In this document: one piece after another, positions 1 to 64,000 of the stretch | Numbering within the stretch: the first letter of the stretch is position 1 | Layout of the letters: the number at the start of each line of letters is the position of its first letter | Assembly: GCF_013415905.1 (NCBI RefSeq) | Contig: NZ_CP058909.1 | Span: forward strand, 3,658,001-3,722,000 | Direction of reading: 5' to 3' | From: Halosimplex pelagicum | GTDB lineage: Archaea; Halobacteriota; Halobacteria; Halobacteriales; Haloarculaceae | Length of the DNA stretch: 64,000 nucleotides | Translations under genes and position numbers: made by a program | The notes under the pieces: generated by a model | The model's input: only the letters and a program-made list of their open reading frames with translations | Databases searched by the model: none | Told to the model about the DNA's origin: nothing

Positions 1-431
1 ACGTCGGTCCCCCGGACGGTCGCGTCGAGCCAGCCGCTGTCGTCGAACCGGAGGTAGATGCTCTCGGCCCCCTCGACGACGTGCTGGTTCGTGACGACGT
101 GGCCGTCGCTGTAGACGAAGCCGGTGCCCTGCGAGGGGCTCGGCCCGCCGGTGTACACCTGGATCTGGGCGACGGAACCGACCGTCGAGCGGTACACGTC
201 GGCGTAGGAGCTGTCGGCGTCGGCGTCGAACCGCTCGAAGTCGCCGGCGGTGCCGTCCGCGCCGCCGTCGCCGCCCGGGTCGGGAGCGGGCGTCGACGGG
301 TCGGGGTCGACGGGCGTCGTGTCCTCGGGGTCGCCGCCGAGGATCGAGTCCGAACAGCCGGCGATCCCGGCCGACAGCGCCGTCCCGCAGACGGCGAGGA
401 ACCGTCGCCGCGACGAGTCGGAGTCTTCCAT
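1..431 (-). CDS. Trypsin-like (HtrA/DegP-type) serine protease, Tat lipoprotein, 3' end outside window
   Basis: Only the first ~143 codons are present; the gene runs off the left edge. The N-terminus carries twin arginines followed by a hydrophobic stretch and a lipobox-like GIAGC (SRRRFLAVCGTALSAGIAGC), the signature of a haloarchaeal Tat-exported lipoprotein. A Pro/Asp/Gly linker follows. Then comes the start of a chymotrypsin-fold domain: QGTGFVYSDGHVVTNQHVV, in which the His of NQHVV is the expected catalytic histidine. The catalytic Asp and Ser would lie beyond the edge, as would any PDZ domain. The likely role is extracellular protein quality control or proteolysis at the membrane surface. 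The ATG sits 27 nt from the centre of a minus-strand TATA element. Confidence 0.85.
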   Translation of the reverse strand, partial: MEDSDSSRRRFLAVCGTALSAGIAGCSDSILGGDPEDTTPVDPDPSTPAPDPGGDGGADGTAGDFERFDADADSSYADVYRSTVGSVAQIQVYTGGPSPSQGTGFVYSDGHVVTNQHVVEGAESIYLRFDDSGWLDATVRGTD

Positions 432-454
432 ATCGGCACGTAGGAGACCAGCCG

Positions 455-463
455 AATAAAACC
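455..463 (-). promoter_or_regulatory. TATA element of the serine protease gene
   Basis: The minus strand reads GGTTTTATT here. Its centre is about 27 nt upstream of the ATG at 431, the spacing expected for a leaderless haloarchaeal transcript. Confidence 0.55.
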
Positions 464-582
464 GCGGACGGGCCGGGCGGTCGGGTTCGCGCCGTTCGTG
501 CTCGGGGGCGGCGGCCGATTCCAGAGAGTCTCTCCCCCTGAGTCGGGTTTTTGAACGCGAGCGGTCAAGCGGTGGCGACCGA

Positions 583-2514
583 ATGGCACGTCCCGACCCA
601 CACGGCAGTTTCGACGAGATCCGCGAGGAAGTCGACGGCCACCCGATGCTCAGCCTGTTCCGCTACGCGACTCCCTACTGGGTGCCGCTGGCGCTCGGCG
701 TCGTCTCGACGATGGTCAACCGCGTCGCGCGCCTGTTCCCGGCGCTGCTCATCGCGGCCGCCATCGACCTCGCGGTCAACCCCTCCGGCACCGCCAGCAG
801 CGTCCTCTCGGCGGTGGGCATCGTCCCGGCCGAGCCCGTCCCGCTCGACCACACCGCCGCCCGGCTCGACCTGCTGTACTACCTCGGCGCGCTCGCCGCT
901 GGCGCCTACGTCGTCCAGTCGATCAGTCACTTCGGGTCGCGCTATTTCTTCCAGACGACCGCCCAGCGCATCCAGCACGACCTGCGGCTGGACACCTACG
1001 ACCACATGCAGCGGCTGTCGCTCGACTTCTTCAACAACCACCAGACCGGCGGCATGATGTCCATCCTCAACAGCGACGTCAACCGGCTGGAGGACTTCTT
1101 CAACGCCGAGATACGGGAGATCACGCGGGCGATCATGATCTTCGCGCTCGTCGGCGGGTGGATGATATACACGGCGCCGTGGCTCGGCCTCCTCGTACTC
1201 GTCCCGGTGCCGATCATCGCGCTGGTGACGGCGAAGTTCATCATCTGGATCGAGCCGAAGTACAAGCGGATCCGCGAGCTGGTCGCGCGGATGAACACCC
1301 GGCTGTCGAACAACCTCGGCGGCGCGGCCATCGTCAAATCGTTCGACCGCTACGACGTGGAACGGGACCGCGTCGCCGAGCAGTCGGGCGGCTACCGCGA
1401 CGAGAAGATCGACGCCATCACCGTCCGGAAGGCCTTCTTCGCCTCGCTGCGCCTGCTCGTCGGCGCGATGTTCGTGACCATCCTCGTCCTCGGCGGCCGC
1501 GACGCAGTCACCGCGGGCGGCCTGTCCGCCGGCGCCTTCGTCACCTACTTCATGTTCCTGCGCTATCTCGACGGCCCGATGACCCGGATCGGCAAGACCG
1601 CCAACAACTACCAGAAGGCCAAATCGAGCGCCGAACGCGTCTTCGGCGTCCTCGGCTACACCGCCGACGTGACGACCGCCGCGGACGGCCACGCCCCCGA
1701 CTCGGTCGACGGCCGCGTCACGTTCGACGACGTGGACTTCAGCTACTCCGAGGGCGGCGAACGGATCCTCGACGGCGTCGACCTCGACGTCGAGGCCGGC
1801 GAGACCGTCGGCTTCGCCGGCACGAGCGGGTCGGGCAAGTCCACCCTGCTCAAACTCCCGCCGCGCTTCTACGACGTGGACGCGGGGGCGGTGCGGATCG
1901 ACGGCACCGACGTTCGCGAGTTCGACCTGCAGACGCTGCGCAACCGGATCGGCGTCGTCGAGCAGGACCCGTACATGTTCTCCGGGACCATCCGCGAGAA
2001 CGTCGCCTACGGCGACGACGAGCTGTTCCGGTCGGTGCTGGCCAACTACGACGATATCCCCGCCGAGGTCGACCGGCGCGTCCGCGAGGCCGCGGAGGCG
2101 GCCGGCGCCCACGAGTTCGTCACCGATCTGCCCGACGGCTACGACACGATGGTCGGCGAGCGCGGGGTGAAACTGTCGGGCGGTCAGCGCCAGCGCGTCT
2201 CCATCGCCCGCACGCTCCTGAACGACCCGGACGTGATAATCCTCGACGAGGCGACCTCGGACGTGGACACCGAGACGGAGGAACTCATCCAGCGCAACCT
2301 GGAGACGCTGACGGCCGACCGGACCGCGTTCGTCATCGCCCACCGCCTCTCGACCATCCAGGGCGCGGACCGGATCGTGGTCATGGACGAGGGCGAGGTG
2401 ATCGAGACGGGTACCCACGAGGAACTCGTCGACCGCGGCGGGGCTTACGCGGGCCTGTGGGCCTCCCAGACCGACGAGACCGCCGCCCAGACCCCCGTCG
2501 GCGCCGACGACTGA
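583..2514 (+). CDS. ABC transporter, fused permease and ATPase (exporter type)
   Basis: 643 aa half-transporter of the MsbA/MDL exporter type. An N-terminal six-helix membrane domain (about residues 30-335) is followed by a nucleotide-binding domain. Visible motifs are Walker A GTSGSGKST (413-421), signature LSGGQRQR (531-538), Walker B VIILDEAT (551-558) and the H-loop His of IAHRLST (587). It probably acts as a homodimer in the cytoplasmic membrane, exporting a lipid, peptide or drug; the substrate cannot be read from the sequence. A T-rich element (GGGTTTTTG, about 543-551) lies about 35 nt upstream. The small membrane-protein gene after it starts 58 nt downstream and may be co-transcribed. 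Confidence 0.93.
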   Translation: MARPDPHGSFDEIREEVDGHPMLSLFRYATPYWVPLALGVVSTMVNRVARLFPALLIAAAIDLAVNPSGTASSVLSAVGIVPAEPVPLDHTAARLDLLYYLGALAAGAYVVQSISHFGSRYFFQTTAQRIQHDLRLDTYDHMQRLSLDFFNNHQTGGMMSILNSDVNRLEDFFNAEIREITRAIMIFALVGGWMIYTAPWLGLLVLVPVPIIALVTAKFIIWIEPKYKRIRELVARMNTRLSNNLGGAAIVKSFDRYDVERDRVAEQSGGYRDEKIDAITVRKAFFASLRLLVGAMFVTILVLGGRDAVTAGGLSAGAFVTYFMFLRYLDGPMTRIGKTANNYQKAKSSAERVFGVLGYTADVTTAADGHAPDSVDGRVTFDDVDFSYSEGGERILDGVDLDVEAGETVGFAGTSGSGKSTLLKLPPRFYDVDAGAVRIDGTDVREFDLQTLRNRIGVVEQDPYMFSGTIRENVAYGDDELFRSVLANYDDIPAEVDRRVREAAEAAGAHEFVTDLPDGYDTMVGERGVKLSGGQRQRVSIARTLLNDPDVIILDEATSDVDTETEELIQRNLETLTADRTAFVIAHRLSTIQGADRIVVMDEGEVIETGTHEELVDRGGAYAGLWASQTDETAAQTPVGADD

Positions 2515-2572
2515 GGCCCGCGACCGTCGAGAGGGGGCAAACTACAACACGGAGTTGCTCAAATGGGGCATC

Positions 2573-2914
2573 ATGAGCCGATGGGTCGCGACGGACGAGT
2601 CGGGGCAGCCGGACTGGCGCCGGCCGGCGCTGCGGGTCGGCCTGGAGATCAGTCTGATCGCGCTCGTCGCGGCCTACGTCGCGGTCCACCTCTCCTCGCC
2701 GCTCGTCGTCGCGCTGCTCGTCGTCGCCGCCGTCGTCGGCTCGGCCGCGCTCCTGTTCCGCGCGCTCGACCGCCAGGCCTACGCGTGGGTCCGGTACGCG
2801 AGCCAGCGAGCGCAGGAGAACCAGCGGAAGAAGCGACAGGAACGAGAGAAGCGGCAGCGACGCCAGCAACGGCAGGGCGACGGGAGCCGACAGCGATCCG
2901 ACGCCGAGGAGTGA
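2573..2914 (+). CDS. Small membrane protein with basic C-terminal tail
   Basis: 113 aa. After a short acidic head come two closely spaced hydrophobic segments (about residues 21-64), then a highly charged Lys/Arg/Gln tail ([20 protein letters not shown]) that should be cytoplasmic and helical. I chose the ATG at 2573; an in-frame TTG 18 nt upstream would only add MLKWGI. I do not recognise a named family. The gene lies just downstream of the ABC exporter on the same strand and could be an accessory to it, but that rests on position alone. Confidence 0.65.
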
Positions 2915-2993
2915 CTCCCCACTGGCGTCCTCGGCCCGCGACCTGCCGGTGGTCGTGCCATTAAGTGCGTCTGCTACGTACCCCAGAGCGACT

Positions 2994-3725
2994 ATGGAAC
3001 TGACCTGGTACGGCCACTCGACGTGGCACGTCACGGTGGGGAGTACGGACCTGCTGATCGACCCGTTCTTCGAGAACCCGAAGACCGACACCGACCCGGA
3101 GGAGCTCGACCCTGACTTCCTCCTGTTGACCCACGGCCACGCCGACCACATCGGCGACGTGGACCGCTACGAGGGGACGAAACTGGTCGCCACGCCGGAG
3201 GTCGTCGAGTACTGCCGCGACGAGTACGGCGACTTCGAGGCCGTCGGCGGGATGGGGATGAACCTCGGCGGCACCGTCGAGATCGGCGACGCCTTCGTCA
3301 CGATGCACCGCGCCGACCACACCAACGGCATGGACACCAGCTACGGCGCCTCCGGCGGCATGCCCGCGGGCTTCGTCATCTCCGACACGAAGCCGACGCA
3401 GGTCGAAGACGAGGAGAGCGAGACGTTCTACCACGCCGGCGACACCGGGCTGATGACGGAGATGCGCGACGTGATCGGGCCGTTCCTCGAACCCGACGCC
3501 GCCGCCCTGCCCGTCGGCGACCACTTCACGATGGGGCCGATGCAGGCCGCGATCGCCGCCGACTGGCTCGACGTCGACCACGTCTTCCCGATGCACTACG
3601 ACACCTTCCCGCCGATCGAGATCGACACGCAGGACTTCGTGAACGAGGTCGCCGGGACGGGGTCCGACGCCGAGGTACACGTCCTCGACGGCGACGAGAC
3701 GTTCGACCTCTCGGAAGGCTACTGA
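2994..3725 (+). CDS. UPF0173 family metal-dependent hydrolase (metallo-beta-lactamase fold)
   Basis: 243 aa. The metallo-beta-lactamase metal motif HxHxDH is seen at [10 protein letters not shown] (His47, His49, Asp51, His52). Further downstream histidines ([32 protein letters not shown]) complete the di-metal site. The GHST at residues 7-10 and the GDTG motif are typical of the UPF0173 group, and the length is normal for it. The physiological substrate is not known for the family. The start at ATG 2994 gives the conserved [10 protein letters not shown] opening; upstream in-frame codons are non-conserved. It has its own upstream gap and no clear operon partner. Confidence 0.9.
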
Positions 3726-3807
3726 CCGACGACCGCCCGCGGCCGTCTCCGGGGCGCTCGACTCGCTTGGGCACCTTTTAGAAGGGGGCGGTCGAACGTC
3801 TTCGCGT

Positions 3808-4206
3808 ATGTCCGACATCGAAGTCACCAGCGTCTGCGAGGAAGGGTACACGACCGAAAGCGAGATCGACGGCGAGTGGTCGCTGGTCGTCGACGCGCTC
3901 TCGGAGGACGGTCCGTCGCCGAATCAGGTGCTGGCGGCCGACTACGCCTCCTGTTACATCCCGGCCCTGCGCGTCGCCGCCGACCAGACCGGCTACGACG
4001 ACATCGGCCACGTCGAGGTCGAGGTCGAGGCCGACCTGGACGAGGACGACGACCTCGAATCGATCGCCTTCACCGTCAAGACGGAGGCCGCCCTGGGCGA
4101 GGACGCTCAGGAGATCGTCGAACTCGGCGAGGATATCTGCCACGTCCACTCGGCGCTGACGGAGTCGCTCCACGCCGACATCTCGATCGAAGACGACGCG
4201 TTCTGA
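3808..4206 (+). CDS. OsmC/Ohr family peroxide-reducing protein
   Basis: 132 aa, normal length. The two redox cysteines of the family are present: Cys49 in YASCYIPALR and Cys111 in EDICHVHSAL. OsmC/Ohr proteins reduce organic hydroperoxides in the cytoplasm using a dithiol partner. A TATA-like ACCTTTTAGAA lies about 30 nt upstream of the ATG, consistent with a monocistronic leaderless transcript. The nearby thioredoxin (4812) could serve as reductant, but this is only suggested by proximity. Confidence 0.9.
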   Translation: MSDIEVTSVCEEGYTTESEIDGEWSLVVDALSEDGPSPNQVLAADYASCYIPALRVAADQTGYDDIGHVEVEVEADLDEDDDLESIAFTVKTEAALGEDAQEIVELGEDICHVHSALTESLHADISIEDDAF

Positions 4207-4367
4207 GACCGCCTCCGGACCGGTTCACCGCGTTTTTCGCGCCGCCTATCCCCGACGAGCGGCGACGCCGCCTGTCCCCGACGGTGACCACACGAGCAAC
4301 TACGGGACTGTCGCATCGCGGGACACCGGAAACGGTGGCACGGGAGGAGAATTCGGAGAGAAGCGAA

Positions 4368-4667
4368 TCAGGCCGCGACCTCTTCCTCGTCGGTCTCGTC
4401 GCTGTGGACGCGTTCGACCACGTCGTTGACGATGACGATGTCGCCGACCGCCTGTACCCAGCGGTAGGGGACGATGACACCGCGGGACTGTGATACGTCC
4501 GGGCCGAACAGCTCCGTGTTGATCTGGTGGAGCGCGAGGCCGGTCACCTGCTCGACGTCCAGGTCGAGCCGCAGGTCCTCGACCTCGCCGACGAACACGC
4601 CGTTTTTGGTGTAGACTTCCCGCCCCACGAGCGTCGTGATCTCCTGTGGCGCCGTCTCGGGATTCAT
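4368..4667 (-). CDS. PRC-barrel domain protein
   Basis: 99 aa, a single PRC barrel (about residues 9-85). LVGREVYTKNGVFVGEVEDL is the classic first strand pair, and YRWVQAVGDIVIV closes the barrel. Stand-alone archaeal PRC-barrel proteins are small cytoplasmic adaptors thought to act in RNA processing or cell division; no catalytic residue is expected. A minus-strand TATA (GAATTTAAG, near 4695-4703) lies about 31 nt upstream of the ATG. The C-terminal tail is very acidic (DETDEEEVAA). Confidence 0.9.
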   Translation of the reverse strand: MNPETAPQEITTLVGREVYTKNGVFVGEVEDLRLDLDVEQVTGLALHQINTELFGPDVSQSRGVIVPYRWVQAVGDIVIVNDVVERVHSDETDEEEVAA

Positions 4668-4811
4668 ATGCCGTAACTCGGCTGGCGGGGTCTTAAATTC
4701 TTGTTCTGTGTCTGACGCCGTCCCCGAATTCCCGTCCGTCGAGCGTCGTCCGTCCGTCTGACGGACACGACGCCGTGGCGGTTAAACGGGAGCGGCCCCT
4801 ACGGGACGGCG

Positions 4812-5276
4812 ATGAGCGAAGCCAGCGACGACCGGACCGACGAGGAACTCGAACGGATCCGCGAGCGGAAACGGGAGCGACTCGAATCGGGGGAGAGTTC
4901 GACGCTCTCGGACGACGGGGCGGCCGACGGGTCCAGGGCCGACGCCGATGCCGCGGCCGCCCCCGACGAACCGGTCCACGTCGAGACCGAGGCCGAGTTC
5001 GAGGAGACCGTCGCCCAGGGAGTCGTGCTGGTCGACTTCCACGCCGACTGGTGTGGCCCCTGCAAGATGCTCGAACCGATCGTCGCGGACATCGCCGAGA
5101 CGACCGACGCGACCGTCGCGAAAGTCGACGTGGACGCCCACCAAGGCCTCGCCCGCGAGTACGGCGTCCAGGGCGTCCCCACGCTGTTGCTGTTCGTCGA
5201 CGGCGAACCGGCCGAGCGCCGCGTCGGCGTGCAGGACGAGGGGGCGCTCCGCGATCTCGTCGCCCAGCACGTCTGA
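4812..5276 (+). CDS. Thioredoxin with acidic/charged N-terminal extension
   Basis: 154 aa. The C-terminal ~105 residues are a canonical thioredoxin domain with the active site ADWCGPCKM (Cys81 and Cys84), the cis-Pro in VQGVPTLLLF and the usual end. The first ~50 residues are an extension: a charged helix (TDEELERIRERKRERLES) and a Ser/Asp/Ala-rich linker, absent from bacterial thioredoxins. There is no signal peptide, so it should be cytosolic. It would reduce protein disulfides and peroxidases such as OsmC or the peroxiredoxin at 38290. Confidence 0.92.
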   Translation: MSEASDDRTDEELERIRERKRERLESGESSTLSDDGAADGSRADADAAAAPDEPVHVETEAEFEETVAQGVVLVDFHADWCGPCKMLEPIVADIAETTDATVAKVDVDAHQGLAREYGVQGVPTLLLFVDGEPAERRVGVQDEGALRDLVAQHV

Positions 5277-5309
5277 CGGCGACGGACCGCGGAGGAGGTG
5301 ACGGCGGGG

Positions 5310-6449
5310 TCAGTCCATCGTCGCGTCGCCCACGTCGATCGGGTCCTCGATGTCGCCGGTGACGGATTCGAGCAGGTCGGTGACGGTGACCATCCCGATC
5401 ACCTCGCCGTCCTCGATGACGAGGGCGAGTTCCTGGTTCTCAGCCTGGAACTGGTCGATGGCGTCGCTCACGTCCACGTCGGGCGAGAGCGTCATCGGCG
5501 GCGCCGCCAGGTCCTCGAAGTCTATCGCCTCGTCGTTCGCGAGGTCCTCGCGGTGGCCCGCGAGCACGGGGAGATAGAGGATCCCGCGGAAGTCGGAGAG
5601 GTCATCGCCGACCAGCGGGTATCGCGTGTGAGGGTTCTCCTCCATGCGGCGGAAGTTCTCCTCGGCGTCGACTTCGGTCGACAGCGTGACGATGTCGTCG
5701 GCGGGGACCAGCACCTCGCGGACGGGGCGCTCGCCGATGTGCAGCGCGTTCATCACCTCGTCGCGGCGCTCCTCGCTGAGTTCGCCCTCTTCGAGGACCG
5801 ACCCCATCTTGTTGCGCAGGTCGGCCCGGGACTCGATGACGTCTTCCTCGGTTTCGAGCCACGCGCCGGTCATCTCGATGCCGAACAGCCCCAGCGTCCC
5901 CTTGGCGACCCAGTCGCCGAGGGTGATCAGCGGGGAGATCGCCCAGTTGAACCAGTACAGCGGCGCCGCGCCGTACCGGCAGACCATCCGCGAGCGCTCG
6001 ACGCCCAGATACGTCGGCGTCTGCTCGCCGTGGGTGAGGTGGACGAGGTTGATGATCAGGAACGCGATGATGGCGCCGGCGCCGATGGTCGCCAGCCGCG
6101 TCCCCTCGAACAGCGGGTTGAACAGCGCCGCCAGCGCCGGCTCGGCGACGATCCCGACCGCGATACTGGAGGCGGTGATCCCCACCTGGCAGGTGGTGAG
6201 GTAGATCTCCAGGTTGTTGGTCATCTCCCAGGCCCGTTCGAGGGCCGCGCTACCGTCGACGAACTCCTCCTCGGTGAACTGCCGCGCCCGGGTCAGCGCG
6301 AACTCGATCGCGACGAAGAAGCCGTTTGCGAGGATCAACCCGACGCCTGCGATCAGTCGGGCCCACACCTCCAGGGAGGTCATCGAGCTGTGCGCCTGCG
6401 CTACGCCGACACCTGCGATCAACCGGATCCAGGTCTCCAGGGCGGACAT
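5310..6449 (-). CDS. CNNM/DUF21-CBS membrane protein (HlyC/CorC-like), N-terminal segment duplicated
   Basis: 379 aa. A DUF21/CNNM transmembrane domain (about residues 25-200, with ILANGFFVAIEFALTRAR and VGITASSIAVG) is followed by a CBS pair (about 235-375, with VREVLVPADDIVTL and MVTVTDLLESV). Proteins of this class are implicated in divalent-cation (Mg/Co) efflux. The usual C-terminal CorC_HlyC domain is absent. The first 22 codons are an imperfect tandem copy of the next ones: ETWIRLIAGVG then EVWARLIAGVG. A start at ATG 6383 would give a normal-looking protein, but a TATA element sits 26 nt from 6449, so I keep the upstream start. Confidence 0.88.
   Translation of the reverse strand: MSALETWIRLIAGVGVAQAHSSMTSLEVWARLIAGVGLILANGFFVAIEFALTRARQFTEEEFVDGSAALERAWEMTNNLEIYLTTCQVGITASSIAVGIVAEPALAALFNPLFEGTRLATIGAGAIIAFLIINLVHLTHGEQTPTYLGVERSRMVCRYGAAPLYWFNWAISPLITLGDWVAKGTLGLFGIEMTGAWLETEEDVIESRADLRNKMGSVLEEGELSEERRDEVMNALHIGERPVREVLVPADDIVTLSTEVDAEENFRRMEENPHTRYPLVGDDLSDFRGILYLPVLAGHREDLANDEAIDFEDLAAPPMTLSPDVDVSDAIDQFQAENQELALVIEDGEVIGMVTVTDLLESVTGDIEDPIDVGDATMD
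6340..6449. repeat. Imperfect tandem duplication, 66-bp period, at the 5' end of the CNNM gene
   Basis: Bases 6340-6383 and 6406-6449 match at 34 of 44 positions when aligned without gaps. The period is 66 nt (22 codons), so frame is kept and both copies end in a possible ATG start on the minus strand. Confidence 0.8.
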
Positions 6450-6470
6450 CGCCGCCGGCTTCTCCTTCGA

Positions 6471-6480
6471 GGGTTATAGA
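6471..6480 (-). promoter_or_regulatory. TATA element deciding the CNNM gene start
   Basis: The minus strand reads TCTATAACCC. Its centre is 26 nt from the ATG at 6449 but about 92 nt from the inner ATG at 6383. This favours leaderless initiation at the outer, duplicated start. Confidence 0.6.
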
Positions 6481-6596
6481 AGCGGCGGAACGCTCAATTC
6501 GGCCACGTATCGGCCCGATAGGCGTTTCCGGGCCGATTTCTCCGTTCGGCAGAGCCGTCCTGAAAGGTTATGCCATTGCATCCCACAGCCACGGGT

Positions 6597-7271
6597 ATGC
6601 CTTCGACGCTGGTCCATCTCGCCTTCGGCGGGATGATCGCCGCCGCGCTGCTGGGGTCGGCCTTCGACCGCCGGTCGCTACTGGTCGTCCTCGCTGTCGT
6701 CGCCGCGCCGGACCTGGACTCGTTTCTCGCCCTCGCGTTCGTCGCCGGCCACCGCACGCTCCTGCACACTTACCTCATCCCGATCGCCGCGGGCGCGCTG
6801 CTGTACGTCGACCTGCGCGTGCGCGACCGCTCGTTCGTCCGCGGGCGCTGGGGACCGGAGGGCGTCCGCCTCGCGTGGGTCAGCGTCGTCGCGCTGGCGT
6901 TCGCGGGCATCGGGCTGGACTTCGTCGACCACGGCGTCAACCCGCTGTGGCCGCTCCACGACCAGTTCTACGTCCTCGACGGCCGCTTCGAGGTCTCCGA
7001 CCAGCGCGGGATCGTCCAGAGCTACGTCGACCTGAGCCCCGAGACCGAGCAGACGGGCCCGCGCAGCCGCGGCTCCTCCCAGGAGGTCAACATCTCGACG
7101 GGCGTCGACCCCAATCCCGGCGGGGAGGGCGGCGGCCCCGACCCGGACACCGTCGAGGACCCCGAGCGGATGTTCCCGGTCGTCCGCCACGGCTGGCAAC
7201 TGGCCATCCTCGTCAGCGGGACCGTCGTGACGGCCGCGCGGCTCGGACTCGGCGAGGTCGAGGAGAACTGA
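6597..7271 (+). CDS. Membrane-bound metal-dependent hydrolase (DUF457/YdjM-like)
   Basis: 224 aa, multi-spanning. The family's scattered metal ligands are seen near the N-terminus: His7 in LVHLAFGG, Asp39/Asp41 in APDLDSF, and His52/His57 in AGHRTLLHTYL. Hydrophobic segments lie around 10-20, 28-50, 60-75, 95-115 and near the C-terminus. A long hydrophilic loop (about residues 130-195), rich in Gly/Asp/Pro, faces one side. The reaction is unknown; the family is annotated as an inner-membrane phosphatase/hydrolase-like protein. ATG 6597 is chosen because the conserved MPSTLVHLAF starts there. Confidence 0.82.
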   Translation: MPSTLVHLAFGGMIAAALLGSAFDRRSLLVVLAVVAAPDLDSFLALAFVAGHRTLLHTYLIPIAAGALLYVDLRVRDRSFVRGRWGPEGVRLAWVSVVALAFAGIGLDFVDHGVNPLWPLHDQFYVLDGRFEVSDQRGIVQSYVDLSPETEQTGPRSRGSSQEVNISTGVDPNPGGEGGGPDPDTVEDPERMFPVVRHGWQLAILVSGTVVTAARLGLGEVEEN

Positions 7272-7289
7272 GCGACCGCGACCCCCTTC

Positions 7290-8540
7290 TCAGAGGTCCT
7301 CGGGCAGGCCCTGGCCGGCGGCGTCGACCGAGATCACGTCGTCGACGGCCTCGCGGGCGCTCGCGGAGTCCTTGAGTCCCGTCCCCGTCGCGACGGTGAC
7401 GACGCGCTCACCGGGCGCGACGGTGCCGCGCTCGACCGCCGCGCGGACGCCGGCGACCGCCGCGGCCGAGGCCGGTTCGGCGAAGACGCCCTCGCACTCG
7501 CCCAGCAGTCGTTGAGCGTCGAGGATCGCTTCGTCGGAGACGACGACGGCGTCGCCGCCGCTCTCGGCGAGCGCGCGGCAGGCCTTGCCCGCGTTGTGCG
7601 GGACGCCCACGTCGATGCTGTCGGCGGTCGTGTCCTCGCCGTCGAGCGCCCCGTCCGCGACCGCCCCGCCGTCGGGCGCTGCGGCGTCGCTGTCGTCCGA
7701 TTCGGCGACGAACCGGTCGTAGATGGCGGTCGCGCCCTCGGCCTGGACGCCGAGCAGTCTCGGCGTGTCGTCGACGACGCCGAGCCGTTCGAACTCCCGG
7801 AGGCCCTTCCAGACGCCGGCCAGCGAGCAGCCGTTGCCCATCGGCATCGCGACCCAGTCGGCGTCGGGAGCCTCCTCGGCGAGTTCGAACCCGAGCGTGC
7901 GCTTGCCCTCGACGGCGTAGGGGTTCATCGCGGCGTTGCGGTTGTACCAGCCCCGCTCGGCCGAGACCTCCCGGCAGAGCTCGTAGGCGTCGGCGTAGGT
8001 GCCGTCGACGCCCAGCACGGTCGCGCCGTAGAGCCGCGGCTGGACGGCCTTGGCCTCCGGGAGGTCGGCGGGGACGAAGATGCGACAGTCGAGGCCGGCG
8101 CGGGCGGCGTAGCCGGCGAGGGAGGCGGCGGCGTTGCCGGTCGAGGCGCAGGCGACCGTGTCGTGGCCCTGCTGGCGCGCCCGCGAGACGGCGACCGCGC
8201 TCCCGCGGTCCTTGTTCGAGCCCGTGGGGTTGGTCGTCTCGTTCTTGACGAGGGCGTCGACGCCGAGGGCGTCGCCGAGCGCGGGCGCGTCGAGGAGGTC
8301 GGTACCGCCGGCGCCCAGCCTGACGGGGTCGCCGTCGACCGGCAGGAGGGGTTCGTAGGTCCACAGGTCCTCCGTCGGGCCGTCGAGGACACCGGCGAGT
8401 ACGTCGCTGAGGGCGTCGTAATCGTAGCGCACGTCGAGGATGCCCGCCACGCCGTCGTGTTCGGGGCAGGTGTACTCGACGTCGGCGGGCGCGTACCGGC
8501 GCCCGCAGCGTTCGCAGGCCAGGGCCTCGACGGGTGTCAT
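7290..8540 (-). CDS. thrC: Threonine synthase (PLP-dependent)
   Basis: 416 aa. An N-terminal zinc-ribbon-like head (LACERCGRRY, then TCPEHDG) precedes a fold-type II PLP domain. NPTGSNKDRG holds the Schiff-base lysine (Lys110); the usual Phe before Lys is Asn here. Glycine-rich phosphate loops follow (ASTGNAAASLAG, VTVATGTGLKD). It converts O-phosphohomoserine to threonine and phosphate. A run of low-complexity Asp/Ala/Gly/Ser residues (around residues 278-306) interrupts the domain before GVPHNAGKACRALAESGG. Haloarchaea often carry ThrC paralogues, so a related PLP lyase/synthase role remains possible. It appears monocistronic. Confidence 0.85.
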   Translation of the reverse strand: MTPVEALACERCGRRYAPADVEYTCPEHDGVAGILDVRYDYDALSDVLAGVLDGPTEDLWTYEPLLPVDGDPVRLGAGGTDLLDAPALGDALGVDALVKNETTNPTGSNKDRGSAVAVSRARQQGHDTVACASTGNAAASLAGYAARAGLDCRIFVPADLPEAKAVQPRLYGATVLGVDGTYADAYELCREVSAERGWYNRNAAMNPYAVEGKRTLGFELAEEAPDADWVAMPMGNGCSLAGVWKGLREFERLGVVDDTPRLLGVQAEGATAIYDRFVAESDDSDAAAPDGGAVADGALDGEDTTADSIDVGVPHNAGKACRALAESGGDAVVVSDEAILDAQRLLGECEGVFAEPASAAAVAGVRAAVERGTVAPGERVVTVATGTGLKDSASAREAVDDVISVDAAGQGLPEDL

Positions 8541-8670
8541 GGGGTTGCCTTGGCCTACCTGTCGTTCCGACCGTCACAAATGCCTTCTGGCTTTTCGGCG
8601 TCGCGGACGCAACCGACCGGCACCGACCCCGCAAACGAGATTATGCGGGCTGGCCCCCAACCGGGCGAGC

Positions 8671-9336
8671 ATGAGCCTCTTCGCAGAGTTCCACGTCCCG
8701 TCGGCCGACTTCGCCCTGTTCGAGACGCTCGACCGGCTCCCGGATCTCGTCGTCGAGATCGACCGCGTCGCGGCCGCCGACGAGCTACTCACTCCCTACT
8801 TCTGGGTCTCCGCGGTCGAGATCGACGAGTTCGAGGCCGTCGCCGAGGGCGACCCGTCGATCGAGGACCTCCGGCGGCTCGACGACTTCGAGTCGGCGTC
8901 GCTGTACCGCGCCACCTGGACCGAGAACGTCGACACGATGGTGTACGCCTCGACGCAGGCCGGCGCGACGATCCTCGAAGCGAAGGGGCAACACGGCGTC
9001 TGGGACATCCGCATCCGCTTCGACGACCGCGATCCTCTGGAGGCGTTCCAGAAGTACGCCCAGCGGTTCGACATCTCCTTCGACCTCGTGAAGCTCTACG
9101 AGACCGAACACCCGCGGACCGGCAGCCAGTACGGCCTCACCGAGAAGCAACACGAGGCGCTCAACACCGCCTGGGAGCTGGGCTACTTCGAGGAACCGCG
9201 CGAGGCGACGCTCGCGGAGGTCGCGGCCGAACTCGACATCACGCGCCAGTCGCTCTCGCAGCGACTCCGTCGGGGCCACCACGCGCTCGTCGCCAACACC
9301 ATCCGCGTGACGCCGCTCGCGGCGGAGAAAGCGTAG
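8671..9336 (+). CDS. HTH-10 (Bat-like) transcriptional regulator
   Basis: 221 aa. The N-terminal ~145 residues match the sensor-like domain common to haloarchaeal bacterio-opsin-activator-type proteins. The C-terminus (about residues 155-210) is the HTH-10 domain: LTEKQHEALNTAWELGYFEEPR, then ATLAEVAAELDITRQSLSQRLRRG. It lacks the PAS/GAF modules of full-length Bat and is of the short, widespread type. The ATG at 8671 is chosen because the upstream reading frame shows no conserved sequence. The target is unknown; it lies divergently from thrC and could regulate it. Confidence 0.88.
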   Translation: MSLFAEFHVPSADFALFETLDRLPDLVVEIDRVAAADELLTPYFWVSAVEIDEFEAVAEGDPSIEDLRRLDDFESASLYRATWTENVDTMVYASTQAGATILEAKGQHGVWDIRIRFDDRDPLEAFQKYAQRFDISFDLVKLYETEHPRTGSQYGLTEKQHEALNTAWELGYFEEPREATLAEVAAELDITRQSLSQRLRRGHHALVANTIRVTPLAAEKA

Positions 9337-9413
9337 CCGCACCGCCCCTCCCTGATAAACCCCTGACGTGGGCAGTACGAAAGCCGACCCGGACGCCGCC
9401 CCACGATCGGTGT

Positions 9414-9749
9414 ATGGAGTCACAGCCGACAGCGGCTTCGAACCCGGTAACGGACGCCTTTGGACTGTTAGGTCATCGATACCGACGCTACGTGGTGCGG
9501 ACGCTCGACGACCACGGCTGCGAACTGACGCTGGCGGACCTGGCCGACGAGACGGCCCGCCGGGAGCACGACCGGCCCGTGAGCGAGATCGCCTCCGAGA
9601 CGGTCTCGGAGATCTACCTCGCGCTGTACCACACGCACGTCCCGAAACTGGCCGACGGCGACGCCGTCCGATACGACCAGGACCACGACATCGTCGACCC
9701 GCGCGAGCGCGTCGAGTCGCTCGCGCAGGTGCTCGAAGTCGTCGGGTAA
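9414..9749 (+). CDS. Small winged-helix protein of the haloarchaeal DUF7344 type
   Basis: 111 aa. DAFGLLGHRYRRYVVRTLDDHG followed by ELTLADLADETARRE is the typical opening of the short haloarchaeal winged-helix family. EIYLALYHTHVPKLADGDAVRYD forms the second helix and wing. It has no sensor domain. It probably binds DNA as a dimer; target and signal are unknown. It follows the HTH-10 regulator on the same strand after a 77-nt gap. Confidence 0.75.
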   Translation: MESQPTAASNPVTDAFGLLGHRYRRYVVRTLDDHGCELTLADLADETARREHDRPVSEIASETVSEIYLALYHTHVPKLADGDAVRYDQDHDIVDPRERVESLAQVLEVVG

Positions 9750-9847
9750 GCGCGGCCTGTCGCGGACGGTGTTCGACGGACCCGGCGGGCGCGCTCGGCG
9801 ACCGCGCTTCCCCGTGATTGATGTACCCGCTCACCGACCGGACTGGT

Positions 9848-10552
9848 ATGAACGAGGGGCTGCGCGTGCGCGAGCGCCTCGGCGTCGCCGACGCCATCAC
9901 GCTCGGCAACGCCGTCGTCGGGTTCGCCGCCGGCGTCGTCGCGCTCTCGGACCCCCGCCTCGCCGCCCGACTCGTCCTACTGGCCGCCATCGCCGACGCG
10001 CTCGACGGGATCGCAGCCCGAACTTTCGGCGGCACCGAGGTCGGTCCGCTGCTGGACTCGGTGACCGACGTGGTGTCGTTCGGCGCGACCCCCGCGCTGC
10101 TCGTCGTCGGCATCGCGGGCGCCGAGTGGGGGTGGCTGGGCGACGGGATCGGGGCCGCACCGCCCGCACAGGCCGTCGCGGCCGTCGGCGTCGGGGCCGT
10201 ATTCGTCGTCTTCTCGGTCCTGCGGACCAGCCTCTACAGCGAGTTCGTCGGCGAGGGGGAGAACCGCCCCGGCATCCAGAACACGCTCGGCGCGACGATC
10301 CTGGCCGCCGCCTACCTCGCCGGGTTGACCTGGGTCCCGGGCCTGCTCGCCGTCGCCGTCGTCCTCTCGGTGGCGATGGTCGCGCCGGTCCCCTACCCGA
10401 AACTGCTGGCCCGCGACGCCGGAGTCCTCGGCGTCGTCCAGGCCGCCGCCATCCTCGCGCCGCTGGCCTACGGTCGACTTCTCCCGCGATTCCTGCTCGT
10501 CGCGGCGCTGGGGTACATGTTCCTCGCGCCCCGATTCTACTGGGGGGAGTGA
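9848..10552 (+). CDS. pssA: CDP-alcohol phosphatidyltransferase, probable archaetidylserine synthase
   Basis: 234 aa, six to seven membrane segments. The family signature D-x2-D-G-x2-A-R-x7-G-x3-D-x3-D is complete: DALDGIAARTFGG through VGPLLDSVTD (Asp50, Asp53, Asp70, Asp74). It would join CDP-archaeol to L-serine at the cytoplasmic membrane. In haloarchaea this subtype is linked to the archaeosortase/PGF-CTERM protein-sorting system, and a PGF-CTERM protein is encoded at 60176. ATG 9848 is preferred over upstream in-frame ATGs at 9818/9821. The head-group specificity (serine versus glycerol or inositol phosphate) is inferred, not visible. Confidence 0.85.
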   Translation: MNEGLRVRERLGVADAITLGNAVVGFAAGVVALSDPRLAARLVLLAAIADALDGIAARTFGGTEVGPLLDSVTDVVSFGATPALLVVGIAGAEWGWLGDGIGAAPPAQAVAAVGVGAVFVVFSVLRTSLYSEFVGEGENRPGIQNTLGATILAAAYLAGLTWVPGLLAVAVVLSVAMVAPVPYPKLLARDAGVLGVVQAAAILAPLAYGRLLPRFLLVAALGYMFLAPRFYWGE

Positions 10553-10584
10553 CGCCGCCGACCGCCGGCTGCCCGCTCGCTGGG

Positions 10585-10597
10585 GAACCTTTTTGCA
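10585..10597 (+). promoter_or_regulatory. T-rich promoter element upstream of bioB
   Basis: GAACCTTTTTGCA is centred about 29 nt upstream of the GTG at 10620. This spacing fits leaderless initiation there and argues against the in-frame TTG at 10593, which falls inside the element. Confidence 0.45.
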
Positions 10598-10619
10598 CCC
10601 GTCAACCGACACGCCGATC

Positions 10620-11768
10620 GTGGTTTACGAGACCGGCAACCGAACGATAGACGACGCCGTCGAGCGCGTGCTGGCGGGCGAGCGCCTCGACCGCCGCGAC
10701 GGACTGGCGCTGATCGCACAGCCGGTCGAGGAGCTGGCCGCGGCGGCCGACGCCGTCCGCGCCGAGTTCGGCGACGGCACCGTCGACGCCTGCTCGATCG
10801 TCAACGCCAAGGCCGGCGACTGCGCCGAGGATTGTGGCTTCTGCGCCCAGTCGGTCCACTTCGACACCGGCATCGACAACTACGGCTTCCTCGGCCCCGA
10901 GAAGATCCTCGAAGCGGCGAAGCGGGCCGAGCGCGACGGCGCCCAGCGGTTCGGCATCGTCGTCGCCGAGAAGGGCGTCTCGAAGGAACACCGCCCGGAG
11001 GAGTGGGAAGAGGTCCTCGAAGCTATCCGACTGGTCCGCGACGAGACCGACGTGGAGGTGGACGCATCCCTGGGCATCCTCACCGAGGAGGAAGCCGAGA
11101 TCCTGGCCGACGAGGGACTCAACCACTACAATCACAACATCGAGACCTCCCCGAACTTCTTCCCCGAGATCGTCGACAGCCACGCCTTCGAGGACCGCGT
11201 GGAGACGCTGGAAGTCGCGAAGGAGGCCGGCATGGACCTCTGTGCGGGCGTCATCCTCGGCATGGGCGAGAGCCCGACCGACCGGGTCGACGCGGCGGTC
11301 GCCCTGCAGGACGTGGGCGTCTCCTCGCTCCCGGTGAACATCCTCAATCCCGTCGCGGGCACGCCGCTGGGCGAGCGGTTCGACGACGGCGCGGCGATTT
11401 CGACCGAGGAGATCGTCTCGACAATCGCGGTCTACCGACTGTTGCACCCCCACGCGCGGGTGCGGCTGACCGGCGGCCGGGAGGCCAACCTCGACGCTGA
11501 CGAGCAACACCTGCCGTTCGAGGCCGGCGCCGACGGGATGCTCACCGGCGACTACCTCACGACCGAGGGCCAGTCGCCCGCCGACGACATCGAGGTCGTC
11601 GAACGCGCAGGGCTTGAGCCCAACACCGAGGCCAACGACTTCGACCCGGCCTCGGTGAAGGCGCGTCACGCCGACGGCGGGACGGACGCTCCGAGCGAAC
11701 CCGACGGTGGTGACGCGGGCGACGCGGAGACGGCTGCCGGCAGCGCGACCAGCAACGTTTCGGACTGA
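10620..11768 (+). CDS. bioB: Biotin synthase (radical SAM)
   Basis: 382 aa. The radical-SAM cysteines CxxxCxxC are Cys68, Cys72 and Cys75 in GDCAEDCGFCAQS. Other BioB landmarks are YNHNIETSPNFF, GVILGMGES and LTGGREANL. It inserts sulfur into dethiobiotin, using a [4Fe-4S] cluster for SAM cleavage and a second auxiliary cluster as sulfur donor. The C-terminus has an acidic, disordered tail of about 35 residues not needed by the fold. I chose GTG 10620 (MVYETGNRTIDDAV). It heads the bioB - bioU-like - unknown - bioF - bioD run, all on the plus strand. Confidence 0.93.
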   Translation: MVYETGNRTIDDAVERVLAGERLDRRDGLALIAQPVEELAAAADAVRAEFGDGTVDACSIVNAKAGDCAEDCGFCAQSVHFDTGIDNYGFLGPEKILEAAKRAERDGAQRFGIVVAEKGVSKEHRPEEWEEVLEAIRLVRDETDVEVDASLGILTEEEAEILADEGLNHYNHNIETSPNFFPEIVDSHAFEDRVETLEVAKEAGMDLCAGVILGMGESPTDRVDAAVALQDVGVSSLPVNILNPVAGTPLGERFDDGAAISTEEIVSTIAVYRLLHPHARVRLTGGREANLDADEQHLPFEAGADGMLTGDYLTTEGQSPADDIEVVERAGLEPNTEANDFDPASVKARHADGGTDAPSEPDGGDAGDAETAAGSATSNVSD

Positions 11769-11798
11769 CGACGACAGCAGACGGTTTCAGACACACAC

Positions 11799-12977
11799 AT
11801 GGACGACGACGTGACATTCGCGGTACTCGGCACTGGCGGCATCGGCAGACGAACGCTCGACGTGGCCCGGCACAAGGACGGTCTGACCCCGGTCGCGGCC
11901 TGCGACCGCAACGGCGTCGCGGTCGACCACGATGGCCTCGACGTGGAGGAACTGCTCGACGCGACGGAGGGCAACATCGCCTCGGGTCCCGAGGCCGATG
12001 GCGACACGCCCGCGACGCCGACCGACGACTACGCGTCGGACGGCGGTCTCGCGAGTCACGCGAGCGAGACCTCGTCAGAGCCGGGCTCTGACGGCGGAGC
12101 CGCCGCCGTCGAGGGCGGTTCGGTCGGCGACGGGACCGCCAGCGACGGCGTGAAACAGGCCGGGGAAGACGCCGGCATCGTCGCCAGCGCGCAGGGCGAA
12201 CCCACCGAGACGCCGATCGACGACGTGATCGCCGAGAGCGACGCTATCGACGCTGTCCTGCTCGCACTCCCGAACCTCGAACACGACTTCATTCCCCGGG
12301 TCGCCGAGCGGTTCGCCGACGCGAGCTACGAGGGCGTCCTCGTCGACGTGCTCAAGCGCTCGCGGGTCATCGGGATGCTCGACGACCGCGCCGACACGCT
12401 CGAATCGAGCGGCATCACGTTCGTCTGCGGCGCGGGCGCGACCCCCGGCTTCCTCACCGGCGCGGCGGCGCTGGCCGCCCAGTCGTTCGTCGAGGTCGAA
12501 TCAGTCGAGATCTGGTGGGGCGTCGGTCTCAAATCCGGCTACGAGGACAACCGCGGCACCGTGCGCGAGGACATCGCCCACCTCGACGGCTACGACATCG
12601 AGCGCGCCCGGGAGATGAGCGAGGCCGAGATCGAGGACCTCATCGAGGAGCACGACGGCCGATTGGAGTTCCACGACATGGAGCACGCCGACGACGTGCT
12701 GCTGGAGCGCGCCGGCATCTGCGACGCCGAGGACGTGTCGGTCGGCGGGGTGCTGGACGTGCGCTCCGACGAGAAACCGACGACGACGACCGTCCGGGTC
12801 ACCGGCACGACCTTCGACGGGGAGCGCGGCACCAACACCTTCGAACTCGACGACGCGACGAGCATGGAGGCCAACGTCAACGGGCCCGCGCTGGGCTACC
12901 TGAAGGCCGCCGTCCTCCGCAACCGCGCGGGCGACTACGGCGTCTACGGCCCCGCGGAAGTCATGCCGAGCTTCTGA
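11799..12977 (+). CDS. bioU: Saccharopine-dehydrogenase-like oxidoreductase, probable BioU (single-turnover DAPA synthase)
   Basis: 392 aa. The N-terminal Rossmann motif is AVLGTGGIGRRTLDVARHK, and the middle domain includes FVCGAGATPGFLTGAAALA. This is the fold of cyanobacterial BioU, which replaces BioA by donating its own lysine amino group to the KAPA-derived substrate. The candidate lysine is Lys186 in VLVDVLKRSRVIG. Removing an Asp/Gly/Ser-rich insert of about 60 residues (roughly 62-122) places it near position 125, close to Lys124 of Synechocystis BioU as I recall it. It starts 31 nt after bioB and lies upstream of bioF and bioD; no bioA is in the window. The function is inferred from family and context. 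Confidence 0.75.
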   Translation: MDDDVTFAVLGTGGIGRRTLDVARHKDGLTPVAACDRNGVAVDHDGLDVEELLDATEGNIASGPEADGDTPATPTDDYASDGGLASHASETSSEPGSDGGAAAVEGGSVGDGTASDGVKQAGEDAGIVASAQGEPTETPIDDVIAESDAIDAVLLALPNLEHDFIPRVAERFADASYEGVLVDVLKRSRVIGMLDDRADTLESSGITFVCGAGATPGFLTGAAALAAQSFVEVESVEIWWGVGLKSGYEDNRGTVREDIAHLDGYDIERAREMSEAEIEDLIEEHDGRLEFHDMEHADDVLLERAGICDAEDVSVGGVLDVRSDEKPTTTTVRVTGTTFDGERGTNTFELDDATSMEANVNGPALGYLKAAVLRNRAGDYGVYGPAEVMPSF

Positions 12978-13063
12978 GCGGCGCTTTGAGGTCCCCCGCG
13001 GCGTCGTGCTTCCCGTTCGCACGGTTCGACCAGCGTTTAGTCCCCCGGCCGCGCAGGTCGGTC

Positions 13064-13663
13064 ATGGTCGACATGGAGCCGTTCTGCGAGTACTGCGAGT
13101 TCGGCGGCGACCGGGTGTACCTGCTCGTGGCGCTCGCGCGGGCCAAGGAGAACGAGGGGACGACGAGCAACGCGGCGCCGGCGATCCGGAAGGTCGTCGA
13201 GAGCGAGGGCGAACTCGCCCGGAAAGCCGCCGAGCTGGCCCACGCCGCGAGCCGGTTCGACGAGCGGTTTCGCCTCTACCTGACCGCCAACGCCCGCGAC
13301 GCGTTGAAGGCGACGTTCGAACTCCGGCGGTCGATGGACGACTGGCTGGAGGGGCGGATCCACGGCGACGAGGGCGTCCGCGGGAAGTTCAAGCGGGTCG
13401 ACGGCGAGTTCCTGTCGACGCTGCAGTCGGACGCCTGCCGCGACGAGACGAACTTCGTCTTCGATCTGGACGACGCGACCGCGGCCGACCGCGACACGCT
13501 CGTCGAGGACCTGCGGGGCCACACCGAGGTCGCCCTCACTCGCGAGACGCCGAACGGCTACCACGTCGTCACCGAACCGTTCAACTACAACGAGCTGACG
13601 ACCGCCGTCGAGTACGAGCTGAAGACCGACGGGATGGTCTTCGTCTCGTATCTGGACGGGTAG
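13064..13663 (+). CDS. Unknown protein encoded inside the biotin locus
   Basis: 199 aa, not recognised. The N-terminus has one CxxC pair (FCEYCEFGGDRVYLLVALARAKEN). The middle is helical and charged (ELARKAAELAHAASRFDERFRLY). The C-terminal ~75 residues look like an alpha/beta domain with NFVFDLDDATAADRDTLVEDL, a TRETPNGYHVVTEPFNY segment and a final VFVSYLDG. There is no signal peptide or membrane segment. It lies 86 nt after bioU and 85 nt before bioF, all on the same strand, so it may be a bystander or a new biotin-pathway factor. A small pol-like or nucleotide-binding fold is possible but unsupported. Confidence 0.7.
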   Translation: MVDMEPFCEYCEFGGDRVYLLVALARAKENEGTTSNAAPAIRKVVESEGELARKAAELAHAASRFDERFRLYLTANARDALKATFELRRSMDDWLEGRIHGDEGVRGKFKRVDGEFLSTLQSDACRDETNFVFDLDDATAADRDTLVEDLRGHTEVALTRETPNGYHVVTEPFNYNELTTAVEYELKTDGMVFVSYLDG

Positions 13664-13748
13664 TTGACCCTGTAGGTGCGGTCGCGTCCCTGTTGGGCTG
13701 GCGCGGCCGACCGAAAGGACGAGGGGCGAGCGGCCCGCGCTCCCGGGT

Positions 13749-14960
13749 ATGACCGAGCGCGGTTTCGACCTCGACGCGCGACTGCGGGAGCGCGAACGCG
13801 CGGGGCTGCGGCGCCACCTCGACCCGGCCGAGTCCGTGGGTGCGCGGACACGATTCAGCCCCGATCCGCGGGGCGAGGCGCCGGACTACGGCGACCAGTC
13901 GCTCGTGTTCGCCTCGAACAACTACCTCGGGCTGGCGAGCGACCGCCGGGTCCTCCAGGCCGCCGAGAACGCCGCCCGCGCGGTCGGCACCGGTGCGGGC
14001 GCCTCCCGCCTCGTCACCGGCGACACCGGCCTCCACCGGGCGCTCGAACGCGATCTGGCCGACTGCAAGGGCTGTGAGCGGGCGCTCCTGTTCTCCTCGG
14101 GTTACGCCGCCAATATCGGAACCATCGAGGCGCTCGCGCCGGACGTGGTGTTCTCGGACGAACTCAACCACGCGAGCATCGTCGACGGCTGTCGCGTCGG
14201 TGCGGCGGAGACCGTCGTCTACGACCACGCCGACCCCGACGACCTGCGGGCGAAGATGGCCCAGCGAGCGGCCGGCTCGCTCGACAGCGGGACCGAGGAG
14301 GAGTGGCTCGTCGTCACGGACACGGTGTTCTCGATGGACGGCGACGTGGCGCCGCTGGCGGCGATCTGCGACGCGGCCGAGGCGTTCGGTGCGTGGGTGA
14401 TGGTCGACGAGGCCCACGCGACGGGACTGTTCGGCGACGGCGGCGGCGTCGTCCAGCGGGAGGGACTGGCCGACCGCGTCGACGTGCAACTCGGCACGTG
14501 CTCGAAGGCCCTGGCGAGCCAGGGCGGCTACGTCGCCGGCGACGAGGCGCTCGTGGAGTACCTCTTGAACGCCGCGCGCTCGTTCGTCTTCTCGACGGGA
14601 CTGGCGCCGCCGGCGGTCGGCGCCGCCCGCGAGTCCCTGCGGATCGCCCGCGAGACCGACCGGGCCGAGCGGCTCTGGGAGACCGTCGCGACGCTTCGCG
14701 AGGGGCTGGAATCGATGGGGTACGAGGTACTCGGCGAGACGCAGATCCTCCCGGTGCTGGTCGGCGACCGGGAAGACGCGGTGGAACTGGGGGAGCGACT
14801 GGCCGACCGCGGGGTCGAGGCGCCGGCCATCCGTCCGCCGACGGTTCCGGAGGGGACCGCCCGCATCAGGGTCGCGCCGATGGCCACCCACACCGACGAG
14901 GAGGTGGCTCGCTGTCTCGACGCCTTCGAGGCCGCCGGTCGGGAGGTGGGACTGCTGTGA
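13749..14960 (+). CDS. bioF: 8-amino-7-oxononanoate (KAPA) synthase
   Basis: 403 aa, alpha-oxoamine synthase family, PLP-dependent. Landmarks: FASNNYLGLASD, GAGASRLVTGDTGLH, FSDELNHASIVDG, VMVDEAHATGLFG (PLP-binding Asp), and the Schiff-base Lys253 in GTCSKALASQGGY. It condenses pimeloyl-CoA/ACP with L-alanine to give KAPA, the substrate of the BioU-like enzyme encoded upstream. Glycine C-acetyltransferase is the main alternative within the family; placement directly before bioD settles the call. Its stop overlaps the bioD start. Confidence 0.92.
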   Translation: MTERGFDLDARLRERERAGLRRHLDPAESVGARTRFSPDPRGEAPDYGDQSLVFASNNYLGLASDRRVLQAAENAARAVGTGAGASRLVTGDTGLHRALERDLADCKGCERALLFSSGYAANIGTIEALAPDVVFSDELNHASIVDGCRVGAAETVVYDHADPDDLRAKMAQRAAGSLDSGTEEEWLVVTDTVFSMDGDVAPLAAICDAAEAFGAWVMVDEAHATGLFGDGGGVVQREGLADRVDVQLGTCSKALASQGGYVAGDEALVEYLLNAARSFVFSTGLAPPAVGAARESLRIARETDRAERLWETVATLREGLESMGYEVLGETQILPVLVGDREDAVELGERLADRGVEAPAIRPPTVPEGTARIRVAPMATHTDEEVARCLDAFEAAGREVGLL

Positions 14961-15670
14961 GCGACGACCGCACGGAGCCCGTGGCGGAACTGTCCGGCGA
15001 GAGCGTGTCGGACTTCGCGGTGGTCGGCACGGACACCGGCGTCGGGAAGACGGTCGTGACGGCGGGACTGGTCGGCTGGCTCCGGGGTGCCGGCGTCGAC
15101 GCCCGCGCCGTCAAACCGGCACAGACCGGGTATCCGCCGGACGACGACGCCGGCTTCGTCGCCGACGCCTGCGGGACCGACGCGGCCGCGACCTGTCTCG
15201 AACGGCTCGAACCGGCGCTCGCGCCGGCCGTCGCCGCCGAGCGCGAGGGAGTCGACCTGTCCTACGACGCGATCCGCGAGGGGTGCGAGCGGGAACTCGC
15301 CGACGCGGCGGTCGGCGTCGTCGAGGGGATCGGCGGGCTGCGCGTCCCGCTGGCCGACGACCGGGAGGTCGTCGACCTCGTGGCAGACCTCGGAGTGCCC
15401 GCGCTCGTCGTCGCGCGCTCGGGCCTGGGGACGCTCAACCACACGGCGCTGACCGTCGAAGCGCTCGAACGCCGCGGCTGTGCGGTCGAAGGGATCGTTC
15501 TCAACGAGTACGAGGGCGCCTCGGTCGCCGAGCGGACCAACCCCGACGTGCTCGCCGACATGACCGGCCGTCCGGTGTGGACGCTGCCGCCGCTAGGAAT
15601 CGACGAGCCCCGCGACGCCGTCACCGGCGTCCGCGAACGGCTCCCGACGGACGCGTTTCCGACCGGGTGA
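14957..15670 (+). CDS. bioD: Dethiobiotin synthetase
   Basis: 237 aa. The P-loop VVGTDTGVGKTVVTAGL and the KPAQTGYPPDD segment are classic BioD. VVEGIGGLRVPLADD holds the ligand-binding Glu-Gly. It carboxylates diaminopelargonate and closes the ureido ring with ATP. The GTG start at 14957 overlaps the bioF stop (GTGA), preceded at 8-nt spacing by GGAGGTG, a good Shine-Dalgarno match for an internal operon gene. If the BioU-like enzyme already delivers a carbamate, BioD would only need to do the ATP-dependent ring closure. Confidence 0.92.
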   Translation: MSDDRTEPVAELSGESVSDFAVVGTDTGVGKTVVTAGLVGWLRGAGVDARAVKPAQTGYPPDDDAGFVADACGTDAAATCLERLEPALAPAVAAEREGVDLSYDAIREGCERELADAAVGVVEGIGGLRVPLADDREVVDLVADLGVPALVVARSGLGTLNHTALTVEALERRGCAVEGIVLNEYEGASVAERTNPDVLADMTGRPVWTLPPLGIDEPRDAVTGVRERLPTDAFPTG

Positions 15671-16000
15671 GCGGCTCCGACGGTGCGTGGTTCTCGACGG
15701 CGTGACGACTCCGGCCGAATACCGCGTCTTCGGCCGGACGAGACGCCGGCTGTCGTGTGGAGATCCAGCGACAAAGGGGAACGGTGGGGCGAGACGCCCC
15801 AGCGTGTGACACTACGGAGCCAACTGGCTCCATCGGAAACGAAGGTTTCCGAGAGTAAAAGTGTACGCGATCGTTCACGGTCGAGTATCGTCCCGTTATC
15901 GGGGTAAGAACGCGTTACCCGAAGTAGTCGGATCCACCGACCCGCCGGGGACCGATAGCGAGGACCGTTTCGGGTCCGTCGGCGGCCGGGCGACGTGCCG
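15671..16000. other. Non-coding gap between convergent genes, packed with perfect hairpins
   Basis: No convincing gene is present in these 330 bases. Four inverted repeats stand out. GGGGCG/CGCCCC has a 3-nt loop (15786-15800). GGAGCC/GGCTCC has loop AACT (15816-15831). TCGGAAAC/GTTTCCGA has loop GAAG (15833-15852). GGGTAA/TTACCC has a 7-nt loop (15902-15920). The first three follow one another within 67 bases. bioD ends on the left and the BioD-like gene ends on the right, so this could be a bidirectional termination zone or a structured small RNA. No poly-T tract follows the hairpins. Confidence 0.6.
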
Positions 16001-17143
16001 TCACTCCTCGTCGGTGTCAGTGTCCTCGTCGGTGTCGGGGTCGTGGTCGCTCCCGGCGTCGGGATCGGCGCCGAGGCCCAGTTCGCCGTCCGCGAGCAGT
16101 CCCTCCAGATCGGCGTGGTCGGCGAGAAGGTCGACCATCCGCTCGACGGTCTCCGGGTCGCGGGTCCGGCCAGTGGAGATCACTTCCTCGACGCGGTCGA
16201 TGGTCACCCTGGTGTCGGACTGGACGAGCAGGACCGGCACGTCGGCCTCGGCCGCCTTGCCGAGGATGGCGCCCGAGGGCCTGAGCCCGCCGGTGAGGAC
16301 GATACACTCGATGCCGGGGGCTTCGAGCGCGGCGGCCTGGATCTCCGAGCGGTCGCCGCCGGTGACCATCGCGGCGTTGCGCATCCGCCGGAAGTGCCGC
16401 AGGGCCTCGTCGCTGCCCATCGCGCCGACGGCGAACCGCTCGACGAAGCCGTCGGTCGACGCCTCGGGGTTGAGGAGGTCGGCGCCGAGCGCGTCGGCTA
16501 GGTCCGCGACGGTGACGCCGGCGAGTTCCTGCACGCGCGGGACGATGCCGAGGACGGGGATGTCCCGCGCTTCGAGGAACGGCACCACGTCCGTGTTCAG
16601 CGAGTCGAAGTTCGCGTCGGCGACGGCGTTGAACAGCACGCCCGCGAGCCGCCCCTCGAACTGCCGGGCGGCGGCGAGCACGCCGTCCACGTCGGCCGGG
16701 TTGGCGTAGCCGCCGACGACGACCGTGCGCGCGTCGAGCAGTTCGGCCACGTCGGGGTCGGTCAGGCCGACGATGCCGCCGGTCTCCAGGCGGCCGCCCC
16801 CTTCGACGACGACCAGGTCGTAGTCGTCGGCGAGCGCGTCGAAGTGCTCGCGCACCCGCTCGCGGACCTCCCCGTCGCGGTTGCCGCGGATGGCCTCCTC
16901 GATGAACGCCGGGGAGTAGACCACGGGTTCCAGATCCGCCAGGTCGGCGTCGATGCCGAGTATCTCCCTGGCGAGCAGCGGGTCCTCGTCGCGTGTCTTG
17001 CCGACGGGGCTCTTGAGGCGGGTGCCCTTGGGCTTGAAGTAGGCCACGTCGAGGCCGCGGTCCTGGGCGAGTTTCGCGACGGCGATCGCGATGGCTGTCT
17101 TGCCGGTGCCTTCTCCGGTCGAAGTGACGAATATCGGTTTCAT
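16001..17143 (-). CDS. BioD-like P-loop / DRTGG domain protein (phosphotransacetylase-family regulator)
   Basis: 380 aa. The N-terminal P-loop domain resembles BioD/CobB: FVTSTGEGTGKTAIAIAVA, LVVVEGGGRLETGGIVG. The DRTGG domain follows (about residues 215-325, VTGGDRSEIQAAALE to VLTGGLRPSGAILG). The catalytic phosphotransacetylase domain of bacterial homologues is missing, so it is unlikely to make acetyl phosphate itself. The tail is an Asp/Thr/Glu repeat. Its ATG overlaps the stop of the acyl-CoA synthetase gene (ATGA), implying translational coupling. I infer a regulatory or sensor role in acetate/acyl-CoA energy metabolism. It should not be mistaken for a second bioD. Confidence 0.85.
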   Translation of the reverse strand: MKPIFVTSTGEGTGKTAIAIAVAKLAQDRGLDVAYFKPKGTRLKSPVGKTRDEDPLLAREILGIDADLADLEPVVYSPAFIEEAIRGNRDGEVRERVREHFDALADDYDLVVVEGGGRLETGGIVGLTDPDVAELLDARTVVVGGYANPADVDGVLAAARQFEGRLAGVLFNAVADANFDSLNTDVVPFLEARDIPVLGIVPRVQELAGVTVADLADALGADLLNPEASTDGFVERFAVGAMGSDEALRHFRRMRNAAMVTGGDRSEIQAAALEAPGIECIVLTGGLRPSGAILGKAAEADVPVLLVQSDTRVTIDRVEEVISTGRTRDPETVERMVDLLADHADLEGLLADGELGLGADPDAGSDHDPDTDEDTDTDEE

Positions 17144-19284
17144 AGTTGCTCCTGGTCGATGGTGAGTCGCACGTCGACGGCCTGGGCACCGTCGGGGGTG
17201 GCGACGAGCGGGTTGATGTCCAGTTCCACGATGGCGGGGAAGTCGGTGACGAGCTGCGAGAGGCGCTGGATCGTCTCGACGACGCTTCCCTCGTCGACGG
17301 GGTCGCGGCCGCGGGCGCCCCGCAGCAGCGGCGCGGCGTCGATCTCGTCGATCATCTCGCGGGCCGACGCCTCGCTGACGGGCGCGAGCCGGAGGGTCGT
17401 GTCCTCCAGCACCTCGACGAAGATGCCGCCGAGGCCGAACAGGACGAGCGGCCCGAACTGCGGGTCGCGGTTCATGCCGGCGATGGTCTCGACGCCGCTG
17501 TCGAGGTCGACCATCTCCTGGACCTGCACGCCGAGGATCGTCGCGTCGGGCTGGTAGCTGCGGGCGCGAGTGACCAGGTCCTCGTAGGTGTCGCCCACTT
17601 CCTCTGGCGGGACGCCGACGGCGACGCCGCCGATGTCGGACTTGTGCAGGATGTCCGGGCTGACGATCTTCATGACGACTTCACCGTCTCCGTCGTCATC
17701 GGCGTCGTCTCCGTCACCCTCACCGCTCGCGCCGACGATCCGTTCGGCCGCCTCGACGGCGTCCGCGCGGGCGTCGACGATCTCGCCGTCGGGCGTCGGG
17801 ATGCCGTAGGCGTCGAGCAGGCCCATCGCCTCGACGCCCAGCCGGTTGGTGTCCCGCCGGGCGGCCGATTCGAGGATCTCGCGGGCCGCCTCGCGGTCCA
17901 CGTCGAAGGTCTCGGGCTCGGTGTACTCGCGGCGGCTGATCTCGCGGTACTCCCGGAGCGCGTCGAGGCTGCGGACCGCGCGGGCGGGGTCGAAGTACGT
18001 CGGGATGCCGGCCCGCGAGAGCCGTTCGTTCGCGTCGCGGGCCGAGGAACCGCCCATCAGCGTCGCGGCGACGGGCGTCTCGTACTCGGCCTGCAGGTCG
18101 ACGACCGAGTCGGCCAGGTCCTCGTAGGAGAGCGTCGCCGTCGGGCAGGCGAGCACGACCGCGGCGCCGACGTTCGGGTCGGCCAGCGCGATGTCGAGCG
18201 CCTCCTCGAAGCGCTCGACGGGCGCGTCGCCGATGATGTCGACCGGGTTGTAGACGTTGGCCTCGTCGGGGAGCGCGTCCTGGAACCGTTCGACCGTGTC
18301 GTCGGAGAACGAGGCGAGCGAGAGGTCGGAGTCGCCCACGGCGTCGGTCGTCATCACGCCGGGGCCGCCGGCGTTGGTGACGATGGCGACGCCGTCGCGC
18401 TCGGGCAGGGGCTGGCCCGCGAGGATGGACCCGAAGTCGAACAGATCCTGGACGGTGTCGACGCGGAGCACGCCCGCCTGGTCCAGCGCGGCCTCGTAGG
18501 CCTCCTCGGAGCCGGCGATGGCGCCGGTGTGGGAGGCGGCGGCCGAGGCGCCGGCCTCGGTGCGGCCGGACTTGACGACGACGATGGGTGTGTCCGTCGA
18601 GACCTCGCGGGCCGACTCGACGAACGCGCGGCCGTCGACCACGTCTTCGAGGTAGCCCAATATCACGTCGGTGTCGGGGTCCTCGCCCCACTCGCGGACG
18701 AAGTCGGACTCGTCGAGGACGGCCTTGTTGCCCAGCGAGACGACGTTGTGGAAGCCGAGGTTGCGGTCGTTGGCCCAGTCGACGACGGCGGTGACGAACG
18801 CTCCGGACTGGCTCATGAAGGATATCGACCCCTCTTGGGCGTTCTCCGGGCCGAACGTGGCGTTGAGGCCGACGCTGGTGTTCATGATTCCCAGACTGTT
18901 GGGCCCGACGACGTTGAGGTCGTACTCGGCGGCCAGTTCCCGGAGCTCGCGCTCGCGGCGGGCGCCCTCGCTGCCGGACTCGCCGAAGCCGGCGGTGATG
19001 ACGACCACGTCGCGGATCCCCGCCTCGGCGGCCTCGCGGATCGCGTCGAGGACGATGGGGGGCGGGACCACGACGACGGCCACGTCCACGTCGGGGACGG
19101 CGCCGACGCTGTCGTGGCTCTCCAGCCCCAGGACCTCGTCTTTCGTGGGGTTGACGGCGACCACGTCCCCCTCGAAGTCGGCGAGGAGGTTCGCCGTGAT
19201 CGCCCGCCCGACCGACCCTTCCCGGTCGGTCGCGCCCACGACGGCGACTCGTTTCGGTCCGAACAGTGTCGCTAGTTCGCCCAT
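17140..19284 (-). CDS. acd: ADP-forming acetate/acyl-CoA synthetase, alpha-beta fusion
   Basis: 714 aa. The CoA-binding domain (5-130, VAVVGATDREGSVGRAI) is followed by succinyl-CoA-ligase-like domains. ASHTGAIAGSEEAYE carries the phosphorylated active-site His. The C-terminal ATP-grasp domain (about 480-714) has VVMKIVSPDILHKSDIGGV and FGPLVLFGLGGIFVEVL. The enzyme converts acyl-CoA + ADP + Pi to acid + CoA + ATP, the main acetate-forming, ATP-yielding step in haloarchaea. The two subunits of hyperthermophile ACDs are fused here, as usual in this class. A low-complexity Gly/Asp run (about 516-533) marks the alpha-beta linker. It shares an operon with the DRTGG protein. Confidence 0.93.
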   Translation of the reverse strand: MGELATLFGPKRVAVVGATDREGSVGRAITANLLADFEGDVVAVNPTKDEVLGLESHDSVGAVPDVDVAVVVVPPPIVLDAIREAAEAGIRDVVVITAGFGESGSEGARRERELRELAAEYDLNVVGPNSLGIMNTSVGLNATFGPENAQEGSISFMSQSGAFVTAVVDWANDRNLGFHNVVSLGNKAVLDESDFVREWGEDPDTDVILGYLEDVVDGRAFVESAREVSTDTPIVVVKSGRTEAGASAAASHTGAIAGSEEAYEAALDQAGVLRVDTVQDLFDFGSILAGQPLPERDGVAIVTNAGGPGVMTTDAVGDSDLSLASFSDDTVERFQDALPDEANVYNPVDIIGDAPVERFEEALDIALADPNVGAAVVLACPTATLSYEDLADSVVDLQAEYETPVAATLMGGSSARDANERLSRAGIPTYFDPARAVRSLDALREYREISRREYTEPETFDVDREAAREILESAARRDTNRLGVEAMGLLDAYGIPTPDGEIVDARADAVEAAERIVGASGEGDGDDADDDGDGEVVMKIVSPDILHKSDIGGVAVGVPPEEVGDTYEDLVTRARSYQPDATILGVQVQEMVDLDSGVETIAGMNRDPQFGPLVLFGLGGIFVEVLEDTTLRLAPVSEASAREMIDEIDAAPLLRGARGRDPVDEGSVVETIQRLSQLVTDFPAIVELDINPLVATPDGAQAVDVRLTIDQEQL

Positions 19285-19308
19285 CTACTCCGGAGTTCGC
19301 CCCGACCG

Positions 19309-19319
19309 ATTTTATAAGC
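19309..19319 (-). promoter_or_regulatory. TATA element of the acd operon
   Basis: The minus strand reads CTTATAAAATC. It is centred 30 nt from the acd ATG at 19284, so the transcript should be leaderless or nearly so. Confidence 0.65.
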
Positions 19320-19424
19320 TAGCCCGGCTTCTCACATCGCAGGAAGACGCGAGGGTCGGTCGGTTCGGAGCGCGTCGGCGCTCCCGCGTTCGAGGGGTCG
19401 TGACCCGCGGCCCGCGACCGCCGG

Positions 19425-19898
19425 TCACTCGACGGCCACGTCGGCCGGCTCCGCGTCGGCGACCGCCTCGATGCGCTCCGGCGAGACGGGGAAGACGGCC
19501 TCGGGCGTCCCGGCGGCCGCCCACACCGTCTCGAACCCTCGGAGCGTCTCGTCCAGATAGACGGGCACGGAGCGGTCGTGACAGAACGGCGGGACGCCGC
19601 CGATGGCCCAGCCGAGCGTCTCCTTCACCTCGTCGGCGTCGGCCATCCGCACGTCGGCGGGGTCGACGCCGCGCAGCGCGGCGAGTTTCGCCTCGCTCAC
19701 CCGGTTGGCACCGCTCGTGACGACCACGACGAGTTCGTCGGCGACCAGCGCGATCGAACTAGCGATCTGAGCCACCTCGCAGCCGACGGCGTCGGCGGCG
19801 TCGGCCGCGGTCTTCGTCCCCTCGGGGAACTCGCGTGCGTCGACCTCGACACCCCGGTCGGCCGCTCGATCCGTGAACTCGCTCGCTCGCGGGTGCAT
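19425..19898 (-). CDS. YbaK/ProX-type aminoacyl-tRNA deacylase
   Basis: 157 aa, a single YbaK domain. Landmarks: TAADAADAVGCEVAQIASSI, a strand LVADELVVVVTSGANRV, and the family's GWAIGGVPPF glycine loop. These enzymes hydrolyse mischarged tRNAs such as Ala- or Cys-tRNA(Pro) in trans. I place the start at ATG 19898 (MHPRASEFTDRAA); sequence further upstream is antisense to the divergent neighbour. It is divergent from the small gene at 19953. Confidence 0.87.
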   Translation of the reverse strand: MHPRASEFTDRAADRGVEVDAREFPEGTKTAADAADAVGCEVAQIASSIALVADELVVVVTSGANRVSEAKLAALRGVDPADVRMADADEVKETLGWAIGGVPPFCHDRSVPVYLDETLRGFETVWAAAGTPEAVFPVSPERIEAVADAEPADVAVE

Positions 19899-19952
19899 GA
19901 CTCCCCGCACGGAGCGCAACGGTAAATGCGCTCGCACGCCCAGTATCACCGA

Positions 19953-20339
19953 ATGACGAGAGACGAACTCGCGGCCTTCGACGAGGCGGTCGTCGGATCG
20001 GCCGCGACCGACCACGGCGTGGCGCCCGAGCGACTGACCGACATCGTCCGCACGCACCAGTCGAACGTGCGCGAACTGCCGGGCGTCGAGGACATCGTCT
20101 ACGAGTGGCGCAACTACTTCCACCAGGACCCGCTCGTCGGGCGGACCGAGGGCGCGTACTACCTGGCGCTCCCGGACCACGTCTGGGCGGAGTTCACCGA
20201 CGACCTCGGCCTGAGCGAGACGGAGAGCGCGGCCCTCCTGGCGGCTCACGACGCGCAGGCGCGGGCCGCCCCGTCCGAAGCGGGCGTCGAAACCGAGCGG
20301 CTGGACGGGGACGCCGCGCTCGTGTTGACGCGTCCCTGA
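19953..20339 (+). CDS. Haloarchaeal hypothetical protein
   Basis: 128 aa, acidic, soluble, no recognised domain. It is mostly helical (MTRDELAAFDEAVVGSAATD, VRTHQSNVRELPGVEDIV), with an aromatic central segment YEWRNYFHQDPLVG and a short hydrophobic C-terminal strand ALVLTRP. ATG 19953 is preferred; the earlier in-frame ATG at 19926 would overlap the divergent promoter. It lies 54 nt from the divergent deacylase start, so the two may share a control region. Function unknown. Confidence 0.65.
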   Translation: MTRDELAAFDEAVVGSAATDHGVAPERLTDIVRTHQSNVRELPGVEDIVYEWRNYFHQDPLVGRTEGAYYLALPDHVWAEFTDDLGLSETESAALLAAHDAQARAAPSEAGVETERLDGDAALVLTRP

Positions 20340-20391
20340 CCCGTCACGACGAGGGTACTCGCGATGATTCGATTCCAAATGTAAAACTCAG

Positions 20392-20407
20392 TTTCGGTAG
20401 TACGAAA
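20392..20407. promoter_or_regulatory. Inverted repeat upstream of dps
   Basis: TTTCG, a 6-nt spacer and CGAAA form perfect arms 57 nt upstream of the dps ATG and just upstream of its TATA element. This is an operator candidate; it does not match the DtxR-type box seen at 21219. Confidence 0.4.
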
Positions 20408-20428
20408 AATTACTTTACGAAATAGAAA

Positions 20429-20436
20429 TCTATAAG
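20429..20436 (+). promoter_or_regulatory. TATA element of dps
   Basis: TCTATAAG is centred 32 nt upstream of the dps ATG, in a markedly AT-rich stretch (20370-20436) that contrasts with the flanking DNA. Confidence 0.6.
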
Positions 20437-20463
20437 GGGCGAGCGACCGTCGATCGGAACGCA

Positions 20464-21012
20464 ATGAGCACTCAGAAGCGCGTTCTGCAGGAAGCCGGTA
20501 CGGTCGAGGAGAACTCGCTGCGCATCGAACGGGGGAAGGCCGAGCAGGTCGTCGAGGCGCTGAACGCGGATCTCGCGTCGACGTACGTGCTCTACCACCA
20601 GCTGAAGAAACACCACTGGAACGTGGAGGGCGCGGAGTTCCGCGACCTGCATCTCTTCCTCGGCGAGGCGGCCGAACACGCCGAGGCGGCGGCCGACGAG
20701 ATGGCCGAGCGGTTGCAGGCGCTGGGCGGGACGCCCGTCTCGAACCCGGTGAACATCGCCGAGACAGCTCCCGTCGAGTTTGAGGGCGACGACGTGTACG
20801 ACATTCGTACGTCGCTAGAGCACGACCTCGAGATCTACGGCGACAACATCGAGAGCCTCCGCGAGCACGTCGAACTCGCGGCCGATCTGGGCGACCACGC
20901 CACCGCGGAGATCCTCCGCGAGATCCTCGTCCAGGTCGAGGAGGACGCTCATCACGTCGAGCACTACCTCGAGGACGACACGCTGGTCACGCCTGAAGCC
21001 GTCGAGCAGTGA
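20464..21012 (+). CDS. dps: Dps/DpsA ferritin-like iron-storage protein
   Basis: 182 aa, normal for haloarchaeal DpsA. The ferroxidase ligands are seen in HHWNVEG, DLHLFLGEAAEH and AAADEMAERLQALGG, the H-x(n)-D-x3-E arrangement at the dimer interface. It oxidises Fe(II) and stores Fe(III) in a dodecamer, protecting DNA from peroxide. The upstream region has a TATA box and an inverted repeat. The convergent small gene at 21016 carries an iron-repressor box in its own promoter, which fits a local iron-response cluster. Confidence 0.93.
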   Translation: MSTQKRVLQEAGTVEENSLRIERGKAEQVVEALNADLASTYVLYHQLKKHHWNVEGAEFRDLHLFLGEAAEHAEAAADEMAERLQALGGTPVSNPVNIAETAPVEFEGDDVYDIRTSLEHDLEIYGDNIESLREHVELAADLGDHATAEILREILVQVEEDAHHVEHYLEDDTLVTPEAVEQ

Positions 21013-21015
21013 GCC

Positions 21016-21210
21016 CTACCGTCGCGGCTCGACCGTCAGGTCGGTCGCGATCCAGCCGTCGCCGTTGTCCGCCTCGATGAACACCGTTCGCGTCTCCGTC
21101 GCGGAGTGAGCGGCGACCTCGGGACAGTCGGAGAAGTCCGGTTGCGCGTCCCCATCGACCTCGTCGACCCGAGACCGACCCCCTGCCGCCGACTCGTCCG
21201 TCGTTTCCAT
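21016..21210 (-). CDS. Small acidic protein under a DtxR-type iron box
   Basis: 64 aa. It has a disordered acidic N-terminal half and a short beta-rich C-terminal half (TRTVFIEADNGDGWIATDLTVE). It resembles the very short haloarchaeal proteins ending in a single beta-hairpin domain, but I cannot name a function. The gene is supported by its promoter: a minus-strand TATA (TTATTTCTTT, 21231-21240) lies 26 nt from the ATG, with a TTAGG-N4-CCTAA operator between them. It ends 4 nt from the dps stop, convergently. Confidence 0.65.
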   Translation of the reverse strand: METTDESAAGGRSRVDEVDGDAQPDFSDCPEVAAHSATETRTVFIEADNGDGWIATDLTVEPRR

Positions 21211-21218
21211 ATCCCGGA

Positions 21219-21232
21219 TTAGGCGTACCTAA
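21219..21232. promoter_or_regulatory. DtxR/SirR/Idr-type iron-repressor box
   Basis: TTAGG-CGTA-CCTAA matches the TTAGG-N4-CCTAA palindrome of archaeal metal-dependent repressors. It lies between the TATA element and the leaderless start of the 64-aa gene, the position expected for repression when iron is plentiful. Confidence 0.65.
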
Positions 21233-21343
21233 AGAAATAAGGGTTGCGGTCGGTTTCGGGGTCCGGGAGCGGGGGCGGATCCGTTCGGCGGAGCGTCCGT
21301 CCGGAGTCGGGGGATTGATTACCACGCTCGCGTAGGCCAGTCC

Positions 21344-22441
21344 ATGGACCCGCTCTCGGTCGGTCTCGTCGGTTGTGGTAACATCAGCTCCCGGTATCTC
21401 TCGGCGGACGCCGTCCACGACGCCTTCGAACTGGTCGCCTGCGCGGACCTGGACGCGGAGCTGGCCCGCGAGACGGCCGCCGAACACGGGATCGAGGCGA
21501 TGGCGGTCGACGAGTTGCTCGACGACGACGCGGTGGAGGCGGTCGTCAACCTGACGCCGCCGAGCGCCCACGCCCAGGTTATCACGGACGCGCTGGACGC
21601 GGGGAACCACGTCTACACGGAGAAGCCCTTCGCCACGACGCCCGGGGAAGTCGCCGAGATCCGCGAGCGGGCGGCCGAGTCGGACCTGCTCGTCGGGTCG
21701 GCGCCCGACACGGTCCTCGGCGCGGGGCTCCAGACGGCGCGGCAGGTCCTCGACGACGGCCGCATCGGCGAGCCGGTTGGCGCGACCGCTCACTGGACCT
21801 CGCCCGGCCACGAGCTCTGGCACCCGAATCCCGACCTGTACTACCAGGAGGGCGGCGGCCCGCTGTTCGACATGGGGCCGTACTACCTCACGGCGCTCGT
21901 CTTTCTGCTCGGGAGCGCCGAGCGCGTGGCCGGTTCCGTCTCGCGGCCCCACGAGACCCGGACCATCGGGAGCGACTCGCGGAAGGGCGAGGAGATCGAC
22001 GTAGAGGTGCCGACCCACGAGGCCGGCATCGTCGACTTCGCGGGCGGCGCGACGGCGAACCTGCTGATGAGCTTCGACGTGGAGGCGTCGACGTTCCCCT
22101 CCCCTGCCTTCGAGGTCTACGGGACCGAGGGGACCCTGGCGCTGCCCGACCCGAACCACTTCGAGGGGCCGGTCCGGGTGCGCGACCACGCGGACGACGA
22201 CTGGGAGACGGTCCCGCTGACCCACGAGTACACGGCCGGTCGCGGCGCCGGAGTGGCGGACCTGGCGTTCGCCGTCCGCGGCGACTGGGAGCACCGCACC
22301 GGCGGCGCGCTCGCCGGGCACGTCCTCGACGTGATGGCCGCCGTCCGGAGCTCCTCCGAAGAGAGCGCCTTCGCGACCATCGACTCCGACCCCGGCCGTC
22401 CCGCGCCGTTGCCCGCCGACTTCCCCGACGTGGACCCGTAA
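21344..22441 (+). CDS. Gfo/Idh/MocA family oxidoreductase
   Basis: 365 aa. The N-terminal Rossmann domain opens with VGLVGCGNISSRYL, and the family's EKPFATT motif (catalytic Lys region) is at about residue 96. The C-terminal half is the beta-sheet substrate domain (GPLFDMGPYYLTALVFLLG, AFEVYGTEGTLALPDPNH). It would oxidise or reduce a sugar or inositol derivative with NAD(P). No transporter or sugar gene is adjacent, so the substrate cannot be told. A second family member is at 32128. Confidence 0.88.
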   Translation: MDPLSVGLVGCGNISSRYLSADAVHDAFELVACADLDAELARETAAEHGIEAMAVDELLDDDAVEAVVNLTPPSAHAQVITDALDAGNHVYTEKPFATTPGEVAEIRERAAESDLLVGSAPDTVLGAGLQTARQVLDDGRIGEPVGATAHWTSPGHELWHPNPDLYYQEGGGPLFDMGPYYLTALVFLLGSAERVAGSVSRPHETRTIGSDSRKGEEIDVEVPTHEAGIVDFAGGATANLLMSFDVEASTFPSPAFEVYGTEGTLALPDPNHFEGPVRVRDHADDDWETVPLTHEYTAGRGAGVADLAFAVRGDWEHRTGGALAGHVLDVMAAVRSSSEESAFATIDSDPGRPAPLPADFPDVDP

Positions 22442-22523
22442 CGTCCTCCGGCCCGCCCAGTCCTGTCGGTCGCCTGTCTCGCGAGTGGTGACGTTTTTTC
22501 CGTCGGCCCACGAAGGACGGGAC

Positions 22524-23249
22524 ATGGCAGACGACTCCTCCGACGAGGACCTGGCGCGGCTGGTCGCCGACCTCGTCCGGACGCTCCGCGAGCTCGAGGA
22601 CGAACTGGAGCCCCCGCGGCCCGACGACGGGCCGCGCCTCCCGACCCCGCGGGACCTGCGCCGGTTCACCAGCGAGGTCGCGATCCCCGGGTTCATCCTG
22701 GTCCTGGAGACGAACATCCGCGCGCTCCGGCTCCTCCAGCGCGCGCTGCGGCTCGCCGACGGCGCCGAGACGGCCAGCCGCGAGACCGAACAGCTCCGCG
22801 ACCGCGCCAAATCGGCCAGCGAGTCGACGCTCTCGCGGCTCGACGACGCGCTCGTCGGTCTCCAGGACGCCGTCGAGGGCCGACCGAACGACGACGAGGC
22901 CGCGGAGCTACTCGACGACGCCCGCGAACTGCGCGCGGAGATCCAGCGGCGGATCCGCGAGAGCACCTCCTCCGAGGACGGGACAGACTCGGACACGACG
23001 GACGCCGCCGACGAGCCGTCCCCGCTCGACGACGAGGGAGACGACACCGACGACGCCGTCTCGGTCGACGTCGACGCCGAACTGGAGTCGATCAAGCGCG
23101 ACCTCGACGAGCTGCCGGACGCCGACGGCGCCCCCATCGACGGTGAGGGCGACGATCACGGGAACGACGGCGGCGACGGGAGCGAAGACGGGTCGTCCGC
23201 GGACTCGTCGCCGGACGGCGACCCCCCGGACGACCCCGACCGCGAGTAG
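22524..23249 (+). CDS. Haloarchaeal acidic helical protein with disordered tail
   Basis: 241 aa. The first ~150 residues are helical with a weakly hydrophobic stretch (SEVAIPGFILVLETNIRALRLLQRAL) and repeated charged helices (LARLVADLVRTLRELEDELE, SRETEQLRDRAKSASEST). The remainder is a Ser/Asp/Gly/Glu-rich disordered tail. It fits a group of haloarchaeal unknowns annotated only by DUF number (I believe DUF7547, from memory). ATG 22524 is used. There is no signal peptide. A peripheral membrane or scaffold role is possible but unsupported. Confidence 0.65.
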   Translation: MADDSSDEDLARLVADLVRTLRELEDELEPPRPDDGPRLPTPRDLRRFTSEVAIPGFILVLETNIRALRLLQRALRLADGAETASRETEQLRDRAKSASESTLSRLDDALVGLQDAVEGRPNDDEAAELLDDARELRAEIQRRIRESTSSEDGTDSDTTDAADEPSPLDDEGDDTDDAVSVDVDAELESIKRDLDELPDADGAPIDGEGDDHGNDGGDGSEDGSSADSSPDGDPPDDPDRE

Positions 23250-23348
23250 CCCGCGCCGACCCGTCGAACCGGTTTTCCCGCTGCTCGAAGTCCCGAACGG
23301 TATCGCCGAACGGCCGTTCGAATTAACATAGGTCGAAAAACATAATGA

Positions 23349-23356
23349 TTTATTAT
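23349..23356 (+). promoter_or_regulatory. TATA element of the gene at 23383
   Basis: TTTATTAT is centred 31 nt upstream of the ATG, inside an AT-rich stretch (23320-23356). Confidence 0.5.
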
Positions 23357-23382
23357 CCTCGGCGTGTGTACTTCGAGTACCC

Positions 23383-23865
23383 ATGACGCCAACCGAGCGG
23401 AGGGGGGACCGGCGCGTCGTGCTGTCGCTCAGGGAGACGCTCCCGGAGCCGGCGGCGCGCCAGCGAGACCGGCTCGCCGAGCGACTGCGCGAACTCGAGG
23501 CGGCGGGGCAGGTCGACTCGTTCGAGGTGACGACCTGCCCGAAGCGCATCCGCCGCGAGGACCCGGCGGACGTAGCGGCGCGGGACCGCTACCTGGCGTT
23601 CTCGCGGTGGGCGCGCGACCGCGGCGCGCGCTTGCGGCCGTTTTTCGCGACGCGCGAGTGCTACGCCGCGGACACCGGTGAGCTGTGCGACTGGCTGGTC
23701 TTCCCCGCGATCACCCTCGCCGTCTACGACGACGGCGACCTCGTCGCCGTCTACCCGCACGCCGTCGGCGAGGAGTACCGCTCGGTAGCGGATGGGTTGT
23801 CTGCCCTCGCCGGGGACTCCGGCGATCCCGTCGGCGACCGCGCCCCCGTCGCGCCCGCCGACTGA
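23383..23865 (+). CDS. Haloarchaeal HTH-domain-like protein of unknown function
   Basis: 160 aa. It resembles a paralogous haloarchaeal family with this layout: a strand RRVVLSLRETLPEPA, a long helix DRLAERLRELEAAGQVDSFEVTTCPKR, a FSRWARDRGARLRPFFATRE segment, and FPAITLAVYDDGDLVAVYPH. Members are often annotated 'HTH domain-containing', but I see no clear recognition helix. It has its own promoter. Function unknown. Confidence 0.7.
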   Translation: MTPTERRGDRRVVLSLRETLPEPAARQRDRLAERLRELEAAGQVDSFEVTTCPKRIRREDPADVAARDRYLAFSRWARDRGARLRPFFATRECYAADTGELCDWLVFPAITLAVYDDGDLVAVYPHAVGEEYRSVADGLSALAGDSGDPVGDRAPVAPAD

Positions 23866-23983
23866 TCCCCCTGCTGTCAGTCACCGCAACCACCCACACC
23901 CCTGCCACCCGGCGAGGTGGGCCGGCCTCCCGCCGGCCCGGATTCTCCGCAGAAGACCGATCGCGAGACGCGTCCGACCGCGC

Positions 23984-24361
23984 TCAGACCGGCTCGAACC
24001 GGTAGCCGTCCCAGTCCTGGCTCTCGGGCACCTTGATGCCCGCCTCGGGGTCGCGCAACTCCTCGACGTAGATCGGCTCGACGGCGTCGCCGGTCTCGAC
24101 CTCGTCGGTCGTGACCTGCCCGACCGCGCGGACGTAGTCGTCGGTCAGGTCCTCCCCGTCGAGGTCGAACTGGACGATCGCGATCGTGTTCGGCGCGCGG
24201 ACGCCGGGCGGAGTCGCCGTCGACTTCGTCCAGGTGACGACCTCGCCGGTGCGCTCGGCGAGGTCCAGGGTGTCGGTCTGTTTCTCCCCGCATTCGGGAC
24301 AGAGCGTGTGTCCCGGGTAGGTGACGTGTCCGTTCTCGCAGACGTGGGCGTCGAAGCTCAT
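23984..24361 (-). CDS. Zn-ribbon/OB-fold (DUF35) protein, beta subunit of thiolase
   Basis: 125 aa. The N-terminal rubredoxin-like zinc ribbon has Cys8, then CPEC at Cys21/Cys24. The OB-fold follows (GEVVTWTKSTATPPGVRAP, AIVQFDLDGEDLTDDYVRAVGQV). In haloarchaeal beta-ketothiolases this small subunit is required for activity of the catalytic subunit encoded just upstream. The start overlaps the thiolase stop (ATGA) and is preceded by GGAGG at SD spacing. It is the last gene of the five-gene minus-strand run. Related DUF35 proteins shuttle acyl-CoA to HMG-CoA synthase in archaea. Confidence 0.87.
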   Translation of the reverse strand: MSFDAHVCENGHVTYPGHTLCPECGEKQTDTLDLAERTGEVVTWTKSTATPPGVRAPNTIAIVQFDLDGEDLTDDYVRAVGQVTTDEVETGDAVEPIYVEELRDPEAGIKVPESQDWDGYRFEPV

Positions 24362-25509
24362 TGTCCTGCCTCCATGATGGTGGTGATGACGCAGTTGCCG
24401 AACCCGCCGACGTTGCAGGCGAGACCGGTGTCGGCCTCGACCTGCCGCGGTCCCGCCTCGCCGACGAGCTGTTTGTAAATCTCGTAGCCCTGTGCGACCC
24501 CGCTGGCGCCGAGCGGGTGCCCCTTCGATTTCAGCCCGCCCGAGGTGTTGATCGGCAGTTCGCCGTCCTTCTCGGTGCGACCCTCCTCGACCTGCTTCCA
24601 GGCCTCGCCCTGCTCGGCGAAGCCACAGCCCTCCATCTGCAGGAACTCCAGGATGGTGAACATGTCGTGGAGTTCCGCCACGTCGATATCGTCGGGGCCG
24701 ATCCCGGCCATCTCGTAGGCCTGATCGCTGGAGTCGACGACGCCGCCCATGACGGTCGGGTCGTCCCGTTCGTGGACGACGTGGGTGTCCGTGGCACCGG
24801 CGATCCCCGAGATCACAGCGTAGTCGTCTGTGATCTCCTTCGCGCGCTCCTCGGTCGTGAACACCATCCCGGCGCTGCCGTCGGTGATCGGACAGAAGTC
24901 GTACAGCCGGAGGGGGTCGGCGACGATCGGACTCTCCAGGGCGGTCTCCTCGTCGATCTCCTTCCGGAACTGCGCGTGGGGGTTGTCCACGCCGTTCCTG
25001 TGGTTCTTGACCGCGACCTTCGCGAGCGACTCGCGCGGCGCGTCGAACCGTTCGAGGTAGTGCCGGGCGGTCATGCCGGCGAAGGAGGGCAGCGTGAGAC
25101 CGTGCTTGTACTCGGCGGGGTGGGTGATCGAGGCGATGATGTCCGTCGACTCGGCGGTCGAGCGGTGGGTCATCTTCTCGCCGCCGACCAGGAGGGTCAT
25201 GTCGCTCGCCCCGGAGGCGACCGACTGCCAGGCCTCGTAGATGCCGGCGCCGCCCGACGAGGAGGTCTGGTCGACCCGCTCACTGTAGGCGGGCATGACG
25301 CCGAGGTCGTGTGCGAGGGCGTTCATGATCCCCGTCTGGCCCTGGAACTCGCCGCTGGACATGTTCGAGACGTAGAGGTGCTCCACGTCGTCGGGCTCGA
25401 TGCCGGCGTCGTCGAGCGCGGCCTCGCCCGCCTGGGCGATCAGCTCCTGAATCCAGGCGTCGCGCTCGCCGAACTTCGTCATCGACGCGCCGATCACTGC
25501 GACTGTCAT
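24358..25509 (-). CDS. Haloarchaeal-type beta-ketothiolase, catalytic alpha subunit (Ser replaces Cys)
   Basis: 383 aa thiolase/SCP2-like fold. The nucleophile loop reads RVDQTSSSGGAG, so Ser83 stands where bacterial thiolases have Cys. The two catalytic histidines remain in AELHDMFT and KSKGHPLGASG. A Ser-His-His triad with a separate OB-fold subunit was described, as I recall, for the PhaA/BktB enzymes of Haloferax mediterranei PHA synthesis. It would condense two acyl-CoAs or cleave 3-ketoacyl-CoA. The start at ATG 25509 gives the conserved MTVAVIGASMTKFGER. It sits downstream of pccX and fabG/phaB on the same strand. Confidence 0.88.
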   Translation of the reverse strand: MTVAVIGASMTKFGERDAWIQELIAQAGEAALDDAGIEPDDVEHLYVSNMSSGEFQGQTGIMNALAHDLGVMPAYSERVDQTSSSGGAGIYEAWQSVASGASDMTLLVGGEKMTHRSTAESTDIIASITHPAEYKHGLTLPSFAGMTARHYLERFDAPRESLAKVAVKNHRNGVDNPHAQFRKEIDEETALESPIVADPLRLYDFCPITDGSAGMVFTTEERAKEITDDYAVISGIAGATDTHVVHERDDPTVMGGVVDSSDQAYEMAGIGPDDIDVAELHDMFTILEFLQMEGCGFAEQGEAWKQVEEGRTEKDGELPINTSGGLKSKGHPLGASGVAQGYEIYKQLVGEAGPRQVEADTGLACNVGGFGNCVITTIMEAGQ

Positions 25510-25607
25510 GTGCGGACCCTCGGAGGGCTGTAATGTGGGTGTTACGGTGGCGAGGGTCGGTGGACGGTCGAACGGCGGTGGTCGCCCCCGTTCCCGCGAG
25601 GCGCCCC

Positions 25608-25976
25608 TCAGTAGAACGAGCGTGCGCTGGCCTTCCACTCCTCGCCCTTGCGCACGTCCTTGGGCCAGCGGCTCCGCCCCATCGACTTCATCCGGCCGGC
25701 GAGGGTCCAGGCGTCCGCCCGGTCCGGTTCGTCGTCCGCGGCGGCCGCGGCGGCCGCGGCGACCCGCCGGTCGTGGAGGTGGGCGCCGACCGCCGAGGCG
25801 ATGGCCGCGGCCTCGGCCTCGTCGGCATCGGCCGGGAGCGATACCGACACCTCGTCGCCGTCGACGGTGAGCGTCACGGTGTCACCGTCCGGTTCGCCGC
25901 TCGATCCGGCGCCGGAGCCGTCGGCGGTCGCGTCGGCGTTCGATTCCTCGCCGTCGGAGAGTGCTGTGTCGGCCAT
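25608..25976 (-). CDS. pccX: Small subunit of propionyl/acyl-CoA carboxylase (PccX-like)
   Basis: 122 aa. The first ~45 residues are an acidic disordered leader. TVTLTVDGDEVSVSLPADADE is followed by an Ala-rich helix (AAAIASAVGAHLHDRRVAAAAAAAA). The C-terminus is basic and aromatic, WTLAGRMKSMGRSRWPKDVR, resembling the epsilon subunit of actinobacterial acyl-CoA carboxylases. Haloarchaeal propionyl-CoA carboxylase needs such a third subunit in addition to PccA and PccB. Start and pccB stop overlap by one base (TAATG), which supports the pairing. The biotin carboxylase/BCCP subunit (pccA) is not in the window. Confidence 0.78.
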   Translation of the reverse strand: MADTALSDGEESNADATADGSGAGSSGEPDGDTVTLTVDGDEVSVSLPADADEAEAAAIASAVGAHLHDRRVAAAAAAAADDEPDRADAWTLAGRMKSMGRSRWPKDVRKGEEWKASARSFY

Positions 25977-27613
25977 TACAGTGGGATGTTGCCGTGGTCT
26001 TTCGGCGGGCTGTCCTCGCGCTTGCGTTCGAGCATCTCCAGGTCGTCGATGAGTCGCTTGCGCGTGTCCTTTGGCTCGATCACGTCGTCGAGATAGCCCC
26101 GCTTCGCGGGACCGTAGGGGTGGGCGAACTCCTCGCGGAACTCGTCCATCAGCTCCTGGCGGCGGGCGTCCGTGTCCTCGGCCTGCTGGAGCTCGTCGCG
26201 GTAGAGGATGTTGACCGCGCCGCGGGGGCCGAGCACGGCCATCTCCGAGGCCGGCCAGGCGTAGTTCACGTCCGAGCCGAGGAACTTCGAGGACATGACG
26301 ATGTACGCCCCGCCGTAGGCCTTCCGGACGACCACCGACAGCAGCGGCACGGTCGCCTCGGCGTAGGCGTAGATGAGCTTCGCCCCCCGGCGGATGATCC
26401 CGTTGTGCTCCTGGTCGGTGCCGGGCATGAACCCCGGCACGTCGACCAGCGAGACGATGGGGACGTTGAACGAGTCGCAGGTGCGGATGAAGCGTGCGGC
26501 CTTCTCCGAGGCGTCGATGTCGAGGGTCCCCGCGCTGACGCGGGGCTGGTTGGCGACGACGCCGACGACGCGCCCGTCCATGCGGGCGTAGCCGACGACG
26601 ACGTTGCGCGCCCAGTTCTCGTGGACCTCGAAGAACGAATCCTCGTCGACCACGCGGTCGATCACCTTCGTCATGTCGTAGGGCTTGCGCGGCGCCTCCG
26701 GCACGATGTCCGTGATCCCGTCGAGTTCCCGGTCGGGGTCGTCCCACGAGGCCACTCGCGGCGGGTCCTCCAGGTTGTTCTGCGGGAGATAGGAGAGGAG
26801 CCGGCGGATGTCGTCGAGCGCCTGCTCCTCGTCGTCGCAGGCGAAATGCGCGACGCCGGACTTCGTGGAGTGGGAGCCCGCGCCGCCGAGTTCCTCCTTC
26901 GAGACCTGCTCGCCGGTGACCGTCTCGATCACGTCCGGCCCGGTGATGAACATGTGGGAGGTGTCCTGGACCATGAACGTGAAGTCGGTCAGCGCCGGCG
27001 AGTAGGTCGCCCCGCCTGCGCAGGGCCCCATGATAGCCGAGATCTGGGGGATCATCCCGGAGGCCTTCGTGTTGCGCTCGAAGATCTTGGCGAAGCCGAC
27101 CAGCGAGTCGACGCCCTCCTGGATGCGCGCGCCGCCGGAGTCGTTGAGCCCGACCACCGGGACGCCGGCGTCGACGGCCCGATCCATCACCTTGCAGATC
27201 TTGTCGGCGACGACCTCGCCGACCGAACCTCCGAGGACGGTGAAGTCGTGGGCGAAGACGAACACCTTCCGGCCGTTCACGTCGCCGTAGCCCGTCACGA
27301 CCGCGTCGCCGGGGAACTCCTTCTCGTCCATCCCGAAGGCGGTCGCCCGGTGCTCGACGAACGGGTCGACCTCGGTGAACGTGCCGTCGTCGACGAAGTA
27401 CTCGACGCGCTCGTGGGCGGTCATCTTCCCGCGGGCGTGCTGGCGCTCGATGCGCTCCTCGCCGCCGCCCAGGCGGGACTCCTCGCGGCGCCGGCGCAGC
27501 TCTTCGAGCGCCGACTCTTCCTCGGCGCCGTCGGCCTCCTGGCCGCCGGACCCCTCTGCTGTCCCGTCCGATGCCTCCGAATCCGTCGCCTCGTCTGTCT
27601 CTTCCTGGCTCAT
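25976..27613 (-). CDS. pccB: Propionyl/acyl-CoA carboxylase, carboxyltransferase beta subunit
   Basis: 545 aa. Two crotonase-like carboxyltransferase halves are visible: GGSVGEVVADKICKVMDRAV with NDSGGARIQEGVDSLVGF, and VVGVVANQPRVSAGTLD with LVDVPGFMPGTDQEHNGIIRRGAKL and RKAYGGAYIVMSSK. The motif order and length match PccB/AccB rather than glutaconyl decarboxylase. It moves the carboxyl group from carboxybiotin to propionyl-CoA (or acetyl-CoA). It begins 1 nt from the fabG stop and ends overlapping pccX, so the three are co-transcribed. The cell must biotinylate its partner, which gives the biotin locus at 10.6 kb a clear customer. Confidence 0.92.
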   Translation of the reverse strand: MSQEETDEATDSEASDGTAEGSGGQEADGAEEESALEELRRRREESRLGGGEERIERQHARGKMTAHERVEYFVDDGTFTEVDPFVEHRATAFGMDEKEFPGDAVVTGYGDVNGRKVFVFAHDFTVLGGSVGEVVADKICKVMDRAVDAGVPVVGLNDSGGARIQEGVDSLVGFAKIFERNTKASGMIPQISAIMGPCAGGATYSPALTDFTFMVQDTSHMFITGPDVIETVTGEQVSKEELGGAGSHSTKSGVAHFACDDEEQALDDIRRLLSYLPQNNLEDPPRVASWDDPDRELDGITDIVPEAPRKPYDMTKVIDRVVDEDSFFEVHENWARNVVVGYARMDGRVVGVVANQPRVSAGTLDIDASEKAARFIRTCDSFNVPIVSLVDVPGFMPGTDQEHNGIIRRGAKLIYAYAEATVPLLSVVVRKAYGGAYIVMSSKFLGSDVNYAWPASEMAVLGPRGAVNILYRDELQQAEDTDARRQELMDEFREEFAHPYGPAKRGYLDDVIEPKDTRKRLIDDLEMLERKREDSPPKDHGNIPL

Positions 27614-27614
27614 C

Positions 27615-28358
27615 TCACCACTCCATCCCGCCGTTGACGCCGATCACCTGGCCGGTCATGTAGCTGGACTCCTCGCTGGCGACGAAGGAGACGATCCCGC
27701 AGATGTCCTCGACGGTGGCGAACCGGTCGAGGGGGATCTCCCGAAGGATCTTCTCCTGGACGCGCTCGGGCACCTCCTCCAGCATGTCCGTCTCGACGAA
27801 CCCGGGCGCGATGCAGTTGGCCGTCGACCCCGAGGAGGCCATCTCCAGAGCGATGGTGCGGGTGAACCCGAACAGGCCCGACTTCGTCGTCGCGTAGTTG
27901 GCCTGGCCGTAGTTGCCCTGCTGGCCGACGACCGACGAGATGTTGATGAGTCGGCCGTGGCGGCTCTCCTTGATGTCGTCGAAGAAGGTCTTCGTGCAGT
28001 TGTAGACGCCGCCGAGGTTCACGTCGATGACGGCGTCCCAGTCCTCGCGGGTCATGTGCTCGAACTTCTTGTCGACGGTGATGCCGGCGTTGTTGACGAG
28101 CACGTCGACGGGCCCGAAGGCGTCGACGACCTCCTCGCGCATCGCCTGCACCTCCTCGAAGTCGGACACGTCGGCCTGGGCGGCGACCGCCCGTCCCCCC
28201 TCGTCCTCGATGGACTCGACGACCGCCTGGGCCTCCGCCGCCGACGACCGGTAGTTGACCACGACGTCCGCGCCGCGGGCGGCGAGGTCCTCGGCGATAC
28301 CTCTCCCGATACCGCGGGAACTCCCCGTGACGAGGCAGGTCTGGCCCTCCAGGTTCAT
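27615..28358 (-). CDS. SDR-family 3-oxoacyl reductase (FabG/PhaB-like)
   Basis: 247 aa, standard length. The cofactor motif TGSSRGIGRGIAEDLA, NNAGIT, catalytic Ser in ISSVVGQQGNYG, and YxxxK in YATTKSGLFGFTR are all present. VNGGMEW is a typical FabG/PhaB end. It would reduce a 3-ketoacyl-CoA made by the thiolase of the same operon to 3-hydroxyacyl-CoA, using NADPH, the second step of polyhydroxyalkanoate synthesis. A fatty-acid-type role is the alternative. ATG 28358 is the only sensible start; a TATA-like CTATTAACC near 28418-28426 implies a 5' leader of about 35 nt. Confidence 0.9.
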   Translation of the reverse strand: MNLEGQTCLVTGSSRGIGRGIAEDLAARGADVVVNYRSSAAEAQAVVESIEDEGGRAVAAQADVSDFEEVQAMREEVVDAFGPVDVLVNNAGITVDKKFEHMTREDWDAVIDVNLGGVYNCTKTFFDDIKESRHGRLINISSVVGQQGNYGQANYATTKSGLFGFTRTIALEMASSGSTANCIAPGFVETDMLEEVPERVQEKILREIPLDRFATVEDICGIVSFVASEESSYMTGQVIGVNGGMEW

Positions 28359-28669
28359 CGCCTCGACCTCCGTTCGCGACGGTCCCGATTCATGTGATAC
28401 AGTGGCCCCCGGAGACGGGTTAATAGTTCCCCTTGCAACGGTTACATAACGCATCGGTAGTGTCGTGTACCTGTCCCGAACAGAACCCGAACGAAGAGGG
28501 TCAATTTACGTCGAAACGGACGAATCTGGATCGCGAGTACCCGTTCTGTCACGAAATCGTTCCCACGTGGGTATCGAGCGCGTCGGCGGCTGTTCGGTGG
28601 GGACCATCGGAGAATCGGACGGGTGTCCGGCGGTCCTCGGGGCGTTCGCTCGGCGGGCCGCGGGTGGCG
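28359..28669. other. 311-bp gap: promoter of the fabG-pcc-thiolase operon
   Basis: The left part carries the minus-strand promoter of the fabG-pccB-pccX-thiolase run (CTATTAACC near 28418-28426). The rest lies between the stop of the upstream regulator and this promoter. It contains a 10-bp palindrome CCCACGTGGG at 28562-28571. No gene was recognised. Confidence 0.5.
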
Positions 28670-29452
28670 CTACGAGAAGAACTCGGCGACGAACTCGTCG
28701 TTGGGGGTCGCGCGGTCCCAGTAGTGTTCGAACAGGTCCCGGCCCCACTCCATGGCGCGGTCGTCCTCGGCGATAACCTCCGTCCGGGAGTCCCACCGGC
28801 CGTCGATGGTGGGCAGCGAGAGCATGATCTCGTCGTCGGTGACGGCGATACCAACGTCCACGTCGTGTACGCGGACGGCGGTCTCGGTCCACTGGTCGGT
28901 CTCGTCGGGCGAGTCGACGCGTTCGAGGGCGTCGAGAGCGACGCTCCTGTCGACGAGCAGCCGCGCGTCGGGGGCGTCGGGCATGACGGCCTCGTACTCG
29001 GCCTGGTAGATCGGCGTCACGATGTCGACGCTCGTGCCGGCCCGCTCGACCCGGTCGCGGACCTCCCTCACGACCGCGTGGGGGTCGGTGTCCGAGGCGC
29101 GGACCACCTCGGCGCCGGCGAGTTCGGTCAGCCTGATCCGGAACCGCCGCGGGAGCGCGGACACGTCGTGTTCGCGCCAGTAGTCGTCGGCGAGCAGCCG
29201 ACAGAGGTTCCCCTGCTGTTCGAGCAGGTCCGCGACCAGCTGCCCGCTCCCCGTCGCCGCCCAGCCGGTTTCCAGCGAGCGCACCAGCCCCTTGCGTTCG
29301 AGGTCGCCGACGGCGTTGTAGACGGCGGACTCGCTCGCCTCGACCGCGTCGATGAGCGCGCCCATCGACCGCCGCTCGGCGACGACCGCGAGCAGCACGT
29401 CCGTCCGAACCGACGACCCGAGCACGTAGCCGACGATGGACTCCGAACTCAC
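28670..29452 (-). CDS. Winged-helix transcriptional regulator, FilR1/DUF1724 type
   Basis: 260 aa. The N-terminal ArsR-like winged helix (SVRTDVLLAVVAERRSMGALIDAVEASESAVYNAVGDLERKGLV) is joined to the ligand-binding middle domain known from methanogen FilR1 (about residues 125-250, SVDIVTPIYQAEYEAVMP, VGIAVTDDEIMLSLP). It starts with GTG at 29452. It lies upstream of and in line with the thiolase/pcc operon and downstream of trmB, so it could regulate either, or itself. The region upstream has clustered TTCCG/CGGAA motifs that may be its own operator. Confidence 0.85.
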   Translation of the reverse strand: MSSESIVGYVLGSSVRTDVLLAVVAERRSMGALIDAVEASESAVYNAVGDLERKGLVRSLETGWAATGSGQLVADLLEQQGNLCRLLADDYWREHDVSALPRRFRIRLTELAGAEVVRASDTDPHAVVREVRDRVERAGTSVDIVTPIYQAEYEAVMPDAPDARLLVDRSVALDALERVDSPDETDQWTETAVRVHDVDVGIAVTDDEIMLSLPTIDGRWDSRTEVIAEDDRAMEWGRDLFEHYWDRATPNDEFVAEFFS

Positions 29453-29781
29453 CTCGCTCCCTCCCGAGGCCGTCGAACGGGACTGTCACGCGATGCCATT
29501 ATCGGATTCCATACCCTTCGGAATTACTTCCGTCTTGCGGAACGATACACGCGGAATGGAATTCTCTCCGGGTGAAAAGTTCAAGATTTATACCGTTGGG
29601 AAAGTGAGGACACAATGCGGTTCGATGGGGGATGTAGGGTCCCTGCTGGCCTCTCGACCTGAGGGGGGAGAGCGGCTCACTGGCGTTCGTCCGTCCCGGC
29701 CCGCGTTCTTTCGGCCCTCCAGCCGAGGAGCGGTCGCTGGCGAGTGTTCTCCGGGTCGAACGGCATTCGGTGACCGACCGG
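29453..29781. other. 329-bp gap with clustered inverted repeats and an orphan plus-strand TATA
   Basis: No protein gene is recognised. TTCCG-N5-CGGAA (29528-29542) is nested in ATTCCAT/ATGGAAT arms (29506-29512 and 29556-29562), nearly concentric. Extra CGGAA copies occur at 29519 and 29552. On the plus strand TTTATA (29587-29592) is followed 25 nt later by an ATG (29615) opening a 15-codon reading frame. That may be a leader peptide, or the 5' end of a small RNA reading towards the trmB 3' end. Confidence 0.5.
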
Positions 29782-30840
29782 TCAGTCGGCGGGTTCCGGC
29801 GGGGAGTCGCGGCCGATGCGGATCTCGAAGGACTCGATGTCTTCGAGCGCGGCGACCTGTCCGCCGACGGTGACCCGCCCTTCGTCGGTCTCGACGACGA
29901 GCGACGCCTCCTCGAGGCTGGAGGTGATGCTGGCGTCGACGACTTTCCCTTCGACGACCAGTTCCTCGCCGGTCAGCACGTCCCGGCCCTCGATGGTCGC
30001 GTAGAACTCGCCGTCGAGGTCGACCATGTCGGAGATCGCGCGGCGGATCGTCCCGTAGCGGCGCGGGAACGTCAGCTCCTCGCCGTCGGTCCGGACCGTC
30101 TCGGCGGTGGTCCAGAGGACGGTGTTCATGAACATCGAGACGAGGAAACCGAGTTCGGAGCGGTCGAAGATGACGCCGTAGCGGTCGGTGTCGCCCTTGA
30201 GGCTCTCGCGGGTGGCGTAGATGGAGTAGCGGCCGTCGGCGACGGCGACGACGGGCGTCGTGACGCCGCGGCGCTGCTTGACCGTGCTGGCGAGGTCGTC
30301 GTAGTCGTACTCGTCGGGGCCTTCGACTTCGGCCGCCGGCGAGATGAGCAGTTCGATGGCGACGCCCTCGTCGTACTGGCGCCGGAGCTGGCTCTCGAAG
30401 CGCTCCAGCAGCTCGGGCGTCAGCGAGAGCATCAGCTCGTAGTCGGCGGAGTCGATGACCTCGGAGAGATACCGGAGGATGGTGGGGCGGGACTTGACGA
30501 GCGAGACGGCCTCCGTGCCGCGGGCCGGCTGGGTGTACTGCTGTTCGAGGCCGTCGACGAGGGTGTCCAGCGACTCCTGGAGGTCGTCGAACGCCTCGGC
30601 GGGGTCGAGCGCCAGCACCTTCATCGGCCGCGACTCCTGCAGCTCGACGAGGCCGATGTCGCTCAGGCTGCGGACCGTGTCGTAGACGCGCGGCTGGGGG
30701 ATATCGGTGTAGTCGGCGATCTCGGAGGCGGTCACCTGACCGTGTTCGAGGATCGTGAGGTACGCCTTGGCCTCGTACTCCCCGAAGTTGAACCGCTCGG
30801 AGACGGCTTCGAGCGAGTCGAGGAGGTCGTCACCAGCCAT
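29782..30840 (-). CDS. trmB: TrmB-family sugar-responsive transcriptional regulator
   Basis: 352 aa. The N-terminal winged helix (LDSLEAVSERFNFGEYEAKAYLTIL, GQVTASEIADYTDIPQPRVYDTVRSL) is followed by a coiled-coil linker and the TrmB sugar-binding C-terminal domain (about residues 105-345). The haloarchaeal TrmB is a global regulator of glycolysis, gluconeogenesis and cofactor pathways, releasing DNA in glucose. I use ATG 30840; an in-frame GTG at 30861 would add seven residues. Glucose dehydrogenase is the next gene upstream on the same strand, and its promoter carries a near-match to the TrmB site. Confidence 0.88.
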   Translation of the reverse strand: MAGDDLLDSLEAVSERFNFGEYEAKAYLTILEHGQVTASEIADYTDIPQPRVYDTVRSLSDIGLVELQESRPMKVLALDPAEAFDDLQESLDTLVDGLEQQYTQPARGTEAVSLVKSRPTILRYLSEVIDSADYELMLSLTPELLERFESQLRRQYDEGVAIELLISPAAEVEGPDEYDYDDLASTVKQRRGVTTPVVAVADGRYSIYATRESLKGDTDRYGVIFDRSELGFLVSMFMNTVLWTTAETVRTDGEELTFPRRYGTIRRAISDMVDLDGEFYATIEGRDVLTGEELVVEGKVVDASITSSLEEASLVVETDEGRVTVGGQVAALEDIESFEIRIGRDSPPEPAD

Positions 30841-30948
30841 GTCGGTTCCCTCTTTCGCCACCGAGTAAATCAGTCTGTCCCTTCGCGCAGTCCGCGCGCG
30901 ATCCCGCCGAGCGCCCCCTCCGGTCGCCCCCGACGAACCCGCCGCCGC

Positions 30949-32046
30949 TCACAACCGGTCGAACTCGACGACGGCCTTGATCTGGTCGTCGCCGTACTCG
31001 AAGGCCGGCGCCACGTCGTCGGGCGTCGCGACGGTCGTCACGAGGTCCGACAGCAGCCACTCCGGGAGTTCACCCAGCGTGTCGACCGCGCCCTCGAAGT
31101 GTTTCACGTGTGAGTTGACCGTCCCCACGAGCGCCTTGTTGTGCAGGACGAGCTCGTTGTGGATCCGCCCGCCGTCGACCTCGAACTCCCAGGAGCCGGG
31201 GATGCCCAGCAGCGCGCCGACGCCGTTGGGCGCCAGCGCCTCGACCGTCTCGAAGGCGTGGGGCGCGTAGCCCGTCGCCTCGTAGACGAAGTCCATCGGC
31301 TCGTAGGTCTCCGGCACGCTCTCCAGCGGCGTCTGATTCGAGTTGACGTAGGTCGCGCCGATCTCGTCGATGATGTCGACGGTCGGGTCAGGTCGCTCCC
31401 GGCGGCCGAGACAGTAGGTCCGCTCGAAGTCGTGGGTGGCGAACGAGCGGTCGCTGTCGACGCCGTACTCCAGCATCGCGAGCGTGAGCAGGCCCAGCGA
31501 CCGGTTGCCAAGCACGAGCGCCGATTCGGGCGTCCACTGGAAGGCCGAGCGGGCGGCGTAGGCGTGTTCCATCGCCTTCTCGGTGATGCTGACCGGCTCG
31601 ACGAAGAAGCCGACCTCCCAGCGCTCGGCCGGGACCGGGACCAGGTACTCCGGCGGACTGGCGAAGAACTCGGCCATGTAGCCGTGCTCGCCGACGATCC
31701 CGCGCTCGACGTACTCGCCCTCGGGGGCCATGTCCGGCTCGCCGCGCTCGAAGTAGTCGTTGGTGCCGTCGGCCGGCGGCCGCCGGACGGTCGGGACGAC
31801 CACGTCGCCCTCGTCGAGGTCGGTGCCGTTGGCGTCCTCGACGACCGCGACGGCTTCGTGACCGAGCACCATGTGGTCCTCGCCCTCGGGGAACCCGCCG
31901 TGGGAGCCGCCGATGACCTCGTGGTCCGTGCCGTCGACGCCGACCCGGAGCGTCCGCAGCAGCGCCTCGCCCTCGCCCGGTGTCGGTCGCGGCTTCTCTA
32001 TCACCGTCGGCCCCTCCGAGCCCCGCTGGACAGCGATCGCTTTCAT
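30949..32046 (-). CDS. gdh: Glucose 1-dehydrogenase, zinc MDR family
   Basis: 365 aa. Catalytic-zinc residues match haloarchaeal GDH: Asp38 in RVGVDGTDHEVI (Asp instead of the usual Cys), His63-Glu64 in VLGHEAVAVV, and FFVEPVSITEKAMEH for the downstream Glu. The nucleotide loop is ALVLGNRSLGLL. It oxidises glucose to gluconolactone with NAD(P), the first step of the semi-phosphorylative Entner-Doudoroff pathway. No structural zinc cysteines are seen. It lies between trmB and a Gfo/Idh/MocA gene, and its promoter has a TrmB-like site. Confidence 0.92.
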   Translation of the reverse strand: MKAIAVQRGSEGPTVIEKPRPTPGEGEALLRTLRVGVDGTDHEVIGGSHGGFPEGEDHMVLGHEAVAVVEDANGTDLDEGDVVVPTVRRPPADGTNDYFERGEPDMAPEGEYVERGIVGEHGYMAEFFASPPEYLVPVPAERWEVGFFVEPVSITEKAMEHAYAARSAFQWTPESALVLGNRSLGLLTLAMLEYGVDSDRSFATHDFERTYCLGRRERPDPTVDIIDEIGATYVNSNQTPLESVPETYEPMDFVYEATGYAPHAFETVEALAPNGVGALLGIPGSWEFEVDGGRIHNELVLHNKALVGTVNSHVKHFEGAVDTLGELPEWLLSDLVTTVATPDDVAPAFEYGDDQIKAVVEFDRL

Positions 32047-32063
32047 CAGTTGGTAAAAAAGAG

Positions 32064-32079
32064 TACTCTATTCCGAGTT
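32064..32079. promoter_or_regulatory. TrmB-like operator in the gdh promoter
   Basis: TACT-N7-GAGTT lies 18-33 nt upstream of the gdh ATG. The consensus I recall for haloarchaeal TrmB is TACT-N7-8-GAGTA, so 8 of 9 fixed bases match. It overlaps where the TATA element of a leaderless transcript would lie. Confidence 0.5.
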
Positions 32080-32127
32080 AAGTCTTTCCTCAGCGACCCT
32101 CGAAGCCAAGTCGGGAACGGCCGGAAG

Positions 32128-33192
32128 TCAGTCCTCGACGGGGACGGCCTCGCCGGTCTCGCTGGAGCGGTAGATCGCCGAGAGGACGCGCTGGACGGTG
32201 AGGCCCTGGTCGACGGTGTTGCGGTCGGGTGTCTCGCCGCGCGCGCAGTGTTCGAGGAAGTAGGTCTGCTCGGCGGCGTGAGCGTCGTTGTTTCGGGTCT
32301 CGACCTCGGACTCGACCATGTGGCCGGCGCCCTGGACGCCCGACTCGTGGAAGGTGACACCCTCGCCCGGGCGGAACGTCGCGCCCGATTCGGTGCCGCG
32401 GAGGACGTACTCCTGTTTCTTCGGGCGGTTGACGGCCCAGGCGACTTCGAGCGAGATCGTGCGGTCGTCGGCGCAGCGGATGAACGCCGTCGCGGAGTCG
32501 TCGACGTTGAAACCCTCGGGGCCCTGGTCGTCGCCCCACATCTGGATGTAGGTGTAGTCGTCGCGGCCGCCGAACTGCGAGCGGGTGATCCCCGAGACTT
32601 CCTCGACCTCGGGGTAGCCCAGCAGGTACAGCGACAGGTCGACGGCGTGGACGCCGATGTCGATGAGCGCGCCGCCGCCCGCGACCTCCTTGCTCGTGAA
32701 CCACGACCCGCGGCCGGGGACGCCCCGGCGGCGGATGTAGTTGGCCTCGACGTGGCTCAGGTCGCCGAACCGGCCCTCCTGACGGTAGCCGTTGATCACT
32801 TCGACGGGGTTCTCGAAGCGGGTGTGAAAGCCGACCATGCAGAAGCCGTCGGCCGCGTGGGCGGCGTCGGTGATCCGCTCGGCCGCTTCCAGCGTGTTGG
32901 CCAGCGGCTTCTCGACGAGCACGTCCAGCCCCCGGTCGAGGGCGTCGACCACGTACTGCTCGTGGAACTTGTTGGGGGTCGTGACGGCGACGGCGTCGAC
33001 CTCGTCGTACAGTTCGTGGTGGTCCTGGTAGGTGGCGACCCCGAACTCGTCGCCGAAGGAGGCCCGAGCCCCCTCCGCGATGTCGACGCCGCCGACCAGG
33101 TTGGCCCCCTGGTCGACGAACCGCTCCGCGTGGTGGTGTCCGATGTTACCCAGACCGACGATACCGAGTCTGACAGATGAGATATCGACCAT
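32128..33192 (-). CDS. Gfo/Idh/MocA family oxidoreductase
   Basis: 354 aa. The Rossmann domain begins RLGIVGLGNIGHHHAERF. The EKPLANT motif (residues about 94-100) carries the catalytic-region lysine. The C-terminal domain includes GGGALIDIGVHAVDLSLYLLG, with the conserved Asp and His of sugar dehydrogenases of this class. It likely acts on a pentose, hexose or inositol with NAD(P). It lies 81 nt upstream of gdh on the same strand, in a block with trmB and gfcR, so a sugar substrate is likely. Confidence 0.9.
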   Translation of the reverse strand: MVDISSVRLGIVGLGNIGHHHAERFVDQGANLVGGVDIAEGARASFGDEFGVATYQDHHELYDEVDAVAVTTPNKFHEQYVVDALDRGLDVLVEKPLANTLEAAERITDAAHAADGFCMVGFHTRFENPVEVINGYRQEGRFGDLSHVEANYIRRRGVPGRGSWFTSKEVAGGGALIDIGVHAVDLSLYLLGYPEVEEVSGITRSQFGGRDDYTYIQMWGDDQGPEGFNVDDSATAFIRCADDRTISLEVAWAVNRPKKQEYVLRGTESGATFRPGEGVTFHESGVQGAGHMVESEVETRNNDAHAAEQTYFLEHCARGETPDRNTVDQGLTVQRVLSAIYRSSETGEAVPVED

Positions 33193-33274
33193 AGTGTTGA
33201 CTCCGTTCGGTTCTCACGGAAACCTACACGCGGACTCCCGTAAATCTCCCGCGATCAGTCGGTGAACACCGTCC

Positions 33275-33312
33275 CCGGTCGAACGACCGCCCGCTCCGTT
33301 CGGTTCGACCGG
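33275..33312. terminator. Intergenic 10-bp inverted repeat
   Basis: CCGGTCGAAC and GTTCGACCGG are perfect arms separated by 18 nt. It is just downstream of the HAD-hydrolase stop, so a terminator or mRNA 3'-end hairpin is the simplest reading. An operator for the next gene (start 33192) is the alternative. Confidence 0.4.
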
Positions 33313-33345
33313 ACGTAGGGGACCGCTCGACGGCGATATTCGCCG

Positions 33346-34638
33346 TTACTCCACTGTCACGAGTCTGTCGAGCGCGTACACCGTTCGCAGCACGTCGCCG
33401 GCGTCGCCCGGGGGGAAGACCAGGTCGTCGCGCTCCCGGACGTGGTCGAGGACGACTGTCGACGCGTGTTCGGGCGCGGCGGCGATCCCCGCGTCGCGCT
33501 CGGCGACCCACTCCATCACCCGCAGGTCGCTCTTGCTGTCGCCCAGTACCAGCGCGAACGGGTCCTCGACGCCCAGCACCTCGAACGCCGCCTCGACCCC
33601 GCCGGGCTTGTCGAGTTCGCGGCTCACCACTTCCGCCGCGTCGCCCTCGTAGTACGCCACGTCCACGCGGCCGAGGAACTCCGTCACCGCCGCCGGCACC
33701 TCCACGTCCGCCGGGCCCCCGTCGCCCGGCAGTTCGCCCCGGTCGTCGAGCACCGCTTCGATCTCCGGGTCCCGAGTCGCGTAGAACGCGCGGGTCCACT
33801 CGCCGGCGGCCGCGCCGAGAACGTCCTCGTCGTCGCCGCGCTCGCCCGTCTCGATACCCTCGACGCGCTCGGCGACGACGACGCCCAGGAGGTCGAGCAG
33901 GTAGACGAGCGCGTCGTCGACCACGTCGACGGCGTCGTCGCTCCCGGTCTCGAAGTTCGGCTTGAGCGTGACGTTGAACTCGTTGCCCTGGAGGTGACAG
34001 CCGCGGGCGACCGTCTCGGGGGCGTCCGAGAGCACGCGCTGGCGCAGGCGGTCGAACACCGCGCGGACCGTCTCGTCGAGGTCCTCGTACAGCAGGCGCT
34101 TGGTCTCGGGGCCGTGGCCGGGCGTGAACACGCCGGTGCCGCTCTCGTAGACGACGCTCACCTCGCCGGAGTTGACGACGGCGTTGCCCAGCCCCTGGCC
34201 GAGGAATCCCTTGACGTTCTCGAGGGTCTGGCCGGTGCAGACGACGATCGGGACGCCGGCCTCGTGGAACTCGGTCAGCAGGTGCAGCGTCTCGCGGGGG
34301 ATCTCGTTGTCGGTCGTGCCCGCCGAGCGCAGCGTCTCGTCCACGTCGAGGACCAGGGCGTTGACCGGCCGGTCGTACTTCGTCGCGAGGTCGAGCCCGG
34401 CGAAGGCCTGGTCGCGGGTGGCGTGGGCGGCCACGTCGGCGTACGTCTCCCCCGTCCCGGGGAAGGCGTCGCGGATCTCCCCGCGCAGCTCGTCGAGTTC
34501 GTCGCTGGCGTCCTCCCAGTAGGTGAGCGCCACGCGCGAATCCAGCGGCGGGAAGAGGTCGACGAACGCCTGGTGAGCGCGCAGCCGTTCGGCGTCGAAC
34601 TCCTCGTAGAGGCGATAGAGCTGGTCGTAGCGTTCCAT
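33346..34638 (-). CDS. HAD-superfamily hydrolase (sugar-phosphatase-like)
   Basis: 430 aa. HAD motifs in order: LVLDVDETLRSAG (nucleophile and acid Asp, about residue 96), VVCTGQTLENVKGFLG (motif II), Lys of the LKPNFE/LDKPGG region, and LVLGDSKSDLRVMEW (motif IV). A helical N-terminal ~85 residues precede the core, and a large cap with acidic loops (GIETGERGDDEDVLG) lies between motifs II and IV. This is the layout of type-C2B sugar/trehalose phosphatases but longer. It probably dephosphorylates a sugar phosphate; substrate unknown. It is divergent from gfcR. Confidence 0.8.
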   Translation of the reverse strand: MERYDQLYRLYEEFDAERLRAHQAFVDLFPPLDSRVALTYWEDASDELDELRGEIRDAFPGTGETYADVAAHATRDQAFAGLDLATKYDRPVNALVLDVDETLRSAGTTDNEIPRETLHLLTEFHEAGVPIVVCTGQTLENVKGFLGQGLGNAVVNSGEVSVVYESGTGVFTPGHGPETKRLLYEDLDETVRAVFDRLRQRVLSDAPETVARGCHLQGNEFNVTLKPNFETGSDDAVDVVDDALVYLLDLLGVVVAERVEGIETGERGDDEDVLGAAAGEWTRAFYATRDPEIEAVLDDRGELPGDGGPADVEVPAAVTEFLGRVDVAYYEGDAAEVVSRELDKPGGVEAAFEVLGVEDPFALVLGDSKSDLRVMEWVAERDAGIAAAPEHASTVVLDHVRERDDLVFPPGDAGDVLRTVYALDRLVTVE

Positions 34639-34778
34639 TACCCGGACCTACCGTCGGCGCCCGTTGTGTAGGTTGGGATCGGCGCTCGCGGTCCCTGGGT
34701 CCGCGGCCGGCTCGGGGAGACGGCGACGGGAACCCACAACGGGTAACACCCCCGCGTGCGAACGAGCAGGTAAGACGC

Positions 34779-35414
34779 ATGAAGAACATCGACGATCTCA
34801 TCGACAGCGCGGCGGAGCTGGCCGAAGGGGGCCTCTCGAAGGGAGAGATCGCGGACGAGCTCAACGTCTCGAAGGAGACGGCCTCCTGGCTCGTCTCGCG
34901 CAGCGGCGCCACGACGCCCACGACGAGCGCCAAGAAGTCCCAGAGCCCACACGACATCCACGTCGACTGGAGCGCCATCGGCCGCGACAGCGCCCGGCTC
35001 ACCCACGTCGGCCGCGCCGTCGCCGACCTGCTCTCCAAACAGGGCGAGGAGGTCGACCTGACGATCGGCATCGAGAAGGCCGGCGCGCCCATCGCGACGA
35101 CGGTCGCCCGCGAACTCGACACGGATCTCGGCACGTATGCGCCGAGCAAACACCAGTGGGACGACGGCGAGAGCGAGGAGCTATCGGGGTCCTTTTCCCG
35201 CAACTTCGCGGGGATCCGCGACCGCGAGTGCTACGTCGTCGACGACACCATCACCAGCGGGACGACGATGACGGAGACCGTCGAGGCCGTCCGCGACCGC
35301 GGCGGCGAGCCCGTCGCGTGCGCGGTGCTGACGGACAAGCGCGGCGTCGAGGAGATCGAGGGCGTCCCGGTCTACTCGCTCGTGCAGGTCCTCCGCGTCG
35401 GGCAGTCAGAGTAG
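34779..35414 (+). CDS. gfcR: GfcR-type regulator, orotate-phosphoribosyltransferase-like
   Basis: 211 aa. An N-terminal helix-turn-helix (LSKGEIADELNVSKETASWLV) is fused to a PRTase domain with the PRPP loop CYVVDDTITSGTTMTE. Such proteins were once annotated as PyrE. In Haloferax, GfcR activates sugar-catabolism genes of the semi-phosphorylative Entner-Doudoroff pathway and lower glycolysis, with a sugar-phosphate intermediate as likely ligand. Its location beside gdh and trmB agrees. The HTH rules out a simple pyrimidine enzyme. Confidence 0.88.
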   Translation: MKNIDDLIDSAAELAEGGLSKGEIADELNVSKETASWLVSRSGATTPTTSAKKSQSPHDIHVDWSAIGRDSARLTHVGRAVADLLSKQGEEVDLTIGIEKAGAPIATTVARELDTDLGTYAPSKHQWDDGESEELSGSFSRNFAGIRDRECYVVDDTITSGTTMTETVEAVRDRGGEPVACAVLTDKRGVEEIEGVPVYSLVQVLRVGQSE

Positions 35415-35435
35415 CTCCCCCCGTGACCGGCCGGC

Positions 35436-35888
35436 TCAGGGCTCGACGTCTTCCCAGTACGTCGAGGTGATGTGGGCGTCGGGCTCGTCGGGCGAGGACA
35501 GGGTCAGTTCGTCGTCGGTCCACCTGACGACCAGTTCCGGGCGGTCCTCGGACGGCCCGTCCCGGTCGGGCGCCTCGGCCGCCTGCGCGCGGACGAGGTC
35601 GTCGGTGACCGCGCGGCCGTCGCCCTCGACGACCTCCTCCGTGAGCCCGACGCACTGCACCGAGCGCGCGCGCTCCGCTGTGGCTTCGCTGTCGACCGAC
35701 GGCGTCCGATCGAACGACGCGCGGTCCGCCTGTCCGGTCAGCGATCCGAGCCGGGCGCGGAGGGATCGACCGACCGAGCGGAGTCTACCGGCGAGACGAC
35801 CGAACAGCGAGTCGGACTCGGTTCCCCGGTCGGGGTCCCCGACGGCCCGACCCTCCCTGTCGGACCCGTCGACGGGGGTCTGGCTCAT
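35436..35888 (-). CDS. Haloarchaeal hypothetical protein
   Basis: 150 aa. A disordered acidic head is followed by a basic amphipathic helix (LFGRLAGRLRSVGRSLRARLG) that could bind membrane or nucleic acid. The C-terminal ~50 residues form a small beta-rich module (PELVVRWTDDELTLSSPDEPDAHITSTYWEDVEP). No family is recognised. It is convergent with gfcR (21-nt gap). Confidence 0.65.
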   Translation of the reverse strand: MSQTPVDGSDREGRAVGDPDRGTESDSLFGRLAGRLRSVGRSLRARLGSLTGQADRASFDRTPSVDSEATAERARSVQCVGLTEEVVEGDGRAVTDDLVRAQAAEAPDRDGPSEDRPELVVRWTDDELTLSSPDEPDAHITSTYWEDVEP

Positions 35889-36025
35889 ACTTCCCCTTGG
35901 TGCGGAACGGTAAAAATCATTGTGCCAACCGGTGACATGCTCGTGGTACTACCGGGTTCCCGTCAGGTCCGAGCGGGGGCGCCGGCGGCGCCTCTCGGTC
36001 GGCCGTTCGCCGCCGTCTCGGGCGG

Positions 36026-37318
36026 TCAGTCGCCCGCCGCGGCGACGCCCTCGGGCGCTGGTTCGACGGTGTAGAGGCCGAAGAAGACGACGGCCGCGAC
36101 GACGATGAACGCGCTGGCTGTGAAGAACGCGGCGAAGACGGAGGTCGCGTCCCACAGCGCGCCGACCGAGACCGGGCCGACGACCTGGCCGACCTTCCAG
36201 GCGATCGAGCGCAGCGACATGCTCCCCGCCACGGCGTCGAAGTGCTCGCCCTCCTCGACGAACAGCGCCATGCTCGCCGGCAGGCGGATGCTGTCGGCGA
36301 CCCCGCAGACGGCGAACGCGCCGAACAGCGGGAAAAAGGCCGGCGGCAGCGTCGTCGACAGGCCCGCCACCGCGATAGTCATCGGCGCGAACCACCCGGC
36401 GGCGTACTCCGCGAAGGGGATGATCGCCGCGCCGAGGGCGTACAGCACCGCGCCGACGAAGACGAAGACGTGCTTGTGGCCCAGTTCGTCCGTGTAGGAG
36501 CCGACGATACCCTGGGTCAGCGACTTGGTGAGTTTCCCGCCGGCGAGGATGCCGCCGACGAGGACGGGGTTCATCCCGAAGCGGGTCCGCGCGTAGATGG
36601 GGAGAAAGAGGATGACCGCCATCTTCCCGAAGCTCAGGCCCAGCCTGAAGACGACCAGCGCGCGGATGGCCGCCCGGCCGAGCAGCATCCGCAGCGTCTC
36701 GACCCCGGTCGCCTCCTCCGGGTCGGTCTGGCCGCCGGGGTCGTCCCGGAGGAAGAAGTAGACGCCGACGAACGCCAGCAGCGTCACGCCGCTGAGCACG
36801 CTGTAGGTGAGGGTGAATCCGCTGGTCGCCAGCAGGATACCGCCCGCGAGGTCGCCGGCGAGGCTGGAGAACGCCCCGACCTGGTTGTAGGTGCCGAGCC
36901 ACTGCCCGCGCTCGGCGTCGGGGCTGATCTCGCCGACGACGGTCGACCCGGTGATCCACAGCAGGCTCGCCCCCAGCCCCTGGAACACCCGCATGATCAC
37001 GACGTGGCTCACCGTCTCGACCATCGCGAACCCGACGAACACGGCGACGTTCAGCGCGAGCCCGACCAGCAGATATCGCTTGGCGTTGCCGGTGTCGATC
37101 TTCCGCCCGAGCGGCAGGACGATGACCAGCTGGATCAGGGCGAACGCGGTGCCGAACAGCCCCTCGACGGTCCCGGAAGTGGCGAACTCGTCGGCGTACA
37201 GCGCCAGCGCGATCGCGATGGTCGAGTACGCCTGCGACCGCGCGAAGGCGGTGCCCGCCAGCGCCACGAACTCGGCGTTACCGAACAGCCGCAGCGAGCC
37301 GCCCGAGCCGTCGCTCAC
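36026..37318 (-). CDS. Major facilitator superfamily transporter
   Basis: 430 aa with 12 predicted membrane segments in two halves. The A-motif-like loop between helices 2 and 3 reads LPLGRKIDTGNAKRYL, and the matching loop of the second half is SLTQGIVGSYTDELGHKHVF. The charged N-terminus MSDGSGGSLRLFGNAEFVAL faces the cytoplasm. It is most like drug/metabolite efflux members; no substrate can be assigned. It is flanked by a small hypothetical gene and an HD hydrolase, with no obvious operon. Confidence 0.9.
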   Translation of the reverse strand: MSDGSGGSLRLFGNAEFVALAGTAFARSQAYSTIAIALALYADEFATSGTVEGLFGTAFALIQLVIVLPLGRKIDTGNAKRYLLVGLALNVAVFVGFAMVETVSHVVIMRVFQGLGASLLWITGSTVVGEISPDAERGQWLGTYNQVGAFSSLAGDLAGGILLATSGFTLTYSVLSGVTLLAFVGVYFFLRDDPGGQTDPEEATGVETLRMLLGRAAIRALVVFRLGLSFGKMAVILFLPIYARTRFGMNPVLVGGILAGGKLTKSLTQGIVGSYTDELGHKHVFVFVGAVLYALGAAIIPFAEYAAGWFAPMTIAVAGLSTTLPPAFFPLFGAFAVCGVADSIRLPASMALFVEEGEHFDAVAGSMSLRSIAWKVGQVVGPVSVGALWDATSVFAAFFTASAFIVVAAVVFFGLYTVEPAPEGVAAAGD

Positions 37319-37421
37319 GATCGACCGGTCCGGCTACGGTCGAAAGGGCGTTTCGCCTCCGGCGGACCCTTCCGACTGTCGCCTCCTCAGCGACTCCCGA
37401 CAGCGACGGCCCGCCGCCGGC

Positions 37422-38234
37422 TCACAGCTCGATCCGCTCGACGATGTTCTGACCGCCGTCGGAGGAGTTGACGGCGACGATCCGGACGTCGTCTTCCAGC
37501 CCCGACCCGCGGAGCTTCGCCTTCAGGAGTTCGTCGACCTGGTAGACGCCGGCGGCGTTGTGCATCTCGATCTCCACGAGGACCGCGGCGCCGTCGCCGG
37601 CCTTCAGCGTCACCGACTCGATGGCCTGGCTGGAGACGGTGTTGATGCCGCGACCGCCCCGCTCGTAGGGGTATCGCGACCGGCCGTGTTCCATGTCCAG
37701 CCCGTCGGCCAGCCGGACGATGCCCGCCTCGGTCGTCAGCGGCGTCTCCTCGGTGTGGTGACAGAGGATCGCGTGCAGCACCTCGCCTTTCATCCGCACG
37801 GCGTCGGCGGTGTCGTACCACTCGTCGAGGATCCGGTCCAGCAGGTCCGCGGCCAGCGGGATGGAGTAGTAGGGGTGTTCGTCCCGGTGGACGACGTGCC
37901 CGATGTCGTGCAGCGTCGCCGCGAGCGCGACGATCACCGGCTCGTCCGCGGCATCGAGGCCCTGCTCGGCGGCGCCGTTGAACTCGACGCCGCCGTCGTA
38001 ACAGAGTTCGTACAGCGTCAGCGCCCGGTCGCGGACGATGCTGACGTGTTTGGCGCCGTGGTCGTTGTATCGCATCCGCGCGACGGGGTTGACGTTCTGG
38101 GCGTCGAGATACGTCTGGATCTCCTCGTCGCGCTCGACGAACGCCAGCACCTCGTTGAGCCGCTCGTCGGGGAAGGCGTGGTCCGCGTCCGGGTCGTACG
38201 ACTGACCGTCGATGATGTCTCGGTCGTCACTCAT
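37422..38234 (-). CDS. HD-domain metal-dependent phosphohydrolase
   Basis: 270 aa. The HD signature is LAATLHDIGHVVHRDEHPYYS; further metal ligands are in ILCHHTEETP and VRLADGLDMEHGRSRYP. The N-terminal HGAKHVSIVRDRAL supplies the first His. HD proteins hydrolyse phosphate esters or nucleotides; the C-terminal ~70 residues (ESVTLKAGDGAAVLVEIEMH) are a small beta domain typical of the archaeal branch. ATG 38234 is chosen. The peroxiredoxin gene ends 56 nt upstream on the same strand, so the two may be co-transcribed. Confidence 0.88.
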   Translation of the reverse strand: MSDDRDIIDGQSYDPDADHAFPDERLNEVLAFVERDEEIQTYLDAQNVNPVARMRYNDHGAKHVSIVRDRALTLYELCYDGGVEFNGAAEQGLDAADEPVIVALAATLHDIGHVVHRDEHPYYSIPLAADLLDRILDEWYDTADAVRMKGEVLHAILCHHTEETPLTTEAGIVRLADGLDMEHGRSRYPYERGGRGINTVSSQAIESVTLKAGDGAAVLVEIEMHNAAGVYQVDELLKAKLRGSGLEDDVRIVAVNSSDGGQNIVERIEL

Positions 38235-38289
38235 GTCTCCACTGTCCGTCCGGGCGCGCAAAAACCCCTCGTGCTCGGGAACCTCGCCG

Positions 38290-38766
38290 TCAGTCCAGCG
38301 CGGCGACGGCGTCGCGCACCTCGTCGTAGTCGGGTTCGATGCCGGGGTCGCCCGCCACCCACTCGTAGCGGACGGCGCCCTCGCCATCGACCACGACCAC
38401 TGCGCGCTTGGCCACGTCGTCGACGCCCAGCGACGCGAAGTCCATCGCCAGGTCGTAGGCGTCGACGATCCGCCGGTTCGTGTCGCTGAGCATCCCGAAG
38501 GTCAGCCCGCTGTCCTCGCGGAAGGCGTTCAGCGCGAACGGCGTGTCGACGCTGACCCCGTACACCGTCGCGCCGAGGTCGCCGAACTCGTCGAGCCGGT
38601 CCTCGAAGGTCTCCATCTCGTGCGTGCAGGTCCCGGTGAACGCGCCGGGGAAGAACGCCAGGACCAGCGGCGCCTCGTCGAGCCGGTCGGACAGCGTGAA
38701 CTGTGTCACGTCGCCGTCGGCCAGCGGTGCGGTGAAGTCGGGTGCGGCGTCTCCCTCGTCGACCAT
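38290..38766 (-). CDS. Peroxiredoxin, AhpC/TSA family, 1-Cys type
   Basis: 158 aa. The peroxidatic motif PxxxTxxC is FPGAFTGTCTHEM with Cys47; the conserved Arg is expected in the DTNRRIVDAY region. There is no second cysteine anywhere in the protein, so it must be a 1-Cys enzyme resolved by an external thiol. It reduces H2O2 or organic peroxides in the cytosol. Upstream and divergent is tatA. Confidence 0.9.
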   Translation of the reverse strand: MVDEGDAAPDFTAPLADGDVTQFTLSDRLDEAPLVLAFFPGAFTGTCTHEMETFEDRLDEFGDLGATVYGVSVDTPFALNAFREDSGLTFGMLSDTNRRIVDAYDLAMDFASLGVDDVAKRAVVVVDGEGAVRYEWVAGDPGIEPDYDEVRDAVAALD

Positions 38767-38884
38767 GGCGGACGGTTACCCTCGCACGGGAAGGGTGTTG
38801 GGACACCGGCGGGCCCGGCCGGATCCGGCCTCGCCGAAAGATTGATGAAACGGGGACCGAGCGGGGTGATAGACAGCAAAAAGG

Positions 38885-38890
38885 TTATAA
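38885..38890 (+). promoter_or_regulatory. TATA element of tatA
   Basis: TTATAA is centred 31 nt upstream of the ATG at 38918, supporting a near-leaderless tatA transcript. Confidence 0.6.
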
Positions 38891-38917
38891 TTGGCGTCGA
38901 GTAAGCGTCGGGTAGAG

Positions 38918-39241
38918 ATGATGGACACACTCATCCCCCTGTTCCCGGTCGGGGGTATGCCGGGCGGGACGGAACTGATCGTGATCCTGTTGATCGCCGT
39001 GCTGCTGTTCGGTGCCAACAAGATTCCGAAACTCGCGCGGTCGACCGGCCAGGCCATGGGCGAGTTCCAGAAGGGTCGCGAGCAGGTCGAAGCGGAGCTC
39101 GAGGAGATGAAAGAGGGCGCGACCATCGACGACGACGGCAACATCGTCGACGAGGACGGCGAGATCCTCAAGACCGAGGCCGAGCGCGAGACCGAGGCTT
39201 CCATCGACTCCTCGGACTCGTCGTCGTCCACCTCGAACTGA
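38918..39241 (+). CDS. tatA: Twin-arginine translocase subunit TatA/TatE
   Basis: 107 aa. A short periplasmic-side head, MMDTLIPLFPVGGMPGGTE, is followed by one membrane helix (LIVILLIAVLLFGANKIPKLARS), whose FGxxKiPxL hinge is diagnostic of TatA/E. An amphipathic helix (GQAMGEFQKGREQVEAELEEMKE) and an acidic tail follow. It forms the protein-conducting part of the Tat pathway, which haloarchaea use for most exported proteins, including the two Tat lipoproteins at the edges of this window. Start could be 38918 or 38921 (adjacent ATGs). Confidence 0.93.
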   Translation: MMDTLIPLFPVGGMPGGTELIVILLIAVLLFGANKIPKLARSTGQAMGEFQKGREQVEAELEEMKEGATIDDDGNIVDEDGEILKTEAERETEASIDSSDSSSSTSN

Positions 39242-39318
39242 CGGTTCCGTTCTCCCCGCTCTCTCACGCCGGTGAGCAACAGCAAGGTTCTTTCTCCCGG
39301 CGGGCGCTGTCCCCGGTA

Positions 39319-39391
39319 GGGCGTGTGGCCTAGGGGACAGGGCGAGGGGTTCCTAACCCCTCGATCGCGGGTTCGAATCCCGCCACGCCCG
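39319..39391 (+). tRNA. tRNA-Arg (anticodon CCU)
   Basis: 73 nt that fold fully. Acceptor stem GGGCGTG/CACGCCC. D stem GCCT/GGGC. Anticodon stem AGGGG/CCCCT with loop TTCCTAA, giving anticodon CCT (34-36) and reading AGG. 5-nt variable loop. T stem GCGGG/CCCGC with loop TTCGAAT. Discriminator G. No intron and no encoded CCA. Its 3' half is repeated imperfectly at 39617-39638, the mark of an element that integrated at this tRNA. Confidence 0.95.
39370..39391 (+). repeat. Putative attachment-site copy 1 (3' end of tRNA-Arg)
   Basis: These last 22 nt of the tRNA match 39617-39638 at 19 of 22 positions, including an unbroken 15-nt core TTCGAATCCCGCCAC (39372-39386). Confidence 0.6.
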
Positions 39392-39393
39392 TA

Positions 39394-39512
39394 CCACTTT
39401 TTGCAGCGGAGAGCGCCTTGCGGCGCTTCGCGCCGCTGCGGGGATCCTCCGCTGCAAAAACTTGGGGAAAAAGAGCCGGACGACTCGCTCGCTCCGCTCG
39501 CTCGCGTCCGGT
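39394..39512 (+). repeat. Dispersed double-hairpin element, copy A
   Basis: It begins 3 nt after the tRNA. Hairpin 1 has a perfect 14-bp stem: TTTTTGCAGCGGAG (39398-39411) with CTCCGCTGCAAAAA (39447-39460). An inner hairpin GCGGCG/CGCCGC is at 39420-39436. After the conserved linker CTTGGGGAAAAAG comes hairpin 2, CCGGACG/CGTCCGG (39476-39482 and 39505-39511). The same layout recurs at 49722-49837. Confidence 0.8.
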
Positions 39513-39616
39513 GAACCGCGCGCACAGCGCGCGGATGCTTGCTCCGCACGTAGGGGATTCGATTATAGGAACCGTTCTTAACGTGCGAAGGGCGCAAGTT
39601 CGGAATGGTGACATCT

Positions 39617-39638
39617 GATTCGAATCCCGCCACACCAG
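39617..39638 (+). repeat. Putative attachment-site copy 2 (degenerate tRNA-Arg 3' end)
   Basis: GATTCGAATCCCGCCACACCAG repeats the tRNA 3' end 247 bp downstream with three mismatches. The surrounding sequence cannot form a second tRNA. Confidence 0.6.
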
Positions 39639-39684
39639 CCCAGCCCATCCGTCCGTTCACACTCTCGCTGAGCGAAGCCTTTTG

Positions 39685-39704
39685 TGTGATACAGCTGTAT
39701 CACA
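39685..39704. promoter_or_regulatory. 20-bp perfect palindrome, operator of the toxin-antitoxin pair
   Basis: Half-site TGTGATACAG is followed directly by its reverse complement. It ends 4 nt before the antitoxin ATG, the usual place for ribbon-helix-helix autorepression. Confidence 0.7.
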
Positions 39705-39708
39705 GCAC

Positions 39709-39984
39709 ATGAGCACGGACACCGATACCAACGACGACAGAATGGAGAAAATCAACGTTCGGGTTCCCGAATCGCTGCTGACGCGGATCGACGAAGAGTG
39801 GGAGCGTCGCGGCTACTCCAGCAAGTCCGAGGCTATCAGGGACGCGCTCCGGGATTGGGTGAATCCGCCGAAGACCCTCTCCGAGGACACGCTCGAAGAC
39901 CTCGAAGAGAGCCGCGAACAGGCAGACGAAGGTGAGACGGTGACGGCCGAAGAGGCACGCGAGCGACTGGGTCTGGATGACTGA
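39709..39984 (+). CDS. Ribbon-helix-helix (CopG-type) antitoxin
   Basis: 91 aa. The RHH domain is MEKINVRVPESLLTRIDEEWERRGYSSKSEAIRDALRDWV (about residues 12-51). A flexible acidic tail (EDTLEDLEESREQADEGE) would wrap the toxin. It overlaps the toxin gene by 8 nt. RHH dimers usually bind a palindrome, and a perfect one lies just upstream. Base composition is less GC-rich than the flanking housekeeping genes, fitting acquisition with the tRNA-linked element. An in-frame ATG further in (MEKINV) is possible. Confidence 0.85.
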   Translation: MSTDTDTNDDRMEKINVRVPESLLTRIDEEWERRGYSSKSEAIRDALRDWVNPPKTLSEDTLEDLEESREQADEGETVTAEEARERLGLDD

Positions 39985-40240
39985 CGTCGAGTACACCGAG
40001 AAAGCTATCAACCATCTGGAGAACCTCGATTCGCAGGTCGCCGACCGTGTCATGAACAAGGTGGACGAGGCGACGGACTGGACCGAGCATCGCCTCGAAC
40101 CGCTCTCTGGCTACCCCTACCACAAACTCCGAGCCGGCGATTATCGAGCTATTATCACGTGGGACCGGGGTGACGACCTTCTCCGCGTCGAGGCCGTCGG
40201 TCACCGCCGAAGTATCTACGACCGACACCTCCCACCGTAG
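39977..40240 (+). CDS. RelE/ParE-family toxin
   Basis: 87 aa. The fold is recognisable from VEYTEKAINHLENLDSQVADRVMNKVDEATD (two helices), then HRLEPLSGYPYHKLRAGDYRAIITWDRGDDLLRVEAVGHRRSIYDR. KLRAGDYRAI and VGHRRSIYDR are the RelE/ParE hallmarks. Family members cut ribosome-bound mRNA or poison gyrase; the RelE-like C-terminus favours mRNA cleavage, though this is not certain. It overlaps the antitoxin by 8 nt, a standard type II arrangement. Confidence 0.87.
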   Translation: MTDVEYTEKAINHLENLDSQVADRVMNKVDEATDWTEHRLEPLSGYPYHKLRAGDYRAIITWDRGDDLLRVEAVGHRRSIYDRHLPP

Positions 40241-40326
40241 CGAACGAGTCAGATCAGCCACGGCTCGCAACGAGCGATCTGTCGCCGACACAAGGTTTAC
40301 CCCGCGCGGCCGACGACTCGTGATAG

Positions 40327-40777
40327 ATGAACCGCGAGCGCACACTCCCGGATGAGTCCCGAAATCTCGGTGGTTTGCTCGTCGCGTTCGTGCTCGTGGG
40401 CTTTCCGATCGGGAGTACCGCGGCCGCGGTCGCCGACCCCGCGGGGTATCCGTTCGGCCTGTCGATGACCGAGACGGTCCTCGTGGCCGGTGCCGTCCCG
40501 ATAGCGCTCGCGGAGGCGACGGGCAACCGGCCCGACGCCCTCCAGTCGGTCGCGTTCTTCGTCGCTTTCGTGGTCACCCAGATCCCGGCGCTGCTGGTCG
40601 TCGAACTCGCCTTCGAGGGCGGTGCTGCCGTCGTCTCTCGACCAGCTGTTCGCGCTGCTGGCCGCGTACGTCCTCGCCTTCCGGTGGGGGCCTGCCGGGA
40701 CGGCCCGGCGGTTCCGTGCGGGGCTCGGACGGCTGACGTGGATCCCCGACGGAGAAGAACCGGCGGAACGTCGCTGA
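40327..40777 (+). pseudogene. Four-helix membrane protein, frameshifted
   Basis: The frame opened by ATG 40327 gives three clear membrane helices (LLVAFVLVGFPIGSTAAAVA, ETVLVAGAVPIALAEA, SVAFFVAFVVTQIPALLVV). It then turns into Arg/Pro-rich nonsense from about 40622 and runs antisense into the P450 gene. The +1 frame continues with a fourth helix (SLDQLFALLAAYVLAFRWG) and a basic tail. It stops at 40777, 5 nt short of the convergent P450 stop. A single-base insertion (or two-base loss) near 40617-40625, or a sequencing error there, explains this. Family unknown. Confidence 0.7.
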
Positions 40778-40781
40778 CCGC

Positions 40782-42128
40782 TCACTCACGCTCGCGGACG
40801 CGCATCTGCACGGGCTTTCGCGGCCGGGCGGTGATGGTCGCGACCAGGTCGAGTTCGGGCGAGGAGACGAGTTCGAGGTGATACCGCTGGAGCAGCGTCG
40901 CCAGCACTACCTTCGCCTCCAGCATCGCGAACCGGTCGCCGACGCAGCGGCGCGGCCCGGCCGAGAACGGGAAGTAGGCAAGTCGGGGCAGGTCCTCTCG
41001 CATCTCGTCGGTCCACCGATCCGGGCGGAAGGCCATCGGGTCGTCGTAGAACCGCGGGTCGCGGTGGACCGCCCACTGGTTGATCGATATCGTCGCGCCC
41101 TCCGGAATCGTGTAGCCGGCGATCTCGTCGCGGGCGGTCGCCTCGCGGACGATCCCCGGGACCGGCGGATAGAGGCGCATCGACTCCTCGACGACCGTCT
41201 CCAGATACGGCAGGTCCCGGACCTGCCCGATCGTGGGCGGGTCGCCGCCGAGCGTCTCGTCCAGTTCGTCCAGCAGGCGCCGCTCCACTTCGGGGTGCTG
41301 GGCGAGCAGGAAGAACGTGAATGTCAGCGCGAGCGCGGTGGTCTCGTGGCCCGCCAGCAGGAGCGTCATCACCTCGTCGCGGATCTGCTCGCGGGACATC
41401 CCGCGGCCCTCCTCGTCCTCGACGGCGAGCATCCGCGAGACCACGTCGTCGCCGGGGTCGCGCGCCCGCTCGTCGATGATCCGGTAGACCACGTCCTCGA
41501 GGTCGTCGACGGCCCGCCGGAGGCGAATCTTCCCGGGCGTCGGCACGTCGACGGGGAGCATGTCCGCCGAGACCCCCTCCTGATAGTTCATGACGACTGC
41601 CAGCGAGTCGGCGACGGTGTCCACGTCGCGGGCCACGCCGACGCCGAACAGCGCGTCGGCGACGATCTCCAGGGTGAGCTCCATCATGTCCTCGTTCACG
41701 TCGCGGACGGCGCCGTCGCGCCACCGCGCGGCCGTCTCCTCGGTGCGCTCGGCCATCGTCTCGGCGTACTCGGCGATGCGGTCGGGTTCGAACGCGGGGC
41801 CGATGCGGTGGCGTTGCCGGCGCCAGAACTCCCCCTCGCTGTTGAGCAGGCCGTTCCCGAGGACGGGGCCGAGCGACTCCTGGAACAGCTCGCCTTTGAC
41901 GTAGTTCTGATTGTTCCCGACGAGGACGTGTTCGATTCCCTCGGGGCTGTTCACCTGGTAGAACGGCGTCCCGAGGATCTCGTAGTAGGCGAGGTCGCCG
42001 TACTCGCGGGCGAGGCGCTCGACGAAGCCGTACGGGTCGCGGGTGTACTCGACGAGGCTCCCGACCAGCGGCTTGCCGCTGGGTCCCGGCGGACGGACGA
42101 CATCGCTCTCGGTCGCGGATTCGGCCAT
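40782..42128 (-). CDS. Cytochrome P450
   Basis: 448 aa. Heme-ligand motif FPFSAGPRRCVGDRFAMLEAK (Cys thiolate), I-helix AGHETTALALTFTF with the acid-alcohol pair, and K-helix ExxR in VVEESMRLYPP. The proline-rich hinge VRPPGPSGKPLVGSL is at the N-terminus with no membrane anchor, so it should be soluble. It hydroxylates an unknown hydrophobic substrate. I chose ATG 42128 (MAESATESDVVRPPGP). No ferredoxin or reductase gene is adjacent. The next gene upstream on the same strand encodes an enoyl-CoA hydratase, so a lipid-type substrate is one option. Confidence 0.93.
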   Translation of the reverse strand: MAESATESDVVRPPGPSGKPLVGSLVEYTRDPYGFVERLAREYGDLAYYEILGTPFYQVNSPEGIEHVLVGNNQNYVKGELFQESLGPVLGNGLLNSEGEFWRRQRHRIGPAFEPDRIAEYAETMAERTEETAARWRDGAVRDVNEDMMELTLEIVADALFGVGVARDVDTVADSLAVVMNYQEGVSADMLPVDVPTPGKIRLRRAVDDLEDVVYRIIDERARDPGDDVVSRMLAVEDEEGRGMSREQIRDEVMTLLLAGHETTALALTFTFFLLAQHPEVERRLLDELDETLGGDPPTIGQVRDLPYLETVVEESMRLYPPVPGIVREATARDEIAGYTIPEGATISINQWAVHRDPRFYDDPMAFRPDRWTDEMREDLPRLAYFPFSAGPRRCVGDRFAMLEAKVVLATLLQRYHLELVSSPELDLVATITARPRKPVQMRVRERE

Positions 42129-42218
42129 GGTCCTGTTACGAGCGCGACAGCAATAACCGCTTACCCGAGCGCTCGCGGTCCGCCCCGTCGGGCGGGCGGC
42201 GGTCACGCCGGGAGCGGG

Positions 42219-43010
42219 TCACTCCCCCTCGAAGTCGGGGTCGCGGTCCTCCCGGAAGGCCGCCCGGCCCTCGGCGAAGTCGTCGGTGGTCGTCAGGAAC
42301 CCGAAGGCCTGGCTCTCCATGGCCGTCCCGGCGGCGAGGCTGCTGTCCTCGGCGGCGTCGACGACGCGCTTGGCGGCCTTCAGCGCCAGCGGCGGGCCGT
42401 TCACGAGGTCGTCGACGTACGACTCGACGGTCTCGTCGAACTCCGCCGGCGGGACGGCGCGGTTGACGAGCCCCCAGTCGGCCGCCCGCTCGGCGTCGAT
42501 GTGGCTGCCGCGGAAGACGAGTTCCTTCGCGCGGCCCTCGCCGACGAGGCGGACGAGTCGCTGGGTGCCGCCGCCGCCCGGGAGGAGCCCGAGGCCGACC
42601 TCGGGGAAGCCGAACTCGGCGTCGGTCGCGGCGACCCGCATGTCGCAGGCGAGCGCGAGTTCGTGGCCGCCGCCGAGGCAGTAGCCGCGGACCGCCGCGA
42701 GCGTGGGTCGCGGGTAGTCGGCGACCACCTCGTACATCGGCGTCACGTCCATCGCTTCGGCGGGGGTGCGGTCGGCGACGCTCTCGATATCGGCGCCGGC
42801 GCTGAACGCCCGGTCGCCGGCGCCCTCGAAGGTGACACAGCGCACTTCGTCGTCGTCGACGCCCCGCAGGAGGTCGACGACCCCCTCGCGGACGGCGTCG
42901 TCGATGGCGTTCAGGCTGTCCGGTCTATCGATGGTGACCGCGAGGTGGCCGCGGTCGTCGAGCGAGACGGCCAGCGCGTCGCGCTCGCGGTCGAACGCCG
43001 AGATGTCCAT
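42219..43010 (-). CDS. Enoyl-CoA hydratase/isomerase family protein
   Basis: 263 aa crotonase fold. The oxyanion-hole loops are SAGADIESVADRTP and RGYCLGGGHELALACD. Both acidic positions expected of a hydratase appear in EFGFPEVGLGLLPGGGGTQRL, where LLPGGGGTQ is characteristic of true hydratases. RGSHIDAERAADWGLVNR follows. It would hydrate 2-enoyl-CoA in beta-oxidation. It differs from MenB (48822), which has longer loops. ATG 43010 gives the natural start. Confidence 0.88.
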   Translation of the reverse strand: MDISAFDRERDALAVSLDDRGHLAVTIDRPDSLNAIDDAVREGVVDLLRGVDDDEVRCVTFEGAGDRAFSAGADIESVADRTPAEAMDVTPMYEVVADYPRPTLAAVRGYCLGGGHELALACDMRVAATDAEFGFPEVGLGLLPGGGGTQRLVRLVGEGRAKELVFRGSHIDAERAADWGLVNRAVPPAEFDETVESYVDDLVNGPPLALKAAKRVVDAAEDSSLAAGTAMESQAFGFLTTTDDFAEGRAAFREDRDPDFEGE

Positions 43011-43142
43011 GCCGGTAGTCCGTCCGGCGGCGGAAAGAAGGCTCTGGCGAGGGCGGTGTCGGGAGAAACGAGTCTCGGCAGCGGGCGGCAAACGACCGGA
43101 CGAGCGACGAACTCCGGCAGTCGGTCGAGCGGTCTCGACCGG

Positions 43143-43421
43143 TTACAGTTTCTTCTCGGCGTCCTCGGCGAGTTCCTTCATCCGCTTGCCGACGCGTCCG
43201 GCGTCGGAGAACTCGTCTTCGCTCATGGCGGTGGCGAGGGCGTTGCCGAGGACGAACACGGCGTGTTTGTGTTCGCTCTTGGACTTGTGGACGTCCTCGG
43301 GGGTCACGTCGAGTTCCTCGTAGGCGTCGAACAGCGTCGCGTCGACGTCTTCGAGCCCGGCGAAGTAGTCCTTGATCGTGAGCATCTGCGCGTGGAGTTC
43401 GAGGAGTTCGTCCTTGTGCAT
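43143..43421 (-). CDS. UPF0058 family protein
   Basis: 92 aa, all-helical and acidic: MHKDELLELHAQMLTIKDYF at the N-terminus, then VTPEDVHKSKSEHKHAVFVLGNAL, which is the conserved block of this archaeal family. Function is not known. It is a single-copy small conserved protein. Confidence 0.88.
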   Translation of the reverse strand: MHKDELLELHAQMLTIKDYFAGLEDVDATLFDAYEELDVTPEDVHKSKSEHKHAVFVLGNALATAMSEDEFSDAGRVGKRMKELAEDAEKKL

Positions 43422-43487
43422 GGGCGTCCCTATGGGAACCGCCGATTTAACAATTGTCCGTCAGAGGGTCACACGCGGACCGCGGGG

Positions 43488-43709
43488 TCAGAAAACGTAC
43501 TCGTCCTCGTGGCCCATCATCCCGTCGTCCTCGTAGCCGCTCCCCGCCTCGTCCTCGTCGTCCATCGGGCCGCTCGTCTTGTACGCCTTCAGCCCCGTCG
43601 AGAGCAGGTCCTCGATGGCTTCCTCCCGGTTGAGGAACTCACCCTGCTCGACGAGCTGGGTGATTCGCATCTCGAGGTGTTCGGGGATCGTGAGATCTAC
43701 CTTGGGCAT
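43488..43709 (-). CDS. Short ribbon-helix-helix protein conserved in haloarchaea
   Basis: 73 aa. MPKVDLTIPEHLEMRITQLVEQGEFLNREEAIEDLLSTGLKAY has the beta-strand plus two helices of an RHH (CopG-like) fold. An acidic, Met/Gly-rich tail follows (DDEDEAGSGYEDDGMMGHED). Unlike the antitoxin at 39709 it has no toxin partner and looks like a housekeeping regulator. I place the start at ATG 43709. Confidence 0.8.
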   Translation of the reverse strand: MPKVDLTIPEHLEMRITQLVEQGEFLNREEAIEDLLSTGLKAYKTSGPMDDEDEAGSGYEDDGMMGHEDEYVF

Positions 43710-43963
43710 CGGATCGGTCGATGCTTCGGGAAGGGGGTATTTAACTTTGGCGGGGGTGTGAGCCGAATCGATCACGGCACAGCGGTCGAATCGGCCGCCC
43801 CGCTCGCCGGCCGTCACCTGTGGCCGATCCGCCGGGCCGAGGGATCGCCACCTCGCCGGGTCGAAGGACGCCGTATCGCCGGCCGAAGCGCCTCCCTCCG
43901 GGGTTCCGGCGGCGCGGTCCGAAGTAGTTAGGCTGAAAGGCGTACGGTCCTAAGCGCCTGGAG

Positions 43964-45310
43964 ATGGAACCTCTCCGTGGTGACGAGTCGTCGGTCGAAC
44001 CCGACGAGACGACCATCGCGACGCGCGGACGCGAGGTCGACGGCGTCGCGGTCGAGACCGTGCTGGGCGAACTCCCGCGACCGACGGTCGCCTGGTCGGC
44101 CGATGGCCAGCGAGTCGCCGCCGGCGGGTCGGTGGCGACGATCACCGCCGACGGCGCGGACCGCTTCGACCACGTCCGGCGGGCCGGCGAGGCGCTGTTC
44201 GCCGGCCGCACCGTCGAATCCGACCTCCCGCGGGCCGCCCGACCGCGACTGTTCGGCGGCTTCGCGTTCCACGAGGGTGACAAGGACGGGGGCCAGTCGC
44301 CTTGGGACGGCTTCCCCGACGCGCAGTTCGTGCTCCCGGCCGTTCAGGTCGTCCGGACCGACGACGGGTCGACCTGGGTCGTCGTGACCGCGACCGGCCC
44401 GTCGGCGGCGACCGAAGCCGAGGCGCGACTCGACGAATGGGTCGAACGGGTCGAAGCCCTCGAGGACGAGCCACCGGAAGACGGCCCCGGGATCGAGCGC
44501 CGCACGTTCACGCCCGACGACGCCGGCTGGCGCCGCCAGGTCGAGGCCGCCGTCGAGCGCATCCGCCGCGGGACGCTCCGGAAGGTCGTCCTCGCGGGGG
44601 CGCTGACGGTCGACCTGCGCGACGAGCTGTCCGTCCCGTCGGTGTACGAGCGCCTCTCGGAGACGTACCCCGACTGCTTCCGCTTCCTGGTCGCCCCCGA
44701 GGGCGGCGGGCAGTTCTTCGGCGCGACGCCCGAGCGGCTGATCAGCCGGGACGGCCGGACCGTCAGGACGGAGGCGCTGGCCGGTTCGACCGGCCGGGGC
44801 GACACTCCGGAGGAAGACGAGTGGCTCGCCAGCGAACTGCAGGACAACGACAAGGACCGCCACGAGCACGACCTGGTCGTCGAGGCGATCAAGACGCAAC
44901 TGTCCCCTTACGCCACCTCGATATCGACAGGCGACCGGACGGTGCGTCGGCTGGCGACGGTCCAGCACCTCCAGACGCCGGTGACGGCCGAACTCGCGGA
45001 GGACGACCACGTCCTCTCGCTGGTCGAGGCGCTGCACCCGACGCCGGCGGTCGGCGGGCTCCCGCCGGACGAGGCCCTGGAGACGATCAAGGAGACGGAA
45101 GCGTTCGACCGCGGCTGGTACGCCTCGCCCGTGGGCTGGTTCGACGCCGAGGGCGACGGCACCTTCGCCGTCGCCATCCGCTCGGCGGTCGCGACCGAGC
45201 GCCGGGCGACGCTGTTCGCCGGCAACGGCATCGTCGGCGACAGCGACCCCGACCGCGAGTGGGACGAGGTACAGTTGAAGTACCGCCCCGTGCTGGACGC
45301 GCTCGAATGA
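43964..45310 (+). CDS. menF: Isochorismate synthase
   Basis: 448 aa, chorismate-binding fold. Landmarks: GGFAFHEGDKDGG, VEAAVERIRRGTLRKVVLAG (general-base Lys region), FFGATPERLISRDG, TEALAGSTGRGDTPEEDE, LHPTPAVGGLPPDEAL, and FAGNGIVGDSDPDREWDE. It isomerises chorismate to isochorismate, committing it to menaquinone. Isochorismate rather than anthranilate/salicylate synthase is supported by direct coupling to menD: the stop and the menD start overlap (ATGA). Confidence 0.92.
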   Translation: MEPLRGDESSVEPDETTIATRGREVDGVAVETVLGELPRPTVAWSADGQRVAAGGSVATITADGADRFDHVRRAGEALFAGRTVESDLPRAARPRLFGGFAFHEGDKDGGQSPWDGFPDAQFVLPAVQVVRTDDGSTWVVVTATGPSAATEAEARLDEWVERVEALEDEPPEDGPGIERRTFTPDDAGWRRQVEAAVERIRRGTLRKVVLAGALTVDLRDELSVPSVYERLSETYPDCFRFLVAPEGGGQFFGATPERLISRDGRTVRTEALAGSTGRGDTPEEDEWLASELQDNDKDRHEHDLVVEAIKTQLSPYATSISTGDRTVRRLATVQHLQTPVTAELAEDDHVLSLVEALHPTPAVGGLPPDEALETIKETEAFDRGWYASPVGWFDAEGDGTFAVAIRSAVATERRATLFAGNGIVGDSDPDREWDEVQLKYRPVLDALE

Positions 45311-47097
45311 CCGCGCCCAACCGCGCAACACTGTGGGGGCGGACGCTCGTCGACGAACTCGCGAAGAGCGGCGTCACCGGTGCCATCGTCTCCCCCGGGA
45401 GCCGCTCGACGCCGCTGACCGTCGCGCTCGCCGAACACGACGATATCGAGACGTTCTCCGTGCTCGACGAGCGCTCGGCCGCGTTCTTCGCGCTCGGCCG
45501 CGGCCGGCGGACCGGCGAGCCGACCGCTCTCGTCTGCACTTCGGGGACCGCCGCGGCCAACTACCACCCGGCCGTCATCGAGGCCAACCAATCCAGGGTC
45601 CCGCTGCTGGTGCTCACGGCCGACCGACCCGCCGAACTCACCGACAGCGGCGCCAACCAGACCGTCGACCAGACGAAGCTCTACGGCGACGCCGTCCGGT
45701 GGTACAAGACCCTGCCCGAGCCCGCGCCCGAGCCCCGACGGCTCAGGTCGCTCAGAGTGGCCGCCGACCGCGCCGTCGCGGAGACGACCGGCGCGAACCC
45801 CGGCCCGGTCCACCTCAACTTCCCGGTCGCGAAGCCGCTCGAACCCACCGAAGAACCCGGCGACGTGCCCGACTCGCTGGCCGACGAGGCACCGCTCGCT
45901 GTCGAGGGCCGCGACGGGCCGTTCGTCCGGACGGCGACGGGGCGGCTCGAACCCGACGACGCCGCGATGGATGAGATAGCGGCCGCCCTCGAATCGGCGG
46001 AACGCGGCCTGGTCGTCGCGGGACCGCTGAACCCCGGCATTTGCGACTCCGAGGCGGTCGCCCGCCTGCTCGACGCGACCGGCTTCCCGCTTTTGGCCGA
46101 TCCGCTCTCGGGGCTGCGGTACGGTCCGCTCGCCGCCGACCGGCCGGTGTTCGGCGGTTACGACTCCTATCTCGACGCTCCCGGCTGGCCCGACCCCGAG
46201 GTCGTCCTCCGGACCGGCGCCTCGCCCACGTCGAAGGTGCTGCGGCAGTTCCTCGCCGAGGCCGACGCGCGGCAGGTCGTCGTCGACCCCGCGGGCGACT
46301 GGCCCGAGGCCGAGTTCACCGCGACCGACTACGTCGAGGCGGACCCGGGTGCGGTGGCCTCGGCGCTGGCCGAGCGAGTCGATACGACTCCGGCGGCCGA
46401 CGACGGTCCCGAGGCGGCGTGGCGCGAACGATTCGAACGCGCCGAGGCCGCTCACTGGAGCCTCGTCGACGAGGTCGCCGGATCGGCGGCCGAGAGGAGC
46501 GCGTTCGAAGGCGCGGTCCTCGCGGAAGTCGTCGCGAGCGCGCCCGACCCCGCGACCGTGTTCGTCTCGAACAGCATGCCCGTCCGCGACTGCGACCGCT
46601 TCGGCCGGCCGCGGCGCGCGGACCTCTCCGTCCTGGGCAACCGCGGCGCCAGCGGCATCGACGGCATCGCGAGCACCGCGTTGGGCGCCGGCAGCGCCAC
46701 CGACGACCCGCTCGTGGTCGTCACCGGCGACCTGGCCTACTACCACGACGCGAACGGCCTGCTCTCGGTCGCCCGCTGCGGCGTCGACGCGACGATCGTC
46801 CTGATCAACAACGACGGCGGGGGTATCTTCCACATCCTCCCCATCGAGGAGTTCGACCCGCCCTTCACCGAGCAGTTCGTCACCCCTCACGGCCTCGACT
46901 TCGAGCACTCGGCCGACCTGTACGACCTGGCGTTCAGGCGCGCGACCGGCGCCGAGGACTTCGCGGCGGCCTACCGCGAGTCGCTCGACCGCGACGGGAC
47001 GCAGGTCATCGAGGTGCGGACCGACGGCGAGGCCAGCCACCGCCGCCGCGAGCGCCTCCACGAGCGCGTCTGCGAGCGAGTAGCCGAAGAGCGCTGA
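45307..47097 (+). CDS. menD: SEPHCHC synthase
   Basis: 596 aa thiamine-diphosphate enzyme. The N-terminal catalytic Glu is in DERSAAFFALGRGRRTGEPTALVCTSGTAAANYHPAVIEA. The TPP-binding stretch GDLAYYHDANGLLSVARCGVDATIVLINNDGGGIF carries the GDL...NN motif. SPGSRSTPLT near the N-terminus is diagnostic of MenD. It joins 2-oxoglutarate (as succinic semialdehyde-TPP) to isochorismate. The next pathway enzyme, MenH, is not encoded nearby. Confidence 0.94.
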   Translation: MTAPNRATLWGRTLVDELAKSGVTGAIVSPGSRSTPLTVALAEHDDIETFSVLDERSAAFFALGRGRRTGEPTALVCTSGTAAANYHPAVIEANQSRVPLLVLTADRPAELTDSGANQTVDQTKLYGDAVRWYKTLPEPAPEPRRLRSLRVAADRAVAETTGANPGPVHLNFPVAKPLEPTEEPGDVPDSLADEAPLAVEGRDGPFVRTATGRLEPDDAAMDEIAAALESAERGLVVAGPLNPGICDSEAVARLLDATGFPLLADPLSGLRYGPLAADRPVFGGYDSYLDAPGWPDPEVVLRTGASPTSKVLRQFLAEADARQVVVDPAGDWPEAEFTATDYVEADPGAVASALAERVDTTPAADDGPEAAWRERFERAEAAHWSLVDEVAGSAAERSAFEGAVLAEVVASAPDPATVFVSNSMPVRDCDRFGRPRRADLSVLGNRGASGIDGIASTALGAGSATDDPLVVVTGDLAYYHDANGLLSVARCGVDATIVLINNDGGGIFHILPIEEFDPPFTEQFVTPHGLDFEHSADLYDLAFRRATGAEDFAAAYRESLDRDGTQVIEVRTDGEASHRRRERLHERVCERVAEER

Positions 47098-47112
47098 CCG
47101 ATTCCCGGGCTC

Positions 47113-48198
47113 TCAGGACCGCACCAGCGAGAACGTCAGCACCGACATGCCGAGCGGGACCCAGGTCGCGGTCAGGCCGATGACGCCGGCCAGCGAGAAG
47201 ACGCCGAGGCCCGGGAACGCAAGCAGGAGTATCGGCACGACGACGCTCCAGAGGCCGAACACGAGGATCGCGGCCTCGGGGATCGACAGCAGGTAGGCGA
47301 AGGTCAGCAGCGTGCAGATCCCGACGACAACTCGCGCGGGCAGCGGGAACGCCGGGTACAGCGTCGCGCCGACGAAGAAGGGGTAACAGACGAACGTCGA
47401 CACCAGCAGGACGACCGACTGGTCGACCGGGAACAGGCGGCTGAGTCGGAGCCGGCGGTCGTCCTCGGGGCCGTTCCGGACGGCCCAGGCGCCTGTGGCG
47501 TCCCACGCGTTCCACGACCAGTCGGCGTTCGGACCGTTCGACGCTCCCGCGGCGGCCTGGCGCTGGGCCGAGGGGGAGCTACCACTCCCGCCCCCTCCCG
47601 CCCCGGCGGGCGAGCCGCCGGACTGCCAGGATGGCCCCGTCGACCCGCCCGTCGAGCGGGTCGTCCCGTCACCGGTCCCCGCGGCCGCATCGCTGCCGTC
47701 CGCTCGTCTGCGCCCCCGGGCTCGCTCGCGGCGACGCCGGTCCGTCCCTCCCGTCGACCCGTCGGTCCCCGAGCGTCGACCGCGCTGCTGGGACCCGCGC
47801 CACGTGCTCTCGCTGGGATCGGACCGGTCCGTCCCGGTCGCAGTGCCCGAACCGGCGCCGCCCGCACCCGACTCGGTCGCCGCGGAGCCGGCGCCGCCCC
47901 CGGCTCCGGCCCCCGACTCCGAGGTGTCACCGCTCCCGGCGGCCGTCCGCGTCGACCCGGCGTCGGGCGTCCCCTCGCCGGTGTAGGCCGCGTGCCCGAG
48001 GCGGTCGTACCTGGCGCGCTCCTCGCCGTCGGTCAGCACGCGCTTGGCCTCGTTGAGTCGCTTCGTGCGCTCCCCCGCGTTCACGTCGTCGCTCACGTCC
48101 GGGTGAACCCGCTTTATCGCCTCCCGATAGGCGTCCTCGATCTCCTCGGTCGTCGCGTCGCCGTCGACGCCGAGGCGGTCGTAGAAGGTCTCTGTCAT
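47113..48198 (-). CDS. J-domain protein with C-terminal membrane domain
   Basis: 361 aa. The N-terminal J-domain (residues 1-70: FYDRLGVDGDATTEEIEDAYREAIKRVHPDVSDD) contains the essential HPD. A long low-complexity Ser/Gly/Ala/Arg region (about 75-220) follows. The C-terminus has four or five closely packed hydrophobic helices (QSVVLLVSTFVCYPFFVGA, VVVGICTLLTFAYLLS, AAILVFGLWSVVVPILLLAF, LAGVIGLTATWVPLGMSVL). It may recruit DnaK to the membrane. No DnaJ zinc-finger or substrate domain is present. It is convergent with menD. Confidence 0.85.
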   Translation of the reverse strand: MTETFYDRLGVDGDATTEEIEDAYREAIKRVHPDVSDDVNAGERTKRLNEAKRVLTDGEERARYDRLGHAAYTGEGTPDAGSTRTAAGSGDTSESGAGAGGGAGSAATESGAGGAGSGTATGTDRSDPSESTWRGSQQRGRRSGTDGSTGGTDRRRRERARGRRRADGSDAAAGTGDGTTRSTGGSTGPSWQSGGSPAGAGGGGSGSSPSAQRQAAAGASNGPNADWSWNAWDATGAWAVRNGPEDDRRLRLSRLFPVDQSVVLLVSTFVCYPFFVGATLYPAFPLPARVVVGICTLLTFAYLLSIPEAAILVFGLWSVVVPILLLAFPGLGVFSLAGVIGLTATWVPLGMSVLTFSLVRS

Positions 48199-48344
48199 GG
48201 GGAGCGCCCTAAATCGTCCCGACTTCGCGGGCCGACGATAAAACCCCTGTGCCCGAATATCGGAACCGATAGCGTTCGGAGCCCGACGGCCGTCCGCCCG
48301 CCGCGACCGGAACGCACTTCTCGGCGCCGCGTCAGACCACTCAC

Positions 48345-48731
48345 ATGTCTCGGGAGACGGTCACCAGCGGCACGGAGTGGGAAGCGCACGTCGGCTACTC
48401 GCGGGCGGTCGCTGTCGACGGGCAGGTTCACGTCTCCGGCACGACGCCGGTCGACGAGGACGGCGAGGTGGTCGGCGACGGACCCTACGAACAGACGAAG
48501 GCGGCGCTGGACATCGTCGCGGGCGCGCTCGACGACGCGGGTGCGAGCGTCGCGGACGTGGTCCGAACGCGAATGTACGTCACCGACATCGACGACTACG
48601 AGGCCGTCGGCCGCGCTCACGGCGAGGTGTTCGCCGACGTGCGGCCCGCCTCGACGATGGTCGAGGTGAGCCGCCTCGTCGACGAGGACTTCTGCGTCGA
48701 GGTCGAGGCGACCGCGGTCGTCTCCGACTGA
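48345..48731 (+). CDS. RidA/YjgF-family protein
   Basis: 128 aa, normal length. RAVAVDGQVHVSGTTPVDEDG, TKAALDIVAGALDDAGAS, VRTRMYVTDIDDYEAVGRAH and RPASTMVEVSRLVDEDFCVEVEATAV are the family blocks. The Arg in RPASTMVEV is the expected imine-binding residue, so it may deaminate reactive enamines/imines. It lies between menD and menB; a role in menaquinone synthesis is not implied by known biochemistry. Confidence 0.9.
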   Translation: MSRETVTSGTEWEAHVGYSRAVAVDGQVHVSGTTPVDEDGEVVGDGPYEQTKAALDIVAGALDDAGASVADVVRTRMYVTDIDDYEAVGRAHGEVFADVRPASTMVEVSRLVDEDFCVEVEATAVVSD

Positions 48732-48787
48732 CCACACGGGCGGGTGTGTGAACGCCCGGGAGCGCGGCGGGGCCGCCGCCGACTGAG

Positions 48788-48800
48788 GAATCTTTTTGCG
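48788..48800 (+). promoter_or_regulatory. T-rich promoter element of menB
   Basis: GAATCTTTTTGCG is centred about 28 nt upstream of the menB ATG, resembling the bioB promoter element at 10585. Confidence 0.45.
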
Positions 48801-48821
48801 CGGCCCGACCCGAGGACCGGC

Positions 48822-49718
48822 ATGGTTTCGGAGACTTTCGACCCCGACCGCTGGGAGCCGGTCGACGCGTTCGACTTCCGCGATATCACCTACCACTGCG
48901 GGACCGACACCCCGGCCGTCCGCATCGCCTTCGACCGCCCCGAGAAGCGCAACGCCTTCCGCCCGGGCACCGTCGACGAGCTCTCCACCGCGCTCGACCA
49001 CGCCAAACGCCAGTCCGATATCGGCTGCGTCCTCCTCACCGGCAACGGCCCGTCGCCGAAGGACGGCGGCTGGGCGTTCTGCTCGGGCGGCGACCAGTCC
49101 GTCCGCGGCGACGACGGCTACGAGTACCGCGACGACGACGCCGACCGCGAGGACGCCGCCGAGGCCGGCCGCCTCCACATCCTCGAAGTCCAGCGCCAGA
49201 TCCGCCACATCCCCAAGCCCGTCGTCGCCGTCGTCCCCGGCTGGGCCGTCGGCGGCGGCCACTCGCTGCACGTGATCTGCGACCTCACCCTCGCCTCGGC
49301 CGACCACGCCAAGTTCCTCCAGACCGACCCCGACGTGGCCTCCTTCGACGCCGGCTTCGGCTCGGCCTACCTCGCCCGCCAGGTCGGCCAGAAGAAGGCC
49401 CGCGAGATATTCTTCCTCGGCAAGACCTACGACGCCGACGAGGCCGCCGACATGGGCATGGTCAACGAGGCCGTCCCGCACGACGAGCTAGAGGAGACCG
49501 CCATAGAGTGGGCCGACCGCATCACCAGCAAGTCGCCGATGGCCATCCGCATGCTGAAGTACGGGTTCAACGCCGCCGACGACGGCATGGTCGGCCAGCA
49601 GGTCTTCGCCGGCGAGGCCACCCGCCTGGGCTACATGACCGACGAAGCGAAGGAAGGCCGCGACGCCTTCAACGAGGGCCGCGACCCCGAGTTCGACGAC
49701 TACGACTGGCACTACTAA
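48822..49718 (+). CDS. menB: 1,4-dihydroxy-2-naphthoyl-CoA synthase, bicarbonate-independent type
   Basis: 298 aa crotonase-fold MenB. FCSGGDQSVRGDDGYEYR, GWAVGGGHSLHVICDLTLAS, and SFDAGFGSAYLARQVGQKKAREIFFLGKTY are MenB-specific. The residue after FLQT is Asp169. E. coli MenB has Gly there and needs bicarbonate, while type II enzymes such as the mycobacterial one supply this Asp carboxylate themselves. It cyclises o-succinylbenzoyl-CoA to DHNA-CoA. It has its own promoter and is followed by the repeat element. Confidence 0.93.
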   Translation: MVSETFDPDRWEPVDAFDFRDITYHCGTDTPAVRIAFDRPEKRNAFRPGTVDELSTALDHAKRQSDIGCVLLTGNGPSPKDGGWAFCSGGDQSVRGDDGYEYRDDDADREDAAEAGRLHILEVQRQIRHIPKPVVAVVPGWAVGGGHSLHVICDLTLASADHAKFLQTDPDVASFDAGFGSAYLARQVGQKKAREIFFLGKTYDADEAADMGMVNEAVPHDELEETAIEWADRITSKSPMAIRMLKYGFNAADDGMVGQQVFAGEATRLGYMTDEAKEGRDAFNEGRDPEFDDYDWHY

Positions 49719-49721
49719 GAG

Positions 49722-49837
49722 CCACTTTTTCCGACGGAGAGTTCCTCGCGCGCCGTGGGCGCTGCGGGAATCCTCCGTCGCAAAAACTTGGGGAAAAAGG
49801 CCGGACGACTCGCTCACTCCGTTCGCTCGCGTCCGGT
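49722..49837 (+). repeat. Dispersed double-hairpin element, copy B
   Basis: Same architecture and polarity as copy A at 39394. It has CCACTTTTT, an arm ending CGACGGAG, a variable core, an arm starting CTCCGTCG, AAAAACTTGGGGAAAAAG, and hairpin 2 CCGGACG/CGTCCGG. Arms differ from copy A (AGCGGAG/CTCCGCT versus GACGGAG/CTCCGTC), yet pairing is kept by paired changes. It begins 3 nt after the menB stop codon. Confidence 0.8.
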
Positions 49838-49851
49838 ACTCGACCCAGTGC

Positions 49852-49913
49852 CACCGCAACCGCGACCGCCACCGCCACCGCCACCGCAACCGCGACCGCC
49901 ACGCCACCGCAAC
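49852..49913. repeat. Hexanucleotide-type tandem repeat
   Basis: About ten units of the form CCGCNA run through these 62 bases, including two copies of ACCGCAACCGCGACCGCCAC. It is non-coding and likely to vary between strains. Confidence 0.7.
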
Positions 49914-50059
49914 ACGCCCCCTATCCTCGGTCCGAGTTCGCTGCACTGCCGCGGACGCTCGAACACTGTCCGCTCGGGAGTCCACCCCATCGGTCCCCAT
50001 CGCTACCCAACCGCAATATCAAGTTTCAAATGGTGGTTATTTTGATGTGTATGTGAACC

Positions 50060-53000
50060 GTGTCCAGAGATCATCGACAACCGAGTCGCACAGTCCTCGC
50101 AATCACGATGGCGCTGTTGCTGGTCGGGTCGGCGGTCCCCGCCGTCGTACCGGCCGCGGCGGCCCAGGCCGGCAACGCACAGGTCTCCATCGAGGAGATC
50201 CAGCGACCGAACGGCACCACGGACGCATCGCCGTACGCCGGGACGAACGTCACCACGTCGGGGACGGTGACATCCGTCGTCAGCGAGGGGTACTACGTCC
50301 AGAACGGCACCGGCGCCTACAGCGGCGTCTACGTCTACACCGGGAACCAGCCGACCGTGGCACCGGGCGACGCCGTCGAGGTGACGGCGCCGGTCACCGA
50401 GTACTACAACCTGACCGAACTCGACGCGACCGCCGAGAGCGCGTCGGTCACGGTCACCGGCACGGCGCCGACGCCGGAACCGGTCACCCTCGACACCGGC
50501 GCGGTCGGGCAGGAGCGCTACGAGGGCGTCCTGGTCACCGTGTCGAACGCGACCGTGACGGCGACCCCCGGACAGTACGGCGAGTGGGCCGTCGACGACG
50601 GGAGCGGGGAAGTCGCGGTCGACGACGTGACCGCCGGCGACGCGACGACGCCCAACGAGACCGGACGGGTCGTCGCGAACCTGACCGGTCCCGTCTTCTA
50701 CAACTTCGGCGCGTTCAAGATCCAGCCCCGGGCCGTCGGGCCGATCACCGCGGCCGACGACGGCTCGGAGGGCGACGACGGCGCGCCCGGCGACGGCGTG
50801 TCGGGCAACGCGACGACGCTGACGGTCCTCTCGTACAACGACGTGCAGACGGCGGCCTCGAACCCGACTGCGATGGGCCGGCTCGCGGGCGCGGTGAACG
50901 AGCGGCGCGCGGCCCACGAGAACCCGACCGTCGTGGTCGGCGGCGGCGACCAGGTGAGCCCGAGCTCGCTCTCGCCGGTCAGCAACTGGACGGTCCCCGT
51001 CGCGGCGACGAACGCCATCGACCCCGCGGCGGACGTGGTCGGTAACCACGACCTCGACTACGGCTTCGACGCCGTCCCGAACTTCACGGCCGCCTCGGAG
51101 TACCCGTGGCTGCTCGCGAACGTCCGCGCCGAGGACGGTGGGGGCGTCCCCGGGACGGAGAACTACACCATCGTCGAGCGCGACGGCGTCCGCGTCGGCA
51201 TCGTCGGCCTCGTCGACGACGCCATCGAACCGAAGACCGCCGTCGACTTCGACGAGGCGGGCTACGAGGTCGCCGACTACAGCGAGGTCGGCGCCGAGGT
51301 CGCGACCGAACTGAAGACCGAGGAGAACGTCGACGTGGTCGTCGCCGCGGCCCACATCGGCGTCGGCGACTCGAAAGAACTCGCCCGCGAGACCGACAAC
51401 ATCGACGTGATCGTCACCGGCGACGACGAAGTGGCCTACGAACCACAGGTCACCGACGGCGCGGTGATCATGGAGGCCGAGGGCCGCGCGGCCTACCTCG
51501 GCGAACTCAACCTCACCGTCGGCCCGAACGGCAGCGTCGCGATGGACGACGGCCGACTGCTGTCCGTCGCCGGCGAGGAGAGCGTCCCGGTCAACGAGAC
51601 CGCCGAGGGGGTCGTCTCCTCGGCCCGCGGGAAGTTCCTCTCGGAGGTCATCGGCCGGACGACCGTCCCGCTGAACTCCACGTTCGCGGCCAACTACCAC
51701 GACGAGACGGCGTGGGGCAACCTCGTCACCGACGCCTTCCGCGCCGAGACGGGCGCCGAGGTCGCGGTCACGAACGCCGGCGGCATCCGCGGCGACTTCA
51801 CCTTCGGCCCCGGCAACGTCACTTACGACGACGTGTACACCTCGCTGCCGTTCGGCAACACGCTCGTCACCAAGCGCCTCTCCGGCGCGGAACTCACCGA
51901 ACTGCTCGCCAGCCAGGTCGTCACGCTCGAATCGGGCAGCGGCCAGCAGTACGGTCAGGAAGCCCAACTGCAGGTCAGCGGCGTCACCTACGACATGGTG
52001 GCCCACGAGGGCGCCGACCCGGTCGTCCGAGACGTCTACGTCGACGGCGAGCCGTTGCGGCCGAACGGGACGTACAACGTGACGGTCAACTCCTACATGG
52101 CCGGCTGGGACGACCTCGCCGACGACCCCACCGTGAGCACCGACCTCACGCTGTACGGCACCGCGGTCGCCGACTACATCGAGCGACAGGGGACCGTCTC
52201 GCCGCGGGGCGCGAACCGCATCCGCCGCGTCGACCGCGAGGTCGGCACCGAGTGGGTGTTCGGCGCGAACAACGGTTCGGTCCCGGTCCACTACGAGGTG
52301 CCCGACAGCGTCCTGTCGGTCGAGAACACCTCGGTGCGCGTCGAGAACGCCACCGGCGCCGCCCTCGCCGCCGAGCGGGTCCGCCTGACCGGCGACGACC
52401 TGCTCGTCTCCTTCGACCGCGGCGAGTTCGGCTCCTTTGCGGCCGCCAGCGACCACCTCGGGCTGTACGCCCGCTACACCGACGCCGAGTACGGCGGCCA
52501 GCGGAGCTACTTCGACCGCTCGGTGCTGAACGGCCATCTGGAAGGGTGGGAGACGCTCGCGACGGAGAACGAGTCCGCGCCGGGCGACGGCGGTGACGAG
52601 GACCGCCGCAGTCCGCGGGCGCTGAAGGCCGACGCCGTCGAACTGACCGACGCGCTCGACGCCGACGCCGGTCGCTACGAGTCGGCCCGCGACCGCGCCA
52701 GCGAGCGGTTCGACGACTCGCGCGATCACTACCGCGGACCCGTTCGGACCGAATCGGCGAAACTGTTCACCGACGACGCCGTCGGCGTGCAGGCGCTGAC
52801 CGCGTTCGCCGGCACCGACGCCGAGGCCAACGCCACCGCGGCCGCCGACCTCGTCGTGCGCGCCGACAACCGGACGGCCCACCGGGAAATCGTCGACGCG
52901 CGCCGGCTGCTGAACGAGTCGCGTGAGGACATCGACAACGAGGGCGTCCTCCGGAGCATGGAGGCCCACCTCGACAACGCCGAGCGCACGTACGACCGCG

Positions 53001-53155
53001 CCGAGCGGACGATGGACCGCGCCCGGAACGCGGACGGACGGCGCGCGATCCGACTGCGCGCGAGCGCCGTCCGCCAGCTCCGCCAGTCCTGGCGACAGGC
53101 CCACTGGGTCGTTGAGGAGGCCGTCGAACGCACCGACGCGACGATACCCGAGTGA
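50060..53155 (+). CDS. Secreted 5'-nucleotidase/metallophosphatase homologue with N-terminal OB domain; metal ligands degenerate
   Basis: 1031 aa, starting with GTG. A Sec-type signal peptide (TVLAITMALLLVGSAVPAVVPAAAAQA) is followed by an OB-fold nucleic-acid-binding-like domain (about 45-150, GTVTSVVSEGYYVQNGTGAYSGVYVYTG). The metallophosphatase core runs about 255-510, and the 5'-nucleotidase C-terminal domain about 530-740 (NAGGIRGDFTFGPGNVTYDDVY). A helical region ends the protein (about 850-1031). GNHD (328-331) is intact. The first motif, normally DxH, is Asp261-Val-Gln263, and the usual GHxH is GDDE (454-457). Many N-glycosylation sequons fit a surface protein. It probably releases phosphate or nucleosides from external nucleotides or DNA, if still active. 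Confidence 0.85.
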   Translation: MSRDHRQPSRTVLAITMALLLVGSAVPAVVPAAAAQAGNAQVSIEEIQRPNGTTDASPYAGTNVTTSGTVTSVVSEGYYVQNGTGAYSGVYVYTGNQPTVAPGDAVEVTAPVTEYYNLTELDATAESASVTVTGTAPTPEPVTLDTGAVGQERYEGVLVTVSNATVTATPGQYGEWAVDDGSGEVAVDDVTAGDATTPNETGRVVANLTGPVFYNFGAFKIQPRAVGPITAADDGSEGDDGAPGDGVSGNATTLTVLSYNDVQTAASNPTAMGRLAGAVNERRAAHENPTVVVGGGDQVSPSSLSPVSNWTVPVAATNAIDPAADVVGNHDLDYGFDAVPNFTAASEYPWLLANVRAEDGGGVPGTENYTIVERDGVRVGIVGLVDDAIEPKTAVDFDEAGYEVADYSEVGAEVATELKTEENVDVVVAAAHIGVGDSKELARETDNIDVIVTGDDEVAYEPQVTDGAVIMEAEGRAAYLGELNLTVGPNGSVAMDDGRLLSVAGEESVPVNETAEGVVSSARGKFLSEVIGRTTVPLNSTFAANYHDETAWGNLVTDAFRAETGAEVAVTNAGGIRGDFTFGPGNVTYDDVYTSLPFGNTLVTKRLSGAELTELLASQVVTLESGSGQQYGQEAQLQVSGVTYDMVAHEGADPVVRDVYVDGEPLRPNGTYNVTVNSYMAGWDDLADDPTVSTDLTLYGTAVADYIERQGTVSPRGANRIRRVDREVGTEWVFGANNGSVPVHYEVPDSVLSVENTSVRVENATGAALAAERVRLTGDDLLVSFDRGEFGSFAAASDHLGLYARYTDAEYGGQRSYFDRSVLNGHLEGWETLATENESAPGDGGDEDRRSPRALKADAVELTDALDADAGRYESARDRASERFDDSRDHYRGPVRTESAKLFTDDAVGVQALTAFAGTDAEANATAAADLVVRADNRTAHREIVDARRLLNESREDIDNEGVLRSMEAHLDNAERTYDRAERTMDRARNADGRRAIRLRASAVRQLRQSWRQAHWVVEEAVERTDATIPE

Positions 53156-53261
53156 GCGGGCGCCCGAATCTCGTCCATCGGGGTTCGGCACTCCTGCCGA
53201 CGAGCGTCCGACGGCCCGTCGGGGCCGTAACGTTCACCCCGCCGTCGCCCCAAGCGGGGCT

Positions 53262-53789
53262 ATGTCCGACGGCGTCCAGCGACGGTTGAGCTATCGGCTC
53301 CGCCGGGCGCTTGGCCCCTTCCTCGACAGGGCGATGCGGACGGTCACCGACGAGACGATCCGCGTGTTCCCAAGTGGGTACGCGGCGACGGTCCACTGCG
53401 ATATCGACCGTCTGGAGTCCGTCCTGTCGGAACACGGGTTCGACTGGAACCCGGTGAGCATGTACCACTACACGCGCCTGGGCAAGCAGACGAACGGTAG
53501 CTGGGTCTCCCGCGAGTCGCCGTTCGCCGACCGGCAGCTCCACGCCGTCCTCGTCCGACAGGACGCCGGGCGGATCGACGTGTACGCCCACGAGGAGTAC
53601 AACTGGCGGCGGCATCCGCTGAAACACACCCGGGACGCCGGCATCGACCGCGAGCGCGGAGTCGAGCGGATGCGAGCGGTCCTCGACGACCTCGACGTCG
53701 ACGACCGCCGGGAGTCGTACGTCCGGCGGAAGGTCGGCCACCTCGGCCAGCGAGCCCGCGCGGGGCTGGCGCGCATCGCCGACGCGTGA
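53262..53789 (+). CDS. Haloarchaeal hypothetical protein
   Basis: 175 aa, soluble. It has a basic N-terminal amphipathic helix (RLSYRLRRALGPFLDRAMR), then an alpha/beta core rich in Tyr and His (FDWNPVSMYHYTRLGKQTNGSW, YAHEEYNWRRHPLKHTRD) and a basic C-terminus. The many charged aromatics suggest a nucleic-acid or phosphate binder, but no family is recognised. It lies between the nucleotidase and menA on the same strand. ATG 53262 is chosen. Confidence 0.65.
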   Translation: MSDGVQRRLSYRLRRALGPFLDRAMRTVTDETIRVFPSGYAATVHCDIDRLESVLSEHGFDWNPVSMYHYTRLGKQTNGSWVSRESPFADRQLHAVLVRQDAGRIDVYAHEEYNWRRHPLKHTRDAGIDRERGVERMRAVLDDLDVDDRRESYVRRKVGHLGQRARAGLARIADA

Positions 53790-53883
53790 GCCCGACCGGG
53801 TGTAGGCGCGCGATCGGCCACCGACGCGTGACCGCCCGACCGGGATGCCAACTTTGACACTCGACGGGTCCCGATTTAGGGGT

Positions 53884-54840
53884 ATGTCGACCGCAGACGC
53901 GCAGGTATCGAAGACGCGGGCGTGGCTGATGGCCGCCCGGCCGCAGACGCTGCCGGCGGGGTCGGCGCCGGTGATCGTCGGCGCCGGGCTGGCCGCCCAC
54001 GCCGGCGTGTTCGCCGCCCTACCCTGGCTCGCGGCGCTCGTCGGCGCCCTGTTGATCCAGGTGGGGACCAACTTCGCCAACGACTACTACGACGCCGTCA
54101 ACGGCGCCGACACCGACGACCGCGAGGGGTTCACCCGCGTCACCGCGGGGGGGCTCATCCCGCCCGCCCAGGTCAAGTGGGCGATGGTCGCCACCTACGC
54201 GCTGGCCGTCGTCGTCGGCGCCTATCTCGTCGCGATCGGCGGCGTCCCGATCCTCCTCGTCGGTCTCTCCTCTATCGCCGCGGGGGTCCTCTACACCGGC
54301 GGTCCCTACCCCTACGGCTACCGCGGGCTCGGCGACCTGTTCGTGTTCGTCTACTTCGGCGTCGTCGCCGTCACCGGCACCTACTACGTCCAGGCGGTCA
54401 CCCACGCCGACGCCGGACTCCTCCCGACCGGCCTCCCGGCCGAGACGCTCCCGCTGGCGGCCGTCGTCGCGAGTCTCCCCGCCGCGGGCCTCTCGACGGC
54501 GATCCTCGTGGTGAACAACATCCGGGACAGAGAAACGGACGCCGAGGCCGGCAAGCGGACGCTCGCGGTGCTGCTGGGGTACCGCTGGAGCCGCGTCGAG
54601 TTCCTCGCGCTGGTCGGGATGGCCTACGTCGTCCCCGTCGTCTTCGCGCTCGACCCGGCCTACGGGCTCCCGGCACTCGCGCCGCTTCTCTCGCTGCCGC
54701 TCGCGGCGAGCGTGACGACGACCGTCCTCGAACGCACCGACGGCGAGGCGCTCAACCCGGCACTCGAACGCGTCGGACAGACCCTCTTCGTCCACTCGAT
54801 CCTGTTCGCTGCGGGCCTCGCCGCGGCCGCACTGCTATGA
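53884..54840 (+). CDS. menA: 1,4-dihydroxy-2-naphthoate polyprenyltransferase
   Basis: 318 aa, about nine membrane helices, UbiA superfamily. The first Asp-rich motif is NFANDYYDAVNGADTDDREG and the second is NNIRDRETDAEAGKRTLAV. Both bind Mg-prenyl diphosphate. AARPQTLPAGSAPVIVGAGL is the MenA-type N-terminus. It attaches the isoprenoid tail to DHNA in the cytoplasmic membrane. The stop overlaps the menC start (ATGA). ATG 53884 is used; the upstream in-frame ATG at 53845 is less likely. Confidence 0.92.
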   Translation: MSTADAQVSKTRAWLMAARPQTLPAGSAPVIVGAGLAAHAGVFAALPWLAALVGALLIQVGTNFANDYYDAVNGADTDDREGFTRVTAGGLIPPAQVKWAMVATYALAVVVGAYLVAIGGVPILLVGLSSIAAGVLYTGGPYPYGYRGLGDLFVFVYFGVVAVTGTYYVQAVTHADAGLLPTGLPAETLPLAAVVASLPAAGLSTAILVVNNIRDRETDAEAGKRTLAVLLGYRWSRVEFLALVGMAYVVPVVFALDPAYGLPALAPLLSLPLAASVTTTVLERTDGEALNPALERVGQTLFVHSILFAAGLAAAALL

Positions 54841-55901
54841 GCGGCGCCCCTCCGACTCGCGACGACATCGACCCCTTCTCGCTCCCGCTCGAATCGCCGC
54901 TCGGGACCGCCGCCGGCGACATTACCGAACGCTCGGGCTTCCTCGTCCGCTACGACCACCGCGGCGAGACGGGCGTCGGCGAGGCGACGCCGCTGCCCGG
55001 CTGGACGGAGTCGCTCGACGACTGCGAGCGCGGCCTGGAGCGGGCGCTGGAGGCGGGCGCGGGCGGCGCCCACAGCGCGGGGTTGCTCGAACTCGACGCC
55101 GGCGAGGTGCCCGCCGCTCGCCACGGGTTCGCGACCGCCCTCCTCGACGCCGACGCGCGGGCCGACGGTCTCCCCCTCTACCGCTGGTTCGACGACTCGC
55201 GGACGGTCGAGTCGGTGCCGGTCAACGCCACCGTCGGCGACGCCGACCGCGAGGCGACCGTCGAGCGCGCGCGGAAAGCGGCCGAACGCGGCTTCGACTG
55301 CCTGAAGCTCAAGGTCGCCGCGCGCCCGGTCGCCGAAGACATCGAGCGCGTCCGCGCCGTCCGCGAGGCCGTCGGCGACGGCGTGACCCTCCGGCTGGAC
55401 GCCAACGGCGCGTGGTCCCGAGAGGAGGCCGAGCGAGCGCTCGAACGGTTCGACCCGCTCGACGTGGCCTACGTCGAGCAGCCGCTCCCGGCCGAGGACC
55501 TCGCGGGACTCGCGGACCTGCGGGGCGCCGGCGTCGACATCGCCGTCGACGAGGGGCTGGTCGAACACTCGATGGCCGAGGTCTTCGACGCCGACGCGGC
55601 CGATGTGGTGGTCCTGAAACCGATGGTCCTCGGCGGCCCGGGCAACGCCCAGACGCTCGCCCTCCGGGCTCGCGAGCGGGGGATCGAACCGGTCGTGACG
55701 ACCACCGTCGATGCCGTCGTCGCGCGGACCGCCGCCGTCCACGTCGCCGCCGCGATCCCCGACGTGGCGCCCTGCGGGCTCGCCACCGCCGACATGCTCG
55801 CCGAGGACCTGGCCGACGACCCCGCGCCCGTGTCCGACGGGCGGATCGCGGTCCCGCAAGAACCCGGGATAGGCGTCGATTCCGACGAGGTGCGGCCGTG
55901 A
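54837..55901 (+). CDS. menC: o-Succinylbenzoate synthase (enolase superfamily)
   Basis: 354 aa. The enolase-superfamily catalytic set is visible: KxK in DCLKLKVAARP, metal ligands Asp in LRLDANGAW, Glu in AYVEQPLP and Asp in IAVDEGLVE, and the second base Lys in VVVLKPMVLGG. It dehydrates SHCHC to o-succinylbenzoate. Dipeptide epimerase is the family alternative; tight linkage to menA and menE (4-nt overlaps on both sides) fixes the call. Confidence 0.92.
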   Translation: MSGAPPTRDDIDPFSLPLESPLGTAAGDITERSGFLVRYDHRGETGVGEATPLPGWTESLDDCERGLERALEAGAGGAHSAGLLELDAGEVPAARHGFATALLDADARADGLPLYRWFDDSRTVESVPVNATVGDADREATVERARKAAERGFDCLKLKVAARPVAEDIERVRAVREAVGDGVTLRLDANGAWSREEAERALERFDPLDVAYVEQPLPAEDLAGLADLRGAGVDIAVDEGLVEHSMAEVFDADAADVVVLKPMVLGGPGNAQTLALRARERGIEPVVTTTVDAVVARTAAVHVAAAIPDVAPCGLATADMLAEDLADDPAPVSDGRIAVPQEPGIGVDSDEVRP

Positions 55902-57481
55902 CGCTCCCCGAACCCGCCGACTGGCCGGTCGACGACCCCGTCGCGGACCCCTCGGTCGACATCCTCGCCCAGCGCGCCGCCGCGACGCCCGACGTGACGG
56001 CCGTCGTCGACGCCGACGAGGGACGGGAGTGGACCTATGGCGAGTTCGACGAGCGGGCGTCGAGCCGCGCCGCGACCCTCGCAGCCGCCGCCGACGGCGA
56101 CCTCGACGGGGGCGACGCCCGCGTCGGCCTGCTGCTCGGGACGCGTCCGGCCTCGGCCGACCTGTACTTCGCGGTCGGTCGACTCGGCGCGAGCGCGGTG
56201 GCGCTGAACGTCGAGCTCCCCCCCGAGCGGCTCCGCTCGCAGGCCGCACGGGCCGATATCGACGTGCTGGTCTGCGAGCGCGCGACCGAGGGGTCGGCGA
56301 CGGCGGTCGCGCCCGCGGACGCCCCGGTCGCGTCGATCGACGCCCCGGAATCCCGCGAGGTCGTTCCGCTCCCACTCGACAGGACCGACGACGACGGTCG
56401 CGTGACGCCCTCGGACCGACCGCTCGACGCCGAGCGCGTCGTCATGTTCACCTCGGGCACGTCGGGCGAACCGAAGGGCGTGCGCCTCACTCGCGGAAAC
56501 CTCGTCGCCAGCGCGGTCGGGTCGGCCCACCGACTGGGCGTCGACCCCGACGACCGGTGGCTGGTCTGTCTTCCCATGTACCACATGGGCGGGCTGGCGC
56601 CGCTCGTCCGGTCGACGCTGTACGGGACGACGACCGTGATCCAGCGCGAGTTCGACGCCGACGCGACCGCCCGCGTCCTCGACGAACGCGATATTACGGC
56701 GGTCTCACTCGTCCCGACGATGCTCACGCGGCTGCTCGACGCGGGCTGGGACCCCGGTCCGTCGCTCCGGTTCGTCCTGCTCGGCGGCGCGCCGGCCTCG
56801 CGCGAGTTGATCGAACGCTGCGCCGACCGCGGCGTCCCCGCCTGTCCGACCTACGGCCTGACCGAAACCGCCTCGCAGGTCGCGACGGCGATCCTGGAGG
56901 AAGCCCGCGAGCACCCCGACACCATCGGGAAGCCGCTCCGCGGGACGACGGTCACCGTCCTGGGGAGCGACGACACGCCCGTCGACTCCGGTGACACCGG
57001 CGAACTCGTCGTCGCGGGCCCGACGGTCACGCCGGGCTACCTCGACGACGACCAGACCGCGGCGGCGTTCGACGATCGGGGGTTCCACACGGGCGACCTG
57101 GGGTACGCCGACGAGGACGGGCGGCTGTGGGTCGTCGGCCGCGTCGACGACGCCATCGTTACCGGCGGCGAGAACGTCCACCCCGCGCGGGTCGTCGACG
57201 CGCTCCGCGATATCGAGGGCGTGGCCGACGCCGCCGTCGTCGGCCTCCCCGACGAGGAGTGGGGCGAGCGCGTTGCCGCGCTGGTCGTGCCGGCCGACGG
57301 ACCAGCCGGGGCGACGGACCTCACCGCCGAGCGCGTCCGCGACGCCCTCCGCGGCCGCCTCGCGGCGTTCGCCGTCCCGAAGACGGTCGGGTTCGCCGAT
57401 GAGATTCCCCGAACCCACTCCGGGACGGTCGACCGCGAGGCTGTCCGCGAGCGCCTCACCGCGGTCCGCGACGAGGCGTAG
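55898..57481 (+). CDS. menE: o-Succinylbenzoate-CoA ligase
   Basis: 527 aa adenylate-forming enzyme, starting with GTG that overlaps the menC stop (GTGA), with GAGGTG at SD spacing. The AMP-binding P-loop is MFTSGTSGEPKGVRLTRGN. Later motifs are CPTYGLTETASQVA and FHTGDLGYADEDGRLWVVGRVDDAIVTGGENVHPARV. The C-terminal Lys of the GTVDRE region should be preceded by the PKTVGFADEIPRTHSGT block. It activates o-succinylbenzoate for MenB, encoded 6 kb upstream. It completes the menA-menC-menE unit. Confidence 0.93.
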   Translation: MTLPEPADWPVDDPVADPSVDILAQRAAATPDVTAVVDADEGREWTYGEFDERASSRAATLAAAADGDLDGGDARVGLLLGTRPASADLYFAVGRLGASAVALNVELPPERLRSQAARADIDVLVCERATEGSATAVAPADAPVASIDAPESREVVPLPLDRTDDDGRVTPSDRPLDAERVVMFTSGTSGEPKGVRLTRGNLVASAVGSAHRLGVDPDDRWLVCLPMYHMGGLAPLVRSTLYGTTTVIQREFDADATARVLDERDITAVSLVPTMLTRLLDAGWDPGPSLRFVLLGGAPASRELIERCADRGVPACPTYGLTETASQVATAILEEAREHPDTIGKPLRGTTVTVLGSDDTPVDSGDTGELVVAGPTVTPGYLDDDQTAAAFDDRGFHTGDLGYADEDGRLWVVGRVDDAIVTGGENVHPARVVDALRDIEGVADAAVVGLPDEEWGERVAALVVPADGPAGATDLTAERVRDALRGRLAAFAVPKTVGFADEIPRTHSGTVDREAVRERLTAVRDEA

Positions 57482-57539
57482 CCCGCTCCGGCGCGGGCCC
57501 GCCACGAGGTTTAATCCCCTCGGTCGCCTACCGGCGGTC

Positions 57540-58283
57540 GTGTGTACGCTCGTCTTCGCCTGGCAGGTGTTCCCGGACGCGCCGGTCGTCGCCGCGGCCA
57601 ACCGCGACGAGGCGCTCGATAGGCCGTCGCGGCCGCCCGAGGTGATCGAGGAGTCGCCCCGCGTCGTCGCCCCCCGCGACGAGGAGGCCGGCGGCACCTG
57701 GATCGGCTACAACGACGAGGGGGTCTTCGTCGCGATCACGAACCGCTGGACCGGCCGCGAGCCCGCCGGCGACCGCTCGCGCGGGCAACTCGTCCGCGAC
57801 GCGCTCCGGCAGTCCTCGGCGGAGGAGGCCGCCCGTCTGGTCGAGCGCGAACTCGACGACCGCGAGTACGACGGGTTCAACCTCGTCCTCGCCGACGCGA
57901 GCGCCGCCCTGCTCGTCGAGTGGGACGGCGAGACCCGTCGCGTCCGCAACTTCGACCCCGGCGTCCACGTCGTCGTCAACGTCGGCGCCGACGGCGACTA
58001 CGCGATCCCCGAGTCCCGCGCCGAGGCCGGGCGGGCACAGGCCGAGAACGCCGGAAAGATCGCGAGCGCGCTGCAGGTCGAGCCCGGGGAGACCAGCACC
58101 GGGTGGCTCGACCGGGCCGCGGACGTGATCAGCGACCACGACTACGGCGTCTGCGTCCACCGCGACCGCTTCGGCACGCGCTCGTCGTCGCTGGTCGAGA
58201 TCGGCCGCGAAGGGTCGCGCTACCGGTACGCCGACGGGCCGCCCTGCGAGACCGACTACAGAGACGTGGAGGGCCAAATTTAA
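57540..58283 (+). CDS. NRDE/TANGO2 family protein
   Basis: 247 aa. The start is GTG with Cys as residue 2 (VCTLVFAWQVFPDAPVVAAANRDEALDRP). The NRDE motif at residues 20-23 names the family, and GGTWIGYNDEGVFVAITNR is the second conserved block. Cys2 next to the initiator resembles an N-terminal nucleophile, but the biochemical role is unsettled; the human homologue is linked to heme/lipid handling. It is 58 nt after menE on the same strand. Confidence 0.88.
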   Translation: MCTLVFAWQVFPDAPVVAAANRDEALDRPSRPPEVIEESPRVVAPRDEEAGGTWIGYNDEGVFVAITNRWTGREPAGDRSRGQLVRDALRQSSAEEAARLVERELDDREYDGFNLVLADASAALLVEWDGETRRVRNFDPGVHVVVNVGADGDYAIPESRAEAGRAQAENAGKIASALQVEPGETSTGWLDRAADVISDHDYGVCVHRDRFGTRSSSLVEIGREGSRYRYADGPPCETDYRDVEGQI

Positions 58284-58284
58284 A
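58277..58284 (+). promoter_or_regulatory. TATA element of the HTH gene at 58310
   Basis: AATTTAAA straddles the stop of the TANGO2-family gene and is centred 29 nt upstream of the ATG. Confidence 0.55.
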
Positions 58285-58309
58285 CGGCGGAGACACGGAC
58301 CGTACCTGT

Positions 58310-58654
58310 ATGGCCGCTGCCGAAGCCGACCTCAACGAGGACGAGCGCGCGGGACTGGAACTCATCCGGGAGACGGGTGGCATCCACCAGAGCGACTTCT
58401 GGAAGGAGCTGGACGTGAGTTCCCGCAAGGGGAGTCGCATCGCCGACGCGCTGGCCGACCAGGACCTCATCCAGCGCGAGGAGACGGTCTACAACGGCCA
58501 CAACACCTACTATCTGACGCCCGCGGCCCGCGACCTGGACTTCTCGCTGTTGATGGCGGGCGACCAGCTCTCCCCGTTCGTCGGCGACGACGAGATCAAC
58601 GCCCACAGCGACACCTTCTCGCAGTTCGTGATGAACCTCGCCTACGAGGAGTAA
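58310..58654 (+). CDS. Small winged-helix (MarR/Lrp-like) DNA-binding protein
   Basis: 114 aa. ADLNEDERAGLELIRETGGIHQSDFWKELDVSSRKGSRIADALADQDLIQREET is a full winged-helix with recognition helix SSRKGSRIADAL. The wing is VYNGHNTYYLTPAAR. A C-terminal extension (FSLLMAGDQLSPFVGDDEINAHSDTFSQFVMNL) may dimerise. This small regulator is highly conserved in haloarchaea in my recollection; target unknown. Confidence 0.82.
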   Translation: MAAAEADLNEDERAGLELIRETGGIHQSDFWKELDVSSRKGSRIADALADQDLIQREETVYNGHNTYYLTPAARDLDFSLLMAGDQLSPFVGDDEINAHSDTFSQFVMNLAYEE

Positions 58655-58685
58655 GCGACCCCCGTCCGTTATCGGTGCTCGGGCC

Positions 58686-59192
58686 GTGATAGCCGTGCCT
58701 GGCACCGACCCACGGGCCGACGGCCCCGACTGGTGGCGAGCGGGAACGACGGTCGTCCGCCCGTTCGGGTACGGCCACGACGCGCCGATAGCCCGGCGGA
58801 TCGACGGGACCGAACTGTTCGTCGGCAACGCCCACGCGGCCGACCGCGAGCGGTGCGACCGCTCGTTCGACCGCGTCCTCTCGGTGACCGCCGAGCCCCG
58901 GCCCGCGACGACCCACCACCGCCCGCTGGTCGACGGCCCCGACAACGAGTGGGCCGCGTTCGAAGCGGCCGCGGACACGGCGTGTCGGCTCCTCCGGGAG
59001 CCGGGTGAGTCCCTGCTGGTCCACTGTTCGCACGGAATCTCCCGGAGCGCCGTCGTCACGGCCGTGGCGCTGGCCGTCTCGGAGGAGCGGTCGCTGCGGG
59101 ATGCGCTCGCGCTCGTGCGGTCGGCGCGACCGCCCGCGACGGTCCACCCGGTGCTGCGGGAGCAGGCCGTCTACTATCTCGCAAAACGGTGA
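58686..59192 (+). CDS. Dual-specificity (tyrosine-type) protein phosphatase
   Basis: 168 aa, GTG start. The CX5R active site is LLVHCSHGISRSAVVTAVAL, and a WPD-like general acid should lie in the RPLVDGPDNEW loop. ELFVGNAHAADRE is the typical DSP opening strand. It would remove phosphate from Ser/Thr/Tyr residues or a small molecule. The exact start is uncertain, since the first ~35 residues are less conserved in character. Confidence 0.85.
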   Translation: MIAVPGTDPRADGPDWWRAGTTVVRPFGYGHDAPIARRIDGTELFVGNAHAADRERCDRSFDRVLSVTAEPRPATTHHRPLVDGPDNEWAAFEAAADTACRLLREPGESLLVHCSHGISRSAVVTAVALAVSEERSLRDALALVRSARPPATVHPVLREQAVYYLAKR

Positions 59193-59228
59193 GTGGTCGG
59201 TCGGCGGGACGATTCGGGAGCGGCGACT

Positions 59229-59696
59229 TCAGTCCTCGAGCGCGTCGGCGATGCGACCGAGTTCGCGGCGCGCGTCGTGGACCTCGTCGCGGAGCTTGCG
59301 GACCTCGCGGACGAGCTCCTCGTCGGCCTTCGAGGAGGACTCCTCCTCGCCGCGGCCGCCGGGACCGCCGGGGCCGCCGCCCATGCCGGGCGGGCCGCCG
59401 CCACCGCCGCCCATCATGCCGCCCATCATCTGCGCGAAGGGATTGCCGCCGCCACCGCCGCCGCCCATGCCGGGCGGGCCGCCACCGCCGCCCATCATCT
59501 CCTCCATGCGCTCCTCGCGGCTCATCCCCTCGCCGTCGCCCTCGCCCTCCTCGGCGCGCTGCTGGCGGATCTCCTCGACCCGCTCGCGGAAGGACTGGGA
59601 CTCGCCGTCGTTCTCGCCCTCTGCGTCGCCGCCTTCGGCTCCGTCGGCGGACTCCTCGGCGGCTGTGTCGTTCTCGTCTGAAGGATCGTCTGCCAT
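59229..59696 (-). CDS. Gly/Met-rich low-complexity protein with terminal coiled helix
   Basis: 155 aa. An acidic disordered head (about 1-35) leads into a charged helix (SFRERVEEIRQQRAEEGE). Then come about 60 residues of Gly/Met/Pro repeats (two GGGGGPPGMGGG blocks and FAQMMGGMMGG). It ends in a heptad-like helix (ELVREVRKLRDEVHDARRELGRIADALED), which should form a coiled coil. The composition suggests a self-associating scaffold or chaperone-like tail. No family is recognised. The coding strand is supported by the ordered helices at both ends. Confidence 0.68.
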   Translation of the reverse strand: MADDPSDENDTAAEESADGAEGGDAEGENDGESQSFRERVEEIRQQRAEEGEGDGEGMSREERMEEMMGGGGGPPGMGGGGGGGNPFAQMMGGMMGGGGGGPPGMGGGPGGPGGRGEEESSSKADEELVREVRKLRDEVHDARRELGRIADALED

Positions 59697-59804
59697 GGTC
59701 GCGCTTGGCCGCGGCGTCCCAAAAGGGTTGTCGTAGCGGGCGATTTCCGGACGGGCGACCGGCCGACCTCGACCGGCGACCGAACGAACCCGGCGGGCGA
59801 CCGG

Positions 59805-60179
59805 TCAGGCGATCCGGCGCACGAGCACCGAGATACCGATCGCCGACGCGGCGAGGACGACCAGATTGAACACGGCCTGGAACACCGGGACGAAGTCGGG
59901 GCTGAACCACACCCGGATCGCCTCGCTCGCCGCGAAGTAGAACCGGAACGTCGCCACGAGCGCCAGGAGACAGAGGATGGCGAACGCCGCCCACTGGACG
60001 TAGCCGACGATATCGCGATCGTCGACGGAATCCCGGTCGCCCTCCGCGGTCACGCCTCCGTCGGCGCTCCGGGCCTCGCCCGTCGGCGAGGGGGCCGTGC
60101 GGTCGGCGTCGCCGTCGAAGTCACCGGTCGGCTGGTTGTCCCCCTGTACGGTCGCGTCGTCGGTGTCTCTGTCGCTCAT
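59805..60179 (-). CDS. Small membrane protein downstream of the PGF-CTERM gene
   Basis: 124 aa. A disordered acidic N-terminal half is followed by two membrane helices (DIVGYVQWAAFAILCLLALVATFRFYF and PVFQAVFNLVVLAASAIGISVLVRRIA). The start ATG overlaps the stop of the upstream PGF-CTERM gene (4 nt), so the two are translationally coupled. It may be a membrane partner of that exported protein. Family annotated only by DUF number in haloarchaea. Confidence 0.75.
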   Translation of the reverse strand: MSDRDTDDATVQGDNQPTGDFDGDADRTAPSPTGEARSADGGVTAEGDRDSVDDRDIVGYVQWAAFAILCLLALVATFRFYFAASEAIRVWFSPDFVPVFQAVFNLVVLAASAIGISVLVRRIA

Positions 60180-61204
60180 TGGTGCCTCCGTGCCGCGAGT
60201 GCGGCGAGCGCGAGCAGGGCCGCGAGCGCGCCGGCCGCGCCGAAGCCGGGACCGGATCCGCTGGCGTTGGTCGGCATCGGCGTCGCGCCCGCGTTGTCGC
60301 TCCTGCTCCCACCGTCGTCGCCTCGCTCGAAGTCGCCGGCCTGGAAGTCGACCTCCTCGCGGGTGGTGTTCTCCGGGACCGGCCGAGAGGGGTCGAGCTT
60401 CGCCGACGCGGTCGCCGACTCGACGACGACGCCGTCCCTGAACAGGATCCCGTCGAGGTAGTAGTTGTAGTTCGACGGGACCGTCAGGTCGGCCGCCTCG
60501 GTGACCGTCTGCCCGGGACCGATCTCGTCGATCTCCACGGCCGCGCGGTCGGCGATCACGTTCGACTCGACCTGCCGCGCCGTGACGATCAGCCGCAGGC
60601 CGCCCGCCGGCTCGTCGCCGCGGTTCGTGAGGTAGGTGCCCGTCCGCAGCGTCGTCCGGTTGTTCGCCTCCTCGGCGACCTCGTAGGTGATCACCGGGAT
60701 CGACGCCGAGGTGTCGCCGAAGCGGTGGAAGCCGACGGACGACGCCGCGTAGTCCGGCGTCAGCGAGTCGACGCCGCTGACCTCGGTGCTCCCGGTCTCG
60801 ACGCGGCGACCGTCCTCGTAGACGCGGATGTAGAGCCGATAGCCGCCCTGCCGGTCGACGGTGACGTTGACCCGCGTGCGAACCTCGCGGTTCCCGTCGA
60901 TCGATCCCAGGTCCTTCCGCACCGTCGTCGCCACGAGTCCAGTGTCCGTGTCGACGGCCTGGACCTCGACGGTGACGTTGTCGGCGGGGCCGCCGCGGTG
61001 GTCCATCCGCACGTCCAGCGAGAGCTCGGCGCGTTCGCCGCCGACCTCGCCCGCGGCGACGCGGGGGTCCTGGAGGGCGAGGACGCTCGGCCGAACGTTC
61101 TCGTCGGTCCGCTCGGCGAGGGCGTTCGGCGCCGCGATCGCCAGCCCCGCGGCGCCGACCACGAGCGCGAGCGCGAGGACGCCCAGCCACGCTTCTCGAT
61201 TCAC
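60176..61204 (-). CDS. Exported PGF-CTERM surface protein
   Basis: 342 aa from GTG 61204, which gives a clean signal peptide (VNREAWLGVLALALVVGAAGLAIA); an earlier GTG (61249) would add 15 residues before it. Two Ig-like/CARDB-type beta domains follow, about 40-145 and 150-275. A Ser/Gly/Asp/Thr-rich linker precedes a C-terminal PGF-CTERM tripartite signal: GSGPGFGAAGALAALLALAALAARRHQ, with the PGF motif, helix and basic end. Archaeosortase ArtA would cleave it and attach archaeal lipid; PssA at 9848 belongs to that system. I associate the domain with DUF7490, from memory. Confidence 0.82.
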   Translation of the reverse strand: MNREAWLGVLALALVVGAAGLAIAAPNALAERTDENVRPSVLALQDPRVAAGEVGGERAELSLDVRMDHRGGPADNVTVEVQAVDTDTGLVATTVRKDLGSIDGNREVRTRVNVTVDRQGGYRLYIRVYEDGRRVETGSTEVSGVDSLTPDYAASSVGFHRFGDTSASIPVITYEVAEEANNRTTLRTGTYLTNRGDEPAGGLRLIVTARQVESNVIADRAAVEIDEIGPGQTVTEAADLTVPSNYNYYLDGILFRDGVVVESATASAKLDPSRPVPENTTREEVDFQAGDFERGDDGGSRSDNAGATPMPTNASGSGPGFGAAGALAALLALAALAARRHQ

Positions 61205-61321
61205 GTTCCCCAGAGCACCGGCGTCCGGTAAATGTCTTGTGTCCAACACCTGCGGTCGTGACCGCGGTCCGTCGCGGCCGCAGTGTCGGTCCGTCCCGGT
61301 CGGGGCGGTGGTTGGCGGGGC

Positions 61322-62077
61322 CTACCCGAAGGCGCCGAGACTGGACTGGAGGTTTCGATCGCTGTCGCCCGCGGTCACGTCGTAGCCCACGAGGTCGCGC
61401 ATGTCGACGGCGTAGGTGCTGCCCCCGTTGTCGAGTACGAGCACCCTACCCTGGACGCCCCTGACCGTCCCCGAGGCGAGCGTCTCGGCCACCGGGCGGT
61501 CGGCCAGCTCGAACCCGTAGTCGAAGTCGTAGGTCTCGATCGGGTCGAACCCGGCGAGCAGCGAGTCCCAGGCGGCGCCGTCGACGGTCTCGTGGAGGCC
61601 GCGGACCTTCGTCGGGACGCGCACGCGGTCGCCGATCTCGGTCGCGATCTCGGCCTCGATCTGGCGGGCGACGCGGCCGTCGGCGACCGTCCGGAGGTGC
61701 GCGGCGCGGTCGGCGCCCTGCTCGCGCAGGCGGGTGTCCAGCCGCCAGGAGCGGGTGACGCCGACCTTGAACGTCTCGGGCGCGAAGGCGGCGAGGTAGA
61801 TGGCGTGTTCCTCGTGACAGGAGTCGACGGGCATCGAGCACTCGCCGGTACAGCGCGCGCAGGGCCAGCGATAGGTGTGATCGTCGCAGTAGGGCGCGCC
61901 GTCGCGCGGACAGGGCGTGTGCGACCCGTCGTCGAGCACGCCGGCGCAGTGGCGGTCGGCGAGCGCGTAGGAGAGGTCGGTGCCGGGGTCGAGCGGCACG
62001 GTCGAGACGGACCCGTCGTCGGCGATCAGCAGCGCTGGCGGGCCGTCGGTCCCCGTCTCGTACCCCACTATCTGCAC
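61322..62077 (-). CDS. DUF2797 family protein (zinc-binding, GIY-YIG-like core)
   Basis: 251 aa. The N-terminal half has clustered ligands: ADRHCAGVLDDGSHTPCPRDG, APYCDDHTYRWPCARCTGEC and VDSCHEEH, consistent with one or two zinc sites. The centre, AIYLAAFAPETFKVGVTRSWRLDTRLREQGA, resembles the GIY-YIG nuclease strand order (Tyr, Gly-Val-Thr, Arg, Gln-Gly-Ala). RQIEAEIATEIGD follows, with a small C-terminal beta domain. Function is not established; nucleic-acid binding is likely from the fold. Confidence 0.85.
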   Translation of the reverse strand: MQIVGYETGTDGPPALLIADDGSVSTVPLDPGTDLSYALADRHCAGVLDDGSHTPCPRDGAPYCDDHTYRWPCARCTGECSMPVDSCHEEHAIYLAAFAPETFKVGVTRSWRLDTRLREQGADRAAHLRTVADGRVARQIEAEIATEIGDRVRVPTKVRGLHETVDGAAWDSLLAGFDPIETYDFDYGFELADRPVAETLASGTVRGVQGRVLVLDNGGSTYAVDMRDLVGYDVTAGDSDRNLQSSLGAFG

Positions 62078-62244
62078 GCCCGCGGGTTGGCGACCCCCGG
62101 ATATAGTCGTGGCGCTCCGGCGGGGACGACCGCGAGCGAGGGTCGCGCCGCGGCGCGGCGGCGGACCGTCGCCGTCGGGGATCTGTCGGCCGGGCGAACG
62201 GTGGGTCGGGTTTAACTGTCGGGGCGTCGTCGGTTCGCCGTAGC

Positions 62245-62706
62245 ATGGCCGACCTGCAACTCACCAGTCCGGCGTTCGAGGACGGCGCGGCGATCCCCGA
62301 GCGCTACGGCTACACCGAGGACAACGTCAACCCGCCCTTCGAGATCTCGGGCGCGCCCGCCAGCACGGAATCGTTCCTGATCGTCGTCGACGACCCCGAC
62401 GCGCGCGAGCCCGCTGGGAAGATCTGGGACCACTGGGTCGTCTGGAACATCGACGCCGACACCGAGTCGATCCCCGAGGACTGGGACCTCGAGAGCGCGG
62501 GAGCCGTCGCCGGCGAGAACGACTACGGCGAGACCGGCTGGGGCGGCCCGAACCCGCCGGACCGCGAGCACACCTACCGGTTCCTCCTCTACGCGCTCGA
62601 CGACCGGCTCGACCTCCGGCGGGACGCCACGAAAGACGACGCCTACGACGCCGCCGAGGGCTGCGTCGTCGGCAAGGCACAGCTCGAAGGCACGTACGCG
62701 CCCTGA
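62245..62706 (+). CDS. YbhB/YbcL-type PEBP family protein
   Basis: 153 aa. The phosphatidylethanolamine-binding fold is seen in LTSPAFEDGAAIPERYGYTEDNVNPP, LIVVDDPDAREPAGKIWDHWVVWNI (the DPD and H-W anion pocket) and TGWGGPNPPDREHTYRFLLYALD. It is cytosolic with no signal peptide. Prokaryotic members are suspected to bind phosphorylated ligands; no pathway is known. Confidence 0.92.
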   Translation: MADLQLTSPAFEDGAAIPERYGYTEDNVNPPFEISGAPASTESFLIVVDDPDAREPAGKIWDHWVVWNIDADTESIPEDWDLESAGAVAGENDYGETGWGGPNPPDREHTYRFLLYALDDRLDLRRDATKDDAYDAAEGCVVGKAQLEGTYAP

Positions 62707-62739
62707 ATCGGGGACCTCGGACGATTCTGCGACCGCCGG

Positions 62740-63663
62740 TCAGCCGTCGAGCAGCGCGCGGGTGGCGCGTCGGACGGCGTCGTCGCTGGAGCCGTCGGGC
62801 TCCCACCCGAGCGCCGAGAGCTTCTCGATGGAGAGGCGCATCCGCGGCACGTCGCCGACCCAGCCGCGGTCGCCGCCGGTGTACTCGTAGTCGGGGTCGA
62901 GCCCCATCTCGTCGCTGACGATGTCGGCGATGGTCGTCACGGAGGTAGTCGTTCGGGTGCCCAGATTGTAGACGTTGAAGTCACCGTCGGCGTGTTCGAC
63001 GACGTGACACATCGCGTCGACGCAGTCGTCGACGTGCATGTACGATTTCTCCTGACGACCGTCGCCGAGGATGGTGAGTGACTCCGGGTCCTCCTCCAGT
63101 TTGTCGATGAAGTCGGGGATCACCGCACCCAGTTGCAGGCGCGGCCCGACGATGTTGGCGAAGCGGTACACCCACGCGGTGAAGTCGTGGCTGTGGGCGT
63201 ACACCGACAGCAGGCTCTCCTCGCCGAGTTTGCTCGCGCCGTAGATGCTGATGGGTTCCAGCGGCGCGTAGTCCTCGGGAGTCGGTCGCGGGGCTTCGCC
63301 GTAGACGGTCGACGAGGAGGTGAAGGCGATCTTGTCGACGCCGACCTCGTCCATGCGGTCGAGGACGGTCTCGGTGAGTTCGTTGTTGAAGCGGTACTGC
63401 TCGATGTCGTCGGCGGCGGCGTTCTTGTTCGCGGCGAAGTGGAAGACGCCGTCCACGTCCTCGGTGATCGCTTCGGCGGCCACCTCGGGGTCGGTCAAAT
63501 CGCCCTCGACGACCTCGACGCCGTCGGGCAGCCAGTCGCGCTCGCCGTTCGAGAAGTCGTCGACCGCGACGACCTCGTTGTCGGCGACGAGTCGCTCACA
63601 GAGGTGCGACCCCACGAAGCCCGCCCCGCCCGTCACGACCAACCGCTTCCCGGAGAGTTCCAT
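62740..63663 (-). CDS. NAD-dependent epimerase/dehydratase (extended SDR, UDP-sugar type)
   Basis: 307 aa. The cofactor motif TGGAGFVGSHLCERL, the catalytic Ser/Thr in TSSSTVYGEAPRP and YxxxK in IYGASKLGEESLL are intact. VYNLGTRTTTSVTTIADIV closes the substrate pocket, as in UDP-glucose 4-epimerases and related GalE-like proteins. It likely makes a nucleotide sugar for S-layer N-glycans or exopolysaccharide. ATG 63663 gives MELSGKRLVVTGGAG. No glycosyltransferase is visible before the window ends. Confidence 0.9.
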   Translation of the reverse strand: MELSGKRLVVTGGAGFVGSHLCERLVADNEVVAVDDFSNGERDWLPDGVEVVEGDLTDPEVAAEAITEDVDGVFHFAANKNAAADDIEQYRFNNELTETVLDRMDEVGVDKIAFTSSSTVYGEAPRPTPEDYAPLEPISIYGASKLGEESLLSVYAHSHDFTAWVYRFANIVGPRLQLGAVIPDFIDKLEEDPESLTILGDGRQEKSYMHVDDCVDAMCHVVEHADGDFNVYNLGTRTTTSVTTIADIVSDEMGLDPDYEYTGGDRGWVGDVPRMRLSIEKLSALGWEPDGSSDDAVRRATRALLDG

Positions 63664-63786
63664 GGGCGGACCTCGTCCAGCGGCGACATGTGTGTTGCGG
63701 AAGCCCGGAGGGACGGCCGGTCGTGACCGGGCCCGACCGAACGTGTCACCGACAACGGTAAATCGGGCAGGGGACACAGACGACGT

Positions 63787-64000
63787 ATGAACGACGACGG
63801 AACACGGGGGTCGAGCCGGCGCGCGTTTCTCGCGGGGGCGGGCGCGGTCGCCGGGACCGCGCTCGCGGGCTGTGGCGGACTCGTCTCCAGACCGGGGAGC
63901 GGGGGCACGCCGACGGCCCGGGACGTGACGCTCGCGGCGCCGTACAAGGGACCGGAGGACGCGCCGGTGACGGTCGGCGTCTACAAGGACTTCGCCTGTC
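63787..64000 (+). CDS. DsbA/thioredoxin-fold Tat lipoprotein, 3' end outside window
   Basis: 71 codons are visible. A Tat signal with lipobox (SRRAFLAGAGAVAGTALAGC) is followed by a Gly-rich linker. The start of a DsbA-like domain is then seen (APVTVGVYKDFAC); the visible Cys should be the first of a CxxC pair cut by the window edge. Such proteins form or isomerise disulfides in exported proteins. It is divergent from the epimerase. Confidence 0.82.
   Translation, partial: MNDDGTRGSSRRAFLAGAGAVAGTALAGCGGLVSRPGSGGTPTARDVTLAAPYKGPEDAPVTVGVYKDFAC

Follow-up and report, generated by a model that had tools for sequence, protein, structure and literature searches.

The locus described here raises the question of how an archaeon could carry out the step from KAPA (8-amino-7-oxononanoate) to DAPA in biotin synthesis when its operon holds bioB, bioF and bioD and no gene for the PLP-dependent DAPA aminotransferase (BioA/BioK, TIGR00508). 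The question extends beyond one genome: a 2018 survey of 31 Halobacteria counted bioF in 18, bioD in 14, bioB in 19 and bioA in none (PMC6138646), and an excerpt of PMC3403918 reports at least three biotin genes in Natronomonas pharaonis, a biotin prototroph, and none in the auxotroph Natrialba magadii. We analyzed a 64,000-nucleotide stretch of the Halosimplex pelagicum genome (contig NZ_CP058909.1), hereafter the window, in combination with searches of the complete genome, of 392 genomes of the same order and of 374 genomes of the phylum.

Operon layout and identity of the second gene

The genes bioB-bioU-(orf199)-bioF-bioD run along the plus strand of the window from 10620 to 15670, as established from the sequence and from family-profile scores (Table 1). 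Both the gene order and the lack of bioA within the run agree with the initial annotation; of the propionyl-CoA carboxylase genes that it placed near 26 kb, one carboxyltransferase was found (25976-27613, minus strand), which lies about 10 kb off and outside the operon. The bioB frame starts with GTG, and a TTG at 10593 upstream is likewise open; in a relative (L040) the longest ATG/GTG bioB frame also begins MVYETGN. For the bioF protein, TIGR00858 is the top family among 19, and bioD, which starts with GTG, shares its first 4 bases with the end of bioF.

Table 1. Features of the biotin operon, in window positions.
Feature	Position	Strand	Basis
bioB, biotin synthase	10620..11768	+	TIGR00433, 339 bits vs cut-off 225
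bioU, KAPA-to-DAPA(carbamate) enzyme (predicted), 392 aa	11799..12977	+	PDB Slr0355, E 5e-79; NF047886, 327 bits, below cut-off of 600
bioU insert, variable, low-complexity, Asp/Gly/Ser/Ala-rich, about residues 57-119	11967..12155	+	bounds approximate, by eye
Lys186 codon, predicted amino donor of bioU	12354-12356	+	alignment to Slr0355
orf199, 199 residues, no known family	13064..13663	+	no NCBIfam match at 0.01
bioF, 8-amino-7-oxononanoate (KAPA) synthase	13749..14960	+	TIGR00858, 402.5 bits, slightly below cut-off 426.45
bioD, dethiobiotin synthase	14957..15670	+	TIGR00347, 117.3 bits vs cut-off 83.3

The frame between bioU and bioF, orf199, is taken as incidental and outside the conserved operon. 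Its single Pfam match (E 0.17) falls below the cut-off of that family. Of 80 related loci, taken as the best 80 of 106, 4 contain it: three from Halosimplex and one from elsewhere, where it lies on the opposite strand and away from the operon. With no family and this distribution, it was rejected as a pathway or repair gene.

A PDB sequence search with the second gene product returned chains of the Synechocystis BioU, Slr0355 (6ir4, 6k36, 6itd, 6k37, 6k38), with E-values between that of 6ir4 (Table 1) and 1.5e-77, and nothing but Slr0355 chains below E 0.001. The alignment spans residues 8-55 and 120-392 of the window protein, with 46% identity over 283 aa, and the two proteins also share a glycine-rich nucleotide-binding start. 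Lys186 lies opposite a residue that is lysine in 6ir4 and alanine in 6itd, and His296 opposite a histidine that is replaced by alanine in 6k38 and which we take to be a second active-site residue. According to an excerpt of PMC12915131, Slr0355 stands in for BioA, and its Lys124 is the sacrificed lysine that, in the account of Sakaki et al., is consumed in the reaction.

NF047886, the NCBIfam BioU model, is also the best family for the window protein, which scores below the 600 bits that this model demands of an equivalog. The broader traits of the BioU family are all present, namely homology along most of the chain, the lysine, the histidine and the company of bioF, bioD and bioB without bioA. 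Pfam at E 0.1 yields two weak Rossmann-type matches, both under their cut-offs, with no match to saccharopine dehydrogenases; PF00202, the class-III aminotransferase family, is not matched either. These comparisons confirm the second gene as an archaeal homologue of BioU, by sequence and not merely by fold. The initial annotation, which had described a BioU fold in a saccharopine-dehydrogenase-like gene, was therefore right on the kinship with BioU and found no backing in Pfam for the dehydrogenase label.

An ordinary saccharopine or homospermidine dehydrogenase sitting in the operon by chance would share the related Rossmann-type fold pointed out in the initial annotation. We consider this reading exceedingly improbable and reject it on the Pfam, NCBIfam and PDB searches: neither Pfam nor NCBIfam shows such a family at E 0.1, none of the 15 PDB sequences retrieved with E-values up to 10 bears such a name, and linkage to bioB and bioF holds in most of the 80 loci (best 80 of 106). 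The better match to true dehydrogenases that had been named in advance as a ground against BioU did not materialize, since every PDB match below E 0.001 is Slr0355.

Conservation of BioU across archaeal copies

We compiled 133 copies of BioU, comprising 30 loci from a genome search (the window's own, L010, among them), 80 from a contig search (the best 80 of 106), three of seven plasmid matches and 20 stretches from further genomes picked mostly for lower identity; broken BioU pieces (L120-L135) and strong-match genomes that were not fetched stand outside this set. Because the genome-search and contig-search loci (L010-L039 and L040-L119) share species, the 133 copies amount to 114 distinct catalytic-part sequences. 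The lysine is present within the motif [VIL]DVLKRSR in all 133 copies and all 114 distinct sequences, the equivalent of His296 is likewise kept in 133 of 133, and a search for copies without the lysine came back with zero. Within 40 aligned copies there are two invariant lysines, Lys186 and Lys326. The assignment of Lys186 to the catalytic position, proposed from the window alone, is thus upheld both by the alignment to 6ir4 and 6itd and by this conservation.

The DG and Lys motifs are 134 residues apart in the window protein, 84-134 in the 57 copies of the 133 in which the spacing could be measured and 69 in Slr0355. All 57 are longer than Slr0355 in this region, by 15-65 residues; the window copy, whose insert the initial annotation called lineage-specific, is the longest of them. 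Compared with Slr0355, the window protein is archaeal, longer before the Lys motif and below the curated NF047886 cut-off.

Outside the order, a search of the 374 phylum genomes at E 1e-15 found BioU in 25, two of them from beyond the order (G665 and G669). The first carries the run bioB-bioW-bioU-bioF-bioD, in which bioB, bioW, bioF and bioD each pass their cut-off; its best bioA score, 296 bits, is below the threshold. Its BioU has 333 residues, is free of the insert, keeps the lysine and the histidine, and shares 55% identity with Slr0355 and 51% with the window protein; it scores 430.6 bits against NF047886, likewise below the cut-off of 600. The copy in G669 begins at a contig end, past the position of the lysine. 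One scan for viral copies gave 6 pattern matches and no relative.

Gene clustering of the 80 loci (best 80 of 106) placed bioU in 80, bioB in 77, bioF in 76 and bioD in 50; beyond the biotin genes and the frames antisense to them, no cluster occurs in more than 25 loci, which indicates that no common repair partner lies beside the operon. A conserved repair gene near the operon was accordingly rejected. The commonest other cluster, found in 25 of these 80 loci (best 80 of 106), is replication factor C-like by eye.

These data bear on the reading in which the haloarchaeal BioU is a true catalyst acting on the same substrate, with Lys186 restored in each round or with a free amine, such as lysine, as the donor. 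In its favor, the haloarchaeal copies depart from Slr0355 at many positions where they hardly vary among themselves, and they carry the extra variable segment; the retention of the sacrificial lysine and of the histidine in all 133 copies, and the lack of a shared neighbor that could act in repair, make this reading unlikely. Haloarchaea that keep bioD would then depend for DAPA on BioU alone, now a multi-turnover enzyme, and either a suicide enzyme would have been made into a real catalyst or the cyanobacterial one would derive from such a catalyst, a scenario to which we assign little weight.

Co-occurrence of BioU with biotin genes and the absence of BioA

The order was represented by 392 genomes drawn evenly from a larger group, with up to 4 candidates scored per genome for BioU, 4 for bioA, 5 for bioB and 9 for bioD. 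A BioU match at E 1e-3 was obtained in 170 genomes, and the 152 of these with values better than 1e-60 were counted as strong, dropping 18 weak rows; in the resulting cross-table, genome handles were copied by hand and the bioB list was read by eye. BioD exceeds its cut-off in 149 of the 392 genomes, 148 of which carry a strong BioU, including at least two with BioU in pieces (G265, G294). In the sole bioD genome without BioU (G364), bioF is cut at two contig ends, and the part upstream of bioF is probably absent from the assembly. Conversely, four BioU genomes have no bioD over cut-off: in the three that were opened, bioD is fragmented or lies at the end of a contig, and the assembly of the fourth (G081) is 71% complete.

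In the 80 loci examined individually (best 80 of 106), bioB is present in 77, bioF in 78 and bioD in 75. One of the three loci missing bioB (L071) ends at a contig boundary, and the other two (L057, L066) have none within the full 6 kb flank. Of the five loci missing bioD, four are contig fragments 5.7-7.6 kb long; the fifth (L089), which lacks bioF too, holds a second copy from Halorientalis salina. Usually bioU and bioF adjoin, with one to a few kilobases between them in loci such as L045, L048, L049, L053 and L115.

BioB is over cut-off in 178 of the 392 genomes, 29 of which lack a strong BioU when the two lists are compared by reading; none of these 29 has bioD over cut-off, and none has bioA over cut-off with every bioA candidate scored. 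We opened 18 of them to about 7 kb on each side, finding bioB alone in 14, bioB with a BioU remnant in one, bioB and bioF without BioU or bioD in two, and bioB with a BioU remnant and bioF in one. We read these loci as losses of the pathway.

The search for bioA or bioK elsewhere in the genome that had been proposed with the initial annotation returned nothing over cut-off. The genome (5.2 Mb in one contig, with a listed contamination of 6.45%) contains four class-III aminotransferase matches (PF00202), and these four candidates, all scored, reach 228, 227, 141 and 104 bits against the BioA model TIGR00508, for a cut-off of 405. Two exceed the cut-off of the ArgD family TIGR00707, one exceeds that of the glutamate-1-semialdehyde aminomutase model NF000818 (HemL-type), and the remaining one reaches the cut-off of none of the 25 families shown, the nearest being an acetylornithine aminotransferase family. 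Across the order, with at most 4 candidates scored per genome at a limit of 1e-100, none of the 392 genomes had a bioA above the cut-off. Six controls exceed the same cut-off, including Bacillus subtilis, whose DAPA enzyme is of the lysine-using kind to go by the title of a cited reference. A hidden bioA is therefore rejected for this genome and, within the candidates scored, for the 392.

An aminotransferase of the ArgD/GabT type might instead make DAPA by a side activity, leaving the BioU-like protein some other role, such as regulation. The genome does hold two ArgD-type and one further class-III aminotransferase, and, of seven plasmid records, six label the gene "transcriptional regulator" and one "hypothetical protein" (in the three records opened it lies between bioB and bioF). 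This explanation is nonetheless highly unlikely given the PDB and NCBIfam matches to BioU over most of the chain, the absence from the Pfam results at E 0.1 of any family that binds DNA, the tracking of bioD by BioU in 148 of 149 genomes and the genome's top BioA-model score of 228 bits against a cut-off of 405.

Predicted mechanism and significance for haloarchaeal biotin synthesis

Taken as a whole, the evidence makes it very probable that this operon converts a pimeloyl thioester into biotin with BioU replacing BioA, an unrelated protein family acting at the same pathway step, and that the chemistry and single turnover of the cyanobacterial enzyme carry over. BioF would form KAPA, which BioU would bind, its ketone condensing with the epsilon-amino group of Lys186. 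The resulting imine would be reduced by NAD(P)H and CO2 taken up on the BioU-KAPA conjugate, after which re-oxidation by NAD(P)+ would let the lysine nitrogen depart in DAPA-carbamate and leave residue 186 as allysine. BioD would then close the ureido ring and BioB insert the sulfur. Each BioU molecule would be used once, a single turnover that we infer for the archaeal enzyme by analogy with Slr0355. The genome also encodes the biotin-importer component BioY, so biotin synthesis need not be essential, and the organism may import biotin too.

Archaeal biotin synthesis from pimelate has been described for Methanococcales with the set bioW-bioF-bioA-bioD-bioB (PMC6138646, Table 1). That set uses BioA, whereas the BioW-encoding archaeon G665 has BioU and no BioA over cut-off, and the genome of the window has no bioW match. 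For Haloferax mediterranei, an excerpt of PMC10779274 names HFX_5076 as dethiobiotin synthase, HFX_5077 as 8-amino-7-oxononanoate synthase and HFX_5079 as BioB, which would put HFX_5078 at the expected place of bioU. Among the matches listed, our literature search showed no paper on archaeal BioU, and Sakaki et al. 2020, the BioU paper, may list haloarchaea. Judged by their homology, the window protein and its relatives add new archaeal members to a known enzyme family.

BioU, so assigned, explains how haloarchaea that have bioB, bioF and bioD yet lack bioA could make biotin, closing a pathway gap visible across an order, and it offers a testable identity for a protein labelled as a transcriptional regulator in plasmid records. 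It would also widen the range of this single-use vitamin enzyme beyond cyanobacteria, to archaea within and beyond this order. Haloferax species are genetically tractable, so the cost of a suicide enzyme, and its possible repair, could be quantified in vivo.

Gene neighbourhood and plasmid-borne homologues

Further features of the H. pelagicum window, outside the biotin operon, are listed in the table. The gene for the BioD-like protein lies downstream of the operon and is oriented toward it, and a relative is present in 18 of the 80 bioU loci analyzed (the best 80 of 106). A search of the whole H. pelagicum genome returned no match for bioW, whereas in a same-phylum archaeon (G665) bioW is found inside the BioU operon. 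On the plasmids NZ_CP078064.1, NZ_CP119793.1 and NZ_CP120471.1 (loci L166, L167 and L168, respectively), the BioU homologue is labelled 'transcriptional regulator', despite being located between bioB and bioF.

Other genes outside the biotin operon in the window
Feature	Coordinates	Strand	Remarks
BioD-like AAA_26 protein with DRTGG domain	16001-17143	minus	downstream of the operon
Thiolase	24358-25638		near carboxyltransferase-domain gene
Carboxyltransferase-domain protein	25976-27613	minus	
Short-chain dehydrogenase	27615-28454		adjoins carboxyltransferase-domain gene

Duplicated and disrupted bioU

The genome of Halorientalis salina, which may be the same genome as G253, encodes two BioU copies (loci L079 and L089), both of which retain the catalytic lysine; the L089 copy has bioB alongside, with neither bioF nor bioD at the locus. 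In two other genomes (G265 and G294), bioU is in pieces spread over several frames (loci L120, L121, L128 and L129), and remnants of the gene adjoin bioB in G243 and G169 (loci L184 and L186). These broken and remnant copies represent either pseudogenes or sequencing errors.

Solitary bioB loci

Among the 18 bioB loci opened in genomes lacking a strong BioU match, 14 (L169-L177, L179-L182 and L185) contain a solitary bioB, with no bioF, bioU or bioD within approximately 7 kb. Such an arrangement would suit the salvage of dethiobiotin from outside, an idea taken from PMC9561691.
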